Shown one piece after another: positions 1 to 64,000 of a stretch of DNA of 64,000 nucleotides. Source of the DNA: Streptomyces sp. NBC_01669 (lineage in GTDB: Bacteria; Actinomycetota; Actinomycetes; Streptomycetales; Streptomycetaceae); the NCBI RefSeq assembly GCF_026339735.1, contig NZ_JAPEQG010000001.1, positions 8,741,001-8,805,000 of the forward strand. The letters are read 5' to 3'. A program made the position numbers and the translations under genes. How positions within the stretch are numbered: the stretch's first letter is position 1; every line of letters starts with the position of its first letter. The notes beneath the pieces were generated by a model that saw nothing but the letters and a program-made list of their open reading frames with translations, was not told where the DNA came from and made no database searches.

Positions 1-2
1 AC

Positions 3-605
<603 letters not shown>

Positions 606-647
606 GGGGCCACCTCCAAAGGTGGTAGAGCAGGGTCTGCATGACAT

Positions 648-684
648 GGAAACCCCGGCCCGTCGGAATCGGGCCGGGGTTTCC
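648..684 (+). terminator. Hairpin after the Gly/Asn-repeat gene
   Basis: A perfect 15-bp inverted repeat (648-662 with 670-684) and a 7-nt loop lie 43 bp past the stop codon. There is no T-tract, as is common for streptomycete terminators. Confidence 0.8.
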
Positions 685-1282
685 GGCATGGGGGCGCCTG
701 TGGGCGGGGGGCCCGTTCGGGGCGGTGGTACGCGCGGCGGGTACCCGGTGCCCTGTACATCGGCTTCCGCCATACTAACTTGGTCTTTAACCTCGGAGGT
801 CGAACGATTCCTCGTACTTGAACACCCGGTCTGGCAGCCGCCGTACGCGAGGGCGGCCTTCGGCTGAGCAGTTCATTGCGTGACCGCTGACAATCCGCGA
901 GGAGCCCCTGGAGGGCCAGGTGTCCGCCCGCGAGCGCGGCCGTCACGGCGGGCCCGCTCAACGATCTTTCCCCGAAGCTCCCCACCGGGACAGCCGGCTG
1001 TGGTAGCCCGGTGATCAATCTCGGCGCTACTTTCTGTTCCTCAACCACTCACATCCGAAGCAGGCCCACGCCGCGACCGACAGCGGCCGCACCGCGATCG
1101 GTCGCAGCTCGACCTCGCCAACCGCCTTGACTTGGGCATCCCGATCCTGGACGCAGCCAAGTTTCTCGTCCACCCGCCCCGACTCGCGACCGCCAAGCCG
1201 TGGCCGACCTCGTCCGTACCACGCCAGGCCCCCTCCTCTGGTGGTGACACCCTGAACGCGACGTGGAGCCCAGACCTCAGGG
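685..1282. other. Gene-free stretch, possibly decayed
   Basis: About 600 bp with only short open frames of poor codon character on both strands. The part at about 1030-1250 reads like degraded coding DNA on the plus strand, but I could not tie it to a family. It contains the 3' side of the minus-strand acetyltransferase. Confidence 0.4.
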
Positions 1283-1792
1283 TCAGGGGACGAGGACGGT
1301 CAGGGAAGTGCTGGTGAGCTCGAATCCGAGCTTCTCGTAAAGATGACGGGCGCGATTGCCGTCACTCACCACCAGCGCCATCTCTGTGAGACCGCAGGAC
1401 GCGGCGTCTGCCAGCATCCGGCGCAGAAGCACGGAGCCAAGACCGGCATAGCGGGGATCTGGCCGGCGGAAGACGGTCGCGATCCACGGAAGGCCGTCAC
1501 GGTCCGTAATGATGACTCCGGCGATCACGCGGTCTGCTTCATCTATCGCCAGAGTGCTGCAGGGCATGACCGGGCCCAGCACTTCGCCGGTCAGCAGCGG
1601 GGCCAGCTGTGTGTCCAGCGCTTGTTCGTCGCTTCCGTGCGAGTGATCCGGATGTTCGGGAGAGAAGGCAGCCCGCCACGCCGGGAACAGGTCACGGGCC
1701 GGACGGTCGCAGGGAGCGATGTGGAGTCCGTCGGGCAGGTTGATGGTTGACCACTCAGACGGGGAAGGGTCGGAGACCAAGTCAAAGTGCAT
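1283..1792 (-). CDS. GNAT-family N-acetyltransferase
   Basis: A 169-residue protein of normal single-domain GNAT length. The acetyl-CoA binding motif A is visible as RYAGLGSVLLRRML (the R-x-x-G-x-G/A pattern), preceded by the beta4 segment AGVIITDRDG. The C-terminal ARHLYEKLGFE segment is the usual beta6/alpha4 signature. The frame stays open further upstream to 2131, but that extension is Arg/Pro-rich and unlike a protein, so the ATG at 1792 is preferred even though no strong ribosome site precedes it. It would transfer an acetyl group to an amine. The substrate cannot be deduced. It is transcribed alone, toward 1283. Confidence 0.8.
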   Translation of the reverse strand: MHFDLVSDPSPSEWSTINLPDGLHIAPCDRPARDLFPAWRAAFSPEHPDHSHGSDEQALDTQLAPLLTGEVLGPVMPCSTLAIDEADRVIAGVIITDRDGLPWIATVFRRPDPRYAGLGSVLLRRMLADAASCGLTEMALVVSDGNRARHLYEKLGFELTSTSLTVLVP

Positions 1793-2134
1793 GCTGTGGG
1801 CGTGTCGGCTGCATCGGCTCAGCAGCTTGATGGGGGGCTTCTTCGCCCATCCGGCAGTTGGCCAGGTCCGGGTCAAACGCGGGGCGTGACCACCTTCCGG
1901 ACCACGTTGACCCGCAACTCGCCGGCCGCGCTCAGCGGTCTGCCGGCCGGCTTCGCCGCTCCCACGGTCCGCCGGGCTCCTGTCTGCTGCCGTCCGACCG
2001 GAGGCCGGCCCGGCGGCGGAGGTGGGCGTGCGGCGATCGACCGCACTCCGGCCGGTTTCGAGGAGCTTCACGGTGGCGACGGCCGTGGCCGGAAGACGGC
2101 GTCGTTCACACAGGTGGCGAAGAGGCGACACGCA
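1793..2134. other. Intergenic region upstream of the acetyltransferase
   Basis: About 340 bp between the GNAT start and the rhamnulokinase stop. No credible gene; long open frames here are high-GC artefacts. It must hold the GNAT promoter and the 3' end of the rhaB transcript, but no clear hairpin is visible. Confidence 0.4.
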
Positions 2135-3640
2135 TCACAGGTCCTCTCCGGCCGGCGCGAGACGGGCCTCGGCCGCGTCCCAGGCGGCAGGGTCGCCGCC
2201 GGGCGGGTAGTGGCGCAACTGCTGGGTGTCCGCGACCAGTCGGCGCATCGAGGAGAGGTCGCCGACCAGACCGGCGGCCCTGGCCTGGACGAGGACGTTG
2301 CCGAGCGCGGTGGCTTCGGCGGGGCCCGCCACCACCGGCAGCCCGCAGGCGTCGGCGGTCAGCCGGCACAGCAGCTCGTTGCGCGAGCCGCCGCCCACCA
2401 GATGGACCTGGGTGATGTCGTGGTCGGCGAGCCGCGCGGCCTGCCGCAGGACCCGGCGGTGGGCCAGCGCCAGGCTCTCCACGATGCAGCGCACCAAGGC
2501 GCCCTGGCTGTCGGGGACAGGCTGCCCGGTGCGGCGGCAGTAGGCGCGGATCTGCTCCGGCATGTCACCGGGGGCGAGGAACTCCGGCGCGTCCGGGTCG
2601 ACCACCGACACGAACGGCCGAGCCCGGTCGGCCTCGGCGAGCAGCTCGGGCAGCCCGGTCGGCAAACCCTGCGCCGCCCAGGTGCGGCGGCACTCCTCCA
2701 GGAGCCACATGCCCATGATGTTGCGCAGGTAGCGGATGGTGCCGTCGACGCCACGCTCGTTGGTGAAGCCTGCCTTCCGGGACTCCTCGCTCAGGATGGG
2801 GGCGTTCAGCTCCAGTCCCGCCAAGGACCAGGTGCCGCAAGAGATGTACGCGAAACGGGGGTCGGCGGCCGGTACCGCGACGACGGCGGAGGCGGTGTCG
2901 TGTGAGGCGACCGTGGTCACCGGGGTGCTGGTGCCGAGCCCGGTGTACGCGGCGACGTGCGGCAGCAGGGTGCCCGCGGAGTCACCGGGTGCGCGCAGCG
3001 GCGGCAGCAGGCCGGGGGCGAGGGAGAGCCGGTCGAGGAGGTCGGGGCGCCAGGTGCCGGTGCGGGCGTCGAAGAGTGCGGTGGTGGAGGCGTTGGTCTC
3101 CTCGGCGCCGACGGTTCCGGTCAGCCAGTGGATGAACAGGTCGGGGACGAGCAGCATGGTGCGGGCGGCATCCATCTGGGCGGTGCCGGCCGCGGAGGCG
3201 AGCTGGAAGACGGTGTTGAAGGACAGGTGCTGAAGGCCCGTGATCCGGTACAGCTCCTGGGCGTCGATCCGGGAGAACACGGTGTCGGCGGCACCGTCGG
3301 TGCGGCTGTCGCGGTAGTGGAAGGGGTGCCCGAGCAGCGCGCCGTCACGGTCCAGCAGCCCGTAGTCCACCGCCCAGCTGTCCACCCCGACGGAGGCGAT
3401 CCGGCCGTCGGTACTGCGGGCGGCCTGGCGCAGCCCGTCGAGGACCCCCTGGAAGAGGGCGAGTACGTCCCAGTGCAGCCCGTCGGACAGCCGCACCGGT
3501 GTGTTGGCGAACCGGTGCAGCTCGGTGAGGACGAGCCGGTCCGGCGCGACCTCGCCGAGGACGACTCGTCCACTGGTGGCACCCAGGTCGGCCGCGGCGA
3601 ACAGGGCGGGTGACGCGGAGGGGGATGGGGTGGTGGTCAT
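2135..3640 (-). CDS. rhaB: Rhamnulokinase
   Basis: FGGY-family sugar kinase of 501 residues, the usual RhaB size. It phosphorylates L-rhamnulose to L-rhamnulose-1-phosphate with ATP, between the isomerase (6180) and the aldolase (3935) of this locus. Visible features are the N-terminal ATP-binding phosphate-1 motif DLGATSGRVVLGEV, the substrate segment GVDSWAVDYGLLD, the GGGSRNELLCRLTAD adenosine motif near the C-terminus and the hinge AEATALGNVLVQA. An upstream in-frame extension exists, but the ATG at 3640 is preceded by a GGAGGAG ribosome site at correct spacing. It lies about 300 bp downstream of the aldolase gene beyond a strong hairpin, so it may have its own promoter. The call rests on family motifs plus pathway context. 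Confidence 0.93.
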   Translation of the reverse strand: MTTTPSPSASPALFAAADLGATSGRVVLGEVAPDRLVLTELHRFANTPVRLSDGLHWDVLALFQGVLDGLRQAARSTDGRIASVGVDSWAVDYGLLDRDGALLGHPFHYRDSRTDGAADTVFSRIDAQELYRITGLQHLSFNTVFQLASAAGTAQMDAARTMLLVPDLFIHWLTGTVGAEETNASTTALFDARTGTWRPDLLDRLSLAPGLLPPLRAPGDSAGTLLPHVAAYTGLGTSTPVTTVASHDTASAVVAVPAADPRFAYISCGTWSLAGLELNAPILSEESRKAGFTNERGVDGTIRYLRNIMGMWLLEECRRTWAAQGLPTGLPELLAEADRARPFVSVVDPDAPEFLAPGDMPEQIRAYCRRTGQPVPDSQGALVRCIVESLALAHRRVLRQAARLADHDITQVHLVGGGSRNELLCRLTADACGLPVVAGPAEATALGNVLVQARAAGLVGDLSSMRRLVADTQQLRHYPPGGDPAAWDAAEARLAPAGEDL

Positions 3641-3884
3641 GAGGTGGCTCCTCCGCGGGGCGTGCGGTGGTGTCGATGGGGGAGGGCGGGGCCGGGGCAG
3701 CGTGACGTGGCCTTGCTGCCCCGGCGGGGAACCGGGCGCGCGGGGCCCCTGCTGTCCTCGGGCCCGTGGGCGTGGGCGCACGGGGACGTCCGGACGGCCT
3801 GTGCGGTGGTGAACCGTCCGGACGTACCCCGTGCGGGGGAAGCCGGGGCCGACGGTGCGGGGTCGGCGCCGGCGGGGTCGGCGG

Positions 3885-3927
3885 GCTGTCACCGGGCCGG
3901 GCGCGATGTGCCCGGCCCGGTGACAGC
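3885..3927 (-). terminator. Terminator after the rhamnulose-phosphate aldolase gene
   Basis: A perfect 18-bp inverted repeat (3885-3902 with 3910-3927, 7-nt loop) starts 8 bp beyond the aldolase stop on the minus strand. It separates that gene from rhaB. Confidence 0.85.
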
Positions 3928-3934
3928 GTTTGCG

Positions 3935-5974
3935 TTATCGCAGGAAGGCGGCGGCGACGCCGGCGTCGACCGGGACGTGGAGGCCGGTGGTGTGTGTGAG
4001 GTCCCCGCCGGTCAGCGCGAACACCGCGTTCGCGACGTGCTCGGGGAGTACCTCGCGCTTGAGCAGGGTGCGCTGGGCGTAGAACTCGCCGAGCTTCTCC
4101 TCCTCGATGCCGTAGGTCGCCGCGCGCTGCGCGCCCCAGCCGCCGGCGAAGATTCCGGAGCCGCGGACCACGCCGTCCGGGTTGACGCCGTTGACGCGGA
4201 TGCCGTGCTCGCCCAACTCGGCCGCCAGGAGCCGTACCTGGTGGGCCTGGTCGGCCTTGGTGGCGGAGTAGGCGATGTTGTTGGGGCCGGCGAAGACCGC
4301 GTTCTTGGAGGCGATGTAGACGATGTCGCCACCCAGTTCCTGCTGGAGCATTACGCGGGCCGCCTCGCGGGAGACGAGGAAGGAGCCGCGGGCCATGATG
4401 TCGTGCTGGAGGTCCCAGTCCTTCGCGGTGGTCTCCAGCAGGGGCTTGGAGATGGAGATGCCCGCGTTGTTGACGACCAGGTCGACGCCGCCGAAGGCCA
4501 GTACCGCTGCCTTGAACGCGTCGGTGATCTGTTCCTCGGAGGTGACGTCCACGGTGACCGCGACGGCCCTGTCGGGACCGCCCAGCTCGTCCGCGACCGC
4601 CTGCGCGTTCGTCGCGTCGAGATCCGCGATCACGACGCAGGCGCCCTCGGCGGCCAGTCGGCGGGCGATCGCCCTGCCGATGCCGCTGCCCGCGCCCGTC
4701 ACCAGCGCGACGCGTGTGGCGAGCGGCTTGGGCTTCGGCATCCGCTGGAGTTTGGCCTCCTCCAGGGCCCAGTACTCGATGCGGAACTTCTCCGATTCCT
4801 CGATCGGCGCGTACGTGGAGACGGCCTCGGCTCCGCGCATCACGTTGATCGCGTTGACGTAGAACTCGCCGGCCACGCGCGCGGTCTGCTTGTCCTTGCC
4901 GAAGGAGAACATGCCGACGCCGGGGACGAGCACGATCGCCGGGTCGGCGCCGCGCATCGCGGGGGAGTCGGGCTCCGCGTGGCGCTGGTAGTAGGCGGCG
5001 TACTCCTCGCGGTAGGCGGCGTGCAGTTCCTTCAGACGGGCGGCCGCCTCGTCCAGGGGCGTGGCCGGTGGCAGGTCGAGGACGAGCGGGCGGACCTTCG
5101 TACGCAGGAAGTGGTCCGGGCAGGAGGTGCCCAGCGCCGCGAGCCGGGGGTGCTCGGCGCGGGCGAGGAAGTCGAGGACGACGTCGGAGTCGGTGAAGTG
5201 GCCGACCTGCGGGCGGTCCTGCGATGCGAGAGCCCGGATGTACGGTGCCAGGGCCGCGGCCCTTTCCCGGCGCTCCGTCTCGGACAGGGCCTCGTACCCC
5301 TCAACGACCGGCCCGAACGGCTCGGCCCTGCCGTGTTCGGCGAGGAAGGTTTCGGCGGTGCGGATGATGTGCAGCGAGTTGCGCTCGCATTCCTCGGCCG
5401 TGGCACCCCAGGCGGTGATGCCGTGACCGCCCAGGATGCAGCCGATCGCCTGCGGGTTGGCCTCCTTGACCGCCGCGATGTCCAGGCCGAGCTGGAAACC
5501 GGGGCGGCGCCAGGGCACCCACACCACGCTGTCGCCGAAGCACTCGGCGGTCAGCTTCTCGCCGTCGGCGGCGCAGGCCAGTGCGATGCCGGAGTCGGGG
5601 TGCAGGTGGTCGACGTGGGGCGCGTCCACCAGGCCGTGCATCGCGGTGTCGATGGACGGGGCGGCGCCGCCCTTGCCGTGCGCGCAGTAGTCGAACGCGG
5701 CAACCATCTCGTCCTCGCGCTCCACACCGGGGTAGACGTCGGTGAGGGCGCGCAGCCGGTCCAGGCGCAGCACGGCCAGACCGGCCTCGGTCAGGGTGCC
5801 GAGGTCGCCGCCCGACCCCTTGACCCACATGAGTTCGACGTCGCCGCCGGTGACCGGGTCGGTCTCGGTGCCCTTCGCGGAGGTGTTGCCGCCCGCGTAG
5901 TTGGTGTTGCGGGGGTCGGCGCCGAGCCGGCGGGACCGGGCCAGTAGGGCCGCGGCTTCGGGATGGGGAGCCAT
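3935..5974 (-). CDS. rhaD: Bifunctional rhamnulose-1-phosphate aldolase / short-chain dehydrogenase
   Basis: A 679-residue two-domain fusion. Residues about 1-400 form a class II aldolase/adducin-type domain that cleaves L-rhamnulose-1-phosphate to DHAP and L-lactaldehyde (segments GGNTSAKGT and HLHPDS). The last 260 residues are an SDR domain with the cofactor motif VTGAGSGIGRAIARRL, the NNAG motif and the active-site segment SKNAVFAGPNNIAYSATK (catalytic Y-x-x-x-K). By family knowledge the dehydrogenase part oxidises the lactaldehyde product, so one polypeptide carries the last two steps. The ATG at 5974 has an AAGGA ribosome site. It is transcribed in the same direction as the isomerase upstream and rhaB downstream, and is terminated by the hairpin at 3885-3927. 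Confidence 0.93.
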   Translation of the reverse strand: MAPHPEAAALLARSRRLGADPRNTNYAGGNTSAKGTETDPVTGGDVELMWVKGSGGDLGTLTEAGLAVLRLDRLRALTDVYPGVEREDEMVAAFDYCAHGKGGAAPSIDTAMHGLVDAPHVDHLHPDSGIALACAADGEKLTAECFGDSVVWVPWRRPGFQLGLDIAAVKEANPQAIGCILGGHGITAWGATAEECERNSLHIIRTAETFLAEHGRAEPFGPVVEGYEALSETERRERAAALAPYIRALASQDRPQVGHFTDSDVVLDFLARAEHPRLAALGTSCPDHFLRTKVRPLVLDLPPATPLDEAAARLKELHAAYREEYAAYYQRHAEPDSPAMRGADPAIVLVPGVGMFSFGKDKQTARVAGEFYVNAINVMRGAEAVSTYAPIEESEKFRIEYWALEEAKLQRMPKPKPLATRVALVTGAGSGIGRAIARRLAAEGACVVIADLDATNAQAVADELGGPDRAVAVTVDVTSEEQITDAFKAAVLAFGGVDLVVNNAGISISKPLLETTAKDWDLQHDIMARGSFLVSREAARVMLQQELGGDIVYIASKNAVFAGPNNIAYSATKADQAHQVRLLAAELGEHGIRVNGVNPDGVVRGSGIFAGGWGAQRAATYGIEEEKLGEFYAQRTLLKREVLPEHVANAVFALTGGDLTHTTGLHVPVDAGVAAAFLR

Positions 5975-6031
5975 GTTCCTAGTCCTTAAGAGAGAGTGTC
6001 TGCTTGTGCTCGGAAGCCCCGAAGGGCGCGG

Positions 6032-6150
6032 GGAGCCGCGGCGCCGGCCGTGCGGCTCCGTCGGGGCGCGGGGAACCGTCCCGCCTTGGCGGGCGGCCGT
6101 GCGGCGGATCCGTGCCGTTGTGGCGGGACCGCCGCACGCTCGCGGTCCCG
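6032..6150 (-). terminator. Two hairpins between rhaI and the aldolase gene
   Basis: Inverted repeats at 6124-6132/6142-6150 (9 bp) and 6032-6039/6052-6059 (8 bp) follow the isomerase stop on the minus strand. They are probable terminators or attenuators, so the aldolase may be transcribed by partial readthrough or from its own promoter. Confidence 0.55.
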
Positions 6151-6179
6151 TGGCGGCCCGGCCGAATCCGCCGCGGCGC

Positions 6180-7340
6180 TCACGCGCCCCAGCCGGCCTG
6201 CTGCCCGCCGACCCGCTCCTCGGCGATTTTCGCCGCCCAGCCGGAACGGTGGTACGCGGCGACCGGGTCCGCGTCCAGGCCCACCTCCTCGCGCACCTCG
6301 CCCAGCAGCGGACGTACGTCCGTGTTGTAGGCGTCCATCAGCACGGCGTTCGCGGCGAGCACATCGCCCGAGCGCTGGGCGGCCGTCAGCGCCACACGGT
6401 CGACGAGCAGCGCCTTGGCCGTAGCCTCCTGGACGTTCATCACCGAACGGATGATCGCCGGGATCTTGGCCTCGATGTTGTGGCACTGGTCGAGCATGAA
6501 GGCGACGTCCGGGGTGAAGCCGCCGCCGCGGATCACCTCGTACATGATCCGGAACAGCTGGAAGGGGTCGGCGGCGCCGGCCATCAGGTCGTCGTCCGCG
6601 TAGAAGCGGGAGTTGAAGTCGAAGGCGCCGAGCTTCCCCTCACGCAGCAGGGTGGCGACGATGAACTCGATGTTGGTGCCCGGGGCGTGGTGCCCGGTGT
6701 CGACGACGACCTGAGCCCTGTCGCCCAGCTTGAGGCAGTGGGCGTACGCCGTGCCCCAGTCCGGCACGTCGGTCGTGTAGAAGGCGGGCTCGAAGAACTT
6801 GTACTCCAGCAGCAGCCGCTGGTCGTCGCCGAGCCGCTCGTACACCTTCGCCAGGCCCTCGGCGAGCCGGTCCTGGCGCTCGCGGACGTCGTCCTGGCCG
6901 GGATAGTTGGTGCCGTCGGCGAACCACAGCTTGAGGTCCTTCGAACCGGTCGCATCCATGATGTCGACGCATTCGAGGAGGTGGTCCAGGGCCTTGCGGC
7001 GGACGGTGGCGTCCGGATGGCAGACACTGCCCAGCTTGTAGTCGTCGTCCTGGAAGGTGTTGGAGTTGATGGTGCCCAGTTTCAGGCCGCGCTCCTTGGC
7101 GTACGAGGCGAGCGCCGCGTAGTCGTCGACCCTGTCCCAGGGAATGTGCAGCGCGACGGTCGGCGCGGCCCCGGTGAACTCGTGGACCTTCGCCGCGTCG
7201 TCCAGCTTCTCCCACGGGGTGCGTGGCACTCCTGCCTGGGCGAACACCTTGAAGCGGGTACCGGAGTTGCCGTAGCCCCAGGACGGCGTCTCGATCCGCT
7301 GTCCGGCGAGTGCGGCCTTCACGGCAGCGATGTCAGTCAT
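6180..7340 (-). CDS. rhaI: L-rhamnose isomerase
   Basis: 386 residues, matching the actinobacterial/Pseudomonas-type L-rhamnose isomerase rather than the enterobacterial RhaA. It converts L-rhamnose to L-rhamnulose in the cytoplasm. Metal-site segments typical of this TIM-barrel xylose-isomerase-like family are visible: LLLEYKFFEPAFYTTD (ligand Glu), VVVDTGHHAPGTNIE (Asp/His) and GAFDFNSRFYADDD. The frame extends to 7388, but ATG 7340 is preferred because it has a GAGGTG ribosome site and the protein then starts like its family. It is the first gene of the minus-strand catabolic set and shares its upstream region with the divergent ABC importer genes. Confidence 0.93.
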   Translation of the reverse strand: MTDIAAVKAALAGQRIETPSWGYGNSGTRFKVFAQAGVPRTPWEKLDDAAKVHEFTGAAPTVALHIPWDRVDDYAALASYAKERGLKLGTINSNTFQDDDYKLGSVCHPDATVRRKALDHLLECVDIMDATGSKDLKLWFADGTNYPGQDDVRERQDRLAEGLAKVYERLGDDQRLLLEYKFFEPAFYTTDVPDWGTAYAHCLKLGDRAQVVVDTGHHAPGTNIEFIVATLLREGKLGAFDFNSRFYADDDLMAGAADPFQLFRIMYEVIRGGGFTPDVAFMLDQCHNIEAKIPAIIRSVMNVQEATAKALLVDRVALTAAQRSGDVLAANAVLMDAYNTDVRPLLGEVREEVGLDADPVAAYHRSGWAAKIAEERVGGQQAGWGA

Positions 7341-7383
7341 GTTCACCTCGGGAAGTGCGACAGCCCGGAACTGGGCCGACAGA

Positions 7384-7412
7384 CACACAAATGTGTGAAT
7401 CGATTCATTACA
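7384..7412. promoter_or_regulatory. LacI-type operator between rhaI and the importer genes
   Basis: A perfect 12-bp palindrome TGAATCGATTCA (7396-7407) with a central CG, the form expected for a LacI-family operator, overlaps a second inverted repeat CACACA-aa-TGTGTG (7384-7397). It lies 56 bp upstream of the rhaI start and about 320 bp upstream of the ABC transporter. The half-site GATTCA recurs in the promoter region of the glycoside hydrolases (19221-19245, 19364-19374). Confidence 0.7.
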
Positions 7413-7726
7413 CGGGAAAGCTAGCCCCGAGTTTCGTGGGCGTCAAGGGTCTCCGCTGAAGGCCGCCGCGTTACGCAATCGTGTTATTGGCCTTCCGCGG
7501 CCTTCGGGCAGGCTCTATTCCGTACAGGTCATGGGGGAATGGCCGGTGGACTTGCTTGCCTTCTCCTGTTTCGCCCCGTTGCGTAGAAGTCGACCCCTTG
7601 ACCTGAGGAGCGGGCAGGGCTAGCTTCCGGGCAACCTCACTGAAACATTTCATGCCGGGTGATCGCATCGGCACGGTTCGGCGTGCACAGATCCCCTGAC
7701 CGACCCTGACCCCCATGGAGAGACAC
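7413..7726. other. Leader region of the rhamnose importer operon
   Basis: About 310 bp with no gene. It probably contains the plus-strand promoter and 5' leader of the importer operon; no confident -35/-10 pair or riboswitch was recognised. Confidence 0.4.
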
Positions 7727-9256
7727 ATGACGCAACCCGAACCGGATGCCACTCCGGTCCTCGCGCTGGAGGAGGTGAGCAAGTCCTTCGGCGCCGTCCG
7801 GGCCCTGCGCGGAGTCTCCCTGCGGCTGTACGCCGGAGAGGCCCACGCCCTCGCCGGCGAGAACGGTGCGGGCAAGTCGACCCTGATCAAGGCCTTGGCC
7901 GGCGTGCACCGGCCCGACACCGGTACGGTGCTGCTCGACGGATCACCGGTGGAGTTCCACGGCCCGGCCGACGCCCGTGACGCGGGCGTCGCCGTGATCT
8001 ACCAGGAGCCGACGCTCTTCCCCGACCTGTCGGTCGCCGAAAACATCTTCGTGGGCCGCCAGCCGACCCGCTCCTTCGGCCGGGTCGACCACCGCGCGGT
8101 GAAGCAGGCCGCCGCCGACCTCTTCGCCCGCCTCGGAGTCGACCTCGACCCGGAACAGCCCGCCCGCGGACTGTCCATCGCCGACCAGCAGCTCGTCGAG
8201 ATCGCCAAGGCGCTCTCCTTCGACGCCCGCGTGCTGATCATGGACGAGCCGACCGCCGCCCTCACCGGCAGCGAGGTGTCCCGCCTCTTCGGCGTCGTCA
8301 GGACGTTGCGCGAGCAGGGCGCCGCCGTGCTGTTCATCTCGCACCGCCTGGAGGAGATCTTCGAGCTGTGCCAGCGGGTGACCACCCTGCGCGACGGCAC
8401 CTGGATCAGCAGCGAGCCGCTGGCCGGACTCACCGAGGACGACCTGGTGCGCCGCATGGTCGGCCGCGACCTCGACGAGTTGTACCCCAAGCAGGAGACC
8501 GAGACCGGCGAGGCGGCGCTCACGGTGCGCCGGCTCACCCGTGAGGGCGTCTTCACCGACGTGTCCTTCGAGGTGCGGCGCGGCGAGATCGTGGGCCTGG
8601 CCGGACTGGTGGGGGCGGGTCGCAGTGAGGTGGCGCGGGCTGTGTTCGGCGTCGACCGCTGGGACGGCGGCGAGGTCGAGGTGCTCGGCCGGAAGCTCAA
8701 GCCGGGTGCTCCGAGCCTGGCCATGGCTGCGGGCCTCGCCCTCGTCCCGGAGGACCGCCGCGCCCAGGGCCTGGTGATGGACATGTCCATCGAACGCAAC
8801 ATCGGGCTCACCGGCTTCGCCGAAACCACCCGCGCCGGCCTGATGAACCGCCGGGCCGAGCGCGACCGCGCCGTCGACTGGGCCGTGAAGCTCCAGGTGA
8901 AGTACGCCCGACTGGCCGATGTCGTCGGCACCCTGTCGGGCGGCAACCAGCAGAAGGTCGTCCTGGCCAAGTGGCTCGCGACCGCGCCCCAGGTGCTGAT
9001 CGTGGACGAGCCGACCCGCGGCATCGACGTCGGCACCAAGGCCGAGGTGCACCGGCTGCTGTCCTCGCTCGCCGCCGAGGGCGTCGCGGTGCTGATGATC
9101 TCGTCCGACCTGCCGGAGATCCTCGGCATGGCCGACCGGGTCCTGGTGATGCACGAGGGCCGCCTGGCCGCGGAGATACCGCGCGCGGAGGCGACCGAGG
9201 AGACCGTGATGGCGGCGGCCACCGGCCGCGCAGCCCGAGGAAGGGACGCGGCATGA
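7727..9256 (+). CDS. rhaT: Sugar ABC transporter ATP-binding protein (two ABC cassettes)
   Basis: 509 residues with two nucleotide-binding domains, as in the CUT2 (ribose/rhamnose) importer family. Domain 1 has Walker [10 protein letters not shown] (about residues 44-52), a degenerate signature [13 protein letters not shown] and Walker B VLIMDEPT. Domain 2 has a modified P-loop GLVGAGRSE, signature LSGGNQQKV and Walker [14 protein letters not shown] changed second P-loop is normal for this family. It energises uptake of L-rhamnose with the two permeases and binding protein downstream. ATG 7727 has a GGAG site 6 bp upstream and is preferred over ATG 7715. Its stop overlaps the next start (ATGA). 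Confidence 0.92.
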
Positions 9257-10308
9257 CCACGACCGCCGAACCGGTGCGGAGCGCACCCGCATCCCGGGCC
9301 GCCGGCGCGCGCACCCTCATCGACAAGATGTTCAAGGCGCGCGAACTGGCAGTCCTCGCCGTGCTCGTGGTGATGCTCGGCACCACCCAGATCTACAACG
9401 GCGAGTTCCTGTCCGAGCAGGGCATCAAGGACCTGCTGCTCAACGCGACCATCCTGGCCCTCGTCGCCACCGGCCAGGCCGTCGTGGTGATCACCCGGAA
9501 CGTCGACCTGTCGGTCGGCTCGGTGCTCGGCATCTCCGCCTTCGCCGCCGGCAACTACCTGAACGGCGGGGGCAGCCCGCTGCTCGCGGTACTGCTCGCA
9601 GTCGCACTCGGAGCGCTCTTCGGGCTTCTCAACGGCGCCCTGGTCAGCCTCGGCAAGGTGCCCGCCCTCGTGGTCACCCTCGGCACCCTCTACATCATCC
9701 GCGGCATCGACTCCATCTGGGTCGGCTCCCGTCAGATCACCGCGGACGCGCTGCCCGAAGGCTTCGTCGGCTTCGGCCACGACGGCATCTGGGCGGTTCC
9801 CTACCTCGCCCTGCTCGCCCTCGTCGTACTCCTCGCGGTCGGCTACTACCTGCGCAGCTACCGCAGCGGACGCGACCTGTACGCCTTGGGCTCCAGCCCC
9901 GAGGCGGCCCGTCTCGCGGGTGTACCGGTCCGGGGCCGCATCATGACCGCGTACGTTCTGTGCGGCGCCCTCGCCGGACTCGCCGGCGCCCTCTACCTCG
10001 CCCGCTTCGGCAACGTCGACTCCGCCACCGGCAACGGCTACGAACTCACCGTCGTCAGCGCCGTCGTGGTCGGCGGCGTCGCCTTCACCGGCGGCTCCGG
10101 AAGCGTGTACGGAGCGGCGCTCGGGGCCGTCCTGCTCACCTCCATCAACAGCGTGCTCCCCGCGATCGGCGTCAGCTCGGTCTGGGTCACCGCGATCAAC
10201 GGCATCCTGCTGCTGCTCGCCATCGCCGTCGACCGGATCCTGGCCCTGCGGGTCGCCGCAGTGCTGCGCAAGAAGGCCGCACAGATGAGGAGTGCCCGCC
10301 ATGACTGA
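9253..10308 (+). CDS. rhaP: Sugar ABC transporter permease 1
   Basis: 351-residue integral membrane protein of the RbsC-like permease family (CUT2). After a cytoplasmic N-terminus of about 35 residues there are many hydrophobic segments. The EAA-like coupling region lies near [17 protein letters not shown], and a typical [14 protein letters not shown] motif is visible. The ATG overlaps the stop of the ATP-binding gene by 4 bp, so translation is probably coupled. It forms a heterodimeric channel with the permease at 10301. Confidence 0.9.
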
Positions 10309-11335
10309 CACCACTACGAAGGCCACGGCCCGGCGCGGCCTCGGCGGCGCGGTGCGCTGGGACACCGCGGTGGGCGCCCTGTTCGTCGTCCTGCTGCTGT
10401 GCTCCTTCTCGTTCGTCGACAACTTCGGCAACGCGCTCAACGTCTCGTTCCTGATCGGCAACACCCTGCCGATCGCCCTGATCGCGCTGCCCATGACGCT
10501 GCTGGTGGTCTCCGGCGAGGTCGACCTTTCGGTGGGCTCCACGGCGGGCCTGTCGGGAGCGGTGATGGGTGCCCTGTGGAACGAGGGCATGAGCATCGAG
10601 ACGATCATCCCGCTGTGCCTGCTGCTCGGTGTGGTCTGCGGTCTGATCAACGGACTGCTCGTCACCCGCCTCGGCCTGCCCTCCCTCGCCGTCACCATCG
10701 GAACCATGGCCGCCTACCGGGGCATCGCCCAGATCATCCTCGGCTCCGACTCGGTCACCGACTTCCCCTCCCAGTACCTGGACTTTGGGGCGGGCCGGAT
10801 CGGCGACACCTTCATCCCGTATGCCGCACTGCCGTTCCTGGTGCTGCTGGCCATCGCGGTGGTCGTCCTGCACGCCACCCCCGTCGGGCGTTCGCTGTTC
10901 GCGATCGGCGCCTCCGAGGAGGCCGCCCGGTTCGCCGGTATCCGCGTCAAGCGCCTGAAGCTGTCCATGTTCGTCACCACCGGTCTGCTCTCCGCGCTCA
11001 CCGGTGTCTTCTGGGCCCTGCACTACGCCAGCGCCCGCTACGACAACGCCACCGGCCTCGAACTCTCCGTCATCGCCGCGGTCCTGCTCGGCGGCATCGA
11101 CTTCGACGGCGGCAAGGGCACCCTCGGCGGCGCGATCGCCGGTGTGTTCCTGCTCGGCACCCTGCAAAACGTGATGAGCCTGCTCAACGTCTCCGCCCAG
11201 TCCCAGATCGTCGTCACCGGTGTCCTGCTGGTGGTCTCCGTCCTCGCCCCGCGCGTCGGCCGGCAGATCGCCCAGAGCAGGGCTCGCAGAAAGGCGACCG
11301 CGGTTCCCCTGAGACCGCCGGCCGCCACCTCCTGA
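10301..11335 (+). CDS. rhaQ: Sugar ABC transporter permease 2
   Basis: 344-residue paralogue of the preceding permease with the matching motif SGEVDLSVGSTAGLSGAV and the coupling segment GASEEAARFAGIRVKRLK. The ATG at 10301 lies 8 bp inside the end of the upstream gene and is preceded by GAGGAG at 10287-10292. Two different permeases are characteristic of rhamnose-type CUT2 importers. Confidence 0.9.
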   Translation: MTDTTTKATARRGLGGAVRWDTAVGALFVVLLLCSFSFVDNFGNALNVSFLIGNTLPIALIALPMTLLVVSGEVDLSVGSTAGLSGAVMGALWNEGMSIETIIPLCLLLGVVCGLINGLLVTRLGLPSLAVTIGTMAAYRGIAQIILGSDSVTDFPSQYLDFGAGRIGDTFIPYAALPFLVLLAIAVVVLHATPVGRSLFAIGASEEAARFAGIRVKRLKLSMFVTTGLLSALTGVFWALHYASARYDNATGLELSVIAAVLLGGIDFDGGKGTLGGAIAGVFLLGTLQNVMSLLNVSAQSQIVVTGVLLVVSVLAPRVGRQIAQSRARRKATAVPLRPPAATS

Positions 11336-11364
11336 AGGGGCTGCCGACACCGTCGGCAGCCCCT
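11336..11364 (+). terminator. Intra-operon hairpin between permease and binding protein genes
   Basis: A 13-bp perfect stem (11336-11348 with 11352-11364) with a 3-nt loop directly follows the rhaQ stop. It may protect upstream mRNA or partly terminate it and so set the permease-to-binding-protein ratio. Confidence 0.65.
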
Positions 11365-11451
11365 GCGGGGAGGCGGAGCGACACCGTCCGCCGCGCCCCG
11401 AACCAGGCAACACCCCCGTACAAAGCCGTACTTCGCAACGATAGGACCCTC

Positions 11452-12537
11452 ATGTCTCTCGCCACCGTCAGAACCCGTCGACTCACCCTCGCCGTCGCCA
11501 CTGCCACCGTTCTCGCCCTGGGCGCCACTGCCTGCGGCGGCACCACCAAGAACGACACGGACAAGAAGTCCGGTTCCGCCGTGACCGGAAAGGCCGACGC
11601 CAACGCGGAAACCAAGAAGGGCCTGAAGATCGCCTTCCTGCCCAAGCAGGTCAACAACCCGTACTTCACCATCGCCGACACGGCCGGCAAGAAGGCCGTC
11701 GAGGAGCTCGGTTCGACCTACCAGGAGGTCGGCACCAGCAGCGGCACCGACACCTCCGGCCAGGTCTCCTACGTCAACACCCTCACCCAGCAGCAGGTGA
11801 ACGCCATCGCGGTGTCCGCCCAGGACCCCGGTGCCCTGTGCACTGCGCTGAAGCAGGCGATGAAGAACGGCGTCAGCGTCGTCACCTACGACTCCGACAC
11901 CAAGACCGACTGCCGCCAGGTCTTCGTCTCCCAGGCCTCCGCGGAGGACCTCGGCCGTACCCAGGTCCAGCAGATGGCGAAGCAGATCGGCGGCAAGGGC
12001 GAGATCGCGATCCTGTCCGCCGCCCAGACCGCCACCAACCAGAACACCTGGATCGACTTCATGAAGGAGGAACTGAAGAAGCCCGAGTACAAGGACATCA
12101 AGCTGGTCAAGGTCGCCTACGGCGACGACGACGCCCAGAAGTCCTTCCAACAGACCCAGGGCCTGCTCCAGGAGTACCCCGACCTGAAGGGGATCATCTC
12201 CCCGACCACCGTTGGCATCAAGGCCGCCGCCCAGTACCTGTCCGGCTCCAAGTACAAGGGCAAGGTCAAGCTGACCGGCCTGGGCACCCCCAACGACATG
12301 CGTGCCTACGTCAAGAACGGCACCGTCGACGCCTTCGAGCTGTGGGACCCGAACAAGCTCGGTGAGCTCGCCGCCCGCACCGCCGTCGCCCTGCAGTCGG
12401 GCCAGATCACCGGCGCCGAGGGGCAGACCTTCAAGGCCGGCGGCATGGGGACGTACACCATCGGCAAGGACGGTGTGGTCTCCCTCGGCAAGCCGACCGT
12501 CTTCGACGCGAAGAACATCGACCAGTACAAGTTCTGA
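11452..12537 (+). CDS. rhaS: Rhamnose ABC transporter substrate-binding lipoprotein
   Basis: 361-residue periplasmic-binding-protein type 1 (ribose-binding-like) protein. The N-terminus has arginines (RTRR), a hydrophobic core and Cys28 in the context GATACGG, a lipoprotein signal, so it should be anchored outside the membrane. The ligand-domain segments FLPKQVNNPYF and SYVNTLTQQQVNAIAVSAQDP are typical of the family. It captures L-rhamnose and delivers it to the two permeases. ATG 11452 is preceded by AGGA at short spacing. Hairpins lie on both sides (11336-11364 and 12548-12589), consistent with an independently stabilised, abundant message. Confidence 0.92.
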   Translation: MSLATVRTRRLTLAVATATVLALGATACGGTTKNDTDKKSGSAVTGKADANAETKKGLKIAFLPKQVNNPYFTIADTAGKKAVEELGSTYQEVGTSSGTDTSGQVSYVNTLTQQQVNAIAVSAQDPGALCTALKQAMKNGVSVVTYDSDTKTDCRQVFVSQASAEDLGRTQVQQMAKQIGGKGEIAILSAAQTATNQNTWIDFMKEELKKPEYKDIKLVKVAYGDDDAQKSFQQTQGLLQEYPDLKGIISPTTVGIKAAAQYLSGSKYKGKVKLTGLGTPNDMRAYVKNGTVDAFELWDPNKLGELAARTAVALQSGQITGAEGQTFKAGGMGTYTIGKDGVVSLGKPTVFDAKNIDQYKF

Positions 12538-12547
12538 TCCCAGCACA

Positions 12548-12589
12548 GGTGGGGCCGCTCCGCCGCGACCGCGGAGAAGCGGCCCCACC
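12548..12589 (+). terminator. Hairpin after the binding-protein gene
   Basis: A 12-bp stem (12548-12559 with 12578-12589), extended inward by a further CCGC/GCGG pairing with a small bulge, sits just after the rhaS stop and before rhaM. Confidence 0.65.
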
Positions 12590-12616
12590 CCCGTACGCAC
12601 CCACCAAGGACATGAC

Positions 12617-12937
12617 ATGCAGCGTGTCTGCTTCCTGCTCAAGGTCAGGCCCGACCGGGCCGAGGAGTACCGCGAACGCCACCGGCACGTGTGGGCCGAG
12701 ATGCGCGAGGCACTCTCCGCGGCCGGCTGGCACAACTACTCGCTCTTCCTGCGCGAGGACGGTCTGCTGGTCGGCTATCTGGAGACCGAGGACTTCGACG
12801 CGGCCCGCGCCGCCATGGACGCCACCGACGTGAACGCGCGGTGGCAGGCCGAGATGTCCGAGTTCTTCGAGGAGCTGGACGGCCGGGCACCCGACGCCGC
12901 CATGCTCCCCCTCACGGAGGTGTTCCACCTGCCATGA
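12617..12937 (+). CDS. rhaM: L-rhamnose mutarotase
   Basis: 106 residues, the family's normal size (RhaM/RhaU, ferredoxin-like alpha/beta barrel). It interconverts the alpha and beta anomers of L-rhamnose so that the isomerase receives its preferred anomer. Family segments YRERHRHVWAEM (active-site His), GWHNYSLFLREDGLLVGYLE and MDATDVNARWQAEM are visible. ATG 12617 has AAGGA 6 bp upstream. Its stop overlaps the start of the LacI regulator (ATGA), tying regulator expression to the catabolic operon. Confidence 0.92.
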   Translation: MQRVCFLLKVRPDRAEEYRERHRHVWAEMREALSAAGWHNYSLFLREDGLLVGYLETEDFDAARAAMDATDVNARWQAEMSEFFEELDGRAPDAAMLPLTEVFHLP

Positions 12938-14070
12938 GAACCGGGCTGGGCTTCTCCGGGACGGACGGCTCCTTGCCGTTCCCGCCGACCGACGGCCCCG
13001 TCATCCGCGGAGCCGACCGGGAAGGCGCCTTGGCGAGACGTACGACGGGCAACCGGTCCGCAGTCGGAATCAAGGACGTGGCACGGGAGGCGAAGGTCTC
13101 CGTCGGCACCGTCTCCAATGTGCTCAACCGCCCCGAACGGGTCTCCGACCGGACCCGCCGCCATGTTCAGCAAGTGATCGCCCACCTCGGCTACGTCCGC
13201 AGCGAGTCGGCCCGCCAACTGCGAGCGGGCCGCAGCCGTATCGTCTCGCTGCTGGTCCTGGACATGGGAAACCCGTTCTTCGTCGACGTCGTGCGCGGGG
13301 CCGAACGCACCGCGCGCGACGCGGGACTGGCCGTCATGGTCTGCAACAGTGGCCAGAGCGTCCAGGAGGAGGCGGACTACCTCGCACTCTTCGCCGAGCA
13401 ACGGGTGCGCGGGGCACTGGTCACCTCCGCCGACTCCAGCGGCCATACGCTGCGCGAGTTCCGCCGGTTCGGCATTCCCTTCGTGGTCGTGGACCGGGTG
13501 GACGGCAACGAGGAGGGCTGCTCGGTCGCCGTCGACAACGTGGCAGGCGGCGCCCTGGCCATCAGACACCTGACGGCCGCAGGCCACCGCTGGATCGCCT
13601 TCGTCAGCGGGCCCGAGCACCTCAAACAGGTGCAGGACCGGCGGGCGGGCGCCCTGAAGGCCCTCGACGAGGCGGGGCTGCCCCACGAGGCACTGCACGA
13701 ACTGCCCACCGACCGCCTCGACGTGGCCGCGGGCCGCGACGCCGGAGCCCGCCTGCTGGGGCTGGCGCGGCGGCCCACCGCGGTGTTCTGCGCCAACGAC
13801 CTGCTGGCCCTGGGGGTGCTCCAGACGCTGTACACCGCGGGGGTGAGAGTGCCCGACGACATCGCCATCGTCGGTTACGACGACATCGAGTTCGCGGCCG
13901 CGGCCACCGTGCCGCTCACCTCGGTGCGTCAGCCCGCCTACGCCATCGGCTCCATCGCCGCCGACCTGCTGCTGCAGGAGACGGGGGAGAAGGCCGGCGA
14001 GCACCGGCACGAACACGTGGTGCTCCCGCCGGAGCTGGTGGTACGGCAGTCGAGCACGGCCGGCGGCTGA
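12934..14070 (+). CDS. LacI-family transcriptional regulator of rhamnose genes
   Basis: 378 residues. The helix-turn-helix (about residues 45-66, VGIKDVAREAKVSVGTVSNVL) is followed by a PBP1-like effector-binding domain (LLVLDMGNPFFVDVVRGAE, VFCANDLLALGVLQ). The HTH is preceded by about 44 extra residues compared with ordinary LacI proteins. The ATG is supported by the 4-bp overlap with rhaM and a GGAGG about 13 bp upstream; a shorter product from an internal start is possible. From position it should sense L-rhamnose or a pathway intermediate and bind the TGAATCGATTCA-type palindromes at 7396 and near 19.2-19.4 kb. That assignment is inference. Confidence 0.9.
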   Translation: MRTGLGFSGTDGSLPFPPTDGPVIRGADREGALARRTTGNRSAVGIKDVAREAKVSVGTVSNVLNRPERVSDRTRRHVQQVIAHLGYVRSESARQLRAGRSRIVSLLVLDMGNPFFVDVVRGAERTARDAGLAVMVCNSGQSVQEEADYLALFAEQRVRGALVTSADSSGHTLREFRRFGIPFVVVDRVDGNEEGCSVAVDNVAGGALAIRHLTAAGHRWIAFVSGPEHLKQVQDRRAGALKALDEAGLPHEALHELPTDRLDVAAGRDAGARLLGLARRPTAVFCANDLLALGVLQTLYTAGVRVPDDIAIVGYDDIEFAAAATVPLTSVRQPAYAIGSIAADLLLQETGEKAGEHRHEHVVLPPELVVRQSSTAGG

Positions 14071-14087
14071 GGAACGCCGGGGCCACG

Positions 14088-14150
14088 GAGCACCACCATC
14101 GGGGTCCGCAACGCCGGGGTCCGGAGCGCCGGGGTCCGCAATGCCAGGCC
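14088..14150. repeat. Short direct repeats of CGGGGTCCG-type units
   Basis: Three imperfect copies of a roughly 15-bp unit (GGGGTCCG followed by an AACGCC-like core) lie between the regulator stop and the tnpB region. They may belong to the left part of the IS605-type element or be simple slippage products. Confidence 0.5.
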
Positions 14151-14335
14151 GGGAAACACCGGGGTTGCGAGCTGCTGTCGGTTTGCTGCGCTGAAGTGAG
14201 TTGGAGCGAGCGGGAGTGAGCCTCTGTCGGCGGGTTCATGGGGGGAACGGGGGTTCTGGGGTCGAGTGTGTGACCTTTGGTGCCTGTGTTCGTTGGGCTG
14301 GGTGGCAGGTGTCCGGCCTTGCGGGAGGGGGTGAT

Positions 14336-16006
14336 GTGGTGGGTGGTCTGCGGAAGTTGGCCGTGCCCTTCGTGGTGCCCGGGCCTTGCGGGGTGGCGAT
14401 CCGGGACCGGCTGGGGCACCTCACCCCCCACGACGAGATGGTGCTGCGCGCGGTCGGCGAGCACCAGGGTGCGCTGGCTTCCCGTGATCTCAAGGATCGC
14501 TGTGCGGATGGCCACGATCACAGCGCTCAGACATGGGCGGCGCGTAAGCGGGAGCTGACGGCACGGTCGTCGTCGCGGATCGCGGGTGCGATCACCAAGG
14601 CCACGCACGATCAGTGGGCGCTGGCCCGGCGTTGCCAGGCCGCGCACGTGAAGAGCCTGGCGGCCGGGATCAGGACGTTGCGGCATCGGTTGTCCCTCCC
14701 GATCGGGGAGAAGGGCACCAGGCGCGCGGCGGGTGGCTACCGCTCCCGGGGTGAGTGGTTCCGCAAGTCCCGCCGCCTCGCGGCACTGGAGGACCGGCAC
14801 ACGGCGGCTGTTGCCGACTGGCAGGCCGGACGGGTCCGAGTGGTGCGGGGCGGGAAACGTCTCCTCAACACCCGCCACCACCTCACCCAGGCCCAGCTCA
14901 CCGAAGACCGGTGGCGGCAACGGTGGGAGGCGGAACGCTGGTTCGTCGCCGCCGACGGTGAGTCGGGTAAGCGGTTCGGGAACGAGACGATCCGTGTCAC
15001 CCCGGACGGCGAAGTGTCCATCAAACTGCCTGCCCCGCTCGCGCACCTGGCCAACGCCCAGCACGGCCGGTACACCCTCACCTCCCGCATCGCATTTGCG
15101 CACCGGGGTGGGGAGTGGGCCGACCGCATCACCGCGCACCGGGCCGTCGCCTACCGCATCCACCTCGATACGGAGCGAGGCCGCTGGTATTTCACCGCGT
15201 CCTGGCAACGCCCCGTCGTCCAGACCATGCCGTTGGAGACTGCCCGCGCCCGGGGCATGATCGGCGTCGACACCAACGCCGACCACTTCGCCGCCTACCT
15301 TCTCGACCGGCACGGCAACCCGGTCGGTGACCCGCACCGCTTCCCCTACGACCTGTCCGGCACCGCCGCTCACCGCGACGCACAGCTCCGCCACGCCCTG
15401 ACCCGGTTGATCAACTGGGCCAAGCAGGCTGGCGTCGCCGCGATCGGCATCGAAGACCTCGACTTCACCGCCGAGAAGACCCGCGAGAAACACGGCCGCA
15501 GGAAACGGTTCCGGCAGCTCATCTCCGGCATGCCCACCGGCAAGCTCCAGGCCCGACTGGTGTCGATGGCCGCCGAACACGGCCTGAGCATTGTCGCGGT
15601 CGACCCGGCCTACACCTCCCAGTGGGGTGCCCAGCACTGGCAGAAACCGCTGACCACCCCCCACCGAAAGATGTCCCGTCACGATGCCGCCGGTATCGCG
15701 ATCGGACGACGCGCCCTCGGACACCCGGTCCGGGATGGGGTATCCCCTGCTCGAACGGAGTTGAGAGCTTGGGGAAGGACGGCACCGCCCCCACACGACC
15801 GGAGTGATCGTGCGGGGCATCGGACCGTCCAGGCCGGACCAGGTGACCGGGGGCGTGAGGGAACCCGCCCACCGACAACGGACCGTGCCCACGAAGGGCC
15901 GTCGCCGAGCGGGAAGCGAAAGCGGGAACCCATTGCATCCAACACCGTTCGGGATGCGCGCAGTACGCAGCGGTGGGTCCAAGACTCACTTATGTGCACT
16001 GGTTAG
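14336..16006 (+). CDS. tnpB: IS605-type TnpB (RNA-guided RuvC nuclease), zinc ribbon absent
   Basis: About 556 residues from GTG 14336, chosen for the GGGAGGGGG just upstream; ATG 14201 is the alternative. The RuvC-like catalytic triad is present: Asp in IGVDTN (15269-15271), Glu in IGIEDLDF (15452-15454) and Asp in SRHDAAG (15683-15685). Between the second and third motifs, where most TnpB proteins have a CxxC...CxxC zinc ribbon, this protein has DPAYTSQWGAQHWQ and no cysteine pairs. The Arg/Pro-rich C-terminus is read through the element's right end. No tnpA (Y1 transposase) is nearby, so the element is non-autonomous unless helped in trans. By family knowledge such proteins are guided by an RNA made from the gene's 3' end and flank. 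Confidence 0.8.
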   Translation: MVGGLRKLAVPFVVPGPCGVAIRDRLGHLTPHDEMVLRAVGEHQGALASRDLKDRCADGHDHSAQTWAARKRELTARSSSRIAGAITKATHDQWALARRCQAAHVKSLAAGIRTLRHRLSLPIGEKGTRRAAGGYRSRGEWFRKSRRLAALEDRHTAAVADWQAGRVRVVRGGKRLLNTRHHLTQAQLTEDRWRQRWEAERWFVAADGESGKRFGNETIRVTPDGEVSIKLPAPLAHLANAQHGRYTLTSRIAFAHRGGEWADRITAHRAVAYRIHLDTERGRWYFTASWQRPVVQTMPLETARARGMIGVDTNADHFAAYLLDRHGNPVGDPHRFPYDLSGTAAHRDAQLRHALTRLINWAKQAGVAAIGIEDLDFTAEKTREKHGRRKRFRQLISGMPTGKLQARLVSMAAEHGLSIVAVDPAYTSQWGAQHWQKPLTTPHRKMSRHDAAGIAIGRRALGHPVRDGVSPARTELRAWGRTAPPPHDRSDRAGHRTVQAGPGDRGREGTRPPTTDRAHEGPSPSGKRKREPIASNTVRDARSTQRWVQDSLMCTG

Positions 16007-16015
16007 GAACGGTCC
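15960..16015 (+). mobile_element. Right end of the IS605-type element (putative omega-RNA scaffold end)
   Basis: From about 15963 to 16015 the DNA matches, with few changes, the reverse complement of 41515-41568, up to and including GGTTAGGAACGGT; beyond that the two loci differ. The shared block includes the last codons of tnpB (WVQDSL...TG stop) and an imperfect subterminal inverted repeat. The conserved edge marks the element boundary, and the adjacent unique sequence would be the guide segment if an omega RNA is made. Confidence 0.65.
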
Positions 16016-16124
16016 GCTTCCCGAAGCCGGGAGAGCGGACCCCGGTGTTCCGCATTCCGCCGTGCCCGCGCCGCCCGGCCGCCCCGGCCACCACCCGTTC
16101 TCCGCCCTCCCCGTACAACACGGC

Positions 16125-16162
16125 GGGCCGGGGCGGGGACACCTGGTCCTCCGCCCCGGCCC
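16125..16162 (-). terminator. Terminator of the minus-strand GH106 gene
   Basis: A perfect 12-bp stem (16125-16136 with 16151-16162), whose 14-nt loop can itself pair GGAC with GTCC, lies 24 bp beyond the GH106 stop. Confidence 0.75.
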
Positions 16163-16185
16163 GCGCGCTCACCGCGGTGCCGTGC

Positions 16186-19161
16186 TCACGCGTGCACGGT
16201 CGCGGTCCCGTACGGCACCACCCGCACCGGGCCCAGCAGCCCGTACGCCTGACGTGTCGCGGCGCCGAACACCGGCGCGTCGGCCACCCGCAGCCGGTTC
16301 AGCAGCGTCGTCGCCACCTCCACCTCGACGGTGTTGGAGCCCTGCCGCAGCCGCGAGCCCAGGTCCACCACCCGCGTCACCTGGTCCGCCGGCGGAAGGT
16401 CTCGGCCGTTGACGCGGATGCGGAAGGTGTCGCAGACCTCGCCCAGCTCCAGCCGCGCCCCGGTCCCCTCGGTCCACTCCTCGCCCAGGGTGAACGCGGC
16501 GCGGTAGGTACCCACGCCCGACACGTCCTCCAGACCGGTGATCTGCGACCACGGCAGAAGCCCGTCCGGCAGCGACAGCTGGTGCCGCACACGGACGGTC
16601 TCGGTGGCCTTCGAGCCCGGCTGCCAGTCCTCCACGTCCAGCTTCCACGACTCCAGGGCGAACGGCGCGGGCACAGTCCGGACGACGGCGTTCACCGAGC
16701 GCCCGTTGTCGAACGTGGTGCGGTAGGCGCCCGCGGCGACGGCCCGCACCTCGAACGTCCGGCTGTCGGCGGTGACCACCTCGTCGGCGTGGGTGGCGGT
16801 GACGTGCCGGGCAAAGACGCCACCGGTGGGCCGGGACAGCCGCACGATGCTCACGGCACCGGGCGCCAGGTCCACGGTGAGACGGATCCGTCCGTCCTCG
16901 GTGCGGGTGTACGCGGCGAGCGGCGTGACCGAACCGGTCCACGGGTCCAGCAGGTGGGGGACTGCCCCGCGGACATGGGCGGTCAGGGTGACATCGTGAC
17001 GGATCCGGGAACCCGTCGACCCCTTCTTGCTGACCGCGTCGTTGGCGAAGAAGAAGTAGTCCGTGTCGTCGTCCCGGCGGTGCGCGTGCAGCAGCATCGA
17101 TGTCTCGGCGTACTCCACGTCGCGCCGCAGCCCCAGCGCCTCGATGGCCTCGGGCACGTTGGGACGGTCCGCGACGGTGTGCACGGTGGGCCGCTTCTGC
17201 AGCTCCACGAGCAGCTCGCGCAGCCGGGTGTTGTCGTCCGCGGCGGCGGGCATCCCGGGCACGTGCGCGTCCGACCAGTTGCCTATCAGGATGATCGCGA
17301 GACCCGCGTCCGCGTAGGCGACCAGCCGCCGGGCCACATCGAGCTGGAGCGTGTGTTCACGGCCGCTCATGACGTCGCCGTCGACGACGAGCGCCTTGCA
17401 GGAGGGGCCGTCGGGGGCGAACCGGCCGTTGCGCACCACGGCACTGGGCAGGTCGAGCAGACGCGGGCTGAGGAAGGTGTGCGTCCAACCGACGGGCACG
17501 CCGTCACCGGTGAACCAGGGCGCCCCGAGCCCGGAACCCGCGTAGCCCTTCTGTCGCAGCACCCCCACATCGACCTGGTTGACCCCGGTCTGCAGCACCT
17601 GCTGGATCCTGGCCAGGCAGTCGGCGACGATGTCGGCGTGCTGCCAGGTGGGCTGGCGCGGGCCCCAGGCCTCGCCGTACCCGGCACCGCCTCTGTATGG
17701 CGAGAAGGCGGCGAAGCCCGGCCAGGCGGCGCCGGGCGCGTCGGCGTAGGCGAAGCCGTGGAACACCGCCTGGTTGACGCCGGCCGCGTACTGGATGACC
17801 AGCTTTTTCAAGGTGGCGGACCAGGTGGTCGAGTAGGCGCCGTTGGCCACACCGCCGGCCTCGTTCGACAGGACGAGACGGCCGCCCATGTCCCGGCCGC
17901 CCGCCAGGCACCGGAAGTCGTCCAGGTTCTTGAAGCCGAGGGACTCGCCCTCGGGGATGTCCAGGATCGCCGCCTTGTAGATCGCGTCGGTCTCCAGGCC
18001 GTACGGCTGGATGCGCAGCTTCAGGCCCAGAGTGTGCGCCCAGTTCTGCAGCGGACGCAGGTGGTGCTCGACGTACAGCTCGGTGATGACGTCCATGACG
18101 TCGCTGCGTACCGGCTTGTCGACGGCCGGGCCGAAGCTGAAGACGGGCTTCTCCTTCTTCTCGACCACGGCCGCCAGGTACGGCAGCAGCGAGTACCCCT
18201 TGCGGCGCTCGAACTCGGCGGGCAGCTTCGGCGTCCACAGGGTGGCGTCGGTCTCCAGCTCGATGGAGTCCTCGAACAGCGCGCCGCCCACGTCGCGCAA
18301 CAGCGACCGGATCGCCGGGGTGAGGATGTGCTCTTCCCAGAAGCCGGTGACGGCGCCGGTGCCCGCGTCGCTGAAGTGGTCGACGACGTAGGAGAGCGGG
18401 GTGGTGTGCGCCGGGCCCTCTGGGCGCTGGCCGGAACCGCGCTCCCAGTAGGCGACGACCAGCCAGCTGCCGTCGTCGGGCGCGGTCCAGGTCAGGGTGG
18501 AGCCGCTCACTGCCGAGGTGAGGTCGGTGACGCTGGACTGGTCCAGGACGACGGGGACGGCGCCGGCCGAGCTGCCCGTGGCGACCCGGACGGCCTGCAC
18601 CAGCAGCGGTCGCTGGACGGTGACATCCTCGGAGGCCTCGGACACGGCGGCCGGAAGCGGCCCCGAGTAGGTCTCGCCCGGAGCCACCACGGCCTGGCCG
18701 TGCGCGAGTTCCTTGGCCGCCGCGGTGCTGTCCGGGGTGATCGAGGGAACCGCGGCCGGCCAGGCCGGGCCGACCGTCAGGTCCACCACCACGTCGTGCC
18801 GCTTCGCGGCCCGCAGCGCGGCCTCGACGGCCGCCGTCCACGCCGGGGTGCCCCAGCCGTAGCGCTGGGCGTCGATCTGCTGGCTGAGGCTGTGGGTGAC
18901 GGCCGCGATTTCCACGCCGCCGAAACCGGCGGCGGCGATCCTCCCGATCTCGTCCGCGATCTCACGGGTGTTCACCAGCGCGTCGGGCCACCACCAGCGG
19001 AACTTGGGGCGCACGCCGGACGCGGGGTCGCCGAAGCCGCGCGGCACGGTGCTGCCCTTGCCTTCCTCCGCCGCCGCGGGAACTGCCGTCAGGGGCAGGG
19101 AAGTCGCGGCCGCACCGGCCAGGGCCCCCATCGTCAGTACGGTTCGCCGTCGCAGGCTCAT
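16186..19161 (-). CDS. Secreted GH106-type alpha-L-rhamnosidase
   Basis: 991 residues. The N-terminus SLRRRTVLTMGALAGAAAT is a Tat-type signal ending near VPAAAEEG, so the enzyme is exported folded. The mature start FGDPASGVRPKFRWWWPDA, followed by the TIM-barrel segment AAGFGGVEIAAVTHS, is the hallmark of GH106 proteins. The barrel region contains LFEDSIELE and QPYGLETD acidic segments. C-terminal beta-sandwich domains carry the sugar-binding-like segment RVNGRDLPPADQVTRVVDLG. It should hydrolyse terminal alpha-L-rhamnosyl residues from polysaccharides. ATG 19161 has AAGGAG 5 bp upstream and replaces the longer frame to 19245. It is transcribed divergently from the GH127 gene, with shared operator-like palindromes between them. 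Confidence 0.87.
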   Translation of the reverse strand: MSLRRRTVLTMGALAGAAATSLPLTAVPAAAEEGKGSTVPRGFGDPASGVRPKFRWWWPDALVNTREIADEIGRIAAAGFGGVEIAAVTHSLSQQIDAQRYGWGTPAWTAAVEAALRAAKRHDVVVDLTVGPAWPAAVPSITPDSTAAAKELAHGQAVVAPGETYSGPLPAAVSEASEDVTVQRPLLVQAVRVATGSSAGAVPVVLDQSSVTDLTSAVSGSTLTWTAPDDGSWLVVAYWERGSGQRPEGPAHTTPLSYVVDHFSDAGTGAVTGFWEEHILTPAIRSLLRDVGGALFEDSIELETDATLWTPKLPAEFERRKGYSLLPYLAAVVEKKEKPVFSFGPAVDKPVRSDVMDVITELYVEHHLRPLQNWAHTLGLKLRIQPYGLETDAIYKAAILDIPEGESLGFKNLDDFRCLAGGRDMGGRLVLSNEAGGVANGAYSTTWSATLKKLVIQYAAGVNQAVFHGFAYADAPGAAWPGFAAFSPYRGGAGYGEAWGPRQPTWQHADIVADCLARIQQVLQTGVNQVDVGVLRQKGYAGSGLGAPWFTGDGVPVGWTHTFLSPRLLDLPSAVVRNGRFAPDGPSCKALVVDGDVMSGREHTLQLDVARRLVAYADAGLAIILIGNWSDAHVPGMPAAADDNTRLRELLVELQKRPTVHTVADRPNVPEAIEALGLRRDVEYAETSMLLHAHRRDDDTDYFFFANDAVSKKGSTGSRIRHDVTLTAHVRGAVPHLLDPWTGSVTPLAAYTRTEDGRIRLTVDLAPGAVSIVRLSRPTGGVFARHVTATHADEVVTADSRTFEVRAVAAGAYRTTFDNGRSVNAVVRTVPAPFALESWKLDVEDWQPGSKATETVRVRHQLSLPDGLLPWSQITGLEDVSGVGTYRAAFTLGEEWTEGTGARLELGEVCDTFRIRVNGRDLPPADQVTRVVDLGSRLRQGSNTVEVEVATTLLNRLRVADAPVFGAATRQAYGLLGPVRVVPYGTATVHA

Positions 19162-19220
19162 GTTGCTCCTTGTCGGGCCCACCGGGGCGTGAAGCACCGG
19201 GACCTGGAACGCAGGTTCAT

Positions 19221-19245
19221 TTGAAACGCCGTTCAAACGATTCAA
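19221..19245. promoter_or_regulatory. Operator-like palindrome in the GH106/GH127 divergent promoter
   Basis: TTGAAACGCCGTTCAA (19221-19236) is an interrupted palindrome. It overlaps AAACGATTCAA (19235-19245), an 11-mer repeated exactly at 19364-19374. Its GATTCA half-site matches the rhaI/importer palindrome at 7396-7407. It is a probable binding site of the LacI regulator at 12934. Confidence 0.6.
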
Positions 19246-19363
19246 TTAACGCGCCGGAAATCTACGTGCTCGGTGTACTCAACGCAATAGGGGTGAAGAA
19301 AAGAGCTGCTGCGTACATCTTGACGCGCGGCGATCCCGCCCCCAGAGTGGCCGTCATCCAAAA

Positions 19364-19374
19364 AAACGATTCAA
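19364..19374. promoter_or_regulatory. Second operator half-site before the GH127 gene
   Basis: An exact second copy of AAACGATTCAA, 27 bp before the GH127 start and 129 bp from the first copy. The spacing allows looping by a tetrameric or dimeric repressor, or control of the two divergent promoters separately. Confidence 0.55.
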
Positions 19375-19400
19375 CTCTTGCTGTGCAGAGGAGTCGCCGC

Positions 19401-21968
19401 ATGCCACGACAGAACCCGACGCGAAGACGCTTCGTGATCGGAACCGGGGTGGCGATCGGAGCTTGGGCGGTCGCCGGGGCGCCGGCCGCGGCGACCGACG
19501 GCCCCGGGCCCCGGGCCGGGGCCACGCCCTCCAGCCCCACGCTGGCCGAGTTCGCGCCGGGATCGGTACGGCTGCTGGACAGCCCCTTCCGCGACAACAT
19601 GCGGCGCACCTGCGCCTACCTCGAAGCCGTCGACATCGACCGTCTCCTGCACACCTTCCGCACCAACGTCGGCCTGCCGTCGAGCGCGCAGCCCTGCGGC
19701 GGCTGGGAGGCACCGGGCGTCCAGCTGCGCGGCCACAGCACCGGCCACCTGCTGTCCGGCCTCGCGCTCGCGCATGCCGGCACCGGGGACCACCGGTACG
19801 CGGACAAGGGCCGCCGTATCGTCGACGCCCTGGCGGAGTGTCAGTCGGCGTCCCCCGCCGCGGGATACGGCGAGGGCTACCTCTCGGCCTTCCCCGAGCA
19901 GGTCTTCGCCGACCTGGAGGCGGGCTCGAAGCCCTGGGCGCCGTACTACACCATCCACAAGATCATGGCCGGTCTCCTCGACCAGTACCAGCTGTGCGGG
20001 AACGAGCGGGCCCTGGGCCTCCTCGAAGCCATGGCAGCCTGGGCCGACCGCCGCACCGCCCCGCTCACCCCGGATCAGCTCGACCACGTGCGACGGGTGG
20101 AGTGGGGCGGCATGAACGACGTGCTCGCCGCCCTGCACCTGGCCACCGGCAGCCAGGCGGCCCTGCGCACGGCCCGCCGCTTCGACCAGGAGGACCTGTT
20201 CGGCCCGCTCGCCGAGGGGCGCGACGAGCTGAACGGCCGGCACGCCAACACCGAGATCGCCAAGATCGTGGGCGCGGCCCGGATGTACGAGGCGACCGGC
20301 GAGCAGCGCTACCACGCGATCGCCTCGAACTTCTGGGACATCGTGGTCCACGACCACTCGTACGTCATCGGTGGCAACTCCAACCAGGAGTTCTTCGGCC
20401 CGCCCGGCGAGATTGTCAGCCGGCTGTCCGAGGAGACCTGCGAGAACTGCAACACGTACAACATGCTCAAGCTGGGGCGGCGGCTGTTCCTCCACGACCC
20501 CGCCCGGGCCGAGCGCATGGACCACTACGAATGGGCCCTGTACAACCAGATGCTCGGCGAGCAGGACCCCGACTCCGAACACGGCTTCGTCACCTACTAC
20601 ACCGGCCTGTGGGCGGGGTCGCAGCGTCAGCCCAAGGGCGGTCTGGGCGCCGCGCCCGGAAGTTACAGCGGCGACTACGACAACTTCTCCTGCGACCACG
20701 GCACCGGCCTGGAGACCCACACGAAGTTCGCGGACAGCATCTACTTCCACTCGGCCCGCGCCGGCCGCCCCGAGCTCTACGTCAACCTCTTCATTCCCTC
20801 CGAACTGCACTGGCAGGAACAGAAGGTGACGATCCGCCGGGAAGGCGGTGGATATCCGGAGTCCGGGCGGGTCCGGCTCACGGTCACCGGCTCGCCGTCC
20901 CGGTTCCGGCTGCGGATACGGATACCGGGATGGCTCGCCGACGGCACGCGCCGCCGGACCCTCCGCATCACCGTCAACGGCCGCACCGTCGACTGCGACG
21001 TCAGGCCGGGGACGTACGCGACCCTCGACCGGCAGTGGCGGTCCGGTGACACCGTCGAGATGACCCTGCCCCGCGAGGTCGTGGAGCGCCCTGCCCCGGA
21101 CAACCCGCACGTGGTGGGGTTGTCCTACGGACCGCTGGTGCTGGCCGGCGAGTACGGGACGACCGGGTCCGTGACGATCCCCGCCCTTGAGGACGGCCCG
21201 ATACGGCCCGCTGCGGACGGGGGGACCGCGTTCACGGCGCGCGCGGACGGGAGGCCGGTCACCCTGCGGCCCTTCCACCAGGTCCACCACCAGCACTACA
21301 ACGTCTACTTCGCGCGCCCGCCCCGCCAGGACGACCCGCGAGAAATCGCCCGCTACCTGCTCGACGAGGGCGCCGGCACCGCCGTCGCCGACACCACCGG
21401 ACACCACCCCGACGGCCGGCTCGCCGAGGGCGCGGCATGGACCGCCGGACGCGGAGCGGCCGGAGCGGTGGCCCTGGACGGCGCGGGCGGCCATGTCGTG
21501 CTGCCGCGCGGCCTGTTGACCGGCCTGACCGAGCTCACGGTGAGCGCCTGGACGCGCCTGGACTCGGTGGCCAACTCGGCACGGATCTTCGACCTCGGCT
21601 ACCACAAGAGCACCTACCTCTTCCTCGCCGCCCGCACCGGAACGGGCTTCCCGCGGGCCGCCCTCAAGATCGCCGGGATGGCGGGCGAGGACGTCGTGGA
21701 CTCCGGCCAACCGCTGCCGCAGGGCCACTGGGTCCATGTGGCGCTCACCCTCGGCGGCGGCACGGGAGTGCTGTACATCGACGGGGCCGAGACCGGCCGC
21801 AACGAGGCCATGGTCTGCTCACCCCTGCTGCTCGGCGACACCAGCCGCAACTACCTGGGGCGTTCGCAGAACGCCACCCACCCCTACCTGCACGGTGCCG
21901 TGGCGGACTTCCGCATCCACAACCGGGTGCTGTCGCCGCAGGACATGGCGGCGCTGGCACGCAGATGA
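19401..21968 (+). CDS. Secreted GH127 (DUF1680) beta-L-arabinofuranosidase-like enzyme with LamG domain
   Basis: 855 residues. The Tat signal NPTRRRFVIGTGVAIGAW starts at ATG 19401, which has a GAGGAG site. Residues about 45-610 are the (alpha/alpha)6 DUF1680/GH127 domain with its typical segments WAPYYTIHKIMAGLLDQY, GGNSNQEFFGP and EETCENCNTYNMLK; the Glu/Cys cluster is the metal/nucleophile site known in this family. Residues about 660-855 form a LamG/concanavalin-like jelly roll (LDGAGGHVVLPRG, VSAWTRLDS, DFRIHNRVLSPQDM), probably for polysaccharide binding. By family it removes beta-L-arabinofuranose; some relatives act on other sugars. It is first in a plus-strand run with the GH106 and GH78 genes. 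Confidence 0.87.
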   Translation: MPRQNPTRRRFVIGTGVAIGAWAVAGAPAAATDGPGPRAGATPSSPTLAEFAPGSVRLLDSPFRDNMRRTCAYLEAVDIDRLLHTFRTNVGLPSSAQPCGGWEAPGVQLRGHSTGHLLSGLALAHAGTGDHRYADKGRRIVDALAECQSASPAAGYGEGYLSAFPEQVFADLEAGSKPWAPYYTIHKIMAGLLDQYQLCGNERALGLLEAMAAWADRRTAPLTPDQLDHVRRVEWGGMNDVLAALHLATGSQAALRTARRFDQEDLFGPLAEGRDELNGRHANTEIAKIVGAARMYEATGEQRYHAIASNFWDIVVHDHSYVIGGNSNQEFFGPPGEIVSRLSEETCENCNTYNMLKLGRRLFLHDPARAERMDHYEWALYNQMLGEQDPDSEHGFVTYYTGLWAGSQRQPKGGLGAAPGSYSGDYDNFSCDHGTGLETHTKFADSIYFHSARAGRPELYVNLFIPSELHWQEQKVTIRREGGGYPESGRVRLTVTGSPSRFRLRIRIPGWLADGTRRRTLRITVNGRTVDCDVRPGTYATLDRQWRSGDTVEMTLPREVVERPAPDNPHVVGLSYGPLVLAGEYGTTGSVTIPALEDGPIRPAADGGTAFTARADGRPVTLRPFHQVHHQHYNVYFARPPRQDDPREIARYLLDEGAGTAVADTTGHHPDGRLAEGAAWTAGRGAAGAVALDGAGGHVVLPRGLLTGLTELTVSAWTRLDSVANSARIFDLGYHKSTYLFLAARTGTGFPRAALKIAGMAGEDVVDSGQPLPQGHWVHVALTLGGGTGVLYIDGAETGRNEAMVCSPLLLGDTSRNYLGRSQNATHPYLHGAVADFRIHNRVLSPQDMAALARR

Positions 21969-22179
21969 GACCGTCCCCCGACGGCTGAGGGCCGTCCGGC
22001 CGAGGACCGCCGGGCCCTCTGCCGGCCGGGGCCCCGCCGCGATCCGGGCTTGCCCCGTGGACGACGGCCGGGCGCCGTCGTCCACGGGCACGACAGATCG
22101 TCATTCCTCTGTGCCGTCACGCATCACGCGTGGCGTGCCGTCCTTGCGCCACCCGTCACAGAAAGCAGAACGCACAGCC

Positions 22180-25100
22180 ATGCCGCATATGTTCAGCTCT
22201 CCCGAAGGCGCCTCCCGTCTGACCCGGCGCCGCTTCGTGACCCTGGCCGCGCTCACCGCCGCCACCGCCACCGGCGGCCTTCTGAACGGCCTGCCCGCGA
22301 TCGCGTCCGGGGCCCCCGACGGGACCTCCCTGCAGGCCTTCGGCGACATCGACTTCGTCAACCCAGGCCGCGACAGCCGGCCCGCCGTGTACTGGTACTG
22401 GAACGGCCCGGTCACCAACGAGCTCGTCGACACCCAGATGGCCGACCTCCGCTCCAAGGGCATGTACGAGGTCATCGTCTTCCCCTACGACAACGCCGAG
22501 ATGCAGCCCGCCTTCTTCACCGAGGGCTGGTTCGACGTCATCGAGCACGTGCTGACCACCGCCGAGAAGACCGGCATGAAGGTGTGGCTGTTCAACGACA
22601 ACCACTTCCCCAGCGGCCGGGCCGGCTACTTCATCACCCAGGGCGGCACCGTCGGTTCACGCACCTACCGGGCCCGCCCCGACCTGCGCCTGAAGGGCCT
22701 GTGGCGCTCCACGCACATCGTCCAGGGACCGACGAGCGCGCGCCCGACCCGGACCACCGGTGTCGGCGTCGACACCGGGAGCCTGGTGGTCGACGCGGCG
22801 GTCCTCGCGGGCCCCGCCGTGCTGAGCGACAGCGCCGGATGGGGCGACTGCACCGTCTCCGGCAGCGTCAAGCCCGACGTCATCGCGGCCGGAATGCTGG
22901 TGAAGGCCTCGGCGACGGGCGAGAACGCACTGCTGGTGGAGTTCGAGCAGACCGGTGTCGTCACCATCAGCCGGGTCGCCGGCACCATGGTCACCCAGCT
23001 CGCCCGGTCCACCCGCACCGACGGCTTCAACAAGACCAAGTTCCACACCCTGGCCGTCAAGGTCACCGGCGCCACGGCCACCGTCACCCTCGACGGCAAG
23101 GACAAGGGAACCGTCACCGACGAGACCCTGGTCCAGGGCGGCGTCGGCGTGCACGCCCGGGACGGGCAGCGCTCCCTGTGGGACAACCTGACCGTCACCG
23201 CCGCCGACGGCACCGCCCTCTACCAGCAGACCTTCGACCAATCGTCCGCCGCGGGCGACTTCACCGTCCGGGACCTGCCCGAGGACGCCGCCCGCCCGGT
23301 CGCCGCCACCGCCCGCCTCGTGGGCTCCACCGACGTCGGCGACCTGGTCGAACTCACCGGGCACCTCGATGGCACCTGGCAGGTGCCCGCGGGGCGCTGG
23401 CAGATCGACCTGTTCGGCGGGGCCACGCTCACCGACGACTCCAAGGGCTACACGCGCGGGTACGCCGACCTCCTCGACGACGAGCCCGTCGAACTCTTCC
23501 TCGACATCGTGCCTGGGGAGTACTACCGCCGCTTCCGCCGCTTCTTCGGCTCCGTGATCAAGGGCTTCTGGGACGACGAGCCGTTCATCGCCTCCGCCGC
23601 CCCGCACCCCTTCAAGCGCCGGCCCTGGTCGCCCACGCTCGCCGCGGAACTGAAGGCCGTCGGCGCCGAGCCCGGCGCCGCCTACGCCAGCGCCTTCGAC
23701 GACCTCGGCGAACAGGGCCGGATCCTGCACGGCCGCTACTGGGAGGCCGTCTCCAACCGGTTCGCCCAGTACTTCGCCAAGCAGGCCACCTGGTACGGCG
23801 ACCGCGGCGTGAGCCTGATCACCAACCCCCTCTACGACGAGACGGCGCCCTCCAAGCGCATGCAGTCCACCGGCGACCTGCACAAGATCAACCAGTGGGC
23901 GCAGGTCCCGGGCGGTGACGCGATCACCGCCGAGTACGAACTCGACACGCCCACCATGGACCCGCGCAACCCCGCCTCCGTCGCCCACCAGATGGGGCGC
24001 CCGCGCGTGCTGATGGAGGCCTTCGGCAACATGGGCTGGCAGGTCGCCCCCGACTTCATGCGGGCCCTGCTCGGCGCGTACGCGACTCGCGGCATCAACT
24101 TCACCGCGCTGCACGCGCTGTGGACCGACGAGACCCATGTCTACTTCGCACCGCCGTTCGGCCCCCGCAACCCCTGGTGGTGGGCAATGCCTCCGATCAC
24201 CGCCTGGATCGGGCGGGTCATGGAGCTGGCCCGCGGCACCTCCGGCGCCCGCACCGCGCTGCTGCAGCCGCAGCGTGCCGCCGAACAGTTCACCGCCACC
24301 GCCCGCCAGGGCGAGGTCGACGCCGCCTTCGACGAGACCGCGTTCGCCCTGGAGCGCGCCCAGGTCGACTTCGACCTGGTCCACGAGGGCGCCCTGGCCG
24401 GTGACCCAAACCTGCTCGCGCACGCCGAGCCGCGCGACAGTGCGCTCCGGGTCGGCGAGGCCTCCTACGACATGGTGGTGCTGCCGGTGACCCCGGTGCT
24501 GGAGACGGCCGCGGTGCACACCCTGACCTCGTTCGTCCGGGGCGGCGGCACCCTCATCGCCGTGGGCGACCTGCCCGCCCTCGCCGCCGACGGGGACAAC
24601 ACCACGCTCAGACGTTCCCTCGCGGAGCTCTTCCCGTCCGGCACCGGCAGCCGCACCGTCGGCCGGGGCAAGGCCGTACGGGTCGCGGACGGCGCCGGGC
24701 TCGGCGCCGCCTGCCAGGCGGCCGGCGCCGCAGCGGCGGTACTCGAACCGGCCGCCGAGGCCGTACGCGTGCTGCGCACCCGGCGCGGCGAGGACGTCGC
24801 CTTCCTGTTCAACAACGAGAGCGGCACGGCCGTCACCACCCAGGCCCTGCTGCCCGCCCAGGGCGTGCCCGAAGTGTGGGACCCGGCGACCGGCGCCACC
24901 GGCCCCGCCCTCGTGCGCGGCCTGCCCACCTCCAAGGGCGTCCGGGTGCGCCTCACCCTGTCCCCCTACGAGACCCTCGCGGTCGTGGTGCGCCGGAAGG
25001 CCGAGGACACCCCCTACCTCACCGAGACCGGCGGCCTGCCGGTCACCGGCATCACCCGGCACGGCAACAGGCTGCGGGTGACCGCCCTGGGCGAGGCCCC

Positions 25101-25587
25101 CGGCACATACCGCCTCACCGCCCGCGACGGCAACCACATCCGCACCGGGACAGCCCGCGTCACCGAGCAGCTCACCCCCATCGCCCTCGACGGCGACTGG
25201 ACGCTCACCCTTGCCCAGGAAGGCGCCGAACCCGTCACCCGCCCCCTGGCCGACTGGAGCGACATCGCCCGCCTGTACTCGGGCAGCGGCACCTACACCA
25301 AGGACGTCACCCTCGACGCCCGCGCCCTGGCCGGGCGGCACCACATCCTCGACCTCGGCACGGTCCGCGAGGTCGCCGAGGTCACCGTCAACGGGCACAA
25401 GCTCGCCCCGGCCCTGTGGTCCCCCTACCTCGTCGACGTCACCGAGGCCCTCAAGCCGGGCGTCAACCAGCTCTCGGTACGGGTGTCCAACACCCTCTCC
25501 AACGAGCGGAACAAGCCCCTGCCCTCCGGCCTGCTCGGCCCGGTGAAGCTGCTTCCGCGCCTGCCGCTCACGGTCGAACTGGACTGA
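22180..25587 (+). CDS. Secreted GH106-type alpha-L-rhamnosidase with inserted jelly-roll domain
   Basis: 1135 residues with a Tat signal (LTRRRFVTLAALTAATATGG). The catalytic part has the GH106 start RPAVYWYWNGPVTNELVDTQ and the segments EVIVFPYDNAEMQPAFF, IKGFWDDEPF and HALWTDETHVYFAPPFGPRN. Residues about 205-345 form an inserted concanavalin-like domain (LVEFEQTGVVTISRVAG to SLWDNLTV) absent from the 16-kb GH106 protein. C-terminal beta-sandwich domains end in PSGLLGPVKLLP. The two GH106 proteins differ greatly in sequence and length, so they probably differ in linkage preference. ATG 22180 is used; the ribosome site is weak, and an in-frame ATG 9 bp further on is possible. It lies about 210 bp after the GH127 stop. 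Confidence 0.87.
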   Translation: MPHMFSSPEGASRLTRRRFVTLAALTAATATGGLLNGLPAIASGAPDGTSLQAFGDIDFVNPGRDSRPAVYWYWNGPVTNELVDTQMADLRSKGMYEVIVFPYDNAEMQPAFFTEGWFDVIEHVLTTAEKTGMKVWLFNDNHFPSGRAGYFITQGGTVGSRTYRARPDLRLKGLWRSTHIVQGPTSARPTRTTGVGVDTGSLVVDAAVLAGPAVLSDSAGWGDCTVSGSVKPDVIAAGMLVKASATGENALLVEFEQTGVVTISRVAGTMVTQLARSTRTDGFNKTKFHTLAVKVTGATATVTLDGKDKGTVTDETLVQGGVGVHARDGQRSLWDNLTVTAADGTALYQQTFDQSSAAGDFTVRDLPEDAARPVAATARLVGSTDVGDLVELTGHLDGTWQVPAGRWQIDLFGGATLTDDSKGYTRGYADLLDDEPVELFLDIVPGEYYRRFRRFFGSVIKGFWDDEPFIASAAPHPFKRRPWSPTLAAELKAVGAEPGAAYASAFDDLGEQGRILHGRYWEAVSNRFAQYFAKQATWYGDRGVSLITNPLYDETAPSKRMQSTGDLHKINQWAQVPGGDAITAEYELDTPTMDPRNPASVAHQMGRPRVLMEAFGNMGWQVAPDFMRALLGAYATRGINFTALHALWTDETHVYFAPPFGPRNPWWWAMPPITAWIGRVMELARGTSGARTALLQPQRAAEQFTATARQGEVDAAFDETAFALERAQVDFDLVHEGALAGDPNLLAHAEPRDSALRVGEASYDMVVLPVTPVLETAAVHTLTSFVRGGGTLIAVGDLPALAADGDNTTLRRSLAELFPSGTGSRTVGRGKAVRVADGAGLGAACQAAGAAAAVLEPAAEAVRVLRTRRGEDVAFLFNNESGTAVTTQALLPAQGVPEVWDPATGATGPALVRGLPTSKGVRVRLTLSPYETLAVVVRRKAEDTPYLTETGGLPVTGITRHGNRLRVTALGEAPGTYRLTARDGNHIRTGTARVTEQLTPIALDGDWTLTLAQEGAEPVTRPLADWSDIARLYSGSGTYTKDVTLDARALAGRHHILDLGTVREVAEVTVNGHKLAPALWSPYLVDVTEALKPGVNQLSVRVSNTLSNERNKPLPSGLLGPVKLLPRLPLTVELD

Positions 25588-25640
25588 CGCCCGGACCGTA
25601 CCGGTCACCCCTTCTTTCCGACGTACCCGTGGAGTTCCGC

Positions 25641-28600
25641 ATGTCTCGCACATCCCGTACACCCCGCACGTCAAGACGATCCCTCGTGCTCGCCTCCGCG
25701 CTGACCGCCCTGGTCACCACGGCGCCCTTCGCCCCGCCTGCCGCGGCCTCCCCGCTGCAGGGCACGGTCACCGCCGAGCAGTTGCGCACCCAGCACCTCA
25801 GCAACGCCCTCGGCATCGACGACACCACCCCCGACCTGAGCTGGCGGCTCACCTCCCGCGGCCGCGACACGGCCCAGACCGCCTACCGCATCCAGGCCGC
25901 CACCACCCGCGACCGGCTGATGTCGGCACGGCCCGACCTGTGGGACTCCGGCAAGGTCGAGTCGTCCGTCCCGCAGGCCACCTACGCCGGCCGCGCGCCC
26001 GGCTCCCGCACCCGCGTCTACTGGAGGGTCCAGCTCTGGTCCCGCGGCGGCTCACGCCCCGGCAACTGGAGCAGCCCCGTCGTCTTCGAGACCGGCCTGA
26101 CCCGCGCCGCCGACTGGTCCGCGGACTGGATCACCAACGACGACTGGCAGCTGAGCAAGCACACCGTCGAACCGGTCACCGTCAAGGTGCCCCGGACCAC
26201 CGCCCGGTACGTCCGTCTCGACGTCACCGCGCTGGGCCTGCCCCTCGCCGACGACTTCCCCGCCCTCGCCCACCGGCTCCAGCTCGCCGAGATCGAGGTG
26301 CGCGACAGCGACGACCCCGGCACCGACCTCGCCCAGGGCGCCACGGTCACCGCCTCCGAGTCGGACACCGAACGCAAAGTGTGGGAGCCCAAACTCGCCA
26401 CCGACGCCGTCACCAACAGCGCCTGGAACCAGGCAGCCGGCTACTCCAGCCTGCCGCACACCGGCTCCGACGTCTCGGACGCACCCGTCACCGTCACCCT
26501 CGATCTGAAGGTGACCAAGACCTTCGACCAGGTCGTGCTGTACCCGAGGGCCGACGTCCTCACCGACGACGGGCAGGTGCCCGGCTTCCCCGTCGACTAC
26601 ACGCTGTCCACCTCCGACGAGCCCGGCAGCTCGTACACCCGGGTGGCACAGGTCACCGGCCAGAAGCCGCCCAAGCCCTACCTGCCCTCCGCACTGCCGC
26701 TGTTCGCGAAGGACTTCACCCTCCCGAGGAACATCCGGTCGGCCCGCCTCTACATCGCCGGACTCGGCGTGTACGACGCCAGTGTCAACGGCGCACCGGT
26801 CGGCGACGCCGTCCTGGAACCCGCCAACACCGACTTCGCCGACCGAGTCCAGTACGCCACCTACGACGTGACGAACCGGCTGCGCAGCGGCGACAACACG
26901 CTGGCGGTCGAGCTGGGCAACGGCATCTCCAACCAGCTCAGCACCGCCGACCGGTACCGCAAGCTGTACGGCAACCGGAGCGACCCCAAGCTGATCGCCC
27001 AGCTGGAGGTGACCCTCGCCGACGGCACCGTGCGCCGCATCGCCACCGGCGACGACTGGCGCACCACCCTCGGCGCCACCACCTCCTCCAACTGGTACGG
27101 CGGCGAGGACTACGACGCCCGGCGCGAGATCCGTGACTGGGACGAGCCCCGGGGCGACCACTCCCACTGGGACCGGGCCGTCACCCTCGGCACCGACTCC
27201 GCCCCGGCCGCCCTGAGCGCCCGTGAGACGGAACCCGTCCGGGTCGTCGAGACACTCAGCGGCAAGGAGGTCGACGGGGCCGCGGAAGGCAGCCGGATCT
27301 TCGACCTCGGCCGCAACATCGCCGGCTGGCCGGAGATCACCGTCTCCGCCCCCGAAGGCACCACCATCCGCGCCTACCCGGCCGAGAGCCTCAAGGGCGG
27401 CCACGCCTACCAGTCCATCAGCAACGTCGGCGGCCCGCTGTGGGACAGCTACACCACCGGCAACGACAAGCGGTCCGAGACCTGGCACCCCAAATTCAGC
27501 TACCACGGCTTCCGTTACATCGAGATCAAGGGCCTGCCCAAGGACGCCACCGTCTCGGTGAACGGCAAGGCGCTGCGGGCCGACAACGACTCCGCCGGCT
27601 CCTTCTCCAGCTCCGACGAACTGATCAACGGCATCCACTCGCTCATCCGGCGCTCCGTCGAGGGCAACATGATGAGCATCCTCACCGACTGCCCCAGCCG
27701 TGAGAAGCTCGGCTGGCTGGAGCAGGACCAGCTGGTCTTCCCCACCCTCGCCGCCAACTACGACATGCGCGCCTACCTCCGCAAGATCGTGCGGGACATG
27801 GCCGACGCACAGACCAGTGAGGGCCTGATCCCCTCCACCGTCCCCGACTACGTCACACTGGCGGGAACCTACCGCAACGACGCCAACTGGGGCGGCGCGT
27901 TCGTTCTCGTGCCCTGGCAGCTGTACACCACCTACGGCGACCAGGAGACGATGCGCGCGTACTACCCCCAGATGAAGACGTACGTGACGTTCCTGGAGCA
28001 GAAGGTCTCCGGCGGCATCCTCGACTACTCCCTCGGCGACTGGTTCACCCCGGACAAAACCTTCCCCAAGGCGGTGTCGGGAACGTACGGCTACTGGCAC
28101 ATCGTCGACACCCTGGCCGACATGGCGAAGGTGCTGGGAGAGGACGAGGACGCGGCCACCTACCGCGCCAAGGCCGACGCCAGCGTCAAGGCCCTGTCCG
28201 ACAAGTACTACGACCAGCAGGGCGGCACCTTCGCCGGCGGCGGCCAGGGCGCGGAGGCCCTCGCCCTGGACATGGGCGCCTACCCGGAGGGCGAACGTGG
28301 CCGTCTCCTGGACCACTTCACGGCGTCCGTCGAGGCAGCCGACTACCATCTGCTGCTCGGTGAGATCTCTCTGCCGGCCGCGTTCCGTGTCCTGTCCGGC
28401 GCGGGCCGGGACGACATCGTCCACCGGATCGCCACGCAGACCACCAGCCCCAGCTACGGCTACCAGGTCCTGGCGGGCAACACCGCGCTCGGCGAGTCCT
28501 GGGACGGCGGCTCGGGCCAGTCGCAGAACCACTTCATGCTCGGCGCCATCGACTCCTGGTTCACCACACGTCTGGCGGGCCTCGACCAGGCACCGGGATC

Positions 28601-28901
28601 GGTCGGTTACCGCGCGCTGCGGATCGCCCCGGCCGTCGTCGGCGACCTGACCTCGGCACACGCCACCTACACCACGCCGTACGGCGAGGCGGCCAGCCAG
28701 TGGCAGCGCGACGAGGACAGGCTCTCCCTCACCGCGCGCGTCCCGGCCGGCACCACGGCGACCGTCGAGGTCCCGTCCACCTCGGGCCAGGTCACCGCCC
28801 CCGACGGCGCCCGTCCGGCCGGCCACCGGGAAGGCGTACAGATCTACCAGGTGGGATCGGGCACCTGGACCTTCAAGTCGAGCTTCGAGTCCGGTAAGTG
28901 A
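25641..28901 (+). CDS. Secreted GH78 alpha-L-rhamnosidase
   Basis: 1086 residues with a Sec- or Tat-type signal (SRTSRRSLVLASALTALVTT ... AAASP). N-terminal fibronectin/beta-sandwich domains come first (ELSNALGIDDTTPDLSWRL-like start). A discoidin-like insertion at about 180-310 follows (ATDAVTNSAWNQAAGYS). The bacterial rhamnosidase N domain carries IAGLGVYDASVNGAPVGD and ends with IFDLGRNIAGW. The (alpha/alpha)6 catalytic barrel carries TDCPSREKLGWLEQDQ (general acid region) and GESWDGGSGQSQNHF. It cleaves alpha-1,2/1,4/1,6-linked rhamnose by inversion. GGAG lies 6 bp upstream of ATG 25641, and the gene is 53 bp after the GH106 stop, so the two are co-transcribed. It ends at the hairpin 28992-29021. 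Confidence 0.92.
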   Translation: MSRTSRTPRTSRRSLVLASALTALVTTAPFAPPAAASPLQGTVTAEQLRTQHLSNALGIDDTTPDLSWRLTSRGRDTAQTAYRIQAATTRDRLMSARPDLWDSGKVESSVPQATYAGRAPGSRTRVYWRVQLWSRGGSRPGNWSSPVVFETGLTRAADWSADWITNDDWQLSKHTVEPVTVKVPRTTARYVRLDVTALGLPLADDFPALAHRLQLAEIEVRDSDDPGTDLAQGATVTASESDTERKVWEPKLATDAVTNSAWNQAAGYSSLPHTGSDVSDAPVTVTLDLKVTKTFDQVVLYPRADVLTDDGQVPGFPVDYTLSTSDEPGSSYTRVAQVTGQKPPKPYLPSALPLFAKDFTLPRNIRSARLYIAGLGVYDASVNGAPVGDAVLEPANTDFADRVQYATYDVTNRLRSGDNTLAVELGNGISNQLSTADRYRKLYGNRSDPKLIAQLEVTLADGTVRRIATGDDWRTTLGATTSSNWYGGEDYDARREIRDWDEPRGDHSHWDRAVTLGTDSAPAALSARETEPVRVVETLSGKEVDGAAEGSRIFDLGRNIAGWPEITVSAPEGTTIRAYPAESLKGGHAYQSISNVGGPLWDSYTTGNDKRSETWHPKFSYHGFRYIEIKGLPKDATVSVNGKALRADNDSAGSFSSSDELINGIHSLIRRSVEGNMMSILTDCPSREKLGWLEQDQLVFPTLAANYDMRAYLRKIVRDMADAQTSEGLIPSTVPDYVTLAGTYRNDANWGGAFVLVPWQLYTTYGDQETMRAYYPQMKTYVTFLEQKVSGGILDYSLGDWFTPDKTFPKAVSGTYGYWHIVDTLADMAKVLGEDEDAATYRAKADASVKALSDKYYDQQGGTFAGGGQGAEALALDMGAYPEGERGRLLDHFTASVEAADYHLLLGEISLPAAFRVLSGAGRDDIVHRIATQTTSPSYGYQVLAGNTALGESWDGGSGQSQNHFMLGAIDSWFTTRLAGLDQAPGSVGYRALRIAPAVVGDLTSAHATYTTPYGEAASQWQRDEDRLSLTARVPAGTTATVEVPSTSGQVTAPDGARPAGHREGVQIYQVGSGTWTFKSSFESGK

Positions 28902-28991
28902 CCGGGTCGTCGAAGAACCTCGATGTCTGGTGCCGACCGGGACGTGGGGTTCTGGGGCCGTAGAAGGTGCTGCAGCCAAGCATCGAGGGGA

Positions 28992-29021
28992 GGGGTGCCC
29001 GGAATTCTTCCCGGGCACCCC
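28992..29021 (+). terminator. Terminator after the glycoside hydrolase operon
   Basis: An 11-bp perfect stem (28992-29002 with 29011-29021) with an 8-nt AT-richer loop, 90 bp after the GH78 stop. Confidence 0.75.
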
Positions 29022-29045
29022 GTGTCCGCGTGTGCCTGGTGGCCG

Positions 29046-29643
29046 CACGAGGCGCAGCGGAATAAGATCCATCACCGGGTCGCGAACCTTCGCGAGGACA
29101 CCCTCCACAAGATGACGACCCGCCTGGCCTGCGAGTACGGTCACGGTCGTCGTCGAAGACCTGGGCGTCGCCGGAATGGGCCGCAACCGGCGCCTGTCCC
29201 GCCGTGTCGCGGACGCCGCGTTCGGCGAGATCCGACGCCAGCTCACCTACAAGACCCGCCGGCGCGGCACGCGACTCATTGTCGCCGACCGCTGGTACCC
29301 CTCCTCGAAGACCTGCTCCCGCTGCGGTGCGGTGAAAACCAAACTGCCCCTCAGCATGCGCGTCTTCGAGTGCGACAACTGCGGCCTCGTCCTCGGCCGG
29401 GACGCCAACGCCGGACACAACCTGGTCGCCCTCGCGGCCCGCACCACAGGTACCGCAGTGGCCGGAGACCTGGACCTCGCCAAGGCGAAGTCGAAGCCCC
29501 GTGGAGCCGACCGCAAGACCCGCACCACCCGCCCGCGCCGCAAGGCCGGGACGGGGCGGGCAGGTGGCGCGATCCCCGGCCCCCGGGCCGGGAAGGAAAC
29601 GGGAGACCGTCAACAGGACACCGGCGCGCAACTCGCGCTCTGA
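29046..29643 (+). pseudogene. TnpB remnant (zinc-ribbon type), N-terminally truncated and frameshifted
   Basis: Homology begins abruptly at about 29046 (HEAQRNKIHHRVANLREDTLHK) in one frame. It then continues after a one-base shift near 29135-29145 in the next frame with VVVEDLGVAGMGRNRRLSR, which holds the RuvC-II Glu. After that come the zinc ribbon CSRCG...CDNCG and RuvC-III GRDANAGHNLV (Asp), then a basic tail. The RuvC-I half is missing, so it cannot be active. It is a different subfamily from the cysteine-free TnpB at 14336. Confidence 0.8.
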
Positions 29644-29828
29644 TGACCCGTTTACGGACCATTCCGGTGGAAACATCGGGATTGCTGAGATCGCTTGATG
29701 ATCAAAGCAACGGGCTGGAACGGTCGCCGAGGGCGTGGGCGATCGCGTCTGTGGGCGGGAATACTGCAGCGCCGACGGCTCGGCGGGCTCCAGTTGCGCC
29801 CTGGCTGTGCGCACCACAGGCTGTCCCT

Positions 29829-30758
29829 ATGGACCGCACCCCGGAAACCAGTGTGCTACCCATTCTGGTGACAGGTGCGGCGGGCAGTGTCGGCGCCGTC
29901 GGGCGATCCGTGGTCGAAGGCCTTCGGCGACGGGGCCTGCCCGTCCGGGCCATGGTGCGCCGCGATGACGAGCGGGCGGAGGCGCTGCGCGCGACGGGCG
30001 CCGATGTCGTCGTCGGAGACCTGACACGCGCGGGCGACGTCGCCGACGCCGTGGCCGGTTGTGGACGTATGTACTTCGGCATGGGCGTGTCGGCGCAGTA
30101 TCTGGAGGCTGCCGTGACGGTGGCGGCCGTCACGCGTGCGTACGGGTGCCTGGAAGCGTTCGTGAACATGTCGCAGCTGACCGTCTCCGAGATGGACCTC
30201 ACCAGCACCTCCGAGTCCGTGCAGCAGCGGCAGCAGTGGCTGGTGGAGCAGGTCCTCGGCTGGTCAGGCCTGCCCGTCGTCCAGGTCAGGCCCACCGTGT
30301 TCATGGAGAACCCGCTGTTCCATGTGGGCTTTTCCTCGATCGCGAAGTACGGAAGCATCAGGCTGCCCTTCGGGCGGGCGAAAACTTCCCCCGTGGCGGC
30401 CCGGGATGTCGCCGCGGTTGTGGAGGAGATCCTGGCCGATCCTGCCCTGCACGTCGGCCGAATCTATGAGCTGACCGGCCCGCGCTCGGAGGACGTCGCC
30501 GCCATGGCGGCGGAGGTTTCCGCAGCCCTGGGCCGACCGGTCAGTTACACCGACGTCCCGCTGCAGGAATGGATCGACGACGATCTCAGGTCGTTGGGGC
30601 TGCCCGACCACGTCTTCCAGCACATCTCCACCATGGCTCGCCTTCACGCGGAGAATCGCTACGACCGCAAGGCGGACGGGGTCGAGCAGGTCATCGGGCA
30701 GCCTCCTTCGGGGGTGGCCGATTACGTCCGTGAGAACCCCAGCCTGTTCAGCCCCTGA
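29829..30758 (+). CDS. NmrA-like NAD(P)-binding oxidoreductase
   Basis: 309 residues. A Rossmann fold with the atypical glycine motif VTGAAGSVGAVGRSVVEGL at about residues 14-32 is followed by the NADP-preferring arginine pair VRAMVRRDD, then GADVVVGDLTRAGDVADAV. This is the pattern of NmrA/QOR2-like extended SDR proteins, which often lack the Tyr-Lys catalytic pair and act as redox sensors or quinone/azo reductases. ATG 29829 is chosen; no convincing ribosome site is visible, and the long upstream frame is the frameshifted tnpB remnant. It precedes another quinone-reductase-like gene at 31088. Confidence 0.8.
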   Translation: MDRTPETSVLPILVTGAAGSVGAVGRSVVEGLRRRGLPVRAMVRRDDERAEALRATGADVVVGDLTRAGDVADAVAGCGRMYFGMGVSAQYLEAAVTVAAVTRAYGCLEAFVNMSQLTVSEMDLTSTSESVQQRQQWLVEQVLGWSGLPVVQVRPTVFMENPLFHVGFSSIAKYGSIRLPFGRAKTSPVAARDVAAVVEEILADPALHVGRIYELTGPRSEDVAAMAAEVSAALGRPVSYTDVPLQEWIDDDLRSLGLPDHVFQHISTMARLHAENRYDRKADGVEQVIGQPPSGVADYVRENPSLFSP

Positions 30759-30999
30759 AGCCGCGTCCTCGTCGTGCGTTGTCGAGCGTGTTGCGGGCTG
30801 AGCATTGGAGGCGCCGGCCGACCATCGTGCACGGGTCCGGACGCCACACGGGCACCGGATTGATTTCCCACGCCGAAACCGCCCCGGAAAGGACCCGGCC
30901 AATGGGTGACGAACTCCTCGACCTGGCAAACACCACGACCGGCGGCAAGGACCGCCCATACGCCGCAGGCCATGAGCACTACGAAACCCTCGTTCCGCA
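30759..30999. other. Intergenic region upstream of the zinc-type oxidoreductase
   Basis: No supported gene between the NmrA-like gene and the operator-like palindrome at 31000; only short high-GC open frames are present. Confidence 0.4.
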
Positions 31000-31019
31000 G
31001 TGCACTCAGCGGAGTGCAC
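31000..31019. promoter_or_regulatory. 20-bp palindromic operator before the oxidoreductase gene
   Basis: GTGCACTC-AGCG-GAGTGCAC is a perfect 8-bp inverted repeat with a 4-bp spacer, ending 68 bp before the next start codon. Its size and symmetry fit a TetR- or MarR-type repressor site. No such regulator gene lies next to it. Confidence 0.6.
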
Positions 31020-31087
31020 AGGGGCGGCAGGACGTCGGTTGATGCCCGGTCCAAGACCCACACATACCGGCGCGCAGGAGAAGAATC

Positions 31088-32092
31088 ATGAACCGTCGTG
31101 TTGCCTACACCCGTGGCGGGATGCCCGCCGACGTCCTGACCGTCATCGAGGAGCCGGAGTCGGTAGCGCCCGAGCGCGGCCAGGTCCGCATCCGCACCAC
31201 GGCCTTCTCGGTGCACCCTGGTGATCTCCAGGCCATTGAGGCCTACCCAGGGAAGGCTGCACATCCGGTTCCGGCTGGCCTGGAGGCCACCGGCGTGGTG
31301 GAGGCGATCGGCGGGGGAGCGCGCTTGGCTCCGGGTGTCAAGGTCGGTGGCCGCGTAACGGTCTTCCCCCAGCCGGGGGCGTGGTCCCAGTGGATCGTGG
31401 CGGATGCCGAGGTGGTCGTCGCCGTACCGGACGAGTTGTCGGACGACGTCGCCGCGCAGATGCTCGCGAACCCGCTCACCACGGTGATGCTGCGCCGTGA
31501 GGCGCAGGAGCACCTGGCCTTCGGATACGACGGTCTTCTGGTGCAGACCGCTGCGGGCTCGTCGGTCGGGCGGCTGGTGACTGGCGTGTGTCAGTTTCAC
31601 AACCTGGCGCTGGTCAACGTCGTCCGCAGCGACCGCGGTGCCGCCGAGCTGCGCCAGCGGTTCCCCGACGTGCCGGTCGTGTCGACAGAGCATCAGGGCT
31701 GGGCCGACGAGGTCCGCAAGGCAGCTGGCGGCCGCCCGGTCAGTGTGGCCTTCGACCCGATCGGCGGGAAGCTGGCTGAGGGCCTTCTGGACCTGTTGAC
31801 GCCGGGCGGGAAACTGGTCAGTTACGGGCAAATCGCCGAAGAGTCGATTTCGGTGCACGCGTCGACGCTGCTGAACAAGTCGCTGACGCTGCGGGGCAAG
31901 AACATCGGCCGGTGGCTGTCCGAGGCCTCCGCCGAGAGGCGGGCATCCGACGTCGCCACCGCCCAGCAGATCGCGCTGGGGCTCCAGGACCAGTTCGACG
32001 TGGCCGCCACGTACGGCCTCGGCGAGCTGGCCAAGGCCGTGGAGCACGCGGTACGGCCGGGCAAGGTCGGCCTCGTTCTCGTCCGCCCCTGA
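31088..32092 (+). CDS. Medium-chain (quinone reductase-like) NADP-dependent oxidoreductase
   Basis: 334 residues. A GroES-like N-terminal domain (VRIRTTAFSVHPGDLQAIEAY, GLEATGVVEAIG) is followed by a Rossmann domain with LLVQTAAGSSVGRLVTGVCQ, in place of the usual AAxGGVG motif. Structural- and catalytic-zinc cysteines are absent, as in quinone oxidoreductases and crotonyl/enoyl-type reductases. It probably reduces an electrophilic alkene or quinone with NADPH. An AGGAG site lies about 8 bp before the ATG, and a palindrome lies at 31000-31019. Confidence 0.85.
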   Translation: MNRRVAYTRGGMPADVLTVIEEPESVAPERGQVRIRTTAFSVHPGDLQAIEAYPGKAAHPVPAGLEATGVVEAIGGGARLAPGVKVGGRVTVFPQPGAWSQWIVADAEVVVAVPDELSDDVAAQMLANPLTTVMLRREAQEHLAFGYDGLLVQTAAGSSVGRLVTGVCQFHNLALVNVVRSDRGAAELRQRFPDVPVVSTEHQGWADEVRKAAGGRPVSVAFDPIGGKLAEGLLDLLTPGGKLVSYGQIAEESISVHASTLLNKSLTLRGKNIGRWLSEASAERRASDVATAQQIALGLQDQFDVAATYGLGELAKAVEHAVRPGKVGLVLVRP

Positions 32093-32239
32093 TAGCCGCC
32101 GGAAGACCGAGCTGCCGGAGCAGGCGCACGACGTCCGCGTGGTGGAAGCACATGACAGCGGCCGCTTCGTCGCCGAGGAACAGCCCGAGTTCGTCACCGG
32201 GGGCGGTCACATGGTCGCCCGGACAGCTCCTTACGACCT

Positions 32240-32380
32240 GATCCACTCTCTATCGTGCACCAGGTCGTAAACGACCAGGCCTCCGTTGCCGTCAGCAGAC
32301 GTCGCTGCCGCTTGTCCAGATGCGGCAGGATCGCCTCGAACTTCGCCGCCAGTACGGCGCGTTGCACTTCCAGCCCACCC
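32240..32380 (-). pseudogene. ISAzo13-like transposase, N-terminal fragment
   Basis: On the minus strand the frame reads EVQRAVLAAKFEAILPHL then DKRQRRLLTATEAWSF, the start of ISAzo13-type transposases, and breaks off within about 40 residues. It abuts the truncated MFS gene and probably caused the truncation. Confidence 0.6.
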
Positions 32381-32389
32381 GTACCAGAG

Positions 32390-32572
32390 CAACGATGTAC
32401 CGAACGGGAAGAGGACCGAGGCGGCCAGCACAACACCGGAGGCGACCGCATAGGTGTAGCCGCGTTCGGTGACGAAAAACGGCATCAGTGCTGCTACGGC
32501 ACCTTGGTAGATGTCGACGCAGCCATGGCTGACGGACAGCAGGGTGATCGATGTGTTCCTTCGCACCCCCAT
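32390..32572 (-). pseudogene. MFS transporter remnant (fosmidomycin-resistance-like), N-terminus only
   Basis: ATG 32572 starts a frame with SVSHGCVDIYQGAVAALMPF and RGYTYAVASGVVLAASVL. This matches the first two membrane segments of the Fsr-like MFS subfamily, and it is then lost at a transposase fragment. Divergent from the AraC fragment, with which it would have formed a regulator/exporter pair. Confidence 0.65.
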
Positions 32573-32620
32573 CATGCTCCGAGCCCGGCAGCGTGTCGCA
32601 CTTCCGGTAATCTGCCAAGT

Positions 32621-32777
32621 GATGATGGAAATCCGCCACGAGGCCATTGCTCCGCCCCGCATCCAATGGCTGGCGCCCGGCCGTGCGATCGACGCCCACC
32701 GGCACGACGACCATCAGATCGTCTATGCCGGCCGGGGTGTGCTGGCCGTGACGACCAGTGAGTGGTGTGCATCGTGA
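32621..32777 (+). pseudogene. AraC-family regulator remnant, cupin N-terminus only
   Basis: A 51-codon frame reads RHEAIAPPRIQWLAPGRA then IDAHRHDDHQIVYAGRGVLAVTT, the cupin sensor start of AraC regulators. It ends at a foreign stop with no DNA-binding domain. Confidence 0.65.
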
Positions 32778-32861
32778 AGTTGCTGGTCACGGGTCTGGTG
32801 TGCGCGGAATTCTGGGTGCTCGTGCTGGTTGAGGGCGGATGACTTCGGTGAAGATCGTCGG

Positions 32862-32990
32862 TCACTGGACGACTTCGCGGTTCGTCGGGACGAGCAGGGT
32901 CCTGACCAGGGCGGTCGCCCACTTCGGGTCGGTGCGTACCTTGCCGAGCACGCGCCAGTTCTTGAGGTGGGCGATTGGTCTGGTGCCGGG
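32862..32990 (-). pseudogene. IS5-like DDE transposase, C-terminal fragment
   Basis: The minus-strand frame ends PIAHLKNWRVLGKVRTDP then ALVRTLLVPTNREVVQ and a stop, the typical end of an IS5-like DDE endonuclease. Sequence from there to about 33290 shows further scrambled reading frames. The N-terminal half of a similar transposase lies at 35950. Confidence 0.6.
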
Positions 32991-33318
32991 TGCTGAACGC
33001 ACCGAGCTGTGGCATGGAGTAGCCGGACGGGCCGACCCCAGCCCGCCCCGATCAGCGCCATCAGGCGTCCACGCCGACGGAAATGCGGGCGGCCCGAACG
33101 TCCCCCAGGTAGCCGCGGGGCCACAAGGTCTCGTGTGTAGCGGGCAGCGGGTCCCTGACGGCGCTGGAGGCCGACGATGTGCCGGACAGCCACTTTCGCT
33201 TCGGCCAGGGCCGCGGACCTGCCATTGTGCATCAGTCAGCAGGTCGGCGTCTGGAGCAGCTGCACGTCCTCGTGCCCGGCACTGCAACCAGCGCCGGGCG
33301 TCAAGAAGGCCGGTACGC

Positions 33319-34803
33319 CTACCGCGTGGCGAGTTCGCGTACCGTCGCCATGTCGCTGAACGGCAGCAGTTCCTCGTTGACGATCTGGTAGGGCTCGCTG
33401 CCTTTGCCCGCGATCAGGATGACGTCGCTGTGCCCTGCGGCGGACAGGGCGAAGGAGATGGCGCGGCGGCGGTCGGCGAACCGCTCGAAAGTGGTGCCGC
33501 TCGCGAGCAGGCCCGGGACGATCTGATCCATGATCGCCCGGGGGTCTTCGTTCCGGGGATTGTCCGAAGTGAGAACGCACAGATCGGAGTAGGTGCCGGC
33601 GATCTCCCCCATCCGGGCGCGCTTGGTGACGTCCCGGTCCCCGCCGCAGCCGAAGACCGTGACGACCCGGCCAGAGGCGAAGCCGCGGATGGTGGTCAGC
33701 ACCTTCTCCAGTGAGTCCGGGGAGTGCGCATAGTCCACGATGACGGACGTGCCGTCCGGGGTCTCGTAGCGTTCGAACCTTCCCGGGATCGGGGGCATAT
33801 GCTCGAGTGTGGCGACCAGTCCGGCCAGATTGTGCCCGATGAGGTGGCAGGCTGCGACAGTGGCCAGTGCGTTGGAGACGGAGAACCGTCCAGGCACGGG
33901 GATCGCCGCCGGATACTTGTGGCCGGCGTGGTGCAGGGTGAAGCGGGTGCCGATGGCGTCCATGGTGAGGTCGGTCGCCCGGTAGTCCGCCTCCGCGTCG
34001 ATGCCGTACGTGACGACCGCGCCGGGCATCATCGCCCCGATGCAGGCTCCGACCGGGTCGTCGGCGTTGACCACCGCACGCCGGCACAGCCCCTGGAACA
34101 GACGCAGTTTGGCGTCCCGGTAGTTCTCCATGGTGCCGTGGTCGTCCAGGTGATCCTGCGTCAGGTTGGTGAACACCCCTACGTCGATGAACGAGTGGTC
34201 GAGGCGGTGGGTCAGCAGGCCCATCGACGTGGCTTCGAGCGCCACGGTGCCGACACCGCGGTCGCGCATGCACCCGAGCAGATACTGGAAGTCCGGCGAC
34301 TCCGGTGTGGTCAGTACCGACCTCGGCATCGGGATCAGTTCGTCGCCGATCCGGCTGCCGCCCGTCCCGATGACCCCCACCCTGGCGTGCTCGGCGATCC
34401 TCAGCACCGACTCCACCATGGAGGAAACCGACGTCTTCCCGTTGGTGCCCGTGACGGCCACCATCTTCATCTGTCGGCCTGGCTCCCCGTGGTAGCGGGA
34501 GGCGACGACCGCGGCCGCCTTGCGCGTGTCCGCGACGGCTACGACGCATACACCAGCTGCCGACGCCCAGGTCGCGACCGGAAGTTGCGCCGTCGCGGAG
34601 CAGATGAGTATCGCCACCGCGCCGCGTGCGAGAGCCAGTCCGACGGACTCGGGGCCGCCCTCGCGATGACCGGGTACCGCGATGAACAGGGATCCCGGAG
34701 CGGCGCGGTGGGCGTCGAAGCAGGTGCCTCCGGTGATCCTCGTCTCCGGATCGCCCTCGATGATTTCATGATCGTGTCCGGCGAGCAGCTCGCTCAACTT
34801 CAC
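33319..34803 (-). CDS. MurE-like Mur ligase paralogue
   Basis: 494 residues from GTG 34803 (AGAGGA site 5 bp upstream). Mur ligase three-domain layout: N-terminal UDP-binding domain, central ATPase with P-loop VTGTNGKTS (119-124 core), TTPE (165-168) and the carbamylated-lysine segment ENYRDAK (226-232). The C-terminal domain carries DNPR (414-417), the diaminopimelate-recognition motif of MurE. Deviations are EATSM (190-194) for the usual EVSSH and GKGSE (466-470) for GKGHE. It is an isolated gene, not in a division/cell-wall cluster, and is flanked by transposase fragments. It may add diaminopimelate or another amino acid to a muropeptide-like or natural-product substrate. The adenylating ligase chemistry is well supported; the substrate is uncertain. 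Confidence 0.82.
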   Translation of the reverse strand: MKLSELLAGHDHEIIEGDPETRITGGTCFDAHRAAPGSLFIAVPGHREGGPESVGLALARGAVAILICSATAQLPVATWASAAGVCVVAVADTRKAAAVVASRYHGEPGRQMKMVAVTGTNGKTSVSSMVESVLRIAEHARVGVIGTGGSRIGDELIPMPRSVLTTPESPDFQYLLGCMRDRGVGTVALEATSMGLLTHRLDHSFIDVGVFTNLTQDHLDDHGTMENYRDAKLRLFQGLCRRAVVNADDPVGACIGAMMPGAVVTYGIDAEADYRATDLTMDAIGTRFTLHHAGHKYPAAIPVPGRFSVSNALATVAACHLIGHNLAGLVATLEHMPPIPGRFERYETPDGTSVIVDYAHSPDSLEKVLTTIRGFASGRVVTVFGCGGDRDVTKRARMGEIAGTYSDLCVLTSDNPRNEDPRAIMDQIVPGLLASGTTFERFADRRRAISFALSAAGHSDVILIAGKGSEPYQIVNEELLPFSDMATVRELATR

Positions 34804-35207
34804 AAGGGTCCTCTCGAAGATTCACCGGCTGCCGGTCGTCCGGCGGTCGGCGCGCAGGCGGCGCCAGGGCACCGAAGGATGACAAAGCAGGAAATTCTCG
34901 CGAGGATCGTCGCCGTGCGGTTACAGAGGTGGGGAGGGGCGGCCGCGCAGAAAATGGTCCGCCTGCAGGGGCGGAATGATCTGGGAAATACCGAGAATTG
35001 CCCGGAATCGTTAGCCGTGGCCGTGCAACGCGCGACAGTAGATCGCCGACGCGTTCAAGGGGTGGACGGCCGTCGCGCACGCGGCGGACGGGCACAGGGC
35101 ATGGGCGGCCTGGAACAGGCACTCCCTCACTGCGCATGTGCGACCCATGTGTGGAGTGTACGCCCAGCCGCGGGGGCGATCGCCCACCGCTCGTTCGCAC
35201 ATCTGCG
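34804..35207. other. Gene-free stretch upstream of the Mur ligase
   Basis: About 400 bp with no credible coding frame. It should contain the Mur ligase promoter. The part toward 35207 adjoins the acetyltransferase remnant. Confidence 0.4.
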
Positions 35208-35435
35208 TTACTGCTGCCGCGCTGTCTCCGGCGCCCGCGCCGAGAGGGACGCCGTGCGGTGGCGCAGCCGGAAGTCCAGCGACTCGTACAGCCGGATGGC
35301 GTTGGTGTTGCGCGCGGAGGTGTGCAGGAAGGGCCTCTCGTCGCGGGCACGGACGCCGGGGGCCACCGCCAGGACCAGGCGGGCGGCCAGACCCTGCCCG
35401 CGGAAGGCCGGGTCGATGCAGACCGCACTGATCTC
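35208..35435 (-). pseudogene. GNAT acetyltransferase remnant, C-terminal part
   Basis: The minus-strand frame reads AVCIDPAFRGQGLAARLVLA, the acetyl-CoA motif A, then NTNAIRLYESLDFRLRHRT and a stop at 35208-35210. The N-terminal half is missing at a junction near 35436, where a plus-strand fragment begins. Confidence 0.75.
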
Positions 35436-35440
35436 CGTAG

Positions 35441-35887
35441 CTGGAGCGGATCACGGCTCGCCGCAGTGAACTGGACGCGCTCGCCGAGGAGCTGGACAAG
35501 CAGCTGCAGGAGGTGCGGGCCGAGCGGGAGGAACTGGTGATCGCCGAGCGGGTCCTGGTCCGGCTGGCCGAGCAGGACCGGGCCGCGGCGGAGGCCGCCG
35601 CGGCCGTCGCCCCGGCTCCCGCCCGGGTGGCGGGGCGGGCGGTGCTGTTGGTCCCGCACCGCAGCGAGACTCCCGACGAGGCCGCCCTGCCCGGCGACTA
35701 CCGCAAGATCCTGGCGATCGTCCGAGCCGCCGACGGCCCGGTGCAGGCCAAGGCCGTCGGCGAGGAGCTGGGCCTGGAGGTGTCGGCGCGCGGCAAACTG
35801 GAACCGCTGCGCGCGAAGCTGACCAAACTCGCCGACCGTGGCTGGCTGCACAAGCGGCCAGGCGGGCGGTTCACCGCACGCCCGTAG
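35441..35887 (+). pseudogene. Coiled-coil/winged-helix-like protein, start lost
   Basis: The frame opens directly after an in-frame TAG at 35438-35440, so the native start is missing; GTG 35513 is the only early alternative. It encodes a Glu/Arg-rich coiled coil (ELDALAEELDKQLQEVRAER), a linker and a C-terminal region with KAVGEELGLEVSARGKLEPL, resembling a winged-helix domain, ending KRPGGRFTARP. In streptomycetes such genes often accompany insertion sequences; an IS5-like N-terminal fragment follows 60 bp later. Function unknown. Confidence 0.5.
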
Positions 35888-35949
35888 CCACGCGAGACGG
35901 GTACGGAAGCGGCGTAACCAGCTGGCAAACGGCGCCAGTTGGGTTTGGT

Positions 35950-36150
35950 GTGAAGAAAAACAACCACGCCGCCGAGGGCCCTGACGGCCTTGTCTACACC
36001 GCCCGCCTGCCGCTGTCGAGCGCCACCCTGAACTGGCTCGCCGACCTGATACGCGGCCGCATGAAGAGAATCGGCTCACGGTGGCGGGCCCTGCCCGCGG
36101 GAAGGATCGCCGGCATCGTGCTCGCGGTGCTGCGCTGTGACCAGCGGCCT
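35950..36150 (+). pseudogene. IS5-like transposase, N-terminal fragment
   Basis: The frame from GTG 35950 has VYTARLPLSSATLNWLADLI, RMKRIGSRWRALPAGRIAGI and VLAVLRCDQRP, the helical N-terminal domain of IS5-like transposases. Similarity stops near 36140. No catalytic DDE residues remain. Confidence 0.65.
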
Positions 36151-36377
36151 CATGTGGTGGAACCAGCGGTGATTGCCGGGCCCGCCGTCCCCTTGGACAG
36201 CGGGCCCCTTTTTGACGGCGGCGACTGGCAGCGCCCGGTAGGACAGTCCACGAGTATGCGGAAAAGTCCGCGTGCCACTCGTCACCACATCAGGTGAATC
36301 CACCCGCTGATCAGCCCTTTCTGAGCGCGACGCGCGAGACTCGGGGGTTTCCTGGTAGGGAGCACAGGGAGAGCGTG

Positions 36378-36806
36378 ATGGCACACACACCCGGGGCAGT
36401 CACGGCGGCGGCCCGCCGCGGCCTGGGCGCTGTCGTGCTGGTTGCCCTGCTGGCGCTGTTGCACGCGGCGTTCACCTCCAGCGCCTCGCATCTGTCGGCG
36501 CTGGACCTGGACGGCTGCCTGCGGCGATCCGCGGCGGTCGTCCCCGCCCCGTCCTGCGACACTTCCGCCGGTACCGCGGTGCTCGACACGCGCGACGGCG
36601 GCCATCATCACGATGACGTGCCGCAGTCGTGCAACGCGTCCGCCGGCGGGCCCCGCAAGGTACCGGGTCACGGCGGCGTCGCCATGGCCCCCGGCGGCGC
36701 TTCGTCTCCCTCGGGGGCTCCGGCTGAGCACGCCGGGCTCCAGGAGCCGGTCGACGCTCCTCGCGGTCTCGGCCGTTGTGCCGGTTCGGCCGTTCTGCGC
36801 TGCTGA
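36378..36806 (+). CDS. Small exported or membrane-anchored protein of unknown function
   Basis: 142 residues from ATG 36378 (GGGAG upstream). One hydrophobic segment, GAVVLVALLALLHAAF, near residues 15-32, may be a signal anchor. The rest is Ala/Gly/Pro/His-rich, with DTRDGGHHHDDVPQSC and several cysteines, suggesting metal binding outside the membrane. The first gene of a plus-strand series leading to carbonic anhydrase and SulP. No family recognised. Confidence 0.5.
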   Translation: MAHTPGAVTAAARRGLGAVVLVALLALLHAAFTSSASHLSALDLDGCLRRSAAVVPAPSCDTSAGTAVLDTRDGGHHHDDVPQSCNASAGGPRKVPGHGGVAMAPGGASSPSGAPAEHAGLQEPVDAPRGLGRCAGSAVLRC

Positions 36807-36892
36807 CCGAGCCCGGCCGCATCCCACCCCCGTGCCGCGGGGCGGTTCGGCCCGCCGTGCCTCGTCTGCCACGACCGCACCGGAGCCCTGCC

Positions 36893-37111
36893 ATGCCCAT
36901 GGACGTATACGCCGCGGTGGGCGCCCTCGTTCGCGCCGAGATCTGCCGCGCCCCTGCACCACAACCCGAGCCGCCCGCCCCGGCGGATGCCCCGGCCGAC
37001 CGGGCACCGTCACCTCGCACCGAAGACGCACCCGCGCACCAGTTCCGTCACCTGCCGGCGAGGCCCGCGCACCCCGTCCCTTCCTTCACCGATGGGCACC
37101 CGCCTCGCTGA
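36893..37111 (+). CDS. Small conserved-type protein (MPMDVYAAVGALVRAE start)
   Basis: 72 residues from ATG 36893. The first 19 residues look like a folded amphipathic helix; the rest is Pro/Ala-rich and basic. It sits 120 bp before the carbonic anhydrase gene in the same direction. I do not recognise a function. Confidence 0.45.
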   Translation: MPMDVYAAVGALVRAEICRAPAPQPEPPAPADAPADRAPSPRTEDAPAHQFRHLPARPAHPVPSFTDGHPPR

Positions 37112-37230
37112 TCACCCGAGGGTCGGCCGTGGGCTGCTGAGCCGTATCCGGATACGCGTGGCACGCACTCTTCGCGCCCCTTCTCACCCCGGAGCTCCAC
37201 AGCTCCACGAAGCGTCACGAGGTCGATTCC

Positions 37231-37839
37231 ATGCAGACACTCATCGAGCACGCCCGTACCTTCCACGCGAAGATCACAGACAAGCAGCAGGAGTTCGCCC
37301 AGCTGGCCCATGGGCAGCAGCCGCAGGTCCTGTTCATCTCCTGCTCCGACTCCCGCGTGATCCCCTCGCTGTTCACGGGGGCTCGCCCCGGTGACCTGTT
37401 CGAGGTGCGCTCGGCGGCCAACATCGTTCCCTCCTACCGGCCGCAGGCGGCGTGCGCGGTCGCCGGGTCGATCGAATTCGCCGTCCAGGCCCTGCAGGTG
37501 CCGGACATCGTCGTGTGCGGGCATTCGCACTGCGGCGCGGTACAGAGCCTGCTGCGCGAGCAGAGCGTCCACACCATGCCGCCGGTACGCCGCTGGCTGA
37601 CCTGGGCCGGATACCGTACCTGGACCGACGAGCCCTGGCCGACGCGGGGTCTTGGCGAGGACGCGACCGCCGCGACCCAGCAGCATGTGCTGACCCAGCT
37701 CGACCACCTGCGCACCTACCCCTTCGTCGCCCGGCGCCTCGACTTGGGCCGCCTTCGACTGCATGCCTGGTACTACACGGTCGAGACGGGCGAGGTCCTG
37801 GCCTGCGCACCCGGCAGCCGCGTCTTCAAGTCCCTGTGA
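37231..37839 (+). CDS. Beta-class carbonic anhydrase
   Basis: 202 residues, normal length. Zinc ligands Cys38, His98 and Cys101 with the Asp40/Arg42 dyad are visible in FISCSDSRVIPS and VVCGHSHCGAV. It interconverts CO2 and bicarbonate in the cytoplasm. The SulP transporter gene follows after about 80 bp in the same direction, so the enzyme probably handles substrate or product of that transporter, as in CA-SulP pairs. Confidence 0.93.
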   Translation: MQTLIEHARTFHAKITDKQQEFAQLAHGQQPQVLFISCSDSRVIPSLFTGARPGDLFEVRSAANIVPSYRPQAACAVAGSIEFAVQALQVPDIVVCGHSHCGAVQSLLREQSVHTMPPVRRWLTWAGYRTWTDEPWPTRGLGEDATAATQQHVLTQLDHLRTYPFVARRLDLGRLRLHAWYYTVETGEVLACAPGSRVFKSL

Positions 37840-37921
37840 CGCGAGTGGAACCCGGCTTTCCCACACCCTGCTGGTCGTCCCTCTGTCCGACGTTCCCCCA
37901 CCCAGAGAGAACGCCTTGACC

Positions 37922-39397
37922 ATGACCTCATCCCTCTCTTCCCTCCGCCGCGCCCTGCGCACGGACTTCGCCTCCTCCCTGGTCGTCTTCCTCGTCGCCC
38001 TGCCGCTGTGCGTGGGCGTCGCCGTCGCCTCCGGTGTTCCCGCCGAGCTCGGCCTGATCACTGGCATCGTCGGCGGCCTGGTCACCGGCCTGCTGCCCGG
38101 CAGCAGCCTCCAGGTCAGCGGTCCGGCCGCGGGCCTGACCGTGCTGGTGCTCACCGCGGTGACCGAATACGGACTGCCCGCGCTCGGCATGATCGTGCTG
38201 GCCGCAGGACTGCTTCAACTCGCCCTCGGCGCACTGCGGTTGGGCCGTCTCTTCCGGGCCGTCTCCCTGTCGGTCGTGTACGGCATGCTCGCCGGCATCG
38301 GGCTCGTCCTGATCACCGGCCAGATGTACGCCCTCGGCGACCGCAGGGCCCCCGGCAGTGGCCTCTCCAATGTTGCCGGTCTGCCCGGCCTCCTGACCGA
38401 CGTCCTCGGATCGGGGCCGGCCCTGACCGCGATCGGTATCGGTGCCGGGACCGTCGTCGTCATGACGCTGTGGAAGAAAATGCCCGCCAAGGCACAGCTG
38501 CTGCCCGGGCCGCTTGTCGCGGTCGGTCTGGCGGTGCTGGCCACCGTCGCCTTCGACCTGCCCGTCGAGCGGGTCGAGGTCAAGGGGCTGACGGAGGCGA
38601 TCCAGCCGCCCGGCCTCGACGGCTTCTCTCGCCTGTCGGACGTCGGTCTGCTGACCACGATCGTCGCCTTCACGCTCATCGCGTCGGCCGAGTCGCTGTT
38701 CAGCGCGGCGGCAGTGGACCGGCTGCACGACGGGCCGAAGACCGCCTACGACAAGGAGCTGATGGCCCAGGGCGCGGGCAACACGGTGTGCGGGCTGCTC
38801 GGCGCGCTTCCGATGACCGCGGTGATCGTCCGTAGCGCGGCCAACGTCCAGGCCGGCGCCCGCACCAAGGTCTCCCGCGTCCTGCACGGCCTGTGGCTGC
38901 TGCTGTTCGCCGCCCTGCTGCCCGGCGCGCTGGGCATGATCCCGACCGCGGCACTCGCCGGGGTCCTCGTTCACGCGGGCTTCAAGCTGCTGCCCGTCGA
39001 GGAGTTGGGCCCTCTGTGGCGTGAACATCGAGGGGAAGCGGTGGTGTTGACGGTCACCGCCGGGGCGATCCTGGTCACCAACATGTTCGACGGCGTCCTG
39101 ATCGGGCTACTGCTCGCGGTGGTGAAGACAGCGTGGGAGACCTCACACGTCCACATCGAGGTCGACGACGCGGGCACCGGCCCGGTGACGGTGCGGATCG
39201 TCGGTCACGCCACCTTCCTGCGCCTCCCGCGTATCCTCGACGCCCTGGAACAGCTGCCCACCGACCGCCCCATCGAGCTCAACCTCGCCGGACTGCGGCA
39301 CCTCGACCACGCCTGCATGAGCGCCCTGCAGAGCTGGTCCGACCAGCACAACGCGCACACCGTCCAGCCCGAGCACACCACCTCCCGGACGGCGTGA
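37922..39397 (+). CDS. SulP-family anion transporter
   Basis: 491 residues from ATG 37922 (GAGAGA upstream). The start FASSLVVFLVALPLCVGVA is the SulP first membrane segment, followed by about a dozen hydrophobic helices and a C-terminal cytosolic STAS-like domain (from about 410: VRIVGHATFLRLPRILDALE, LNLAGLRHLDHACMSAL). SulP proteins move sulfate, bicarbonate or related anions with Na+ or H+. The carbonic anhydrase next door favours bicarbonate, but this is inference. Confidence 0.9.
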   Translation: MTSSLSSLRRALRTDFASSLVVFLVALPLCVGVAVASGVPAELGLITGIVGGLVTGLLPGSSLQVSGPAAGLTVLVLTAVTEYGLPALGMIVLAAGLLQLALGALRLGRLFRAVSLSVVYGMLAGIGLVLITGQMYALGDRRAPGSGLSNVAGLPGLLTDVLGSGPALTAIGIGAGTVVVMTLWKKMPAKAQLLPGPLVAVGLAVLATVAFDLPVERVEVKGLTEAIQPPGLDGFSRLSDVGLLTTIVAFTLIASAESLFSAAAVDRLHDGPKTAYDKELMAQGAGNTVCGLLGALPMTAVIVRSAANVQAGARTKVSRVLHGLWLLLFAALLPGALGMIPTAALAGVLVHAGFKLLPVEELGPLWREHRGEAVVLTVTAGAILVTNMFDGVLIGLLLAVVKTAWETSHVHIEVDDAGTGPVTVRIVGHATFLRLPRILDALEQLPTDRPIELNLAGLRHLDHACMSALQSWSDQHNAHTVQPEHTTSRTA

Positions 39398-39484
39398 GCG
39401 CGGGGCCGTGTGGCGGTGTCCGGCGACCCCACGGACTATGGGTGACACAGCTGGTGAACAGCGACCGGCGTTCACCCGTATCCC

Positions 39485-40939
39485 CTAAGCTTGATCTTTA
39501 AGGCTGCTGCTCGGCCCCGCCGCGTCTAGGCATATCCGTTTTGCGCTGTTTCTTGCCGACTGGGTGGCGGGGTGCGGGGGTGGAGGTGCGGCCCTTGGGG
39601 CGGCCTGGGCCGGGGTGGGAGGCTTTCGGCGCGCGGGCCGGGGTGCCCAGGATCCGCCGGATGCGGGGATAGCCGCGCCGGACCCGGCCGGGGTGAGCCG
39701 ATCCGGTGTCAGGGGCTTTTCCCAGGGGCGCCGGAGGTCCTCGGTCAGGGGGCGGGCGAGACGGAGTTGCGCGTAGGCGGCGAGGATCAGCCACACCCAC
39801 CGGTCGGCCTGTTCGGGGGTGCGCAGGCGGGGTCGGGTCAGGCCGAGGGTCTGCTTGAAGAAGCGGAAAGTGTGCTCGATATCGAACCGTCGAAGGAAGA
39901 TCCGCCAGAGGCGGTCGACGTCGTGCGCGGTGGCGTCGGGGTCGCTGTGCCACAGCCATAGCGGCTTGGGGGCGCGGTTGCCGGGCAGGTGCTCGACCGC
40001 CAGATGGACCAACGTTCCCTCGACGAGGGGGAGTTCGCCTTCGTGGTGGGCCCAGGAGCCGCGCCGGTCCAGCTTGGGGTGCAGGCGGCCCCAGCAGCGG
40101 GCGAGGACCTGGCCGAAGCGGTCGTGGACGCCGGCCGACTCCTGGACCGGGGCCGGGTGGGCGGCGGGGTCGGCGAGGCGGAACTCCGCTCCATGTCGGG
40201 GCGGGCGCCCGGGGTTCGTTCCGCGGCGCTTGCCGGCCGGGGCGCGCATCACCCGGTCGGCGCGGATGCGGCCCAGCAGCCGCACCGGCTCCTCGCGCAG
40301 CAGCCAGGTCAGGCGCACGAGGTCGTAGCCGGAGTCCAGGACGAACAGCACCGGCAAGTCGCCCGGTCGCCACTGCCCGGCCCGCTCCAGGCGGGCGACA
40401 AGGTCGCGGATCTGGGCGGCGGTGACCTCGGTGGGATCGTCCTCGGGCCCCAATCGCACCGCGTCCAGCGGCCCGGTCCACGAGGAGCGGCCGCCGCCGA
40501 GGGCCGCCGCGACCTGGTAGGGCCAGCCCGGGATGGTCTGACGCACCCCGTCGCACCGGCACGGACGGTGGCAGTGCAGCCGCTGGGGCGAACACTCGGC
40601 ATCCGGACGCGGCCACGGAGTGACGTCCAGCGCGATGGACAGCTGCCCGTCCGCCCCGCGCGGCAGTACGAGCCCCGCCAGGGCCATCCGAAGCCGGGAC
40701 ACGTTGATGTGCCCCTGGGCCAGCGCGTCGTACATCGCTCCGTGCCCGCGCCGATGCACCCCCGACAGCGAGAGTTCCGGCAGGGACGTCACCGGCCCGT
40801 CGGCGCACAGCACCGCGTCCATGAGCTCGAACAGAGCATCCGCCCGCAACGTCAGGCACTCGTACAGCTCACGGCGAAACCGGGACAACCCGGCCAGGGC
40901 CTCGACGCGCACGGCGCCGTCTTGCAGACTGTCCATCAC
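39485..40939 (-). CDS. DDE-type IS transposase (NF041680-like)
   Basis: 484 residues from GTG 40939 (ATG 40936 is the next codon). Catalytic acids are visible as Asp in IALDVTPWPRPD, Asp in LFVLDSGYDLV and Glu in FDIEHTFRFFKQTLGLTRP. It belongs to the streptomycete IS family whose transposases begin with a DGAVRVEALAGLSRFRREL-type segment. No frameshift or stop is seen, so it is probably functional. The Pro/Ala/Arg-rich C-terminus is unremarkable for the family. Confidence 0.85.
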   Translation of the reverse strand: MMDSLQDGAVRVEALAGLSRFRRELYECLTLRADALFELMDAVLCADGPVTSLPELSLSGVHRRGHGAMYDALAQGHINVSRLRMALAGLVLPRGADGQLSIALDVTPWPRPDAECSPQRLHCHRPCRCDGVRQTIPGWPYQVAAALGGGRSSWTGPLDAVRLGPEDDPTEVTAAQIRDLVARLERAGQWRPGDLPVLFVLDSGYDLVRLTWLLREEPVRLLGRIRADRVMRAPAGKRRGTNPGRPPRHGAEFRLADPAAHPAPVQESAGVHDRFGQVLARCWGRLHPKLDRRGSWAHHEGELPLVEGTLVHLAVEHLPGNRAPKPLWLWHSDPDATAHDVDRLWRIFLRRFDIEHTFRFFKQTLGLTRPRLRTPEQADRWVWLILAAYAQLRLARPLTEDLRRPWEKPLTPDRLTPAGSGAAIPASGGSWAPRPARRKPPTPAQAAPRAAPPPPHPATQSARNSAKRICLDAAGPSSSLKDQA

Positions 40940-40987
40940 GGCCTTTGGTTGATCAACGTGTCTCTTGGCGGAAACACATGATCAAGC
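39489..40987 (-). mobile_element. Insertion sequence carrying the DDE transposase
   Basis: GCTTGATC at 39489-39496 and its complement GATCAAGC at 40980-40987 bracket the transposase gene, giving an element of about 1.5 kb. Only 8 bp of terminal repeat is exact and no clear target duplication is visible, so the ends are tentative. Confidence 0.5.
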
Positions 40988-41016
40988 AGAGGCCGCCCAG
41001 CTGTCAGGCGAACGAC

Positions 41017-41049
41017 AAACCCCACCAAGAAATGATCTTGGTGGGGTTT
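41017..41049. terminator. Strong bidirectional hairpin beside the IS
   Basis: A perfect 14-bp stem (41017-41030 with 41036-41049), 5-nt loop, with an A/T run on each side. It would terminate transcription in both directions between the IS and the copper-gene remnants. Confidence 0.8.
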
Positions 41050-41125
41050 AAAGCCAAGCTAAGAGGAGCTCAGTACGCCCGCGCCGGCCCCGTCTGCGCA
41101 GGGCGGGCACAACCCCGATCTGGAG

Positions 41126-41250
41126 GGGCAAGGTGGCACACCAGCAACCGCGAGGACGCACCCGCCGCGTGGCGCGCGGCGGCGCCGTGGCCGTCGGCCC
41201 GGCGCTCCTTCCCCTGGCCAGTGCCTGCAGCGGCGGCGAGGACGATGCCA
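41126..41250 (+). pseudogene. Lipoprotein N-terminus remnant
   Basis: After a GGAGG site, GTG 41133 starts TRRVARGGAVAVGPALLPLA followed by SACSGGEDD. This is a lipoprotein signal with a Cys at the cleavage site. Within about 30 more codons the frame loses coding character and the CopD-like frame takes over. It could be the start of a copper chaperone (PCuAC or SCO-type), judged from context only. Confidence 0.5.
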
Positions 41251-41542
41251 GACAGTCGGCGCCGGCGCACCCTCGGGTGACGGCGACACGCAAGACTGCT
41301 GCGACGCCGAGCCGCCCGCCGCACCCGGCCCCGTATCAGGCCGCCCGGAACGGCCCGTCCCGCTGCCGGAGCAGTACCGGCGCGGCCTGCGCCGAACAGT
41401 CGCAGCCGAAGCCGTCCTCGGCGTCATCGTGCTGGCGATCACCACCGTGCTGACCGGAACCCAGCCCAGCCGAGCCGCCGCGCAGAACGTCACCGCCCAG
41501 GCGGTCGCCCAGCTACCGTTCCTAACCAGTACGCAACAGTGA
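41250..41542 (+). pseudogene. CopC/CopD copper-resistance protein remnant
   Basis: The frame that ends at TGA 41540-41542 includes PLPEQYRRGLRRTVAAEA and VLGVIVLAITTVLTGTQPSR, the last membrane helix of CopD-domain proteins. The protein then runs into the transposon end (LTSTQQ stop) rather than its normal C-terminal domain. The N-terminal part is missing, so this is a central piece only. Confidence 0.65.
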
Positions 41543-41568
41543 GTCCTGGACCCACTGTTGCGTACTGG
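41515..41568 (-). mobile_element. Solo right end of an IS605-type element
   Basis: Read on the minus strand this block matches 15963-16015, including codons for TQQWVQDSLLRTG and a stop, then GGTTAGGAACGGT. Its core is a perfect 16-bp inverted repeat (41526-41541 with 41553-41568, 11-nt loop). There is no tnpB or tnpA next to it. It truncates the CopD remnant. Confidence 0.7.
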
Positions 41569-41662
41569 GCGCAGGGGCCGATCCGCCGCAGAACCAGCCC
41601 CGACAGGTGCTCCCGCGGGGCAGCGGTGGTTCCGCCCCGCGGGTTCACCCGGACTCCTCCGG

Positions 41663-42409
41663 TCAGCTGTCGGACGCTGCGGCGCGGCGCTTGACCAGCC
41701 ACCAGGCGCCTCCGCCCAGGACTGCCAGCGCCACGACCACCCCGCCGATGATCAGGCCGGTCGGGCTGCCCCCGTCCTCGTCCTCCTTCTCGGCGGGCGT
41801 TGCGCCTGCGTCCGAGTTGTCGGCGGCAGGCGTGGACTTGGCGGCCGACGGCGTGGGAGTGGCCGTTTCGCTCGCCGTGGGGCTGGGGCTGGGGCTGATC
41901 GGCGTGGCGCCCGGGGCGGCGGCCTTGAGCTTCAGGACGGGCGCGGGCTGTTCGGGTTCCGCGCCGCCGCTGGGCAGTTCGATCCAGCGGGAGACCTCGC
42001 CGTCGCTGTAGGTCTCGACCGTCTTGAACGCGAGCTCCTTGGCGTCCGGCAGCTGCCGGACCTTGACCTTGTACTCGGCGTCCGTCCCGACGGCGAGCTT
42101 CGGACCGCCCAGTGTGTAGCCGTCGTTCGTGGCCTTGAAATTCCAGCCCTTGGGCGCTTCCACGAGCGTGACGTCACCCGGCGCGATGCCTTCGGGAAGG
42201 ACGACGCGCATCTCGGTGAAGCCCGCGCTGCCGGACTCGGCCTCGGAGACGAAGCTGAGCGTAACGTTCTCGGCCAGGGCCTGAGCGGTGTCGGCCTCGA
42301 CCTCCGCGTGGGCGGAAGCCGGGCCGGCCAGGGCCAGGGTCGCCGTCAATGCGAGGGCGCCGACGACGCCGATCCGTCGCGTGGTCCGGCCGAGAACGTG
42401 CGTGGACAT
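41663..42409 (-). CDS. YcnI-family copper-binding membrane-anchored protein
   Basis: 248 residues from ATG 42409. The signal peptide (RIGVVGALALTATLALAGPASA) leaves a mature N-terminal His in AHAEVEAD, the copper-binding residue of YcnI/DUF1775 proteins. The domain continues with VVLPEGIAPGDVTLVEAPKGWNF. A Ser/Thr/Pro-rich linker (about 150-210) leads to a single membrane helix (LIIGGVVVALAVLGGGAWW) and a basic tail. It probably handles Cu(II) outside the membrane. The frame is open to 42739, but only this start gives a signal peptide. Confidence 0.88.
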   Translation of the reverse strand: MSTHVLGRTTRRIGVVGALALTATLALAGPASAHAEVEADTAQALAENVTLSFVSEAESGSAGFTEMRVVLPEGIAPGDVTLVEAPKGWNFKATNDGYTLGGPKLAVGTDAEYKVKVRQLPDAKELAFKTVETYSDGEVSRWIELPSGGAEPEQPAPVLKLKAAAPGATPISPSPSPTASETATPTPSAAKSTPAADNSDAGATPAEKEDEDGGSPTGLIIGGVVVALAVLGGGAWWLVKRRAAASDS

Positions 42410-43133
42410 GGACACAGGAGAACTCCTTGCTGGTGCTGAAGCCGGGCCGGCCGAAGCCGAAGGGCCCGGGTGAGGGAAGGACCGGGACGCGCTCGCGTCC
42501 CGGAGGTCCCCTGCGCACCAGCGCATGTTCCAGAGTGTGTGTCCGCGGTGGGGCCGGATCGGTGAAGCGGCCGGCGAGCCGAGCGCACGGCGGCTTGCGG
42601 ACATCACCGAGGGCGAGGCGTGGCAGCACCCGCAACAGGACCGCGGCTGCGACCGCGCGGGCGGCGCGGGCGGCGGCCAGGGCCACGGTGACGGCAGTGT
42701 CGGCGCGGTGCAGCAGCCAGGCCGCTGCAAGAGCGGCAAGGACGTGGGCGGTGGTCATGGCCGTCCCGGCGTCGTGCCAGGCATGCCCGCTTCCCATCTC
42801 CATCGCGGCATGACCGGCGTGGCCCCCTTGGCCGGGTTTCGCCTCGTGCTCGCCGCCCTCCCAGGTCAGGGCCAGGTGTATTCCGCCCTGGGCCACCAGA
42901 GTGCAACCGATGATCACCGCCAGGGAAGAGCGACGGCGGGCGAACGGCCAGGCCACCACGAACTGGACCGCGGCGAAGGCGGTCACCAGCCGCCACGGCA
43001 CCGCGCCTTCGGCGACCGCGTGGTGGCCGAGGGCCGCCAGCACGCTGCCGACGAGCGCGAACAGCCCGGCCCGCACGCACGCCACGGCACGATCCGGCCC
43101 CGGGCGGCCGCCCAGGCCGTCGTACGCCGTCAC
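42174..43133 (-). CDS. His-rich polytopic membrane protein, probably copper-related; C-terminus uncertain
   Basis: Start GTG 43133 (AGGTG just upstream) or GTG 43148. About five hydrophobic segments (FALVGSVLAALGHHAVAEG, AVIIGCTLVAQGGIHLALTW, MTTAHVLAALAAAWLLH) surround a His/Met-rich loop HAGHAAMEMGSGHAWH, a plausible copper ligand set. The native end should be near residue 215 (about 42480). The frame instead stays open to 42174, overlapping ycnI in another frame, so a lost stop or frameshift is likely. It is the usual upstream neighbour of ycnI in streptomycetes. Confidence 0.6.
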   Translation of the reverse strand: MTAYDGLGGRPGPDRAVACVRAGLFALVGSVLAALGHHAVAEGAVPWRLVTAFAAVQFVVAWPFARRRSSLAVIIGCTLVAQGGIHLALTWEGGEHEAKPGQGGHAGHAAMEMGSGHAWHDAGTAMTTAHVLAALAAAWLLHRADTAVTVALAAARAARAVAAAVLLRVLPRLALGDVRKPPCARLAGRFTDPAPPRTHTLEHALVRRGPPGRERVPVLPSPGPFGFGRPGFSTSKEFSCVHVHARSRPDHATDRRRRRPRIDGDPGPGRPGFRPRGGRGRHRSGPGRERYAQLRLRGRVRQRGLHRDARRPSRRHRAG

Positions 43134-43181
43134 TTGATCACCTGGCACGGTCGCCCATCATCCTCTCTCGTTCGTCCTGCG

Positions 43182-43295
43182 TCAGGCGGACCCGCGGATC
43201 GCCTCGGCGAGCAGTTGGGGCGTGCGGGTGGAGACGTAGACATACGGGGTGGGGTCATCGGGGTCGACGACCTCGACGCGGACCGCTGTGGGGGT
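43182..43295 (-). pseudogene. DUF3093-like C-terminal fragment
   Basis: The minus-strand frame reads VRVEVVDPDDPTPYVYVS then TRTPQLLAEAIRGSA and a stop at 43182-43184, resembling the end of actinobacterial DUF3093 proteins. It is joined to an unrelated hydrolase fragment near 43300. Confidence 0.45.
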
Positions 43296-43299
43296 GCAG

Positions 43300-43672
43300 C
43301 TGCAGCGAGGGGGCCGCGGGTGTCCTCCTGGACCGGGCACAGGGTGGGGGCCACGACCAGCAGCGGCGTGGTCGGATGCCCCTCGCGGATGGTGTCGAGG
43401 AAGCCATGCACCGCAGGGGTGAAGGCGCGCAGGCGCATCACGTCGGAGTTGACGACATTGATGCCGACCTTGACGCTGATCAGGTCCGCGGGGGTGTCCC
43501 GCATCGCGCGGGCGGTGAACGGGTCCAGCAGGGCGCTGCCGCCGAACCCCAGGTTGACCAGCTCCACTCCGCCCTGGGCGGCTGCCAGCGCCGGCCGGAT
43601 GGCACCCGGGCCGGCAGTGTTAGCGAGATGCCGGGCGGCCACGGCTTCCTGCTCGAGCAGACGCTTGCACAC
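43300..43672 (-). pseudogene. SGNH/GDSL hydrolase fragment
   Basis: An internal part with VELVNLGFGGSALLDP and the block III-like segment ISVKVGINVVNSD, then TTPLLVVAPTLCPVQED. The N-terminal GDS block and the C-terminal DxxH block are both missing. It is fused at its 3' side to the DUF3093-like fragment. Confidence 0.6.
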
Positions 43673-43690
43673 GTCGGCCTTGCGTTGTGA

Positions 43691-44085
43691 ACGGCTCTGT
43701 CATTGCGGTGCCCGCAGAAGTCCGCAGAGCGCACCGATATTACGCGGTGTCATATTCGCCATGGTTGATCAGGTTTGTGCTCAGATCCGTGCGCCAAGCC
43801 GAGGCCAGAGCAGTCTTGAGATTCGTTTCATCACCGGACTGAAGCCCCGCGCACGGCCAATGACCCCGGTAGCGCTGCAACGCGCCGGAGCGGGAGTGTG
43901 TGCAGGTCCGCGGGCAAAGTGTGGCTGCGGCGATCAGCGGTACACGCCCGCGGCCGCCCCCGATCGAGGGCGGCCGCCACAGGCTCTGTCGGAGCGATGG
44001 CCGACAGGTCAGGAAACTGGATGCGCGGCCGTGTCCTGGCCGGCGCGCGGCCCGTGAGCCGTGGTCCGCCGGCCGGTCCGCGCGC
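43691..44085. other. Gene-free stretch
   Basis: About 395 bp without a credible frame on either strand. It contains a GGCTCTGTCATTGCGG block at about 43691-43706 that looks like an IS terminus, but no partner end was found. Confidence 0.35.
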
Positions 44086-45312
44086 TCACTTCGTCGCGTC
44101 CGGCTTCACGATGTCGGGGAGCTTCGCCTCGAACATCTCGTCGAGCTTCATCGAGGGCAGGATGTGGCCCTGGTTGGGGGCCTCGTTGGCGATGCTCGCG
44201 CCCCATGTGGACGCCGCGATACGCTGGTTGGGCGTGCCGTGGTGCCCGTTGCTGCTGAAGCTGCAGTCGCCTACCTGATAGAAGGACTTGGCGGAGTCGA
44301 GCACCCGCTTGGTGTTGAGGGCCTCGCCGCGCGAGTGCGTGAGGAAGTACGTGCCGAACGCGTCCGCCATCAGCTCGGTGCGACGGGTGGCCTCCGGCCC
44401 GGTCAGTGCGGTGTTGTCGAACAGGTTGTTCTCGTACTGCACGTGGTGGCCGAACTCGTGGCCGAGGATGGCGCGCGGAGCGGTGTTGCCCAGGCCGATG
44501 GCCTGCATGGCCTCCAGGATGCCGTCACCCATGATGATGCGGTCGGAGATGCCCAGCGGCTGCGGGTCGCCCTTCTCTGAGTAGGCGAACGCGTTGAACG
44601 TGAAGATCGGGTTGGCGCCGCCCTTCAGTACGGGCTCGGAGTCGACCAGCGAGATGAACAGCTCGGCCAGGTCGAGGTTGCTCTCGGGCGTGCCGCCGTA
44701 CAGCACGGACAGGGTGCGGGCGAGCCGTTCCGGGGAGGAGTAGACGTCGGCGCCGTGCATCGGCATGAGCTGGATGTCGTCGGAGTAGATGTCCCAGAAT
44801 CTCTTGAGATTCTTGGCCTCGGACGTCAGCTGGTTGGTGTATTCGCCGTTGACACCGTAAGTGTTGGAACTGGACTCGCTGCCGAACAACAGCGCATCGT
44901 ACGTGGGGAAGTCGAACCCGCCGAACAGAGAGAGGATGAAGATCGCGAAGGGGTCCTTGGCGCCGTCGAGCAGAGTGTTCGCATAGGCCGTCAGATCCGT
45001 GCTCTGGCACTGGTAGTCGCCCGGGTTGATGACGCTGTTGAGGATGTCAGCCCACTGGGTGTCGCCCATGCCGTACGTGGTGTTGGCGGCCTGGCGGCGC
45101 GCCTGCCAGTCGGCCGGCAGTTTGGCCAGGATCTCGTCGACGAGGGCCTTCGTCTTCGGGTCGAGCGAGGATGTGTCGATCGCGGAGCCGTAGGACGCGG
45201 CGGTGACGGCGGTGGCCGTCGTGCCGTCCGCGGCCGCTGCCGGCAGGGCGGCCCCCAACGTGCAGGTGGCCGCGGTCACGAGGGCAACGGCCCAGGCGGA
45301 GGTCTTCTTCAC
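44086..45312 (-). CDS. Secreted zinc metallopeptidase (HExxH)
   Basis: 408 residues from GTG 45312 (AAGGAG 6 bp upstream). The Sec signal KKTSAWAVALVTAATCTLGA is cleaved near PAAAADG. The zinc site HEFGH is at 285-289, in AILGHEFGHHVQYENN, and a probable third ligand Glu313 lies in RRTELMADAFGTYF, a gluzincin-like spacing. The call rests on this motif; the physiological substrate is unknown. It is divergent from the HTH regulator at 45619, which may control it. Confidence 0.85.
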   Translation of the reverse strand: MKKTSAWAVALVTAATCTLGAALPAAAADGTTATAVTAASYGSAIDTSSLDPKTKALVDEILAKLPADWQARRQAANTTYGMGDTQWADILNSVINPGDYQCQSTDLTAYANTLLDGAKDPFAIFILSLFGGFDFPTYDALLFGSESSSNTYGVNGEYTNQLTSEAKNLKRFWDIYSDDIQLMPMHGADVYSSPERLARTLSVLYGGTPESNLDLAELFISLVDSEPVLKGGANPIFTFNAFAYSEKGDPQPLGISDRIIMGDGILEAMQAIGLGNTAPRAILGHEFGHHVQYENNLFDNTALTGPEATRRTELMADAFGTYFLTHSRGEALNTKRVLDSAKSFYQVGDCSFSSNGHHGTPNQRIAASTWGASIANEAPNQGHILPSMKLDEMFEAKLPDIVKPDATK

Positions 45313-45618
45313 GGTCAACTCCTTGGTGTGTTGAAGCCGACACGCCGGTCGTCCTTGTGGGACGGGAGAGGCGGTCGGAGTGCCATGAGCCAAGAGTCTG
45401 CAAGGAACGCGCTTTCTGGAGAAGCCGTCTGTGCTGTCGGAATCCGGCATGGCAGGAAAGTGACAGATGCGATGCCATACATCCCCGTGCACGCTCGACG
45501 TGACGATCCCTGACCTGACGAAACGTCACTCCGTATAACACCCCTACCGGATGGGTAGTCGCTATGTGCACACGACCTTGACATGGAGTAAATCGCATAT
45601 GCGTGCAATGATTCGAAT
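45313..45618. promoter_or_regulatory. Divergent promoter region of metallopeptidase and regulator
   Basis: 306 bp, locally AT-richer than its surroundings. A TTGACA hexamer lies at 45578-45583 and a GCATATGC palindrome at 45595-45602, shortly before the regulator start. The regulator has no visible ribosome site, so its mRNA may be leaderless or nearly so. Confidence 0.5.
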
Positions 45619-46587
45619 ATGCATCCACTTCGGGTCATAGGTCTCACCGCGACCGCCGAGGACATCTACCTCGCGCTCGTCCAGCGCGGCCCGGCGCCTC
45701 CGGCCGGGCTGGCAAGCACCCTGCGCGTGACCCCGGACGCCGTCCGCGCGGCGGCCGACGAACTCACCGGACTGGGCCTATTGGAACCGGACGGGGAACG
45801 GCTCGTCGCCCGCCCCCCGCGCGCAGCGCTCGATGCCCTCGCGGAGATCCGCGCGAAGGAACTCGGCACCCTGCGCGACAGCGCCGACGAACTCGCCCGG
45901 TTCTGGCGCGACCACCACGCCGAAGGACCGGGATACATCGAGATAGTCCGGACGGAGGCAGCCCGTGAAGCGCTCGCCCGGCGCGTGCAGGACGAGGCGA
46001 TGTACCAGGTCCGTGCTCTCTCGATCGGCCCCACCGGCCGTCTCGCCGCACCCGCGCAGGTGGCGCCCGGCTGTCTGGAGGCACTCGCGCGTGGTGTCGC
46101 GTACTCAGTGGTCTACGGCGCCCAGATGCTGCGTGACCCGCTGGCCCGGGAGGCCATCCAGACCTGCGTCAACCTCGGTGAACGCGCCCGCGTCTTCCCC
46201 AATGTCGCGTTAAACCTGATGATCTGTGACGACCGCTTCGCCGTCGTCACCGCACCCGCGCGCGACCACCAGCGACGCCACCACATCGCCGTGCAGCGGT
46301 CGGCCCTGCTCGACGGCCTCGTCGGCGTGTTCGAGTCGTACTGGCAGATGGCCGTTCCGCTCCCCACCAGCGACGAGTCCATGGACGACGCCGGTACTTC
46401 CCCCACCGACGACGCCCGGCAGCTTCTCACCTACCTCAGCGGCGGACTCACCGACGAGTCCATCGCCCGTGAACTCGGCGTCAGCGAACGGACAGTGGCA
46501 CGCCGCATCGCCCGCCTCCAGGAAGTCCTGGGCGCACAGACCCGCTTCCAACTCGGTGTCCAGGCCAGCCGCCGCGGCTGGCTCTGA
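45619..46587 (+). CDS. TrmB-like / LuxR-type HTH transcriptional regulator
   Basis: 322 residues. The N-terminal winged helix resembles TrmB (DIYLALVQRGPAPPAGLAST, VRAAADELTGLGLLE); a central domain of unknown ligand follows. A C-terminal LuxR/GerE-like HTH ends the protein (YLSGGLTDESIARELGVSER, TVARRIARLQEVLGAQTR). This two-HTH layout is common in streptomycetes, where it often regulates neighbouring secreted proteases. Here the divergent gene is a secreted metallopeptidase. Confidence 0.85.
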   Translation: MHPLRVIGLTATAEDIYLALVQRGPAPPAGLASTLRVTPDAVRAAADELTGLGLLEPDGERLVARPPRAALDALAEIRAKELGTLRDSADELARFWRDHHAEGPGYIEIVRTEAAREALARRVQDEAMYQVRALSIGPTGRLAAPAQVAPGCLEALARGVAYSVVYGAQMLRDPLAREAIQTCVNLGERARVFPNVALNLMICDDRFAVVTAPARDHQRRHHIAVQRSALLDGLVGVFESYWQMAVPLPTSDESMDDAGTSPTDDARQLLTYLSGGLTDESIARELGVSERTVARRIARLQEVLGAQTRFQLGVQASRRGWL

Positions 46588-46696
46588 GCGCGGAGCCCCA
46601 TAGTCAACGGGGAAGTGCCGGCTCGTCGGGCCGCACCTCCCCGCTTCCCGCCCGGACGGCGACCCCTGGTCGGGCTGCGCGACAAGGCACTGGTCC

Positions 46697-46930
46697 TCAC
46701 CGGGCTTTCCTCATGCCGCGCTCGGCCAGGTCGAAGCCGGGTGGCCTGCCACCAGAGCTGCCGCGTCCGACGCGGTGGGCCGCCTGGTCGGCCTTCTCCG
46801 TGATGACGTGCCGGATCGACCGTTTGCGCAGGTAGCGGCGGGTCCGGCGATTGCTGTAGCCCTTGTCCGCGCTGACGCTGTCAGGCTTCGTGCGAGGCCG
46901 GCCGACAGTCAGCCGGGGAGGTCCGCCGGG
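46697..46930 (-). pseudogene. IS5-family transposase, C-terminal fragment
   Basis: An uninterrupted minus-strand frame reads RLTVGRPRTKPDSVSADKGY, SNRRTRRYLRKRSIRHVI and EKADQAAHRVGRGSSGGRPP, then a stop at 46697. This is the conserved block around the DDE motif of IS5-type transposases, but the region with the final Glu and the whole N-terminal half are absent. Confidence 0.75.
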
Positions 46931-46995
46931 TCGGGCTCCAGCGGGCGCACTTTGTGCAACGGAGGATGGCGTGTCGTCGGGTCTAACCTGGCTCC

Positions 46996-47499
46996 GTGAC
47001 GCAGGAAGTGAGCACGGTGGTGCTGATGTGTGGTCTTCCCGGAGCGGGCAAGACCACCTACGCGATGGAGCTGGTGCGACGCGGTTACGTTCGACTGTCG
47101 ATCGACGAGGTGGTCTGGCAGCGACTCGGGCAGCGTGACGCCGGCTTGGTGCTGGAAGCGGAGGCGTTCGACCAGCTCAAGGAAGAGGTCCGCCGCGAGC
47201 AGCGGCAGGAACTGGTCGAGCTGATGCTGGCCGGGCGCGACGTAGTGGTGGACTACAGCTTCTGGAGTCGCGCCGCCCGCGATGATTACAGGGCGCTGAT
47301 CGACAACCACGGCTGCCGCTGGGAACTGGTCCACCTCAAGGCCGATCGGACGACGCTAAAGGGTCGCCTCGAAGCACGGAACGGCGAGGAAGGCGCCAAC
47401 TCCGTCACCGTGGATGAAACGCTGTTCAACCGCTACCTGGCCAACTTCGAGGAACCGAACGGAGAGGGTGAGCAGGTCGTCATGCAGTCCTCGACCTGA
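46996..47499 (+). CDS. Small P-loop kinase (AAA/zeta-toxin-like fold)
   Basis: 167 residues from GTG 46996. Walker A is CGLPGAGKTTYAMEL at about residues 12-26; RLSIDEVVW and VVVDYSFWSRAARDDYRAL are the substrate/Walker B-like parts of the family of small phosphotransferases. It lacks an antitoxin partner next to it, so a housekeeping nucleotide or metabolite kinase role is as likely as a toxin role. No ribosome site is visible; it may be leaderless. Confidence 0.75.
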   Translation: MTQEVSTVVLMCGLPGAGKTTYAMELVRRGYVRLSIDEVVWQRLGQRDAGLVLEAEAFDQLKEEVRREQRQELVELMLAGRDVVVDYSFWSRAARDDYRALIDNHGCRWELVHLKADRTTLKGRLEARNGEEGANSVTVDETLFNRYLANFEEPNGEGEQVVMQSST

Positions 47500-47808
47500 G
47501 GGCCTCAAACCGTGGTGCGGGGTGCCGTGGGCAGATCGCTGCCGAACGTGGTCGGGCGGGCGGTACGGCGCCGGCGCCGGCCGCGGGGCGCCGCACGGCG
47601 GTCCGGCCGCGCCGTCGGGCGGAGGAGGGGCGGCCCGTACCGGGGCTGCCCGCGGTGTGAGTCATCGATGTACTTCCTGCGGGGTTCCAGCCATGCGATA
47701 CGGGTGTCGGCGCCTCGTGTGCGCGGTCGGGGCGCGGGTGCCGCTGCCGATGCCAGGTGTCGCACCCGCCCGGCATCGGCGGCGCACATCACATCTGCTG
47801 GAGCGGCC
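47500..47808. other. Gene-free stretch between kinase and hexosaminidase genes
   Basis: 309 bp between convergent genes. Nothing beyond short high-GC frames; no clear terminator hairpin was found. Confidence 0.4.
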
Positions 47809-50628
47809 TCAGACGGGACGGCCGCCCACGTTGATCTCCGCAGCGCCCGCGAAGGCGTTGCCTGCCTGGGAGTTGAGGCCCGTCAGGCGCACGTACCGGC
47901 CACGGATGGCATTGAACTCGGCGTTCTGGGGAGTGAGCGCCTCGGTGAGGGAGCCGGTGGCCGCCTCTTTCCACGTGGTGCCGTCGACGGACACCTCGAT
48001 CCGGTAGTCCTTGATCCTGCCGTTGCGGGCGTTCTGCCGCTGCGTGTACTGCAGGCCCGTGACGTCGTACTGCTTGCCCAGGTCCAAGGTGATGTGGTGG
48101 GGGAAGTCGGGGGACGCGTTGAACCACTGGGTGTGCCAGATCGTGTTGAGGTCTCCATCGATGGCGTTCGCGGCGGCGCCGTTCTCGCCGACGGTCTCCT
48201 GGCTGTCGACGTCGTGCACGCGGAGCGTGGACTGGTCGATCGGGTTCGGCAGCGGGCGCAGCTCGGACGCGACCGACACCGTTTGGCGTGCCGAGCGGTC
48301 GCCCTGGACGGCGCTGATCGTGTGCGTGCCGTCGTAGGTGGCGGCCGGGACGACGCCGTGGCGGGCGAACCGGCCGGCCGCGTCGGCGCGCACCGTGTAG
48401 AGGGTCTTGTCGTCGATGCGGATGTCGACGTAGCCGAGCGCGAAGCCGGTCAGCTTCAGCGGGACCCACGTTCCGGCCTTCACGTTCCGCGGGACCTCAA
48501 GTGTCGGGGCGGCGGCCGGAGCGTTGCGGTCCTCGGCGCGCGCGTCGGAGACCCGGACGCGGACGGACACCGGGTCGCCCACCGACGGGGTGAGCACACA
48601 CATCGTGTCCTGGGGGAACGCCGCCTCCACAGTGGCGGTGTAGAGGCCTGCGGCGTGCAGGGAGTCGCGTGCCTGGCTCTGGGTGAACGTCGCCGGCAGG
48701 ACCCGGTCCTCGCACTTCGCGGTCACGGTCAGGGGCCTGGTGAGCGCGCTGGACGAGGCGGGGTCGCCGTCGGTCGCCACGGTGTCCGGAACGATTTCGG
48801 TGCCGTCCTCGGAGACCTTGGTGCCGGGTGCGGCGACGAGCCCCAGCTCGTGCCGGGTGGTGACTCCGCTCGGGGCGACAGCGTCGGTGCCGGCGACGGT
48901 GGCGGCCCACCGCGCTCCCGGGCTCTCGTAGAAGTTGGTGCCCGCCGCGGTGAGGCGCGGGCCGAGCTGGGCGAGGCGGGAGGCGAAGTCGGCGACGTCC
49001 TTCTGCGCCTTGGGCGTCCAGCCGGTCTCCAGGATCGCGGCCGCCCGAGGCAGAGTCAGGAACTCCGCCTGGTCGCCGCCGCGCACGGTCTCCGACCACA
49101 GCGGGCCCTCGACGCCGAGCACGCCCGCCTCGGGGATGCCGCCGGACACCGTCGTGGTCGGGTCCCAGTCGTAGTAGCGCTGGAAGTCGCAAGTGCCGCC
49201 GCAGGCCCATGTCAGGCCGATCGGGGTGTCCTTGGTGTACTTCTGGTCCAGGTAGGAGCCGCCCGCGGCCGACACCACGGCCTTGCCGCCCTTGGCGATG
49301 AAGTCGCGTACCCAGTCACCGGAACCGACCCAGTACTGCACGACCGAGCCGTCCCAGAAGCCCGGTTTCTGGGACAGCCCGGCCTCGGCGTACTCTGTCC
49401 AGCCCATGGTCCCGACGCCCGACGCCGCCTTGATGCGGGGCACGGCGCGGGAGATGAAGTCGACGTAGCGGGTGTGGCCCATCGCGTGGGACTCGTCGCC
49501 GCCGATGTGCACGTACGGGCCGCCGGTCATCTCGGCCAACTGGTGGAAGACGTGCTCCACGAAGGTGTAGGTGAGGTCGTGCCGCTCGTCGAGGGCGGAG
49601 TATCCCACGTTGCCGGTGCCGTTCCAGTCCACGACGCCGGTCTTGGGGTCGGGCGCGGGCAGGGACCGGTCGGTGTTGAGCTGCGGGATCGCGTGCAGGG
49701 CGGCGTTGGTGTGACTGGGGATGTCGACCTCGGGGACGACGGTGACGAACCGGTCCCTGGCATAGGCGACGATGTCACGGTACTGCTTCTGCGTGTAGTA
49801 GCCGGTGCGGCCCAACTCGCCCCGGTACCCCTGCTGGTTCATCGCGGTCGCGCCGGACTCGCGGTGCAGCGCGCTGTAGTCGATGGGGTCGCCCGCGGCC
49901 TTGCCGTCGTTCGTGATCTCGATCCGCCAGCCCTGGTCGTCGGCGAGGTGCAGGTGCAGCACGCTCATCTTCATCCGGGACAGCTTGTCGATGTAGCGCT
50001 TGACGGCGTCGACGTCCTGGAAGGACCGGGCCACGTCGAGCATGACACCGCGGTAGGAGAAGCGCGGCGCGTCCTCGATGTGCGTTGCGGGCAGGCGCCA
50101 GTCGGTGACGACCGGAGTCCGTGACTCGGCCCAGGCGGGCAGCAGTTGACGCATGCTCTGCACGCCGTTGAACGCGCCGTGGGCGGTGCGCGCGGTGATC
50201 GACACGCCATCGCTGTTGACGTCCAGGACGTACGACTCCGGGGTGGGCGCGGCGCCGTCGACGGTGTACCGCGCCGCCGGGTCCACCGTGATGTGTATGG
50301 CGTTGGCTCCGCCGTGCGCGCGCACCGGCACCCGGAACCCGGTCGCGTCACGCAGCTCTCCCGCGAGCTGCGAGGCGACGCGAGCCGCCTCGCCGTCCGC
50401 GACGACAGCGAGCGAGGGCCGTAGGACGAACGCCGCCTTGCCGGCGTCCTGTTGGACGACGACCGGACGCGGGACGAGCGCGGTGTCCGGCGCGGCGGGC
50501 GCGGCGGGCGCGGCGACGGCCGACGGCGCGCCGGCCAGGCCGGCCATGGTCATGAGGACCACCGCAAGCAGCAGACGCGGCCCACGAGGTCGGACGGGCA
50601 CAGGACTTTTCTTCTTCCGCAACCGCAC
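47809..50628 (-). CDS. Secreted GH20 beta-N-acetylhexosaminidase with CBM32-like domain
   Basis: 939 residues from GTG 50628, which has AGGGAG 5 bp upstream. A signal sequence (PRLLLAVVLMTMAGLAGAPS) is followed by the GH20 N-terminal domain and catalytic TIM barrel. Asp-Glu of GGPYVHIGGDESHAMGHTRY are the catalytic pair of substrate-assisted GH20 enzymes. Upstream barrel motifs are DVARSFQDVDAVKRYID and HLHLADDQGWRIEI. The C-terminal 150 residues are an F5/8C (CBM32-like) galactose-type binding domain (ANAIDGDLNTIWHTQW). It releases GlcNAc/GalNAc from glycans or chitin oligomers outside the cell. A DasR-like site at 50721 suggests GlcNAc-responsive control. Confidence 0.92.
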   Translation of the reverse strand: MRLRKKKSPVPVRPRGPRLLLAVVLMTMAGLAGAPSAVAAPAAPAAPDTALVPRPVVVQQDAGKAAFVLRPSLAVVADGEAARVASQLAGELRDATGFRVPVRAHGGANAIHITVDPAARYTVDGAAPTPESYVLDVNSDGVSITARTAHGAFNGVQSMRQLLPAWAESRTPVVTDWRLPATHIEDAPRFSYRGVMLDVARSFQDVDAVKRYIDKLSRMKMSVLHLHLADDQGWRIEITNDGKAAGDPIDYSALHRESGATAMNQQGYRGELGRTGYYTQKQYRDIVAYARDRFVTVVPEVDIPSHTNAALHAIPQLNTDRSLPAPDPKTGVVDWNGTGNVGYSALDERHDLTYTFVEHVFHQLAEMTGGPYVHIGGDESHAMGHTRYVDFISRAVPRIKAASGVGTMGWTEYAEAGLSQKPGFWDGSVVQYWVGSGDWVRDFIAKGGKAVVSAAGGSYLDQKYTKDTPIGLTWACGGTCDFQRYYDWDPTTTVSGGIPEAGVLGVEGPLWSETVRGGDQAEFLTLPRAAAILETGWTPKAQKDVADFASRLAQLGPRLTAAGTNFYESPGARWAATVAGTDAVAPSGVTTRHELGLVAAPGTKVSEDGTEIVPDTVATDGDPASSSALTRPLTVTAKCEDRVLPATFTQSQARDSLHAAGLYTATVEAAFPQDTMCVLTPSVGDPVSVRVRVSDARAEDRNAPAAAPTLEVPRNVKAGTWVPLKLTGFALGYVDIRIDDKTLYTVRADAAGRFARHGVVPAATYDGTHTISAVQGDRSARQTVSVASELRPLPNPIDQSTLRVHDVDSQETVGENGAAANAIDGDLNTIWHTQWFNASPDFPHHITLDLGKQYDVTGLQYTQRQNARNGRIKDYRIEVSVDGTTWKEAATGSLTEALTPQNAEFNAIRGRYVRLTGLNSQAGNAFAGAAEINVGGRPV

Positions 50629-50720
50629 GGGGACTCCCTGAGGGGCAACCAACGATGCATGCACTTGCTTGAAGAGCCAGGTTTTCTTTCAGGTTCGAGC
50701 ACCATAGCGCTGCGGCGCGA

Positions 50721-50736
50721 AGTGGTCTAGTCCCTT
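50721..50736. promoter_or_regulatory. DasR-responsive element (dre)-like operator
   Basis: AGTGGTCTAGTCCCTT matches the left half and centre of the 16-bp DasR consensus ACTGGTCTAGACCACT; the right half is degenerate. It lies about 95 bp upstream of the GH20 start. DasR is the GntR-family GlcNAc repressor of streptomycetes. Confidence 0.7.
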
Positions 50737-50940
50737 TGCGCCGACTCCGGTACTGGCCCCCGGCAGGTGCTCAAGACCGGTCCGGTATGCCGACGTTGCC
50801 GTCAGAGACTGCCGTCAGCACGCGCGTAGTAGGGCCGCGGGTACGGTGCTGGCGGGGGCGCTCGTCGTCGGCGCCGGACTGGCCTTCGCGGCGCTGCGTC
50901 GTACGGCATCGCCGTCCGCCGGAAGCAGCGCGTCCACCGG

Positions 50941-51200
50941 TCAGGATATGGAGCACACGCGCGCACCGGACGCCGGGCGCAGGTCCACACCGGGCGTCGC
51001 GAGGATCGCCCCCAGCCGGGCCTCGGGCACCGGAGTGCTCTCCCCGACCAGCCCCGGAATCCGGGCCAGGGGCAGTGACACGTCCGCGAGCGCGGCGATC
51101 CGTCCGGCGTCGGGGCCCGCGCAGTTGACCACATGGCCCGCCTCCCAGACGCGACCGCCGGTCCGCACGCCGACGGAGGACCGCCCTCGTACGGGGCGTA
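50941..51200 (-). pseudogene. FAD-dependent oxidoreductase (DAO-like) fragment
   Basis: The minus-strand frame contains GRVWEAGHVVNCAGPDAGRI and PLARIPGLVGESTPVPEARL, the middle of D-amino-acid-oxidase-like flavoproteins. Neither the FAD-binding start nor the C-terminus is present. Confidence 0.55.
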
Positions 51201-51387
51201 CTCGGGTGAGGCGACAACGCAGGGAGGTGCGGTGCCGGGCATCGCGAGCCGGGTCGTGTTCGGCGTAGTCCAAGCGACACGAAGGCGCCGCACAGTCACC
51301 TAACCTCCAGAAGCGCCCTTAAGGGTTGAAATTGGTGCATGCAGCCCGACTATGCACCCACTGAAGATCAGCAAAGGGGTTAGAGAG

Positions 51388-52257
51388 ATGACTTCCGAAG
51401 TCCATCACCGCACCGCCACCGTCGACGGCCTCGAGGTCTTCTACCGGGAGGCCGGAGACCCCGAGGAACCCGTCGTCGTCCTCCTGCACGGCTTCCCGAC
51501 CAGCTCGCACATGTTCCGCCACCTGATCCCCGCGCTCGCCGACCGGTACCACGTCATCGCTCCCGACCACATCGGGTTCGGCCAGTCGGCCATGCCGGGC
51601 CTGCAGGACTTCCCGTACACCTTCGATGCCCTGACCGACGTCACCTCCGGGCTCCTCCGGCAGCTGGGCATCGACCGGTTCGCCATATACGTGCAGGACT
51701 ACGGCGCCCCCATCGGCTGGCGGCTCGCCCTCCAGGCACCCGACCGCATCACCGCGATCATCACCCAGAGCGGCAACGCCTACGAAGAAGGCTTCGTGAA
51801 GGCCTTCTGGGACGGACTCTTCGCCTACGCCCAGGCGCCCGGACCCGGCACCGAGGCGCCGGTGCGCGGCGCCCTGACCCCCGAGATCACCCGCTGGCAG
51901 TACGTGAACGGAGTTGCCGACCCGACACTGGTCAGCCCGGACAACTGGGTCCACGACCAGGCGCTGCTGGACCGGCCCGGCAACGACGAGATCCAGCTCA
52001 AGCTCTTCCGTGACTACCCGACCAACGTGGACTTCTACCCGCAGGTCCACCAGTACTTCCGCGATTCCCAGGTCCCGCTGCTGGCGGTCTGGGGCGCCAA
52101 CGACGAGATCTTCGGCCCCGCAGGCGCGGAGGCGTTCGCCCGGGACCTGCCCGACGCCGAGATCCACCTGATCGACTCCGGGCACTTCGCCCTGGAAAGC
52201 CACCTCGAAACCATCACCGGCCACATCCGCGACTTCCTCGCCCGCGTCCTCGCCTGA
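51388..52257 (+). CDS. Alpha/beta hydrolase with Asp nucleophile (haloalkane dehalogenase/epoxide hydrolase-like)
   Basis: 289 residues from ATG 51388 (in-frame ATG 51352 is the alternative). The oxyanion motif is LLHGFPTSS at about 33-41. The nucleophile elbow YVQDYGAPIGW places Asp104 where serine hydrolases have Ser, as in haloalkane dehalogenases and epoxide hydrolases. The acid is Asp in VWGANDEIFGP and the base is His in IDSGHFALESH. A cap domain lies between about 125 and 210. The carbon-halogen or epoxide substrate cannot be told from sequence. Confidence 0.82.
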   Translation: MTSEVHHRTATVDGLEVFYREAGDPEEPVVVLLHGFPTSSHMFRHLIPALADRYHVIAPDHIGFGQSAMPGLQDFPYTFDALTDVTSGLLRQLGIDRFAIYVQDYGAPIGWRLALQAPDRITAIITQSGNAYEEGFVKAFWDGLFAYAQAPGPGTEAPVRGALTPEITRWQYVNGVADPTLVSPDNWVHDQALLDRPGNDEIQLKLFRDYPTNVDFYPQVHQYFRDSQVPLLAVWGANDEIFGPAGAEAFARDLPDAEIHLIDSGHFALESHLETITGHIRDFLARVLA

Positions 52258-52357
52258 CCCGCAGGGCGTCGGGGGCTCCCGCGACTGCTGCGGGGCCGCT
52301 TGCCATGTGCGAGCCCTATGCCGGGAGAATGCCCGCCTGGCCCAGGAGGAGTGCGAC

Positions 52358-52924
52358 ATGACCGATGACGAACTGTTCGACGCCGTCCTGGCCCGGGTCA
52401 GGACGGGACGCCCAACCGACGAACCTTCCGAGGTGACGGTGCCCGAACCCGCTTCCCTCGGCGCAGTCGAGGAGGTGGAGCGCGTTGTGGGCTACCCCAT
52501 GCCACCGCTGGTGCGTCGTCTCTATCTTGAGATAGCCGACGGAGGTATCGGCCCGTTCAGCGGCTTCTACCCATTGCGTGATGGGCCGGGCATGCTCACC
52601 GACTATGTCGAGTTCCTCACTTGTGAGTTGGCCCCAACGGATCCGCCACCCACACCTGCCGGCGTGTTGTTCTTCTGTTTCGAGCATGCAATGTCGGGGA
52701 TGCTGCTGGACTTTCGTCACCCCGAGGGTCAGATGTGGCTCTGGGACCAAGGGGATCGGCACAAACTGGACCTGACCTTCCCGCAGTGGCTGGAGGCGTG
52801 GCTCGGCGGGCGTCTGACCGACCAGTTCATGGAGCCGCGAAAGCTGCAGGACGAGTCGTGGGTCGGTTCCTGGGTGTGCGAAGAGCTGCCCCCGAGCACG
52901 TTCGAGGTGCCGGACTCGCTCTAG
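52358..52924 (+). CDS. SMI1/KNR4 (SUKH) family protein
   Basis: 188 residues from ATG 52358, which follows AGGAGGA. The SUKH start is visible (VEEVERVVGYPMPPLVRRLYLEIADGGIG), with the FSGFYPLRDGPGML loop and a C-terminal WLEAWLGG helix. SUKH proteins are typically immunity proteins to polymorphic toxins in bacteria, but no toxin gene is adjacent. Some SUKH genes in streptomycetes are orphans. Cytosolic. Confidence 0.8.
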   Translation: MTDDELFDAVLARVRTGRPTDEPSEVTVPEPASLGAVEEVERVVGYPMPPLVRRLYLEIADGGIGPFSGFYPLRDGPGMLTDYVEFLTCELAPTDPPPTPAGVLFFCFEHAMSGMLLDFRHPEGQMWLWDQGDRHKLDLTFPQWLEAWLGGRLTDQFMEPRKLQDESWVGSWVCEELPPSTFEVPDSL

Positions 52925-53331
52925 GGTCTGGGCTGGGCCCTCGCTGGGCCCTCCTAGGTCAACAAGCAACGACCAACAACGACTGGCAAACCGCAGGTCG
53001 GTTGCGGGAGGGGGCCCGCTGACCAGGCCCAAGAAACGGGCCCGCCAGACCCAGGGCAAGAAGTAGCTTCACACCTGATCAAGCCCCCTGCCCGCGGTTT
53101 CTCCGTCGGCAGGGGGCTTGTCATCGTTCAGGGGTGAGTCACTCGACCCCACGTACACACAGAGTGACAACATCATGGAGGGGCAACTGGGGAACACCGC
53201 CCACGACGTGAAGCCGCCTGTCCTGGGGCTGTCGTCGGGCCGTCAGAGACCGACGGTGTGCTCTTGATCGCCGGAAGCCTATGGGCTCTCGGCCTCCGAC
53301 GGAGCTATCGTCAAGACCTGGGGGTCAGTGA
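52925..53331. other. Mostly gene-free stretch with a basic-tail ORF end
   Basis: About 400 bp. A short frame ends GPLTRPKKRARQTQGKK followed by a stop at about 53067, which looks like the C-terminus of a lost basic protein. The hairpin at 53080-53120 follows. No full gene can be supported. Confidence 0.4.
53080..53120. terminator. Hairpin after the basic-tail ORF end
   Basis: A 13-bp perfect stem (53080-53092 with 53108-53120), 15-nt loop, immediately after the lysine-rich ORF end. Confidence 0.7.
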
Positions 53332-53640
53332 TCAGAACCAGCTGATCGTGTCCTTCAGGAGACGGGCGACCTTCGCGCGGATTGTCGCGTTCGCTCGCCA
53401 GCTTTCCTCGACTTGAACGCTGGCGGTTGTGACTCCGGCTCGGCCAGCCCGGTTCTCCGCCGGTGTCAGGTGGCCGTTGGCCATCAGCATTGCGACGCGG
53501 GTTAGCGCGACGCCCAGCTGGCGGGCGGCTTCTGGCTGGGACATCCAGGCGTTGTCCTCGACGGTGTCCACCTTGAGCAGGAAGTAGCCGCGGTTGCTTC
53601 TCGGTCCCGACCGCCCCTGTCGGCGTTGTTGGTGCATCAC
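53332..53640 (-). CDS. Small HTH (excisionase/MerR-like) protein
   Basis: 102 residues (or about 70 from an internal Met). The core MSQPEAARQLGVALTRVAM reads as a MerR/excisionase-type winged HTH; a basic helical C-terminus follows. Its start overlaps the stop of the IS256-like transposase by 4 bp, so the two would be translationally linked, an unusual arrangement for IS256 elements. It may be a passenger or a chance fusion of the insertion. Confidence 0.5.
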   Translation of the reverse strand: MMHQQRRQGRSGPRSNRGYFLLKVDTVEDNAWMSQPEAARQLGVALTRVAMLMANGHLTPAENRAGRAGVTTASVQVEESWRANATIRAKVARLLKDTISWF

Positions 53641-54325
53641 GCCGCCGTCGCCTTCGGTCGCTCGACCAGGAGGCCGCGTTCGAAGCGGACGCCGGCCCGG
53701 ACGAGGGCGATGAGGTGGGGTGCGTTCACGGCTCGCCAGCGGGCCTGGGCGGACTCGAGGAGCTTGAAAACCATGGCGAGGGCGGCGGCCGCGCTGCCGG
53801 GGCCCCGGGTGACCTTGGTCCGCAGACGGACGGTGGCGAAGGTCGACTCGATCGGGTTCGTGGTCCGCAGATGGATCCAGTGCTCGGCAGGGAAGTCGTA
53901 GAACGCCAACAGCTCGTCGACGTCATCGGTGATCTTCTTGACGGCCTTGGGGAACTTCGCCCCACAGGTCTTCCCGAACGCCGTGATGGCCTTCAGCGCG
54001 TGCTCACGGTCCTCGGCGCTGTAGATCTCCTGCTGGGCCTTCTTCGCCCCGGGCTGGGCGGATTTCGGAAGCGCGTTCAATACGTTGGCGATCTTGTGAA
54101 CCCAACACCTCTGATGGCGAGCCTCGGGAAGCACCTCGACCAGGGCCTTCCAGAAGCCGAGGGCGCCGTCGCCCACCGCCAGGACCGGCGTCCGCTTGCC
54201 CCGCCGTCGGCAGTCCCGCAGCAGGTCGGCCCACGAGTCCGCTTGTCCTCACGGCCCGGGCCGCAGGTGGTCTCGCGCAGCTCCAGGCCGCGCAGGTTTG
54301 CGGCGGTGACGTCATCGGTCGTCAT
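53637..54325 (-). pseudogene. IS256-family transposase, N-terminally truncated and frameshifted
   Basis: The intact C-terminal frame (53637-54176) holds LAVGDGALGFWKALVEVLPE-type sequence, the HQRCWVHKIANVLN motif, EHWIHLRTTNPIES and a Glu before TFATVRLRTKV, all IS256/Mutator signatures. Upstream to 54325 the related pieces (ANLRGLELRETT, a WADLLRDCRRRG-like run) fall in other frames, and the first half of the protein is missing. Confidence 0.78.
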
Positions 54326-54349
54326 GCGAGCCCTCGTACCCTGTTTCCC

Positions 54350-55306
54350 GTGCCCCCTTCCCGCCTGCGTCGCGTCGCCGTCCTAATCCTCGAGGGTGCG
54401 AAGCCGCTTGATGTCGGCATTCCCGCGCAGGTGTTCACGACCCGGGCGAGTATGCCGTACGAGGTGCGGGTGTGCGGCGCGGCACCCGGGCTTGTGACCG
54501 GAGGCGATGGCCTGGCCTACCACGTCGCCGACGGTCTCGACGCGCTTGCATGGGCTGACATTGTCTTCATCCCGGGCTATCGGTTCCCGGACCGCGACGA
54601 CCCACCGCAGGCCGTCGTCGCGGCCTTGATCACCGCACACGACCGAGGTGCACGGCTGGCCGCCATCTCGACGGGCGCCTTCGCGCTCGCCGCCACAGGC
54701 CTGCTCGACGGCAAGCGCGCCACGACGCACTGGCACTACACACGGGCGCTCGCACAGAAGCATCCGCTCGTCCGGGTCGACGAGAACGTCCTGTTCGTCG
54801 ACGAGGGCAGCGTGCTGACGTCGGCCGGCGCCGCCTCGGGCATCGATCTGTGTCTGCATATCCTGCGCGGCGATCTCGGGGTGGCGGCGTCGAACCACGC
54901 GGCCCGGCGCCTGGTCGCGGCCCCCTACCGCAGTGGCGGCCAGGCGCAGTACGTGCCGCGGAGCGTGCCCGAGCCGCTCGGGGAACGGTTCGCCGCCACC
55001 CGCGAATGGGCCCTGCACCGGCTCGACGAACCTCTCAGCCTCGAATCCCTCGCCCAGCACGCGGCGGTCTCACCGCGCACGTTCTCGCGGCGCTTCGTCG
55101 AAGACACCGGGTACACGCCGATGCAGTGGGTCATGCGTGCCCGCATCGACCTGGCCCGTGAGCTGCTCGAGCGTTCAAAGCGCAGCGTCGAGCAGATCGC
55201 GAACGACGTCGGTCTGGGCACCGGAGCGAATCTGCGGTTGCACTTCCAGCGCATCCTCGGCACCACCCCTAGCGAGTACAGGCGCACCTTCACCCGGGGC
55301 GAGTAG
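54350..55306 (+). CDS. GlxA-family regulator (DJ-1/PfpI domain plus AraC HTH)
   Basis: 318 residues from GTG 54350. Residues about 8-175 form a DJ-1/PfpI-like domain (VAVLILEGAKPLDVGIPAQV, RLAAISTGAFALAATGLLDG). In place of the nucleophile elbow Cys of true proteases there is Ser-Thr-Gly, so it is a sensor rather than an enzyme. Residues about 215-315 form an AraC-type double HTH (LSLESLAQHAAVSPRTFSRR, RSVEQIANDVGLGTGANLRL, PSEYRRTF). The GAPDH gene follows in the same direction after about 110 bp, a probable target. Confidence 0.88.
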   Translation: MPPSRLRRVAVLILEGAKPLDVGIPAQVFTTRASMPYEVRVCGAAPGLVTGGDGLAYHVADGLDALAWADIVFIPGYRFPDRDDPPQAVVAALITAHDRGARLAAISTGAFALAATGLLDGKRATTHWHYTRALAQKHPLVRVDENVLFVDEGSVLTSAGAASGIDLCLHILRGDLGVAASNHAARRLVAAPYRSGGQAQYVPRSVPEPLGERFAATREWALHRLDEPLSLESLAQHAAVSPRTFSRRFVEDTGYTPMQWVMRARIDLARELLERSKRSVEQIANDVGLGTGANLRLHFQRILGTTPSEYRRTFTRGE

Positions 55307-55413
55307 CCCGACGTCCGACGCCTGGCGCGATCCTTTCGAACCATGGCGCTATCGCCAGGGCCATGGCCGGATCCCGCACGCGAGGCTGGTGAGGAACCGA
55401 AGGGACACCACAC

Positions 55414-56412
55414 ATGACTCGCATCGCCATCAACGGATTCGGCCGCATCGGACGCAACGTGCTGCGCGCCCTGCTGGAACGCGACAGCGGCCTCGAGATC
55501 GTCGCCGTCAACGACCTCACCGAGCCCGCTACCCTTGCCCGGCTCCTCGCCTACGACACCACCGCCGGACGGCTCGGCCGTCCGGTGACCGTCGACGAGG
55601 ATGCCCTGGTCGTCGACGGCCGGCGCATAACGGTGCTCGCCGAGCGGGAGCCGGCGCGGCTGCCGTGGGCCGAGCTCGGCGTCGACATCGTGCTGGAGGC
55701 GACAGGCCGCTTCACGTCGGCCAAGGCAGCCCGCGCCCACCTGGACGCGGGAGCGAACAAGGTTCTCGTCAGTGCGCCGTCGGACGGCGCCGACGTCACG
55801 CTCGCGTACGGGGTCAACACCGAAGCGTATGACCCGGCCGTGCACACGATCGTCTCGAACGCCTCGTGCACGACCAACGCGCTGGCGCCGCTGGCCGCGG
55901 TACTCGATGAGCTCGCCGGCATCGAGCACGGCTTCATGACCACGGTGCACGCCTACACGCAGGAGCAGAACCTGCAGGACGGTCCGCACCGCGACGCTCG
56001 CCGCGCCCGTGCTGCTGCTGTCAACATCGTGCCGACCACGACGGGCGCCGCCAAGGCGATCGGCCTCGTGCTGCCCAACCTCGAAGGCAAGCTGTCGGGC
56101 GACTCGATCCGTGTGCCGGTGCCGGTCGGCTCGATCGTCGAACTCAACACCACCGTCGCCCGCGATGTGACCCGCGACAACGTGCTGGCCGCTTACCGCG
56201 CCGCCGCGCAGGGTCCGCTCGCCGGCATCCTCGAGTACTCCGACGACGCGCTCGTGTCGTCCGACATCGTCGGCAACCCCGCCTCGTCGATCTTCGATGC
56301 GGCACTCACCCGGGTCGACGGCCGCCACGTCAAGGTGGTCGCCTGGTACGACAACGAGTGGGGCTTCTCCAACCGTGTGATCGACACGCTGGAACTCCTC
56401 GCCACACGCTGA
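55414..56412 (+). CDS. gap: Glyceraldehyde-3-phosphate dehydrogenase (type I)
   Basis: 332 residues, full length. NAD-binding start INGFGRIGRNVLRALLER, catalytic Cys152 in SNASCTTNALAPL and His179 in TTVHAYTQEQ, with the usual C-terminal AWYDNEWGFSNRVIDTL. It oxidises glyceraldehyde-3-phosphate to 1,3-bisphosphoglycerate. It carries an S-loop typical of the family (DARRARAAAVNIVPTTTGAA). It is probably a second GAPDH rather than the central glycolytic copy, since it is paired with a GlxA-type regulator and not with pgk/tpi. AAGGGA lies upstream of the ATG. Confidence 0.93.
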   Translation: MTRIAINGFGRIGRNVLRALLERDSGLEIVAVNDLTEPATLARLLAYDTTAGRLGRPVTVDEDALVVDGRRITVLAEREPARLPWAELGVDIVLEATGRFTSAKAARAHLDAGANKVLVSAPSDGADVTLAYGVNTEAYDPAVHTIVSNASCTTNALAPLAAVLDELAGIEHGFMTTVHAYTQEQNLQDGPHRDARRARAAAVNIVPTTTGAAKAIGLVLPNLEGKLSGDSIRVPVPVGSIVELNTTVARDVTRDNVLAAYRAAAQGPLAGILEYSDDALVSSDIVGNPASSIFDAALTRVDGRHVKVVAWYDNEWGFSNRVIDTLELLATR

Positions 56413-57072
56413 ACGGCGACGCCGCCCTCCATTTGCCGGTCGGTCTTAAGACTGGTGAGCTCGCATGTTGAGGTGTCTCGTATTCACCAGTGATGCCCTG
56501 GCTTGGTCACAGTGAGTTGTCGTTGGTGCCCTGTCGATCAGTCTGTGCGCTCTTGGCTTGGGACGTAGGGCGGGATCGTCCAGCGCATCGTTGTCTGGCC
56601 CTCGGGGCCGCGTTGAAGAGTCACGGGATAGACCTGCCCGAAGTCGCCCGGGGCATACCGGCTCCAGGTTCCACCGGCTTCGACGACCAGGTGGGTGGTG
56701 GTCTTGTCGTGGTAGCGGAGTCCACCGGCGGGAGTGCACTGCATCGTGCGTGAGTGTGCTGCATCGCCGGTGACGATGCAGCGCATCCACCCGGTGCACA
56801 CTCGTGCAATTTCCCCTCGACCACGGCCCGTGACTCTGTTGGCCAATTCAGTGGGGCGATGCCTGGAGGGCACGCGCGGTCAAGGGGAAACGGCCGCGCC
56901 TGCTTGTGAACCTGATGCAAGCCCTCCGACGCGGGATGACTCTTCTCAGACCCGTGAGACAGGAGGGGAGATATTGGCTGGTACGCCACTGCTGTACCCC
57001 TTGTTCCACATCTACGGTCTCGCATCATTCCTGGTGCCCGGCTGGTGGCCAGTTGGGGTGTAAGAGATGCGA
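56413..57072. other. Long region with at most one doubtful small ORF
   Basis: 660 bp. A minus-strand frame (about 56538-56873) contains RYHDKTTTHLVVEAGGTWSR and YAPGDFGQVYPVTLQRGPEG, which reads somewhat like a small globular protein, but start and homology are unclear. Nothing else is supported. Confidence 0.35.
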
Positions 57073-59220
57073 TTAATAGGGTCTGTCCGGCGGAGGGCGT
57101 CCGGGCACGGCGCGGACCGTCCAGCGGGAGAAGGGGCGGCCGCGCGGTAGCGCCGCTGTCAGGAAGGTGCCGAGGGCGGCGCCCTCGATCCCGACGCCCA
57201 GCTGGGAGCCCCACAGTGCCCGCGGCATCGGCAGCGACAGCAGTACGCCCACCACGAGCGCGGTGGCCACCGCCCACACCATGCCGCGGGTCCTGGCCAG
57301 CCCTCCAGCCAGCGTCCCCGCGGCCGCCGCCATCGTGATCGGGGTGAGGAAGTGCGGGTACGCCAGCGCGTCCAGGCCCCGCTCCTGCGCCCACCAGGTG
57401 TAGGCGGGTGGCAGGAGGGCGGCCGTCAGCGCCGTCATGCCCAGCACCACGAGGAGGGCACGCCGGGCCGGCCGGACCTGGTCCTGCACCATGTACCGGG
57501 CCAGCCGCCGCCCGCGTACCGCCCCGGCCAGCGGCACCCCCAGCAGCAGCGCCAGCAGGGCGAGCAGCCACCACGGATCGACCAGCCGGGTCATGTACAC
57601 GTACTGCGTCCACACTGCGGCGTGAAGCGGTCCCGGCAGCGCGGCCAGCCGTTCGTCCATGAACTGGCCGAACTCGATCTGCCACTGGAGCCCGAAGACG
57701 GTGTCCGCCTCGGCGACCACCGCCCCCGCCACCACCAGCCCCGGCACCGCGACCGTGAGGAACGGCCGCCGCGCCAGGTCCACCGAACGGGCCCAGCAGT
57801 CCCCGAGGAACTGGCACCACAGGGTGAACAGCAGCGCCAGCAGTGCCACCGTCAGCCAGCCGGAGAACTGCGAGGAGAAGCGCAGTCCCGGCAGCATCAG
57901 ATGGTCGACGACGGCACTGGGCGAGAGGGCGAAGCCCGCCAGCACCCCGAGGCCCACCCCCAGCCGGAAGGGCACCGGCGAGGGCGCTCCGGCCCGGTGG
58001 CCCAGCCGGTGCAGCGAGGCGCGGACCACCGTCAGCAGCAGCACCAGCACCACCAGCAGGGTGATCAGCCACGTCGGCCACCAGCCGCTGATGCCGCCGT
58101 CCTCCCGGATCCGTGCGGTGACCGAGGCCACCGGATCCCAGGAGGCCGGCAGGCAGAAACCGATGACGAAGGCGAAACCGAAGCCCTGGTGCATCAGCAG
58201 CGCCTGGTCCGCCAGGCAGGCCCGGCGCTGCGCGAACGACGGATGGGTGCGAGTGAGCCGCGCCCACCAGCCGCGGACCGACCGCCGGGGCCGGCCGCTG
58301 GACCCCGCCGAGGCGAGGTCGAAGGCGTGCAGCAGCGGTTCGGACGTCCCCAGCCACTCCACGACCCGGGCGTCCGCCCGGAACTCTCTGGTCCGCAGGA
58401 CCACCGAACGGGCGGCGAGCGCCACCGCGGCGAGAACGGCCGAGTCGAGCAGCGCGGCCCCCGAGTACGCGGCGCTCCCTGGCACGAAGACCAGCCCGAC
58501 CAGGTCCCCGAACATCCTGGGGAACAACATCAGTGCGAAGTAGCAGCGCAGCATCCCCAAGGTGATCAGAGTGATGTCGACGTCGCGGTTGCGCAGATGG
58601 GCCAGCTCGTGGAGGACGACGGCCCGGAAGGCGGCACGGTCCGCCGTGCCCGCGTCGTGGAGGCGGATCAGGCCACGGCTGAGGATGATGTGGCGGCGGC
58701 CGGCACGGCCGAAGGAGATGCCGTTCACCCCGGAGTCGAGGAAGTCCACCAGGAAGGTGGCCCCGCGGGCCTGCTCGACGCCCGCGGCCAGGCGGGCGAC
58801 CTCCGCGTGCAGGGCGGGGAAGCGCTCCGCGTCCAGCGGGCGCACCCCGCGGCGCCGGGCACGGCGGGCGGAGCGGAACCAGTAGTGCGCAGCGGTGGCC
58901 ACGGCGAGGATCGCGTACGAGACGAGGATGCCCTGCGAGGTGTGGTCGCCGCTGGAGTCGCACGGCTCCTGCCGAGGACCGGCCCTGATGAAGTCGCCCG
59001 TCCCGCCGGCCTCCCCCACCGCCTTGCGCAGGCAGTCGTTGAGGTCGGTGGCGCCCCGGTCGCCGGCGATGAAGTCGGCGTAGCCGGGGTGCAGGACGGA
59101 CATGGACGCCAGCACCGCGCAGATCAGCAGGACGAACGCGAGGAGCGTCCCCGAGGGCAGCGGCCGACGCGGTGGCGGCACCGTCTCCAGGGGCAGCTCG
59201 CCGCTCCCGGCGGCCGTCAT
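57073..59220 (-). CDS. Membrane M48-family metallopeptidase
   Basis: 715 residues. An N-terminal membrane helix (LLAFVLLICAVLASMSVL) and a second at about 95-112 are followed by the peptidase domain with zinc motif HELAH at 204-208, in AVVLHELAHLRNRDVDI. The usual downstream Glu lies in REFRADARVVEWL. The C-terminal half (about 340-700) holds at least six more membrane helices, much longer than HtpX or Ste24, so only the first third is peptidase. It probably cleaves membrane or misfolded proteins. The start overlaps the stop of the upstream gene by 4 bp (ATGA). Confidence 0.85.
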   Translation of the reverse strand: MTAAGSGELPLETVPPPRRPLPSGTLLAFVLLICAVLASMSVLHPGYADFIAGDRGATDLNDCLRKAVGEAGGTGDFIRAGPRQEPCDSSGDHTSQGILVSYAILAVATAAHYWFRSARRARRRGVRPLDAERFPALHAEVARLAAGVEQARGATFLVDFLDSGVNGISFGRAGRRHIILSRGLIRLHDAGTADRAAFRAVVLHELAHLRNRDVDITLITLGMLRCYFALMLFPRMFGDLVGLVFVPGSAAYSGAALLDSAVLAAVALAARSVVLRTREFRADARVVEWLGTSEPLLHAFDLASAGSSGRPRRSVRGWWARLTRTHPSFAQRRACLADQALLMHQGFGFAFVIGFCLPASWDPVASVTARIREDGGISGWWPTWLITLLVVLVLLLTVVRASLHRLGHRAGAPSPVPFRLGVGLGVLAGFALSPSAVVDHLMLPGLRFSSQFSGWLTVALLALLFTLWCQFLGDCWARSVDLARRPFLTVAVPGLVVAGAVVAEADTVFGLQWQIEFGQFMDERLAALPGPLHAAVWTQYVYMTRLVDPWWLLALLALLLGVPLAGAVRGRRLARYMVQDQVRPARRALLVVLGMTALTAALLPPAYTWWAQERGLDALAYPHFLTPITMAAAAGTLAGGLARTRGMVWAVATALVVGVLLSLPMPRALWGSQLGVGIEGAALGTFLTAALPRGRPFSRWTVRAVPGRPPPDRPY

Positions 59221-59696
59221 GTGCCGGAACCGGGCCTGTCGGCCGCCCTCAGCTGGTCCCGGACCGCCTCGGCGAGCAGCTCGGAGCGGTCCGGTGGCAG
59301 ACCGAGGAGGACCGCGGTACGTCCGGCCGCGGCCCCCAGCTCGGCGATCCGTTCCTCGGTGAGGGCGGGAGGCCGCTGTTCGGCATCGGGCGCGGTTGGG
59401 TCCGCACCGCGGCCGCGGGTCAGCAGGCGGCGGAGCCGGGCCACCAGGCCGCTGCCGACCGTCTCGCCCATCATCTTGACCACCTCGGTGGCGACCCCGC
59501 AGGCGATGCTGGTGACGACGAGTTCGGCGGCACCGCCGAAGGCCAGCGGATCGTCCTCGGGGCGCCTTCGGGCCCGCCGGCCGGGACGCTTCGGCAGGCT
59601 CGCCGCGGTCTCGTCGAAGTAGGGCAGCTCCTCGGGGGCGATCCGCGCCACGATGGCCCGCCCCAGCGCGAGGTCCGCGGCCTCGGGCTGTTCCAC
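59217..59696 (-). CDS. Unknown cytosolic protein coupled to the M48 peptidase
   Basis: 159 residues from GTG 59696 with a GGAGGGAG site. Largely helical, with a hydrophobic AELVVTSIACGVATEVVKMM stretch and a C-terminal helix TEERIAELGAAAGRTAVLLG. Its ATGA overlap with the peptidase start suggests that the two are made together. A partner or regulator of the peptidase is plausible; I recognise no named family. Confidence 0.7.
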   Translation of the reverse strand: MEQPEAADLALGRAIVARIAPEELPYFDETAASLPKRPGRRARRRPEDDPLAFGGAAELVVTSIACGVATEVVKMMGETVGSGLVARLRRLLTRGRGADPTAPDAEQRPPALTEERIAELGAAAGRTAVLLGLPPDRSELLAEAVRDQLRAADRPGSGT

Positions 59697-60101
59697 GTCA
59701 GTCTCCCTCCTCGGCAGGACATCGAAGGATCAGCACCGTAACGCACAACGACCTTGTGTGCAGGGTTACTTCAGGGCACTGTCACATTGGCCTCACCGCG
59801 GCCAGTGCTGCAACGGGCGTGAGTATGCACGACAGTTGGACCACGTTCGTTACCGGCCGCCGTCAGACTGCGGACAGGAGCGGCGGCTCCACCACGGCGG
59901 GGGAGTCCCCGCGGAACCTGGCCATCAAGGGCCTGGAAGCAGCCTCCTACGAGGGACCCGCAGTGCCACCAGGCATCGCCCGATCACCCAGCGTGGTCGC
60001 ACCACACAAGCTGAGCCAGAACCGGAGAATTGACAGCACTGGGGTACTTGCCAGGGCGGCATCGGGGTGCACCTGGGTGAAAGGTCCTGGTCACGCCGCA
60101 G
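59697..60101. other. Gene-free stretch upstream of the coupled gene pair
   Basis: 405 bp, less biased composition than its surroundings. It contains the promoter for the minus-strand gene pair and, toward 60100, the junction with an IS21 fragment. No gene supported. Confidence 0.4.
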
Positions 60102-60191
60102 ATGTCGAAGGTCGAGCTGTGCGCGGCGATCCGGCGTGATCATCGCGCAGGCATGAAGATGCGCGAGCTTGAGAGTAAGTACGGTGCCAAG
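60102..60191 (+). pseudogene. IS21 IstA-like N-terminal fragment
   Basis: ATG 60102 starts SKVELCAAIRRDHRAGMKMR and ELESKYGAKYL, the helix-turn-helix start of IstA transposases of IS21 elements. Similarity stops after about 30 codons, just before the methyltransferase start. Confidence 0.6.
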
Positions 60192-60217
60192 TACCTGCAG
60201 CCGTCAACAATGTTCGT

Positions 60218-60964
60218 ATGACCATCACTTCGCAGGCCCGCTCGTTTGACACGGCTGCCGCCAGCTACGCTGCGAACCGCCCTTCGTACCCGTCCGAATT
60301 GCTCGACGCGGTCGAGGAACTCACCGGCTGCCCCTTGGAGGGCGCCCGCGTCGCCGACGTCGGGGCTGGCACCGGACTGGCGACGATGCTTCTCCAGGCC
60401 CGCGGTGCGAACGTCATCGCGGTCGAGCCCGGCCCCGGGATGGCCTCTCAGTTCCGTCTCAGCGTGCCCGAAGTCCCCCTTGTGATCGGAGACGGCAACA
60501 ACCTGCCGCTGGCCTCCGCCTCCATCGACGTCCTCACATATGCGCAAGCCTGGCACTGGACCGACCAGCGCAAATCCGTCCCGGAAGCTCTCCGGGTCCT
60601 GCGCACCGGTGGTGCACTCGCCCTCTGGTGGAACGACTCAGATAGCACCATTCCGTGGATTGCCGGCCAAGACGCACGCTTGCGTCGACTTTTCGGTGCC
60701 GACAACAGCCCTTACGACCCCATGGCCCGGTTTCGCGGACTTCCGCCCGAGCTCGACTTCGTCCACCGGCACGTGCCGTGGACTCGGAGCGTTCCTCTCG
60801 ATATGCATCTCGCCAACCTCGCCAGCTACTCCGACTTCCTCGTCCTCGGCAAGGAGGCGACGAACACCTTTATTGCCAAGGAGCGCGACCTTCTGGCCAA
60901 GGTCTTCCCGAACCGGATGGTCGAGGAGCACTACGTGGTCAGCTTGGCTGTCGCCACCTGTTGA
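60218..60964 (+). CDS. SAM-dependent methyltransferase
   Basis: 248 residues, a class I methyltransferase of the UbiE/COQ5-like type. Motif I VADVGAGTGLATMLL at about 45-59, acidic residue after VIAVEPGPGMASQF, motif IV TYAQAWHWTDQ and post-motif LRVLRTGGALALWW are visible. The small-molecule substrate is unknown. It begins about 30 bp after an IstA fragment and stands alone. Confidence 0.87.
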   Translation: MTITSQARSFDTAAASYAANRPSYPSELLDAVEELTGCPLEGARVADVGAGTGLATMLLQARGANVIAVEPGPGMASQFRLSVPEVPLVIGDGNNLPLASASIDVLTYAQAWHWTDQRKSVPEALRVLRTGGALALWWNDSDSTIPWIAGQDARLRRLFGADNSPYDPMARFRGLPPELDFVHRHVPWTRSVPLDMHLANLASYSDFLVLGKEATNTFIAKERDLLAKVFPNRMVEEHYVVSLAVATC

Positions 60965-62111
60965 CATAGCACTGCGACACGTTGACGACCCTTCCTCAGG
61001 CAGGAATCACGGTGGACCTATCAGCCGCCCCGCCAGCGGACAGAGGTGCCGTCAATTCTGGGGTTCCGGCTCATGTTTTGTTTGCGCCGTGAGGCACTGT
61101 TGGTTCGAGTGGAGGTAAAGACCATCACCAACTCGCTGTCGCAGCAGCCGGGTTGAAGCTGAGGGCAGCTTGAGCCGGTGATGCCGGGGAGGGCGAGAGC
61201 GGCCCTGACGAAGCCGGGACGTGTCCAGTACTGCCAGATGGGGCGGGTCCGGCAAGCGTGATGGAGAAGAGTACGCGAGGAACCGGCGTTTTTACGTCTC
61301 TCAAAGAGACACCGGCTCGAACCTGGTGGATCTGGGCCGGAAGCGGTGCGTATGCAGGTCATCCTGTCGGGTGGTCTGCCAACTCCTGGGCCGGTCTACG
61401 AAAACTGGCCGGGAGGCCACGAGGAAAGCCTGCGGCGTACTCGTGGCGATGCCGCAGGGACACAGTCGGGCTCCTCCTTCATCGGGCGAACCGCAGTGAA
61501 CACGGGAACCGTCCCGAACCTCGCCCCCGCGACCTGTCTCATGACCATCACCTCTCTGAGCTCAAAGCCTTCTCTGCGACCCGAGACGAGACAGCCCCGC
61601 CGTCTGTGACATGGGCGGCGAAGAAAGGCGGAGGAGCATCGCGGTGCGAGCGAACAGCGCCCGCCGACACGACGGAGCAACGGCTTGCCGGCCTGACCGG
61701 CGCGCGGGTTGTACGGCACCGGGTGCACCCGCGCCCCACTCGTGGCACCGCCCGGCGCGGCAAGGAGTCGGGACGCTCCCCGCCGTACGCGCCGGACGGC
61801 ACCACGGCCCTGGTGCCGGACCTCGGCGCCCGGCTCGCAGTCACAGGAGCCACAGAGGCCACGGGGTTGCAATGGATGCGACGCGCGTGCGAAGCAGTGG
61901 TCTCCTCTTTCCCGGACCGTTGTCAGTGACTCCCACTACCGTTGACGTCGGCCGCCGTACGTCGGCCTGACTGCGAGCCAGATCCCCACCCACTCGGGGA
62001 AATCGGCGACCGAGGACAAGGGGCTCCGCCTCACGTACCGCATCCGTCTGCCCGTGGTCACGACGCCCACGGTGGGGATGCGTGGGATCTCCACCAGCCG
62101 AAGGGATCTCT
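60965..62111. other. Long stretch without a supported gene
   Basis: About 1.15 kb. Frames are short and mixed, composition is less GC-biased in places, and a GTCTCTCAAAGAGAC hairpin lies near 61297. It looks like decayed mobile or coding DNA, but no domain could be identified with confidence. A group II intron was considered and not supported. Confidence 0.4.
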
Positions 62112-62300
62112 GTGACCAGCGATAAGCAGTTCAAGAAGGACGTCCGCGACCTCGCCGACGCCAAGGCATCTCCTACACTGCCGCCCGCAGGCTGCTGCTG
62201 GCCGCCGCCGAGACCGCACCGGAGCCCGACACGGCCCGCTACGGGTGGGCGGAGGTCACCGCGGTGCCACCCTGGACGACAAGTCGACGCCCGTGATCAC
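62112..62300 (+). pseudogene. Small remnant of an Actinobacteria-type N-terminal HTH-like domain
   Basis: GTG 62112 (AGGGATC upstream) starts TSDKQFKKDVRDLADAKASP. A one-base loss then splits the expected SYTAARRLLLAAAETAPEPD, which reads in the next frame. Such segments open several streptomycete proteins of unknown function. The rest of the gene is lost. Confidence 0.45.
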
Positions 62301-62344
62301 GAGTTCTGCTGGAAGTCTCACTCATGGGGCCGCAACCCATATCC

Positions 62345-63265
62345 CTATTGAGCTTCCCCGAACGGCGCGCCCTCCGGAGTGCGTAGCAGGCGTTCGGGGA
62401 GATAGCCGGACCTGATGCCCAACTCCCATCCGTGTACCTGGACAGCCAGCGCGGCCAGAGCGATTGTGCCGACTGGCAGGAGACTCCTGGGGGCCGGATC
62501 GAACCCCACGCTCTCCTGGTACTCGATGAGCCGGGCTACGAGGGCCCGTTCGAAGGCTTCCTGCTCATCGTTCAGGAGCACGCGCAGCAGGCGCTGATCT
62601 GGCGTCAGCGCACCGGCGGCGTCCAACCCTCGGGCAGCCTCCTGGCGCTCCTCGGCATCTGGCTTGCACAGGGGCACCTCCGGCCAGTCGCGGGGGAGGT
62701 GACCGCGCGCCTTCGTCAGGTAGCTGCACAGAGCGTCCATCTGCGCAAGATCCGCCGGATCAGACGTCGAATCGAACGTCGAGTACGGCACCCCCTTGTG
62801 GAGGGCAGGCGCGTAGTCCTCCCGCAGCAATAGACCGATCACCCGCCGCCATTCCCAGACCGCGCCGCTGACCAGGCTCAGCGCGAATGCGTCAAGCCAG
62901 GTCTCGGCTGTGGGAGCCTGTTCGACGAGGCAGCCGAAGGCGATGTCCTCGCTGCTGAGCCGCTCGTCGATGAGCGGGAAGAGGATCTCCTGGTCGCCGT
63001 CGGGGAAGCAGCCGATGCTCAACACTCCGAGGGAGCACTCTGCAGCGGACCGCAAGACCGTGCGCGTGAGCTCGTCGAGCGCGGGGCCCTCAACGGTGCG
63101 GGCGGCAACGTGGTCGAGGAGCTCGTCGCGCATCTCCTGCAGCTTTGCCGGGGACGGGTCGTCGTAGCGCATCCAGTGCCACCGACTCCGCGTCCGTCGA
63201 CCGATGTCGTCGAGCGCATCGGTTATGTGCTGACCGCTGACCTCGTGGCGTGCCACTTCCTGCAC
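62345..63265 (-). CDS. Imm49-family immunity-type protein
   Basis: 306 residues from GTG 63265 (AGAGGA upstream). The helical family pattern is visible: CSLGVLSIGCFPDGDQEILF, PLIDERLSSEDIAFGCLVEQ, EWRRVIGLLLREDYAPALHK and HLPRDWPEVPLCKPDAEERQ. Imm49 proteins are predicted immunity factors for polymorphic/secreted toxins. No toxin or secretion gene lies next to it, so it is an orphan here. Confidence 0.82.
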   Translation of the reverse strand: MQEVARHEVSGQHITDALDDIGRRTRSRWHWMRYDDPSPAKLQEMRDELLDHVAARTVEGPALDELTRTVLRSAAECSLGVLSIGCFPDGDQEILFPLIDERLSSEDIAFGCLVEQAPTAETWLDAFALSLVSGAVWEWRRVIGLLLREDYAPALHKGVPYSTFDSTSDPADLAQMDALCSYLTKARGHLPRDWPEVPLCKPDAEERQEAARGLDAAGALTPDQRLLRVLLNDEQEAFERALVARLIEYQESVGFDPAPRSLLPVGTIALAALAVQVHGWELGIRSGYLPERLLRTPEGAPFGEAQ

Positions 63266-63692
63266 GGCTGCCGTCCTCTCTCGTGATCTTTCCGGGGATG
63301 CGGCACGCTACCAATCGCTTCTGACACAGAGCGGTCCCCTGGCGAAGCCCCGCCATATCGTGCAGGAATGATCCTCCCTCCGGCAGCGGAGAGCAGTGCC
63401 TCTTGCCGATCCGGGTTCCGGTGGCGCGCTCGATCGCGGCCTGCGCGTCGGCGAACGAGCCGCGCGCCGCCTCGAGGGCGGCCAGCTTCCAACCCCCACA
63501 CCACCCAAGGATTTACCGGACTACCGCGAGCCGAAACGCCTGGTCACCAGGTCCCTCAAACCGAACCACACCCTACGCCGTTCGTCGCAGATTAAAGACC
63601 GCTCATCGACTGCGACGCCCCTCACACATTGCCCCTGAACCGGGTTGATCGCGAACCTCTGACACAGCCACCCCCGCAACAAGGAGGAGAAC
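63266..63692. other. Gene-free stretch with a transposase scrap
   Basis: 427 bp. The minus strand at about 63395-63500 reads KLAALEAARGSFADAQAAIE then RATGTRIGKR, resembling a short piece of ISKra4-type transposase. No gene is supported; the promoter of the following peptidase gene must lie here. Confidence 0.4.
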
Positions 63693-64000
63693 ATGGACGA
63701 CTCACGTGACGTGACCGCCGTGACCCGAGTGCCGCTCGGTCGCCGCACCTTCCTTGGCGGAGTGGGCATCGCCGCCCTCGGCGCCACCGGCCTCGGGGGC
63801 ATCAGCCTGTTCACCGGCGCCACCCTGAGCCCCGCGGCGGCCGCCACCGCGGTGCCGGAAGCGGACAAGGACCCGCTCAACCTGCTCCAGCGGATGCTGT
63901 CCTACGACACACAGAACTACGGCAAGGGTGCGAACACCCGCCCGCACGCGGAGATGCTCAAGGCGGTGTGGGAGAACGCCGGGGTGCCCGCGGAGATCAT
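63693..64000 (+). CDS. Tat-exported M20-type metallopeptidase, N-terminal part (3' end outside window)
   Basis: ATG 63693 has an AAGGAGGAGA site. The Tat signal LGRRTFLGGVGIAALGATGL ends near AAAATAVPEA, so the product is exported folded. The mature part begins KDPLNLLQRMLSYDTQNYG followed by HAEMLKAVWENAGVPAEI, the usual start of M20/M25/M40 amidohydrolase/peptidase domains. The metal ligands lie beyond the window, so the catalytic status is not visible. Confidence 0.75.
   Translation, partial: MDDSRDVTAVTRVPLGRRTFLGGVGIAALGATGLGGISLFTGATLSPAAAATAVPEADKDPLNLLQRMLSYDTQNYGKGANTRPHAEMLKAVWENAGVPAEI

Follow-up and report, generated by a model that had tools for sequence, protein, structure and literature searches.

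The analysed stretch of Streptomyces sp. NBC_01669 (the window; 64,000 nucleotides, positions 8741001-8805000 of C3 in a genome of 10.8 Mb) carries at 41.5 kb a solitary right end (RE) of a TnpB element. We consider this solo RE to be the remnant of a full TnpB element which would have inserted into a copD gene, been deleted down to 59 bp and had its terminal hairpin corrected by a template switch, and we put the probability of this reading at about 0.9. The solo RE is homologous to the REs of full elements; the left end, the 3' part of copD and the omega-RNA scaffold are absent. Most likely the remnant does nothing now. The features of the window are collected in Table 1.

Table 1. Features of the window that bear on the solo RE (positions are those of the window)
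Feature	Position	Strand	Basis or remark
Full tnpB element, same family as the solo RE	14165..16013	+	left flank GGGG at 14161-14164
tnpB open frame, 601 aa	14201..16006	+	RuvC D357, E418, D495 kept; no zinc-ribbon cysteines
omega-RNA region of the full element	15707..16013	+	model R1, 95.6 bits, E 7e-20, model positions 1-255
RE of the full element, stretch repeated by the solo RE	15955..16013	+	homology
copD fragment, 5' and 3' parts absent; frame enters the RE and stops	41347..41514 (about)	+	homology to copD-type genes in the loci of 16 relatives
Solo RE, 59 bp	41515..41573	-	terminates in ...GGTTAGGAACGGT at 41515; homology to other REs
Last 16 tnpB codons and stop, frame intact	41522..41572	-	comparison with the full element
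Palindrome 3' arm; holds three bases differing from the nearest copies	41526..41541	-	arm comparison
Palindrome 5' arm, perfect 16 bp	41553..41568	-	arm comparison; folding
Spacer from the inner edge of the RE to ycnI, 89 bp; putative deletion junction 41573/41574	41574..41662	.	no left end and no copD 3' part recognised
Open frame of the ycnI-like gene	41663..42739	-	matched in 4 of the 16 relatives' loci

An earlier note on this DNA had described the minus strand as repeating the RE of the element at 14-16 kb, and this is the case, 51 of the 59 bases being identical. The note had set the extent to 41515-41568; a RE is indeed present there, and the homology reaches a few bases further, to 41573. 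The last tnpB codons are retained in frame as had been claimed, namely 16 codons and the stop (APSTQQWVQDSLLRTG-stop vs ARSTQRWVQDSLMCTG-stop), and beyond them no tnpB is attached. When a whole element (L043) was compared by BLAST with the region 38000-45000, we obtained only 41515-41573 and a palindromic self-match, all else having E >0.01. There is thus no further tnpB in this region and no left end, which the earlier note had named as the sign of a deleted full element.

At least 24 other REs in the genome match the solo RE (E 1e-21 to 8.3e-12, 85-95% identity), a lower bound as 40 of 110 candidates were scored. Each of them has a TnpB match attached and all keep more of tnpB than the 16 terminal codons of the solo RE; in 10 other genomes tnpB is likewise attached to 12 of 12 REs. 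In the genome search for further solo ends, as proposed in the earlier note, REs of the same type carry tnpB throughout (at least 24 of 24), with no second bare copy among them in the 40 of 110 candidates scored, and one nearly bare RE belongs to the miniature type. The latter (L029, C3:7412332-7412366) has 58 bp in common with L028 and scores 30.1 bits with the covariance model R1 described below. It is one of the five weaker RE matches (L028-L032), which are miniature elements and hold no tnpB of the kind found at 14-16 kb save a 16-residue match in L029.

A tblastn search with the TnpB of the 14-16 kb element (P0001) returned 35 matches in the genome at somewhat fewer places, some copies being split. 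Several copies have lost their 5' part and kept the RE, with tnpB starting at residue 259 (L059), 305 (L061), 339 (L062) or 548 (L025), and the solo RE continues this series of truncations. For the scan of left ends we took 31 loci of this genome and dropped seven by hand, either for want of a left end or as places already counted; of the 24 scanned, L052, L055, L057, L058 and L060 did not match the pattern in the stretch scanned, and in the remaining 19 all left ends (19/19) lie directly 3' of GGG. The flanks of the element in L045, whose host gene presumably codes for FG-GAP-like repeats, rejoin in frame across ...GCAGGGG-T-ACCCGGC... (one T), so that its insertion produced no target duplication. 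A fragment of a Y1 transposase (C3:8447634) was observed about 1.5 kb from the RE of L045.

The family shares with the IS1341-type (tnpB-only) elements of the IS200/IS605 group, for which ISDra2 is the model, a RE with a subterminal palindrome, still present in the solo RE, and an omega/reRNA overlapping the 3' end of tnpB. Insertion 3' of a fixed short motif with no target duplication is likewise common to both, the motif being TTGAT in ISDra2 (PMC8612924) and GGG in the solo's family. In ISDra2 the short 3' flank used as guide measures about 16 nt (PMC8612924). In contrast to a complete IS1341-type element, the solo RE lacks a left end and retains of tnpB just the 16 terminal codons. Y1 transposase (PF01797) has 28 matches elsewhere in the genome, many of near-equal score and 145-148 aa long, and none lies inside the tnpB elements by coordinates.

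Zinc-ribbon cysteines in TnpB usually sit before RuvC-III; the parent TnpB lacks them, and none of the 15 TnpB sequences aligned has a cysteine between AYT and RHDAA. In the same alignment D357, E418 and D495 are invariant (15/15), which from the family motif we take to be the catalytic RuvC D-E-D residues. The protein scores 34.2 bits against TIGR01766, above the cut-off of 32, and 52.7 against NF040570 (guided_TnpB), below the cut-off of 100; nothing in Pfam exceeded its cut-off. A profile search against solved structures gave a weak Cas12f match (E 7.6e-4) as best hit, and the predicted structure (mean pLDDT 51.1) was too poor for use. The last 90 or so residues, which overlap the omega-RNA region, are predicted with very low confidence. 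Relatives of this TnpB occur in Streptomyces, Kitasatospora, Nonomuraea, Actinomadura and Acrocarpospora, the closest named ones being from Streptomyces.

The solo RE cuts a copD gene, as the earlier note had it. The frame of the copD fragment continues for about 12 residues past a shared motif and then runs into the RE and stops, whereas all seven relatives translated (7/7) continue for 124-134 aa beyond the motif. On the side where the left end would have been, roughly 110-120 aa are therefore gone relative to the relatives. We found no trace of the missing 3' part elsewhere in the genome besides a paralogue of 41% identity, and with this as the sole other match a rearrangement of the 3' part instead of its deletion was ruled out. 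The 5' part of copD is absent as well, so the RE is not the only damage to this gene, which has at least two lesions and must have undergone more than one event. At 41100-41340, upstream of the copD fragment, there is a frame which by eye starts like a secreted lipoprotein, a sign of a second lesion.

With transposon ends counted in and two candidates scored per genome, at least 108 of 392 genomes, among them this one, have a match somewhere in 41340-41700, and the copD matches in other genomes are at most 88% identical. The ycnI-like gene, which we take to be a DUF1775 gene, stands near copD as in the window in four of the 16 relatives' loci (L072, L074, L076, L077). A search of 60 other genomes, 36 from the genus and 24 from outside it, with 11 candidates scored per genome, found no undeleted element at E <=1e-20, nor was there a closely related empty site among the genomes compared. 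For this reason the deletion is inferred and not seen.

The perfect 16-bp hairpin described in the earlier note is borne out, the two 16-nt arms being exact reverse complements. Folded as single-stranded DNA the solo RE gives a helix of 20 bp with -22.5 kcal/mol (z -4.84), equalled by none of 200 shuffled sequences. The RE of the copy at 14-16 kb folds poorly (-9.4 kcal/mol, z 0.11; 6 of 16 arm positions mispaired), and thus the solo RE is not a plain repeat of it. Among 39 REs compared, the solo RE included, zero arm mismatches occur solely in the solo RE and in L110, the others having 2 to 7; in this comparison the count for L051 is not comparable owing to a 1-nt insertion, and L063 was left out as the same place as L064. 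The solo's own perfect palindrome, with up to 3 mismatches allowed, is present in 1 of 392 genomes, namely this one. From its nearest copies, L039 and L056, the solo RE differs at 3 of 59 bases. Each of these bases is in the 3' arm and repairs a mispair with the 5' arm, which is itself unchanged; the chance that three random changes would fix all three mispairs is about 1e-5, with the nearest copies picked post hoc.

Template switches that copy one palindrome arm onto its partner are among the known types of mutation (PMC8794818, PMC7202029), and such a switch probably accounts for the perfect hairpin of the solo RE in one step. The second perfect palindrome belongs to a full tnpB element (L110, 3763-3821, genome G257) and has another sequence, as if it had been corrected independently. 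Since this palindrome is perfect yet different, the correction process may recur. Selection for a perfect hairpin could have acted instead of a replication accident, and the palindrome of L110 fits both. The idea that full elements have the middle of their 3' arm inverted was dropped, as three copies of this genome (L039, L055 and L056) mispair at just 3 of 16 arm positions.

Taken together, a full TnpB element of the IS605/IS1341 type, about 1.85 kb long, would have inserted into copD on the minus strand, presumably 3' of a GGG target. Uninterrupted, copD would be expected to continue CAGCTACCC or similar across the insertion point. In a later deletion, possibly a single one, the left end, nearly all of tnpB and of the omega-RNA and also the copD 3' part would have been lost, so that the 59 terminal bp remain as a solo RE abutting the copD scrap. 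A template-switch (quasipalindrome) correction may then have copied the 5' arm onto the 3' arm and so produced the perfect hairpin. That the solo RE is a decayed copy, the first of three possibilities raised in the earlier note, is supported by the series of truncated copies that keep their RE in this genome, by the absence of a left end and by the loss of copD on the left-end side. The remnant thus appears to be mostly ordinary decay, a member of the known terminal debris of IS605 elements with a hairpin that was probably corrected. It is useful as a control, showing how little of a RE can persist and that remnants and complete RNA copies can be told apart by an omega-RNA model.

Very short sequences that carry the end palindrome of an IS605-type element after loss of its core have been described before. 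Haloquadratum walsbyi has terminal-only IS605 remnants of 52 bp and a non-coding PATE with a long piece of the end of an IS605-type element (PMC3119063). It seems very unlikely to us that the solo RE is such a unit, that is, a palindrome which moved by itself or was left by recombination between the end palindromes. The size is alike (59 vs 52 bp), terminal-only remnants are on record, and L029 provides a nearly bare RE, of the miniature type, in this genome too. The Haloquadratum cases, however, are described as having both ends fused and intact flanks, whereas the solo RE consists of one end and has lost the flank on the other side, which makes it a remnant and not a unit; and the REs of its own type carry tnpB, as detailed above for at least 24 of 24.

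We regard it as highly improbable that the hairpin has been retained to serve as a transcription terminator or mRNA-end structure where the copD scrap and ycnI converge. A strong hairpin does lie between convergent frames, but the upstream gene is a fragment, no T run follows the hairpin on either strand by eye, and downstream of ycnI there is already a G+C-rich inverted repeat (about 41612-41643, also by eye).

Hardly credible at 41.5 kb is the earlier note's proposal of an orphan omega-RNA gene that would guide the 14-kb TnpB in trans with its own flank, in copD, as guide. TnpB copies exist in the genome, and the solo RE has kept the 3' terminal hairpin and the junction with the flank. The proposal can be judged with the covariance model R1, which was built from tnpB-less loci alone and has 255 positions. 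The underlying alignment A1 covers a conserved 3' block of 27 tnpB-less loci from 25 genomes (three loci in this genome); five of 32 candidate loci (L118, L133, L135, L138, L139) were omitted as their end was not found, and R1 later matched all five. The predicted structure of A1 has 71 pairs, with 98.3% of the cells pairing. Sixteen pairs are changed on both sides, a number reached by none of 500 shuffles, in a test which favours the structure as both come from one alignment. Further pair types were at least as numerous in 25 of 500 shuffles, and sliding the structure by 1-3 columns left 1 to 6 two-sided changes.

R1 matches the 3' end of tnpB from its first to its last position in 31 of 31 tnpB-bearing loci. 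Likewise, further tnpB 3' ends were matched at every such locus compared, 12 from other genomes and eight from this one, and in the named genomes 79 of 80 tnpB loci (the best 80 of 363) were matched; the one miss, L205, matches tnpB only to residue 510. Since a model made without tnpB loci matches the 3' ends of tnpB, including 15707-16013 in the window, the RNA is most simply the omega-RNA of this family. No Rfam family matched the window at its gathering score.

R1 has no match at E <=1 at 41515-41573 nor in the surrounding 3.1-kb locus (L001), and yet it matches every tnpB 3' end tested (31/31 and 20/20); the 169-nt remnant L025 still scores 68 bits. The absence of the solo RE from the genome-wide R1 list weighs less, as 150 of 13831 candidates were scored. 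About 200 of the 255 model positions are missing from the solo RE; helices 1-11 cannot form, and what is retained is helix 12, the terminal hairpin, with part of one strand of the preceding helix. As only the terminal hairpin is kept, we reject an orphan omega-RNA gene at this place. Stand-alone omega-RNAs of IscB, reportedly described by Altae-Tran and colleagues in 2021, are guide RNA loci away from the nuclease gene; they belong to IscB and not to TnpB, and the solo RE is no such locus. In the IscB omega-RNA the guide is at the other end of the RNA.

A miniature element, the remaining possibility of the earlier note, is ruled out at 41.5 kb by the missing left end (BLAST of L043 over 38000-45000). 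The miniature elements have a RE of the solo's kind, a related RNA and mostly a GGG left flank (GGGG is in the search pattern, so this is not independent), and differ from the solo RE with its 59 bp in that 21 of the 27 aligned have kept a left end and the RNA, about 255 nt long, is complete.

The orphan omega-RNA idea would fit other places of the genome better, and the tnpB-less omega-RNA elements outside the window are a more interesting lead than the solo RE. With 150 of 13831 candidates scored, R1 matches this genome at no fewer than 41 places, and from the overlap with the TnpB matches 27 of these are with and 14 without tnpB. Five tnpB-less copies are truncated and nine are full length (256-257 nt, 226-268 bits), the latter at C3 positions 160029, 8813119, 8573366, 3891123, 5870925, 6507073, 3824364, 177586 and 1784540, in the loci L161, L165, L169, L174, L179, L184 and L188 and within L031 and L051. 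One of the full-length copies lies about 8 kb past the right edge of the window. Seven full-length copies were fetched, and six of them have a left end 3' of GGG and a length of 359-361 bp; L184 has no left end by the pattern used. A search with the 14-kb TnpB found in the seven two weak matches only, both to the tnpB tail inside the RNA block (36%, E 0.004 and 0.007).

Copies without tnpB occur also in 24 other genomes of the genus, and at 30 loci (L116-L145) no tnpB resembling the 14-kb one lies within about 1.5 kb. In the aligned set a left end is present in 21 of 27 loci by a lenient pattern (up to 4 mismatches, with GGGG as part of it), giving lengths of 351-363 bp. Identity is 85-91% in the RNA columns, 59-66% in the spacers and 41-43% in the flanks. 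With a miniature element as query 84 of 392 genomes matched at E <=1e-8, a count that includes tnpB-bearing ends, with two candidates scored per genome, and which bounds the number of miniature elements neither from above nor from below. TnpB and miniature elements occur together in 27 of 29 genomes vs 3 of 20, a biased comparison, since genomes entered the group of 20 by lacking an omega-RNA match. The four Rfam matches obtained with the miniature RNA all stay below their gathering scores and fall outside the block.

A promoter-like pattern, TTG-N16-19-TAnnnT, directly precedes the RNA block in 17 of 27 loci, as compared with a mean of 0.125 of 27 after shuffling, the pattern having been picked after viewing the alignment. 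About 60-65 nt upstream of the block the motif CTCGATCGTGTGATGGTC (up to 4 mismatches) was found in 25 of 29 loci of other genomes (L117-L145); it was not seen in L117, L118, L124 and L137 nor at the left ends of tnpB elements. Neither the promoter-like pattern nor this motif is present in L117 or in the three aligned copies of this genome, and the latter weakens the reading of the tnpB-less copies as self-standing guide-RNA genes. The miniature elements may have arisen by simple internal deletion; that the motif is missing from the left ends of tnpB elements tells against this, whereas its absence from this genome's own miniature copies does not.

With this reservation we consider it possible, at somewhat less than even odds, that the tnpB-less copies are self-standing mobile guide-RNA genes which use the TnpB of related elements in trans, each being preserved where it has inserted because TnpB would cut that site when empty. 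Most of those outside this genome would then have their own promoter-like region, and the solo RE of the window might represent a late stage of decay of the tnpB-bearing partner family. If the tnpB-less copies do work in trans, TnpB would be a shared resource and the guide RNAs could spread on their own; a soil bacterium rich in natural guides would then allow a test of what keeps TnpB in genomes. In the part of the literature covered we found nothing on tnpB-less omega-RNA elements in Streptomyces. One locus of this genome (L051) contains both kinds of element, a tnpB element at 2968-3236 (+) and a tnpB-less omega-RNA at 3503-3759 (-), arranged tail to tail about 270 bp apart, so that their 3' flanks (the guides) face each other.
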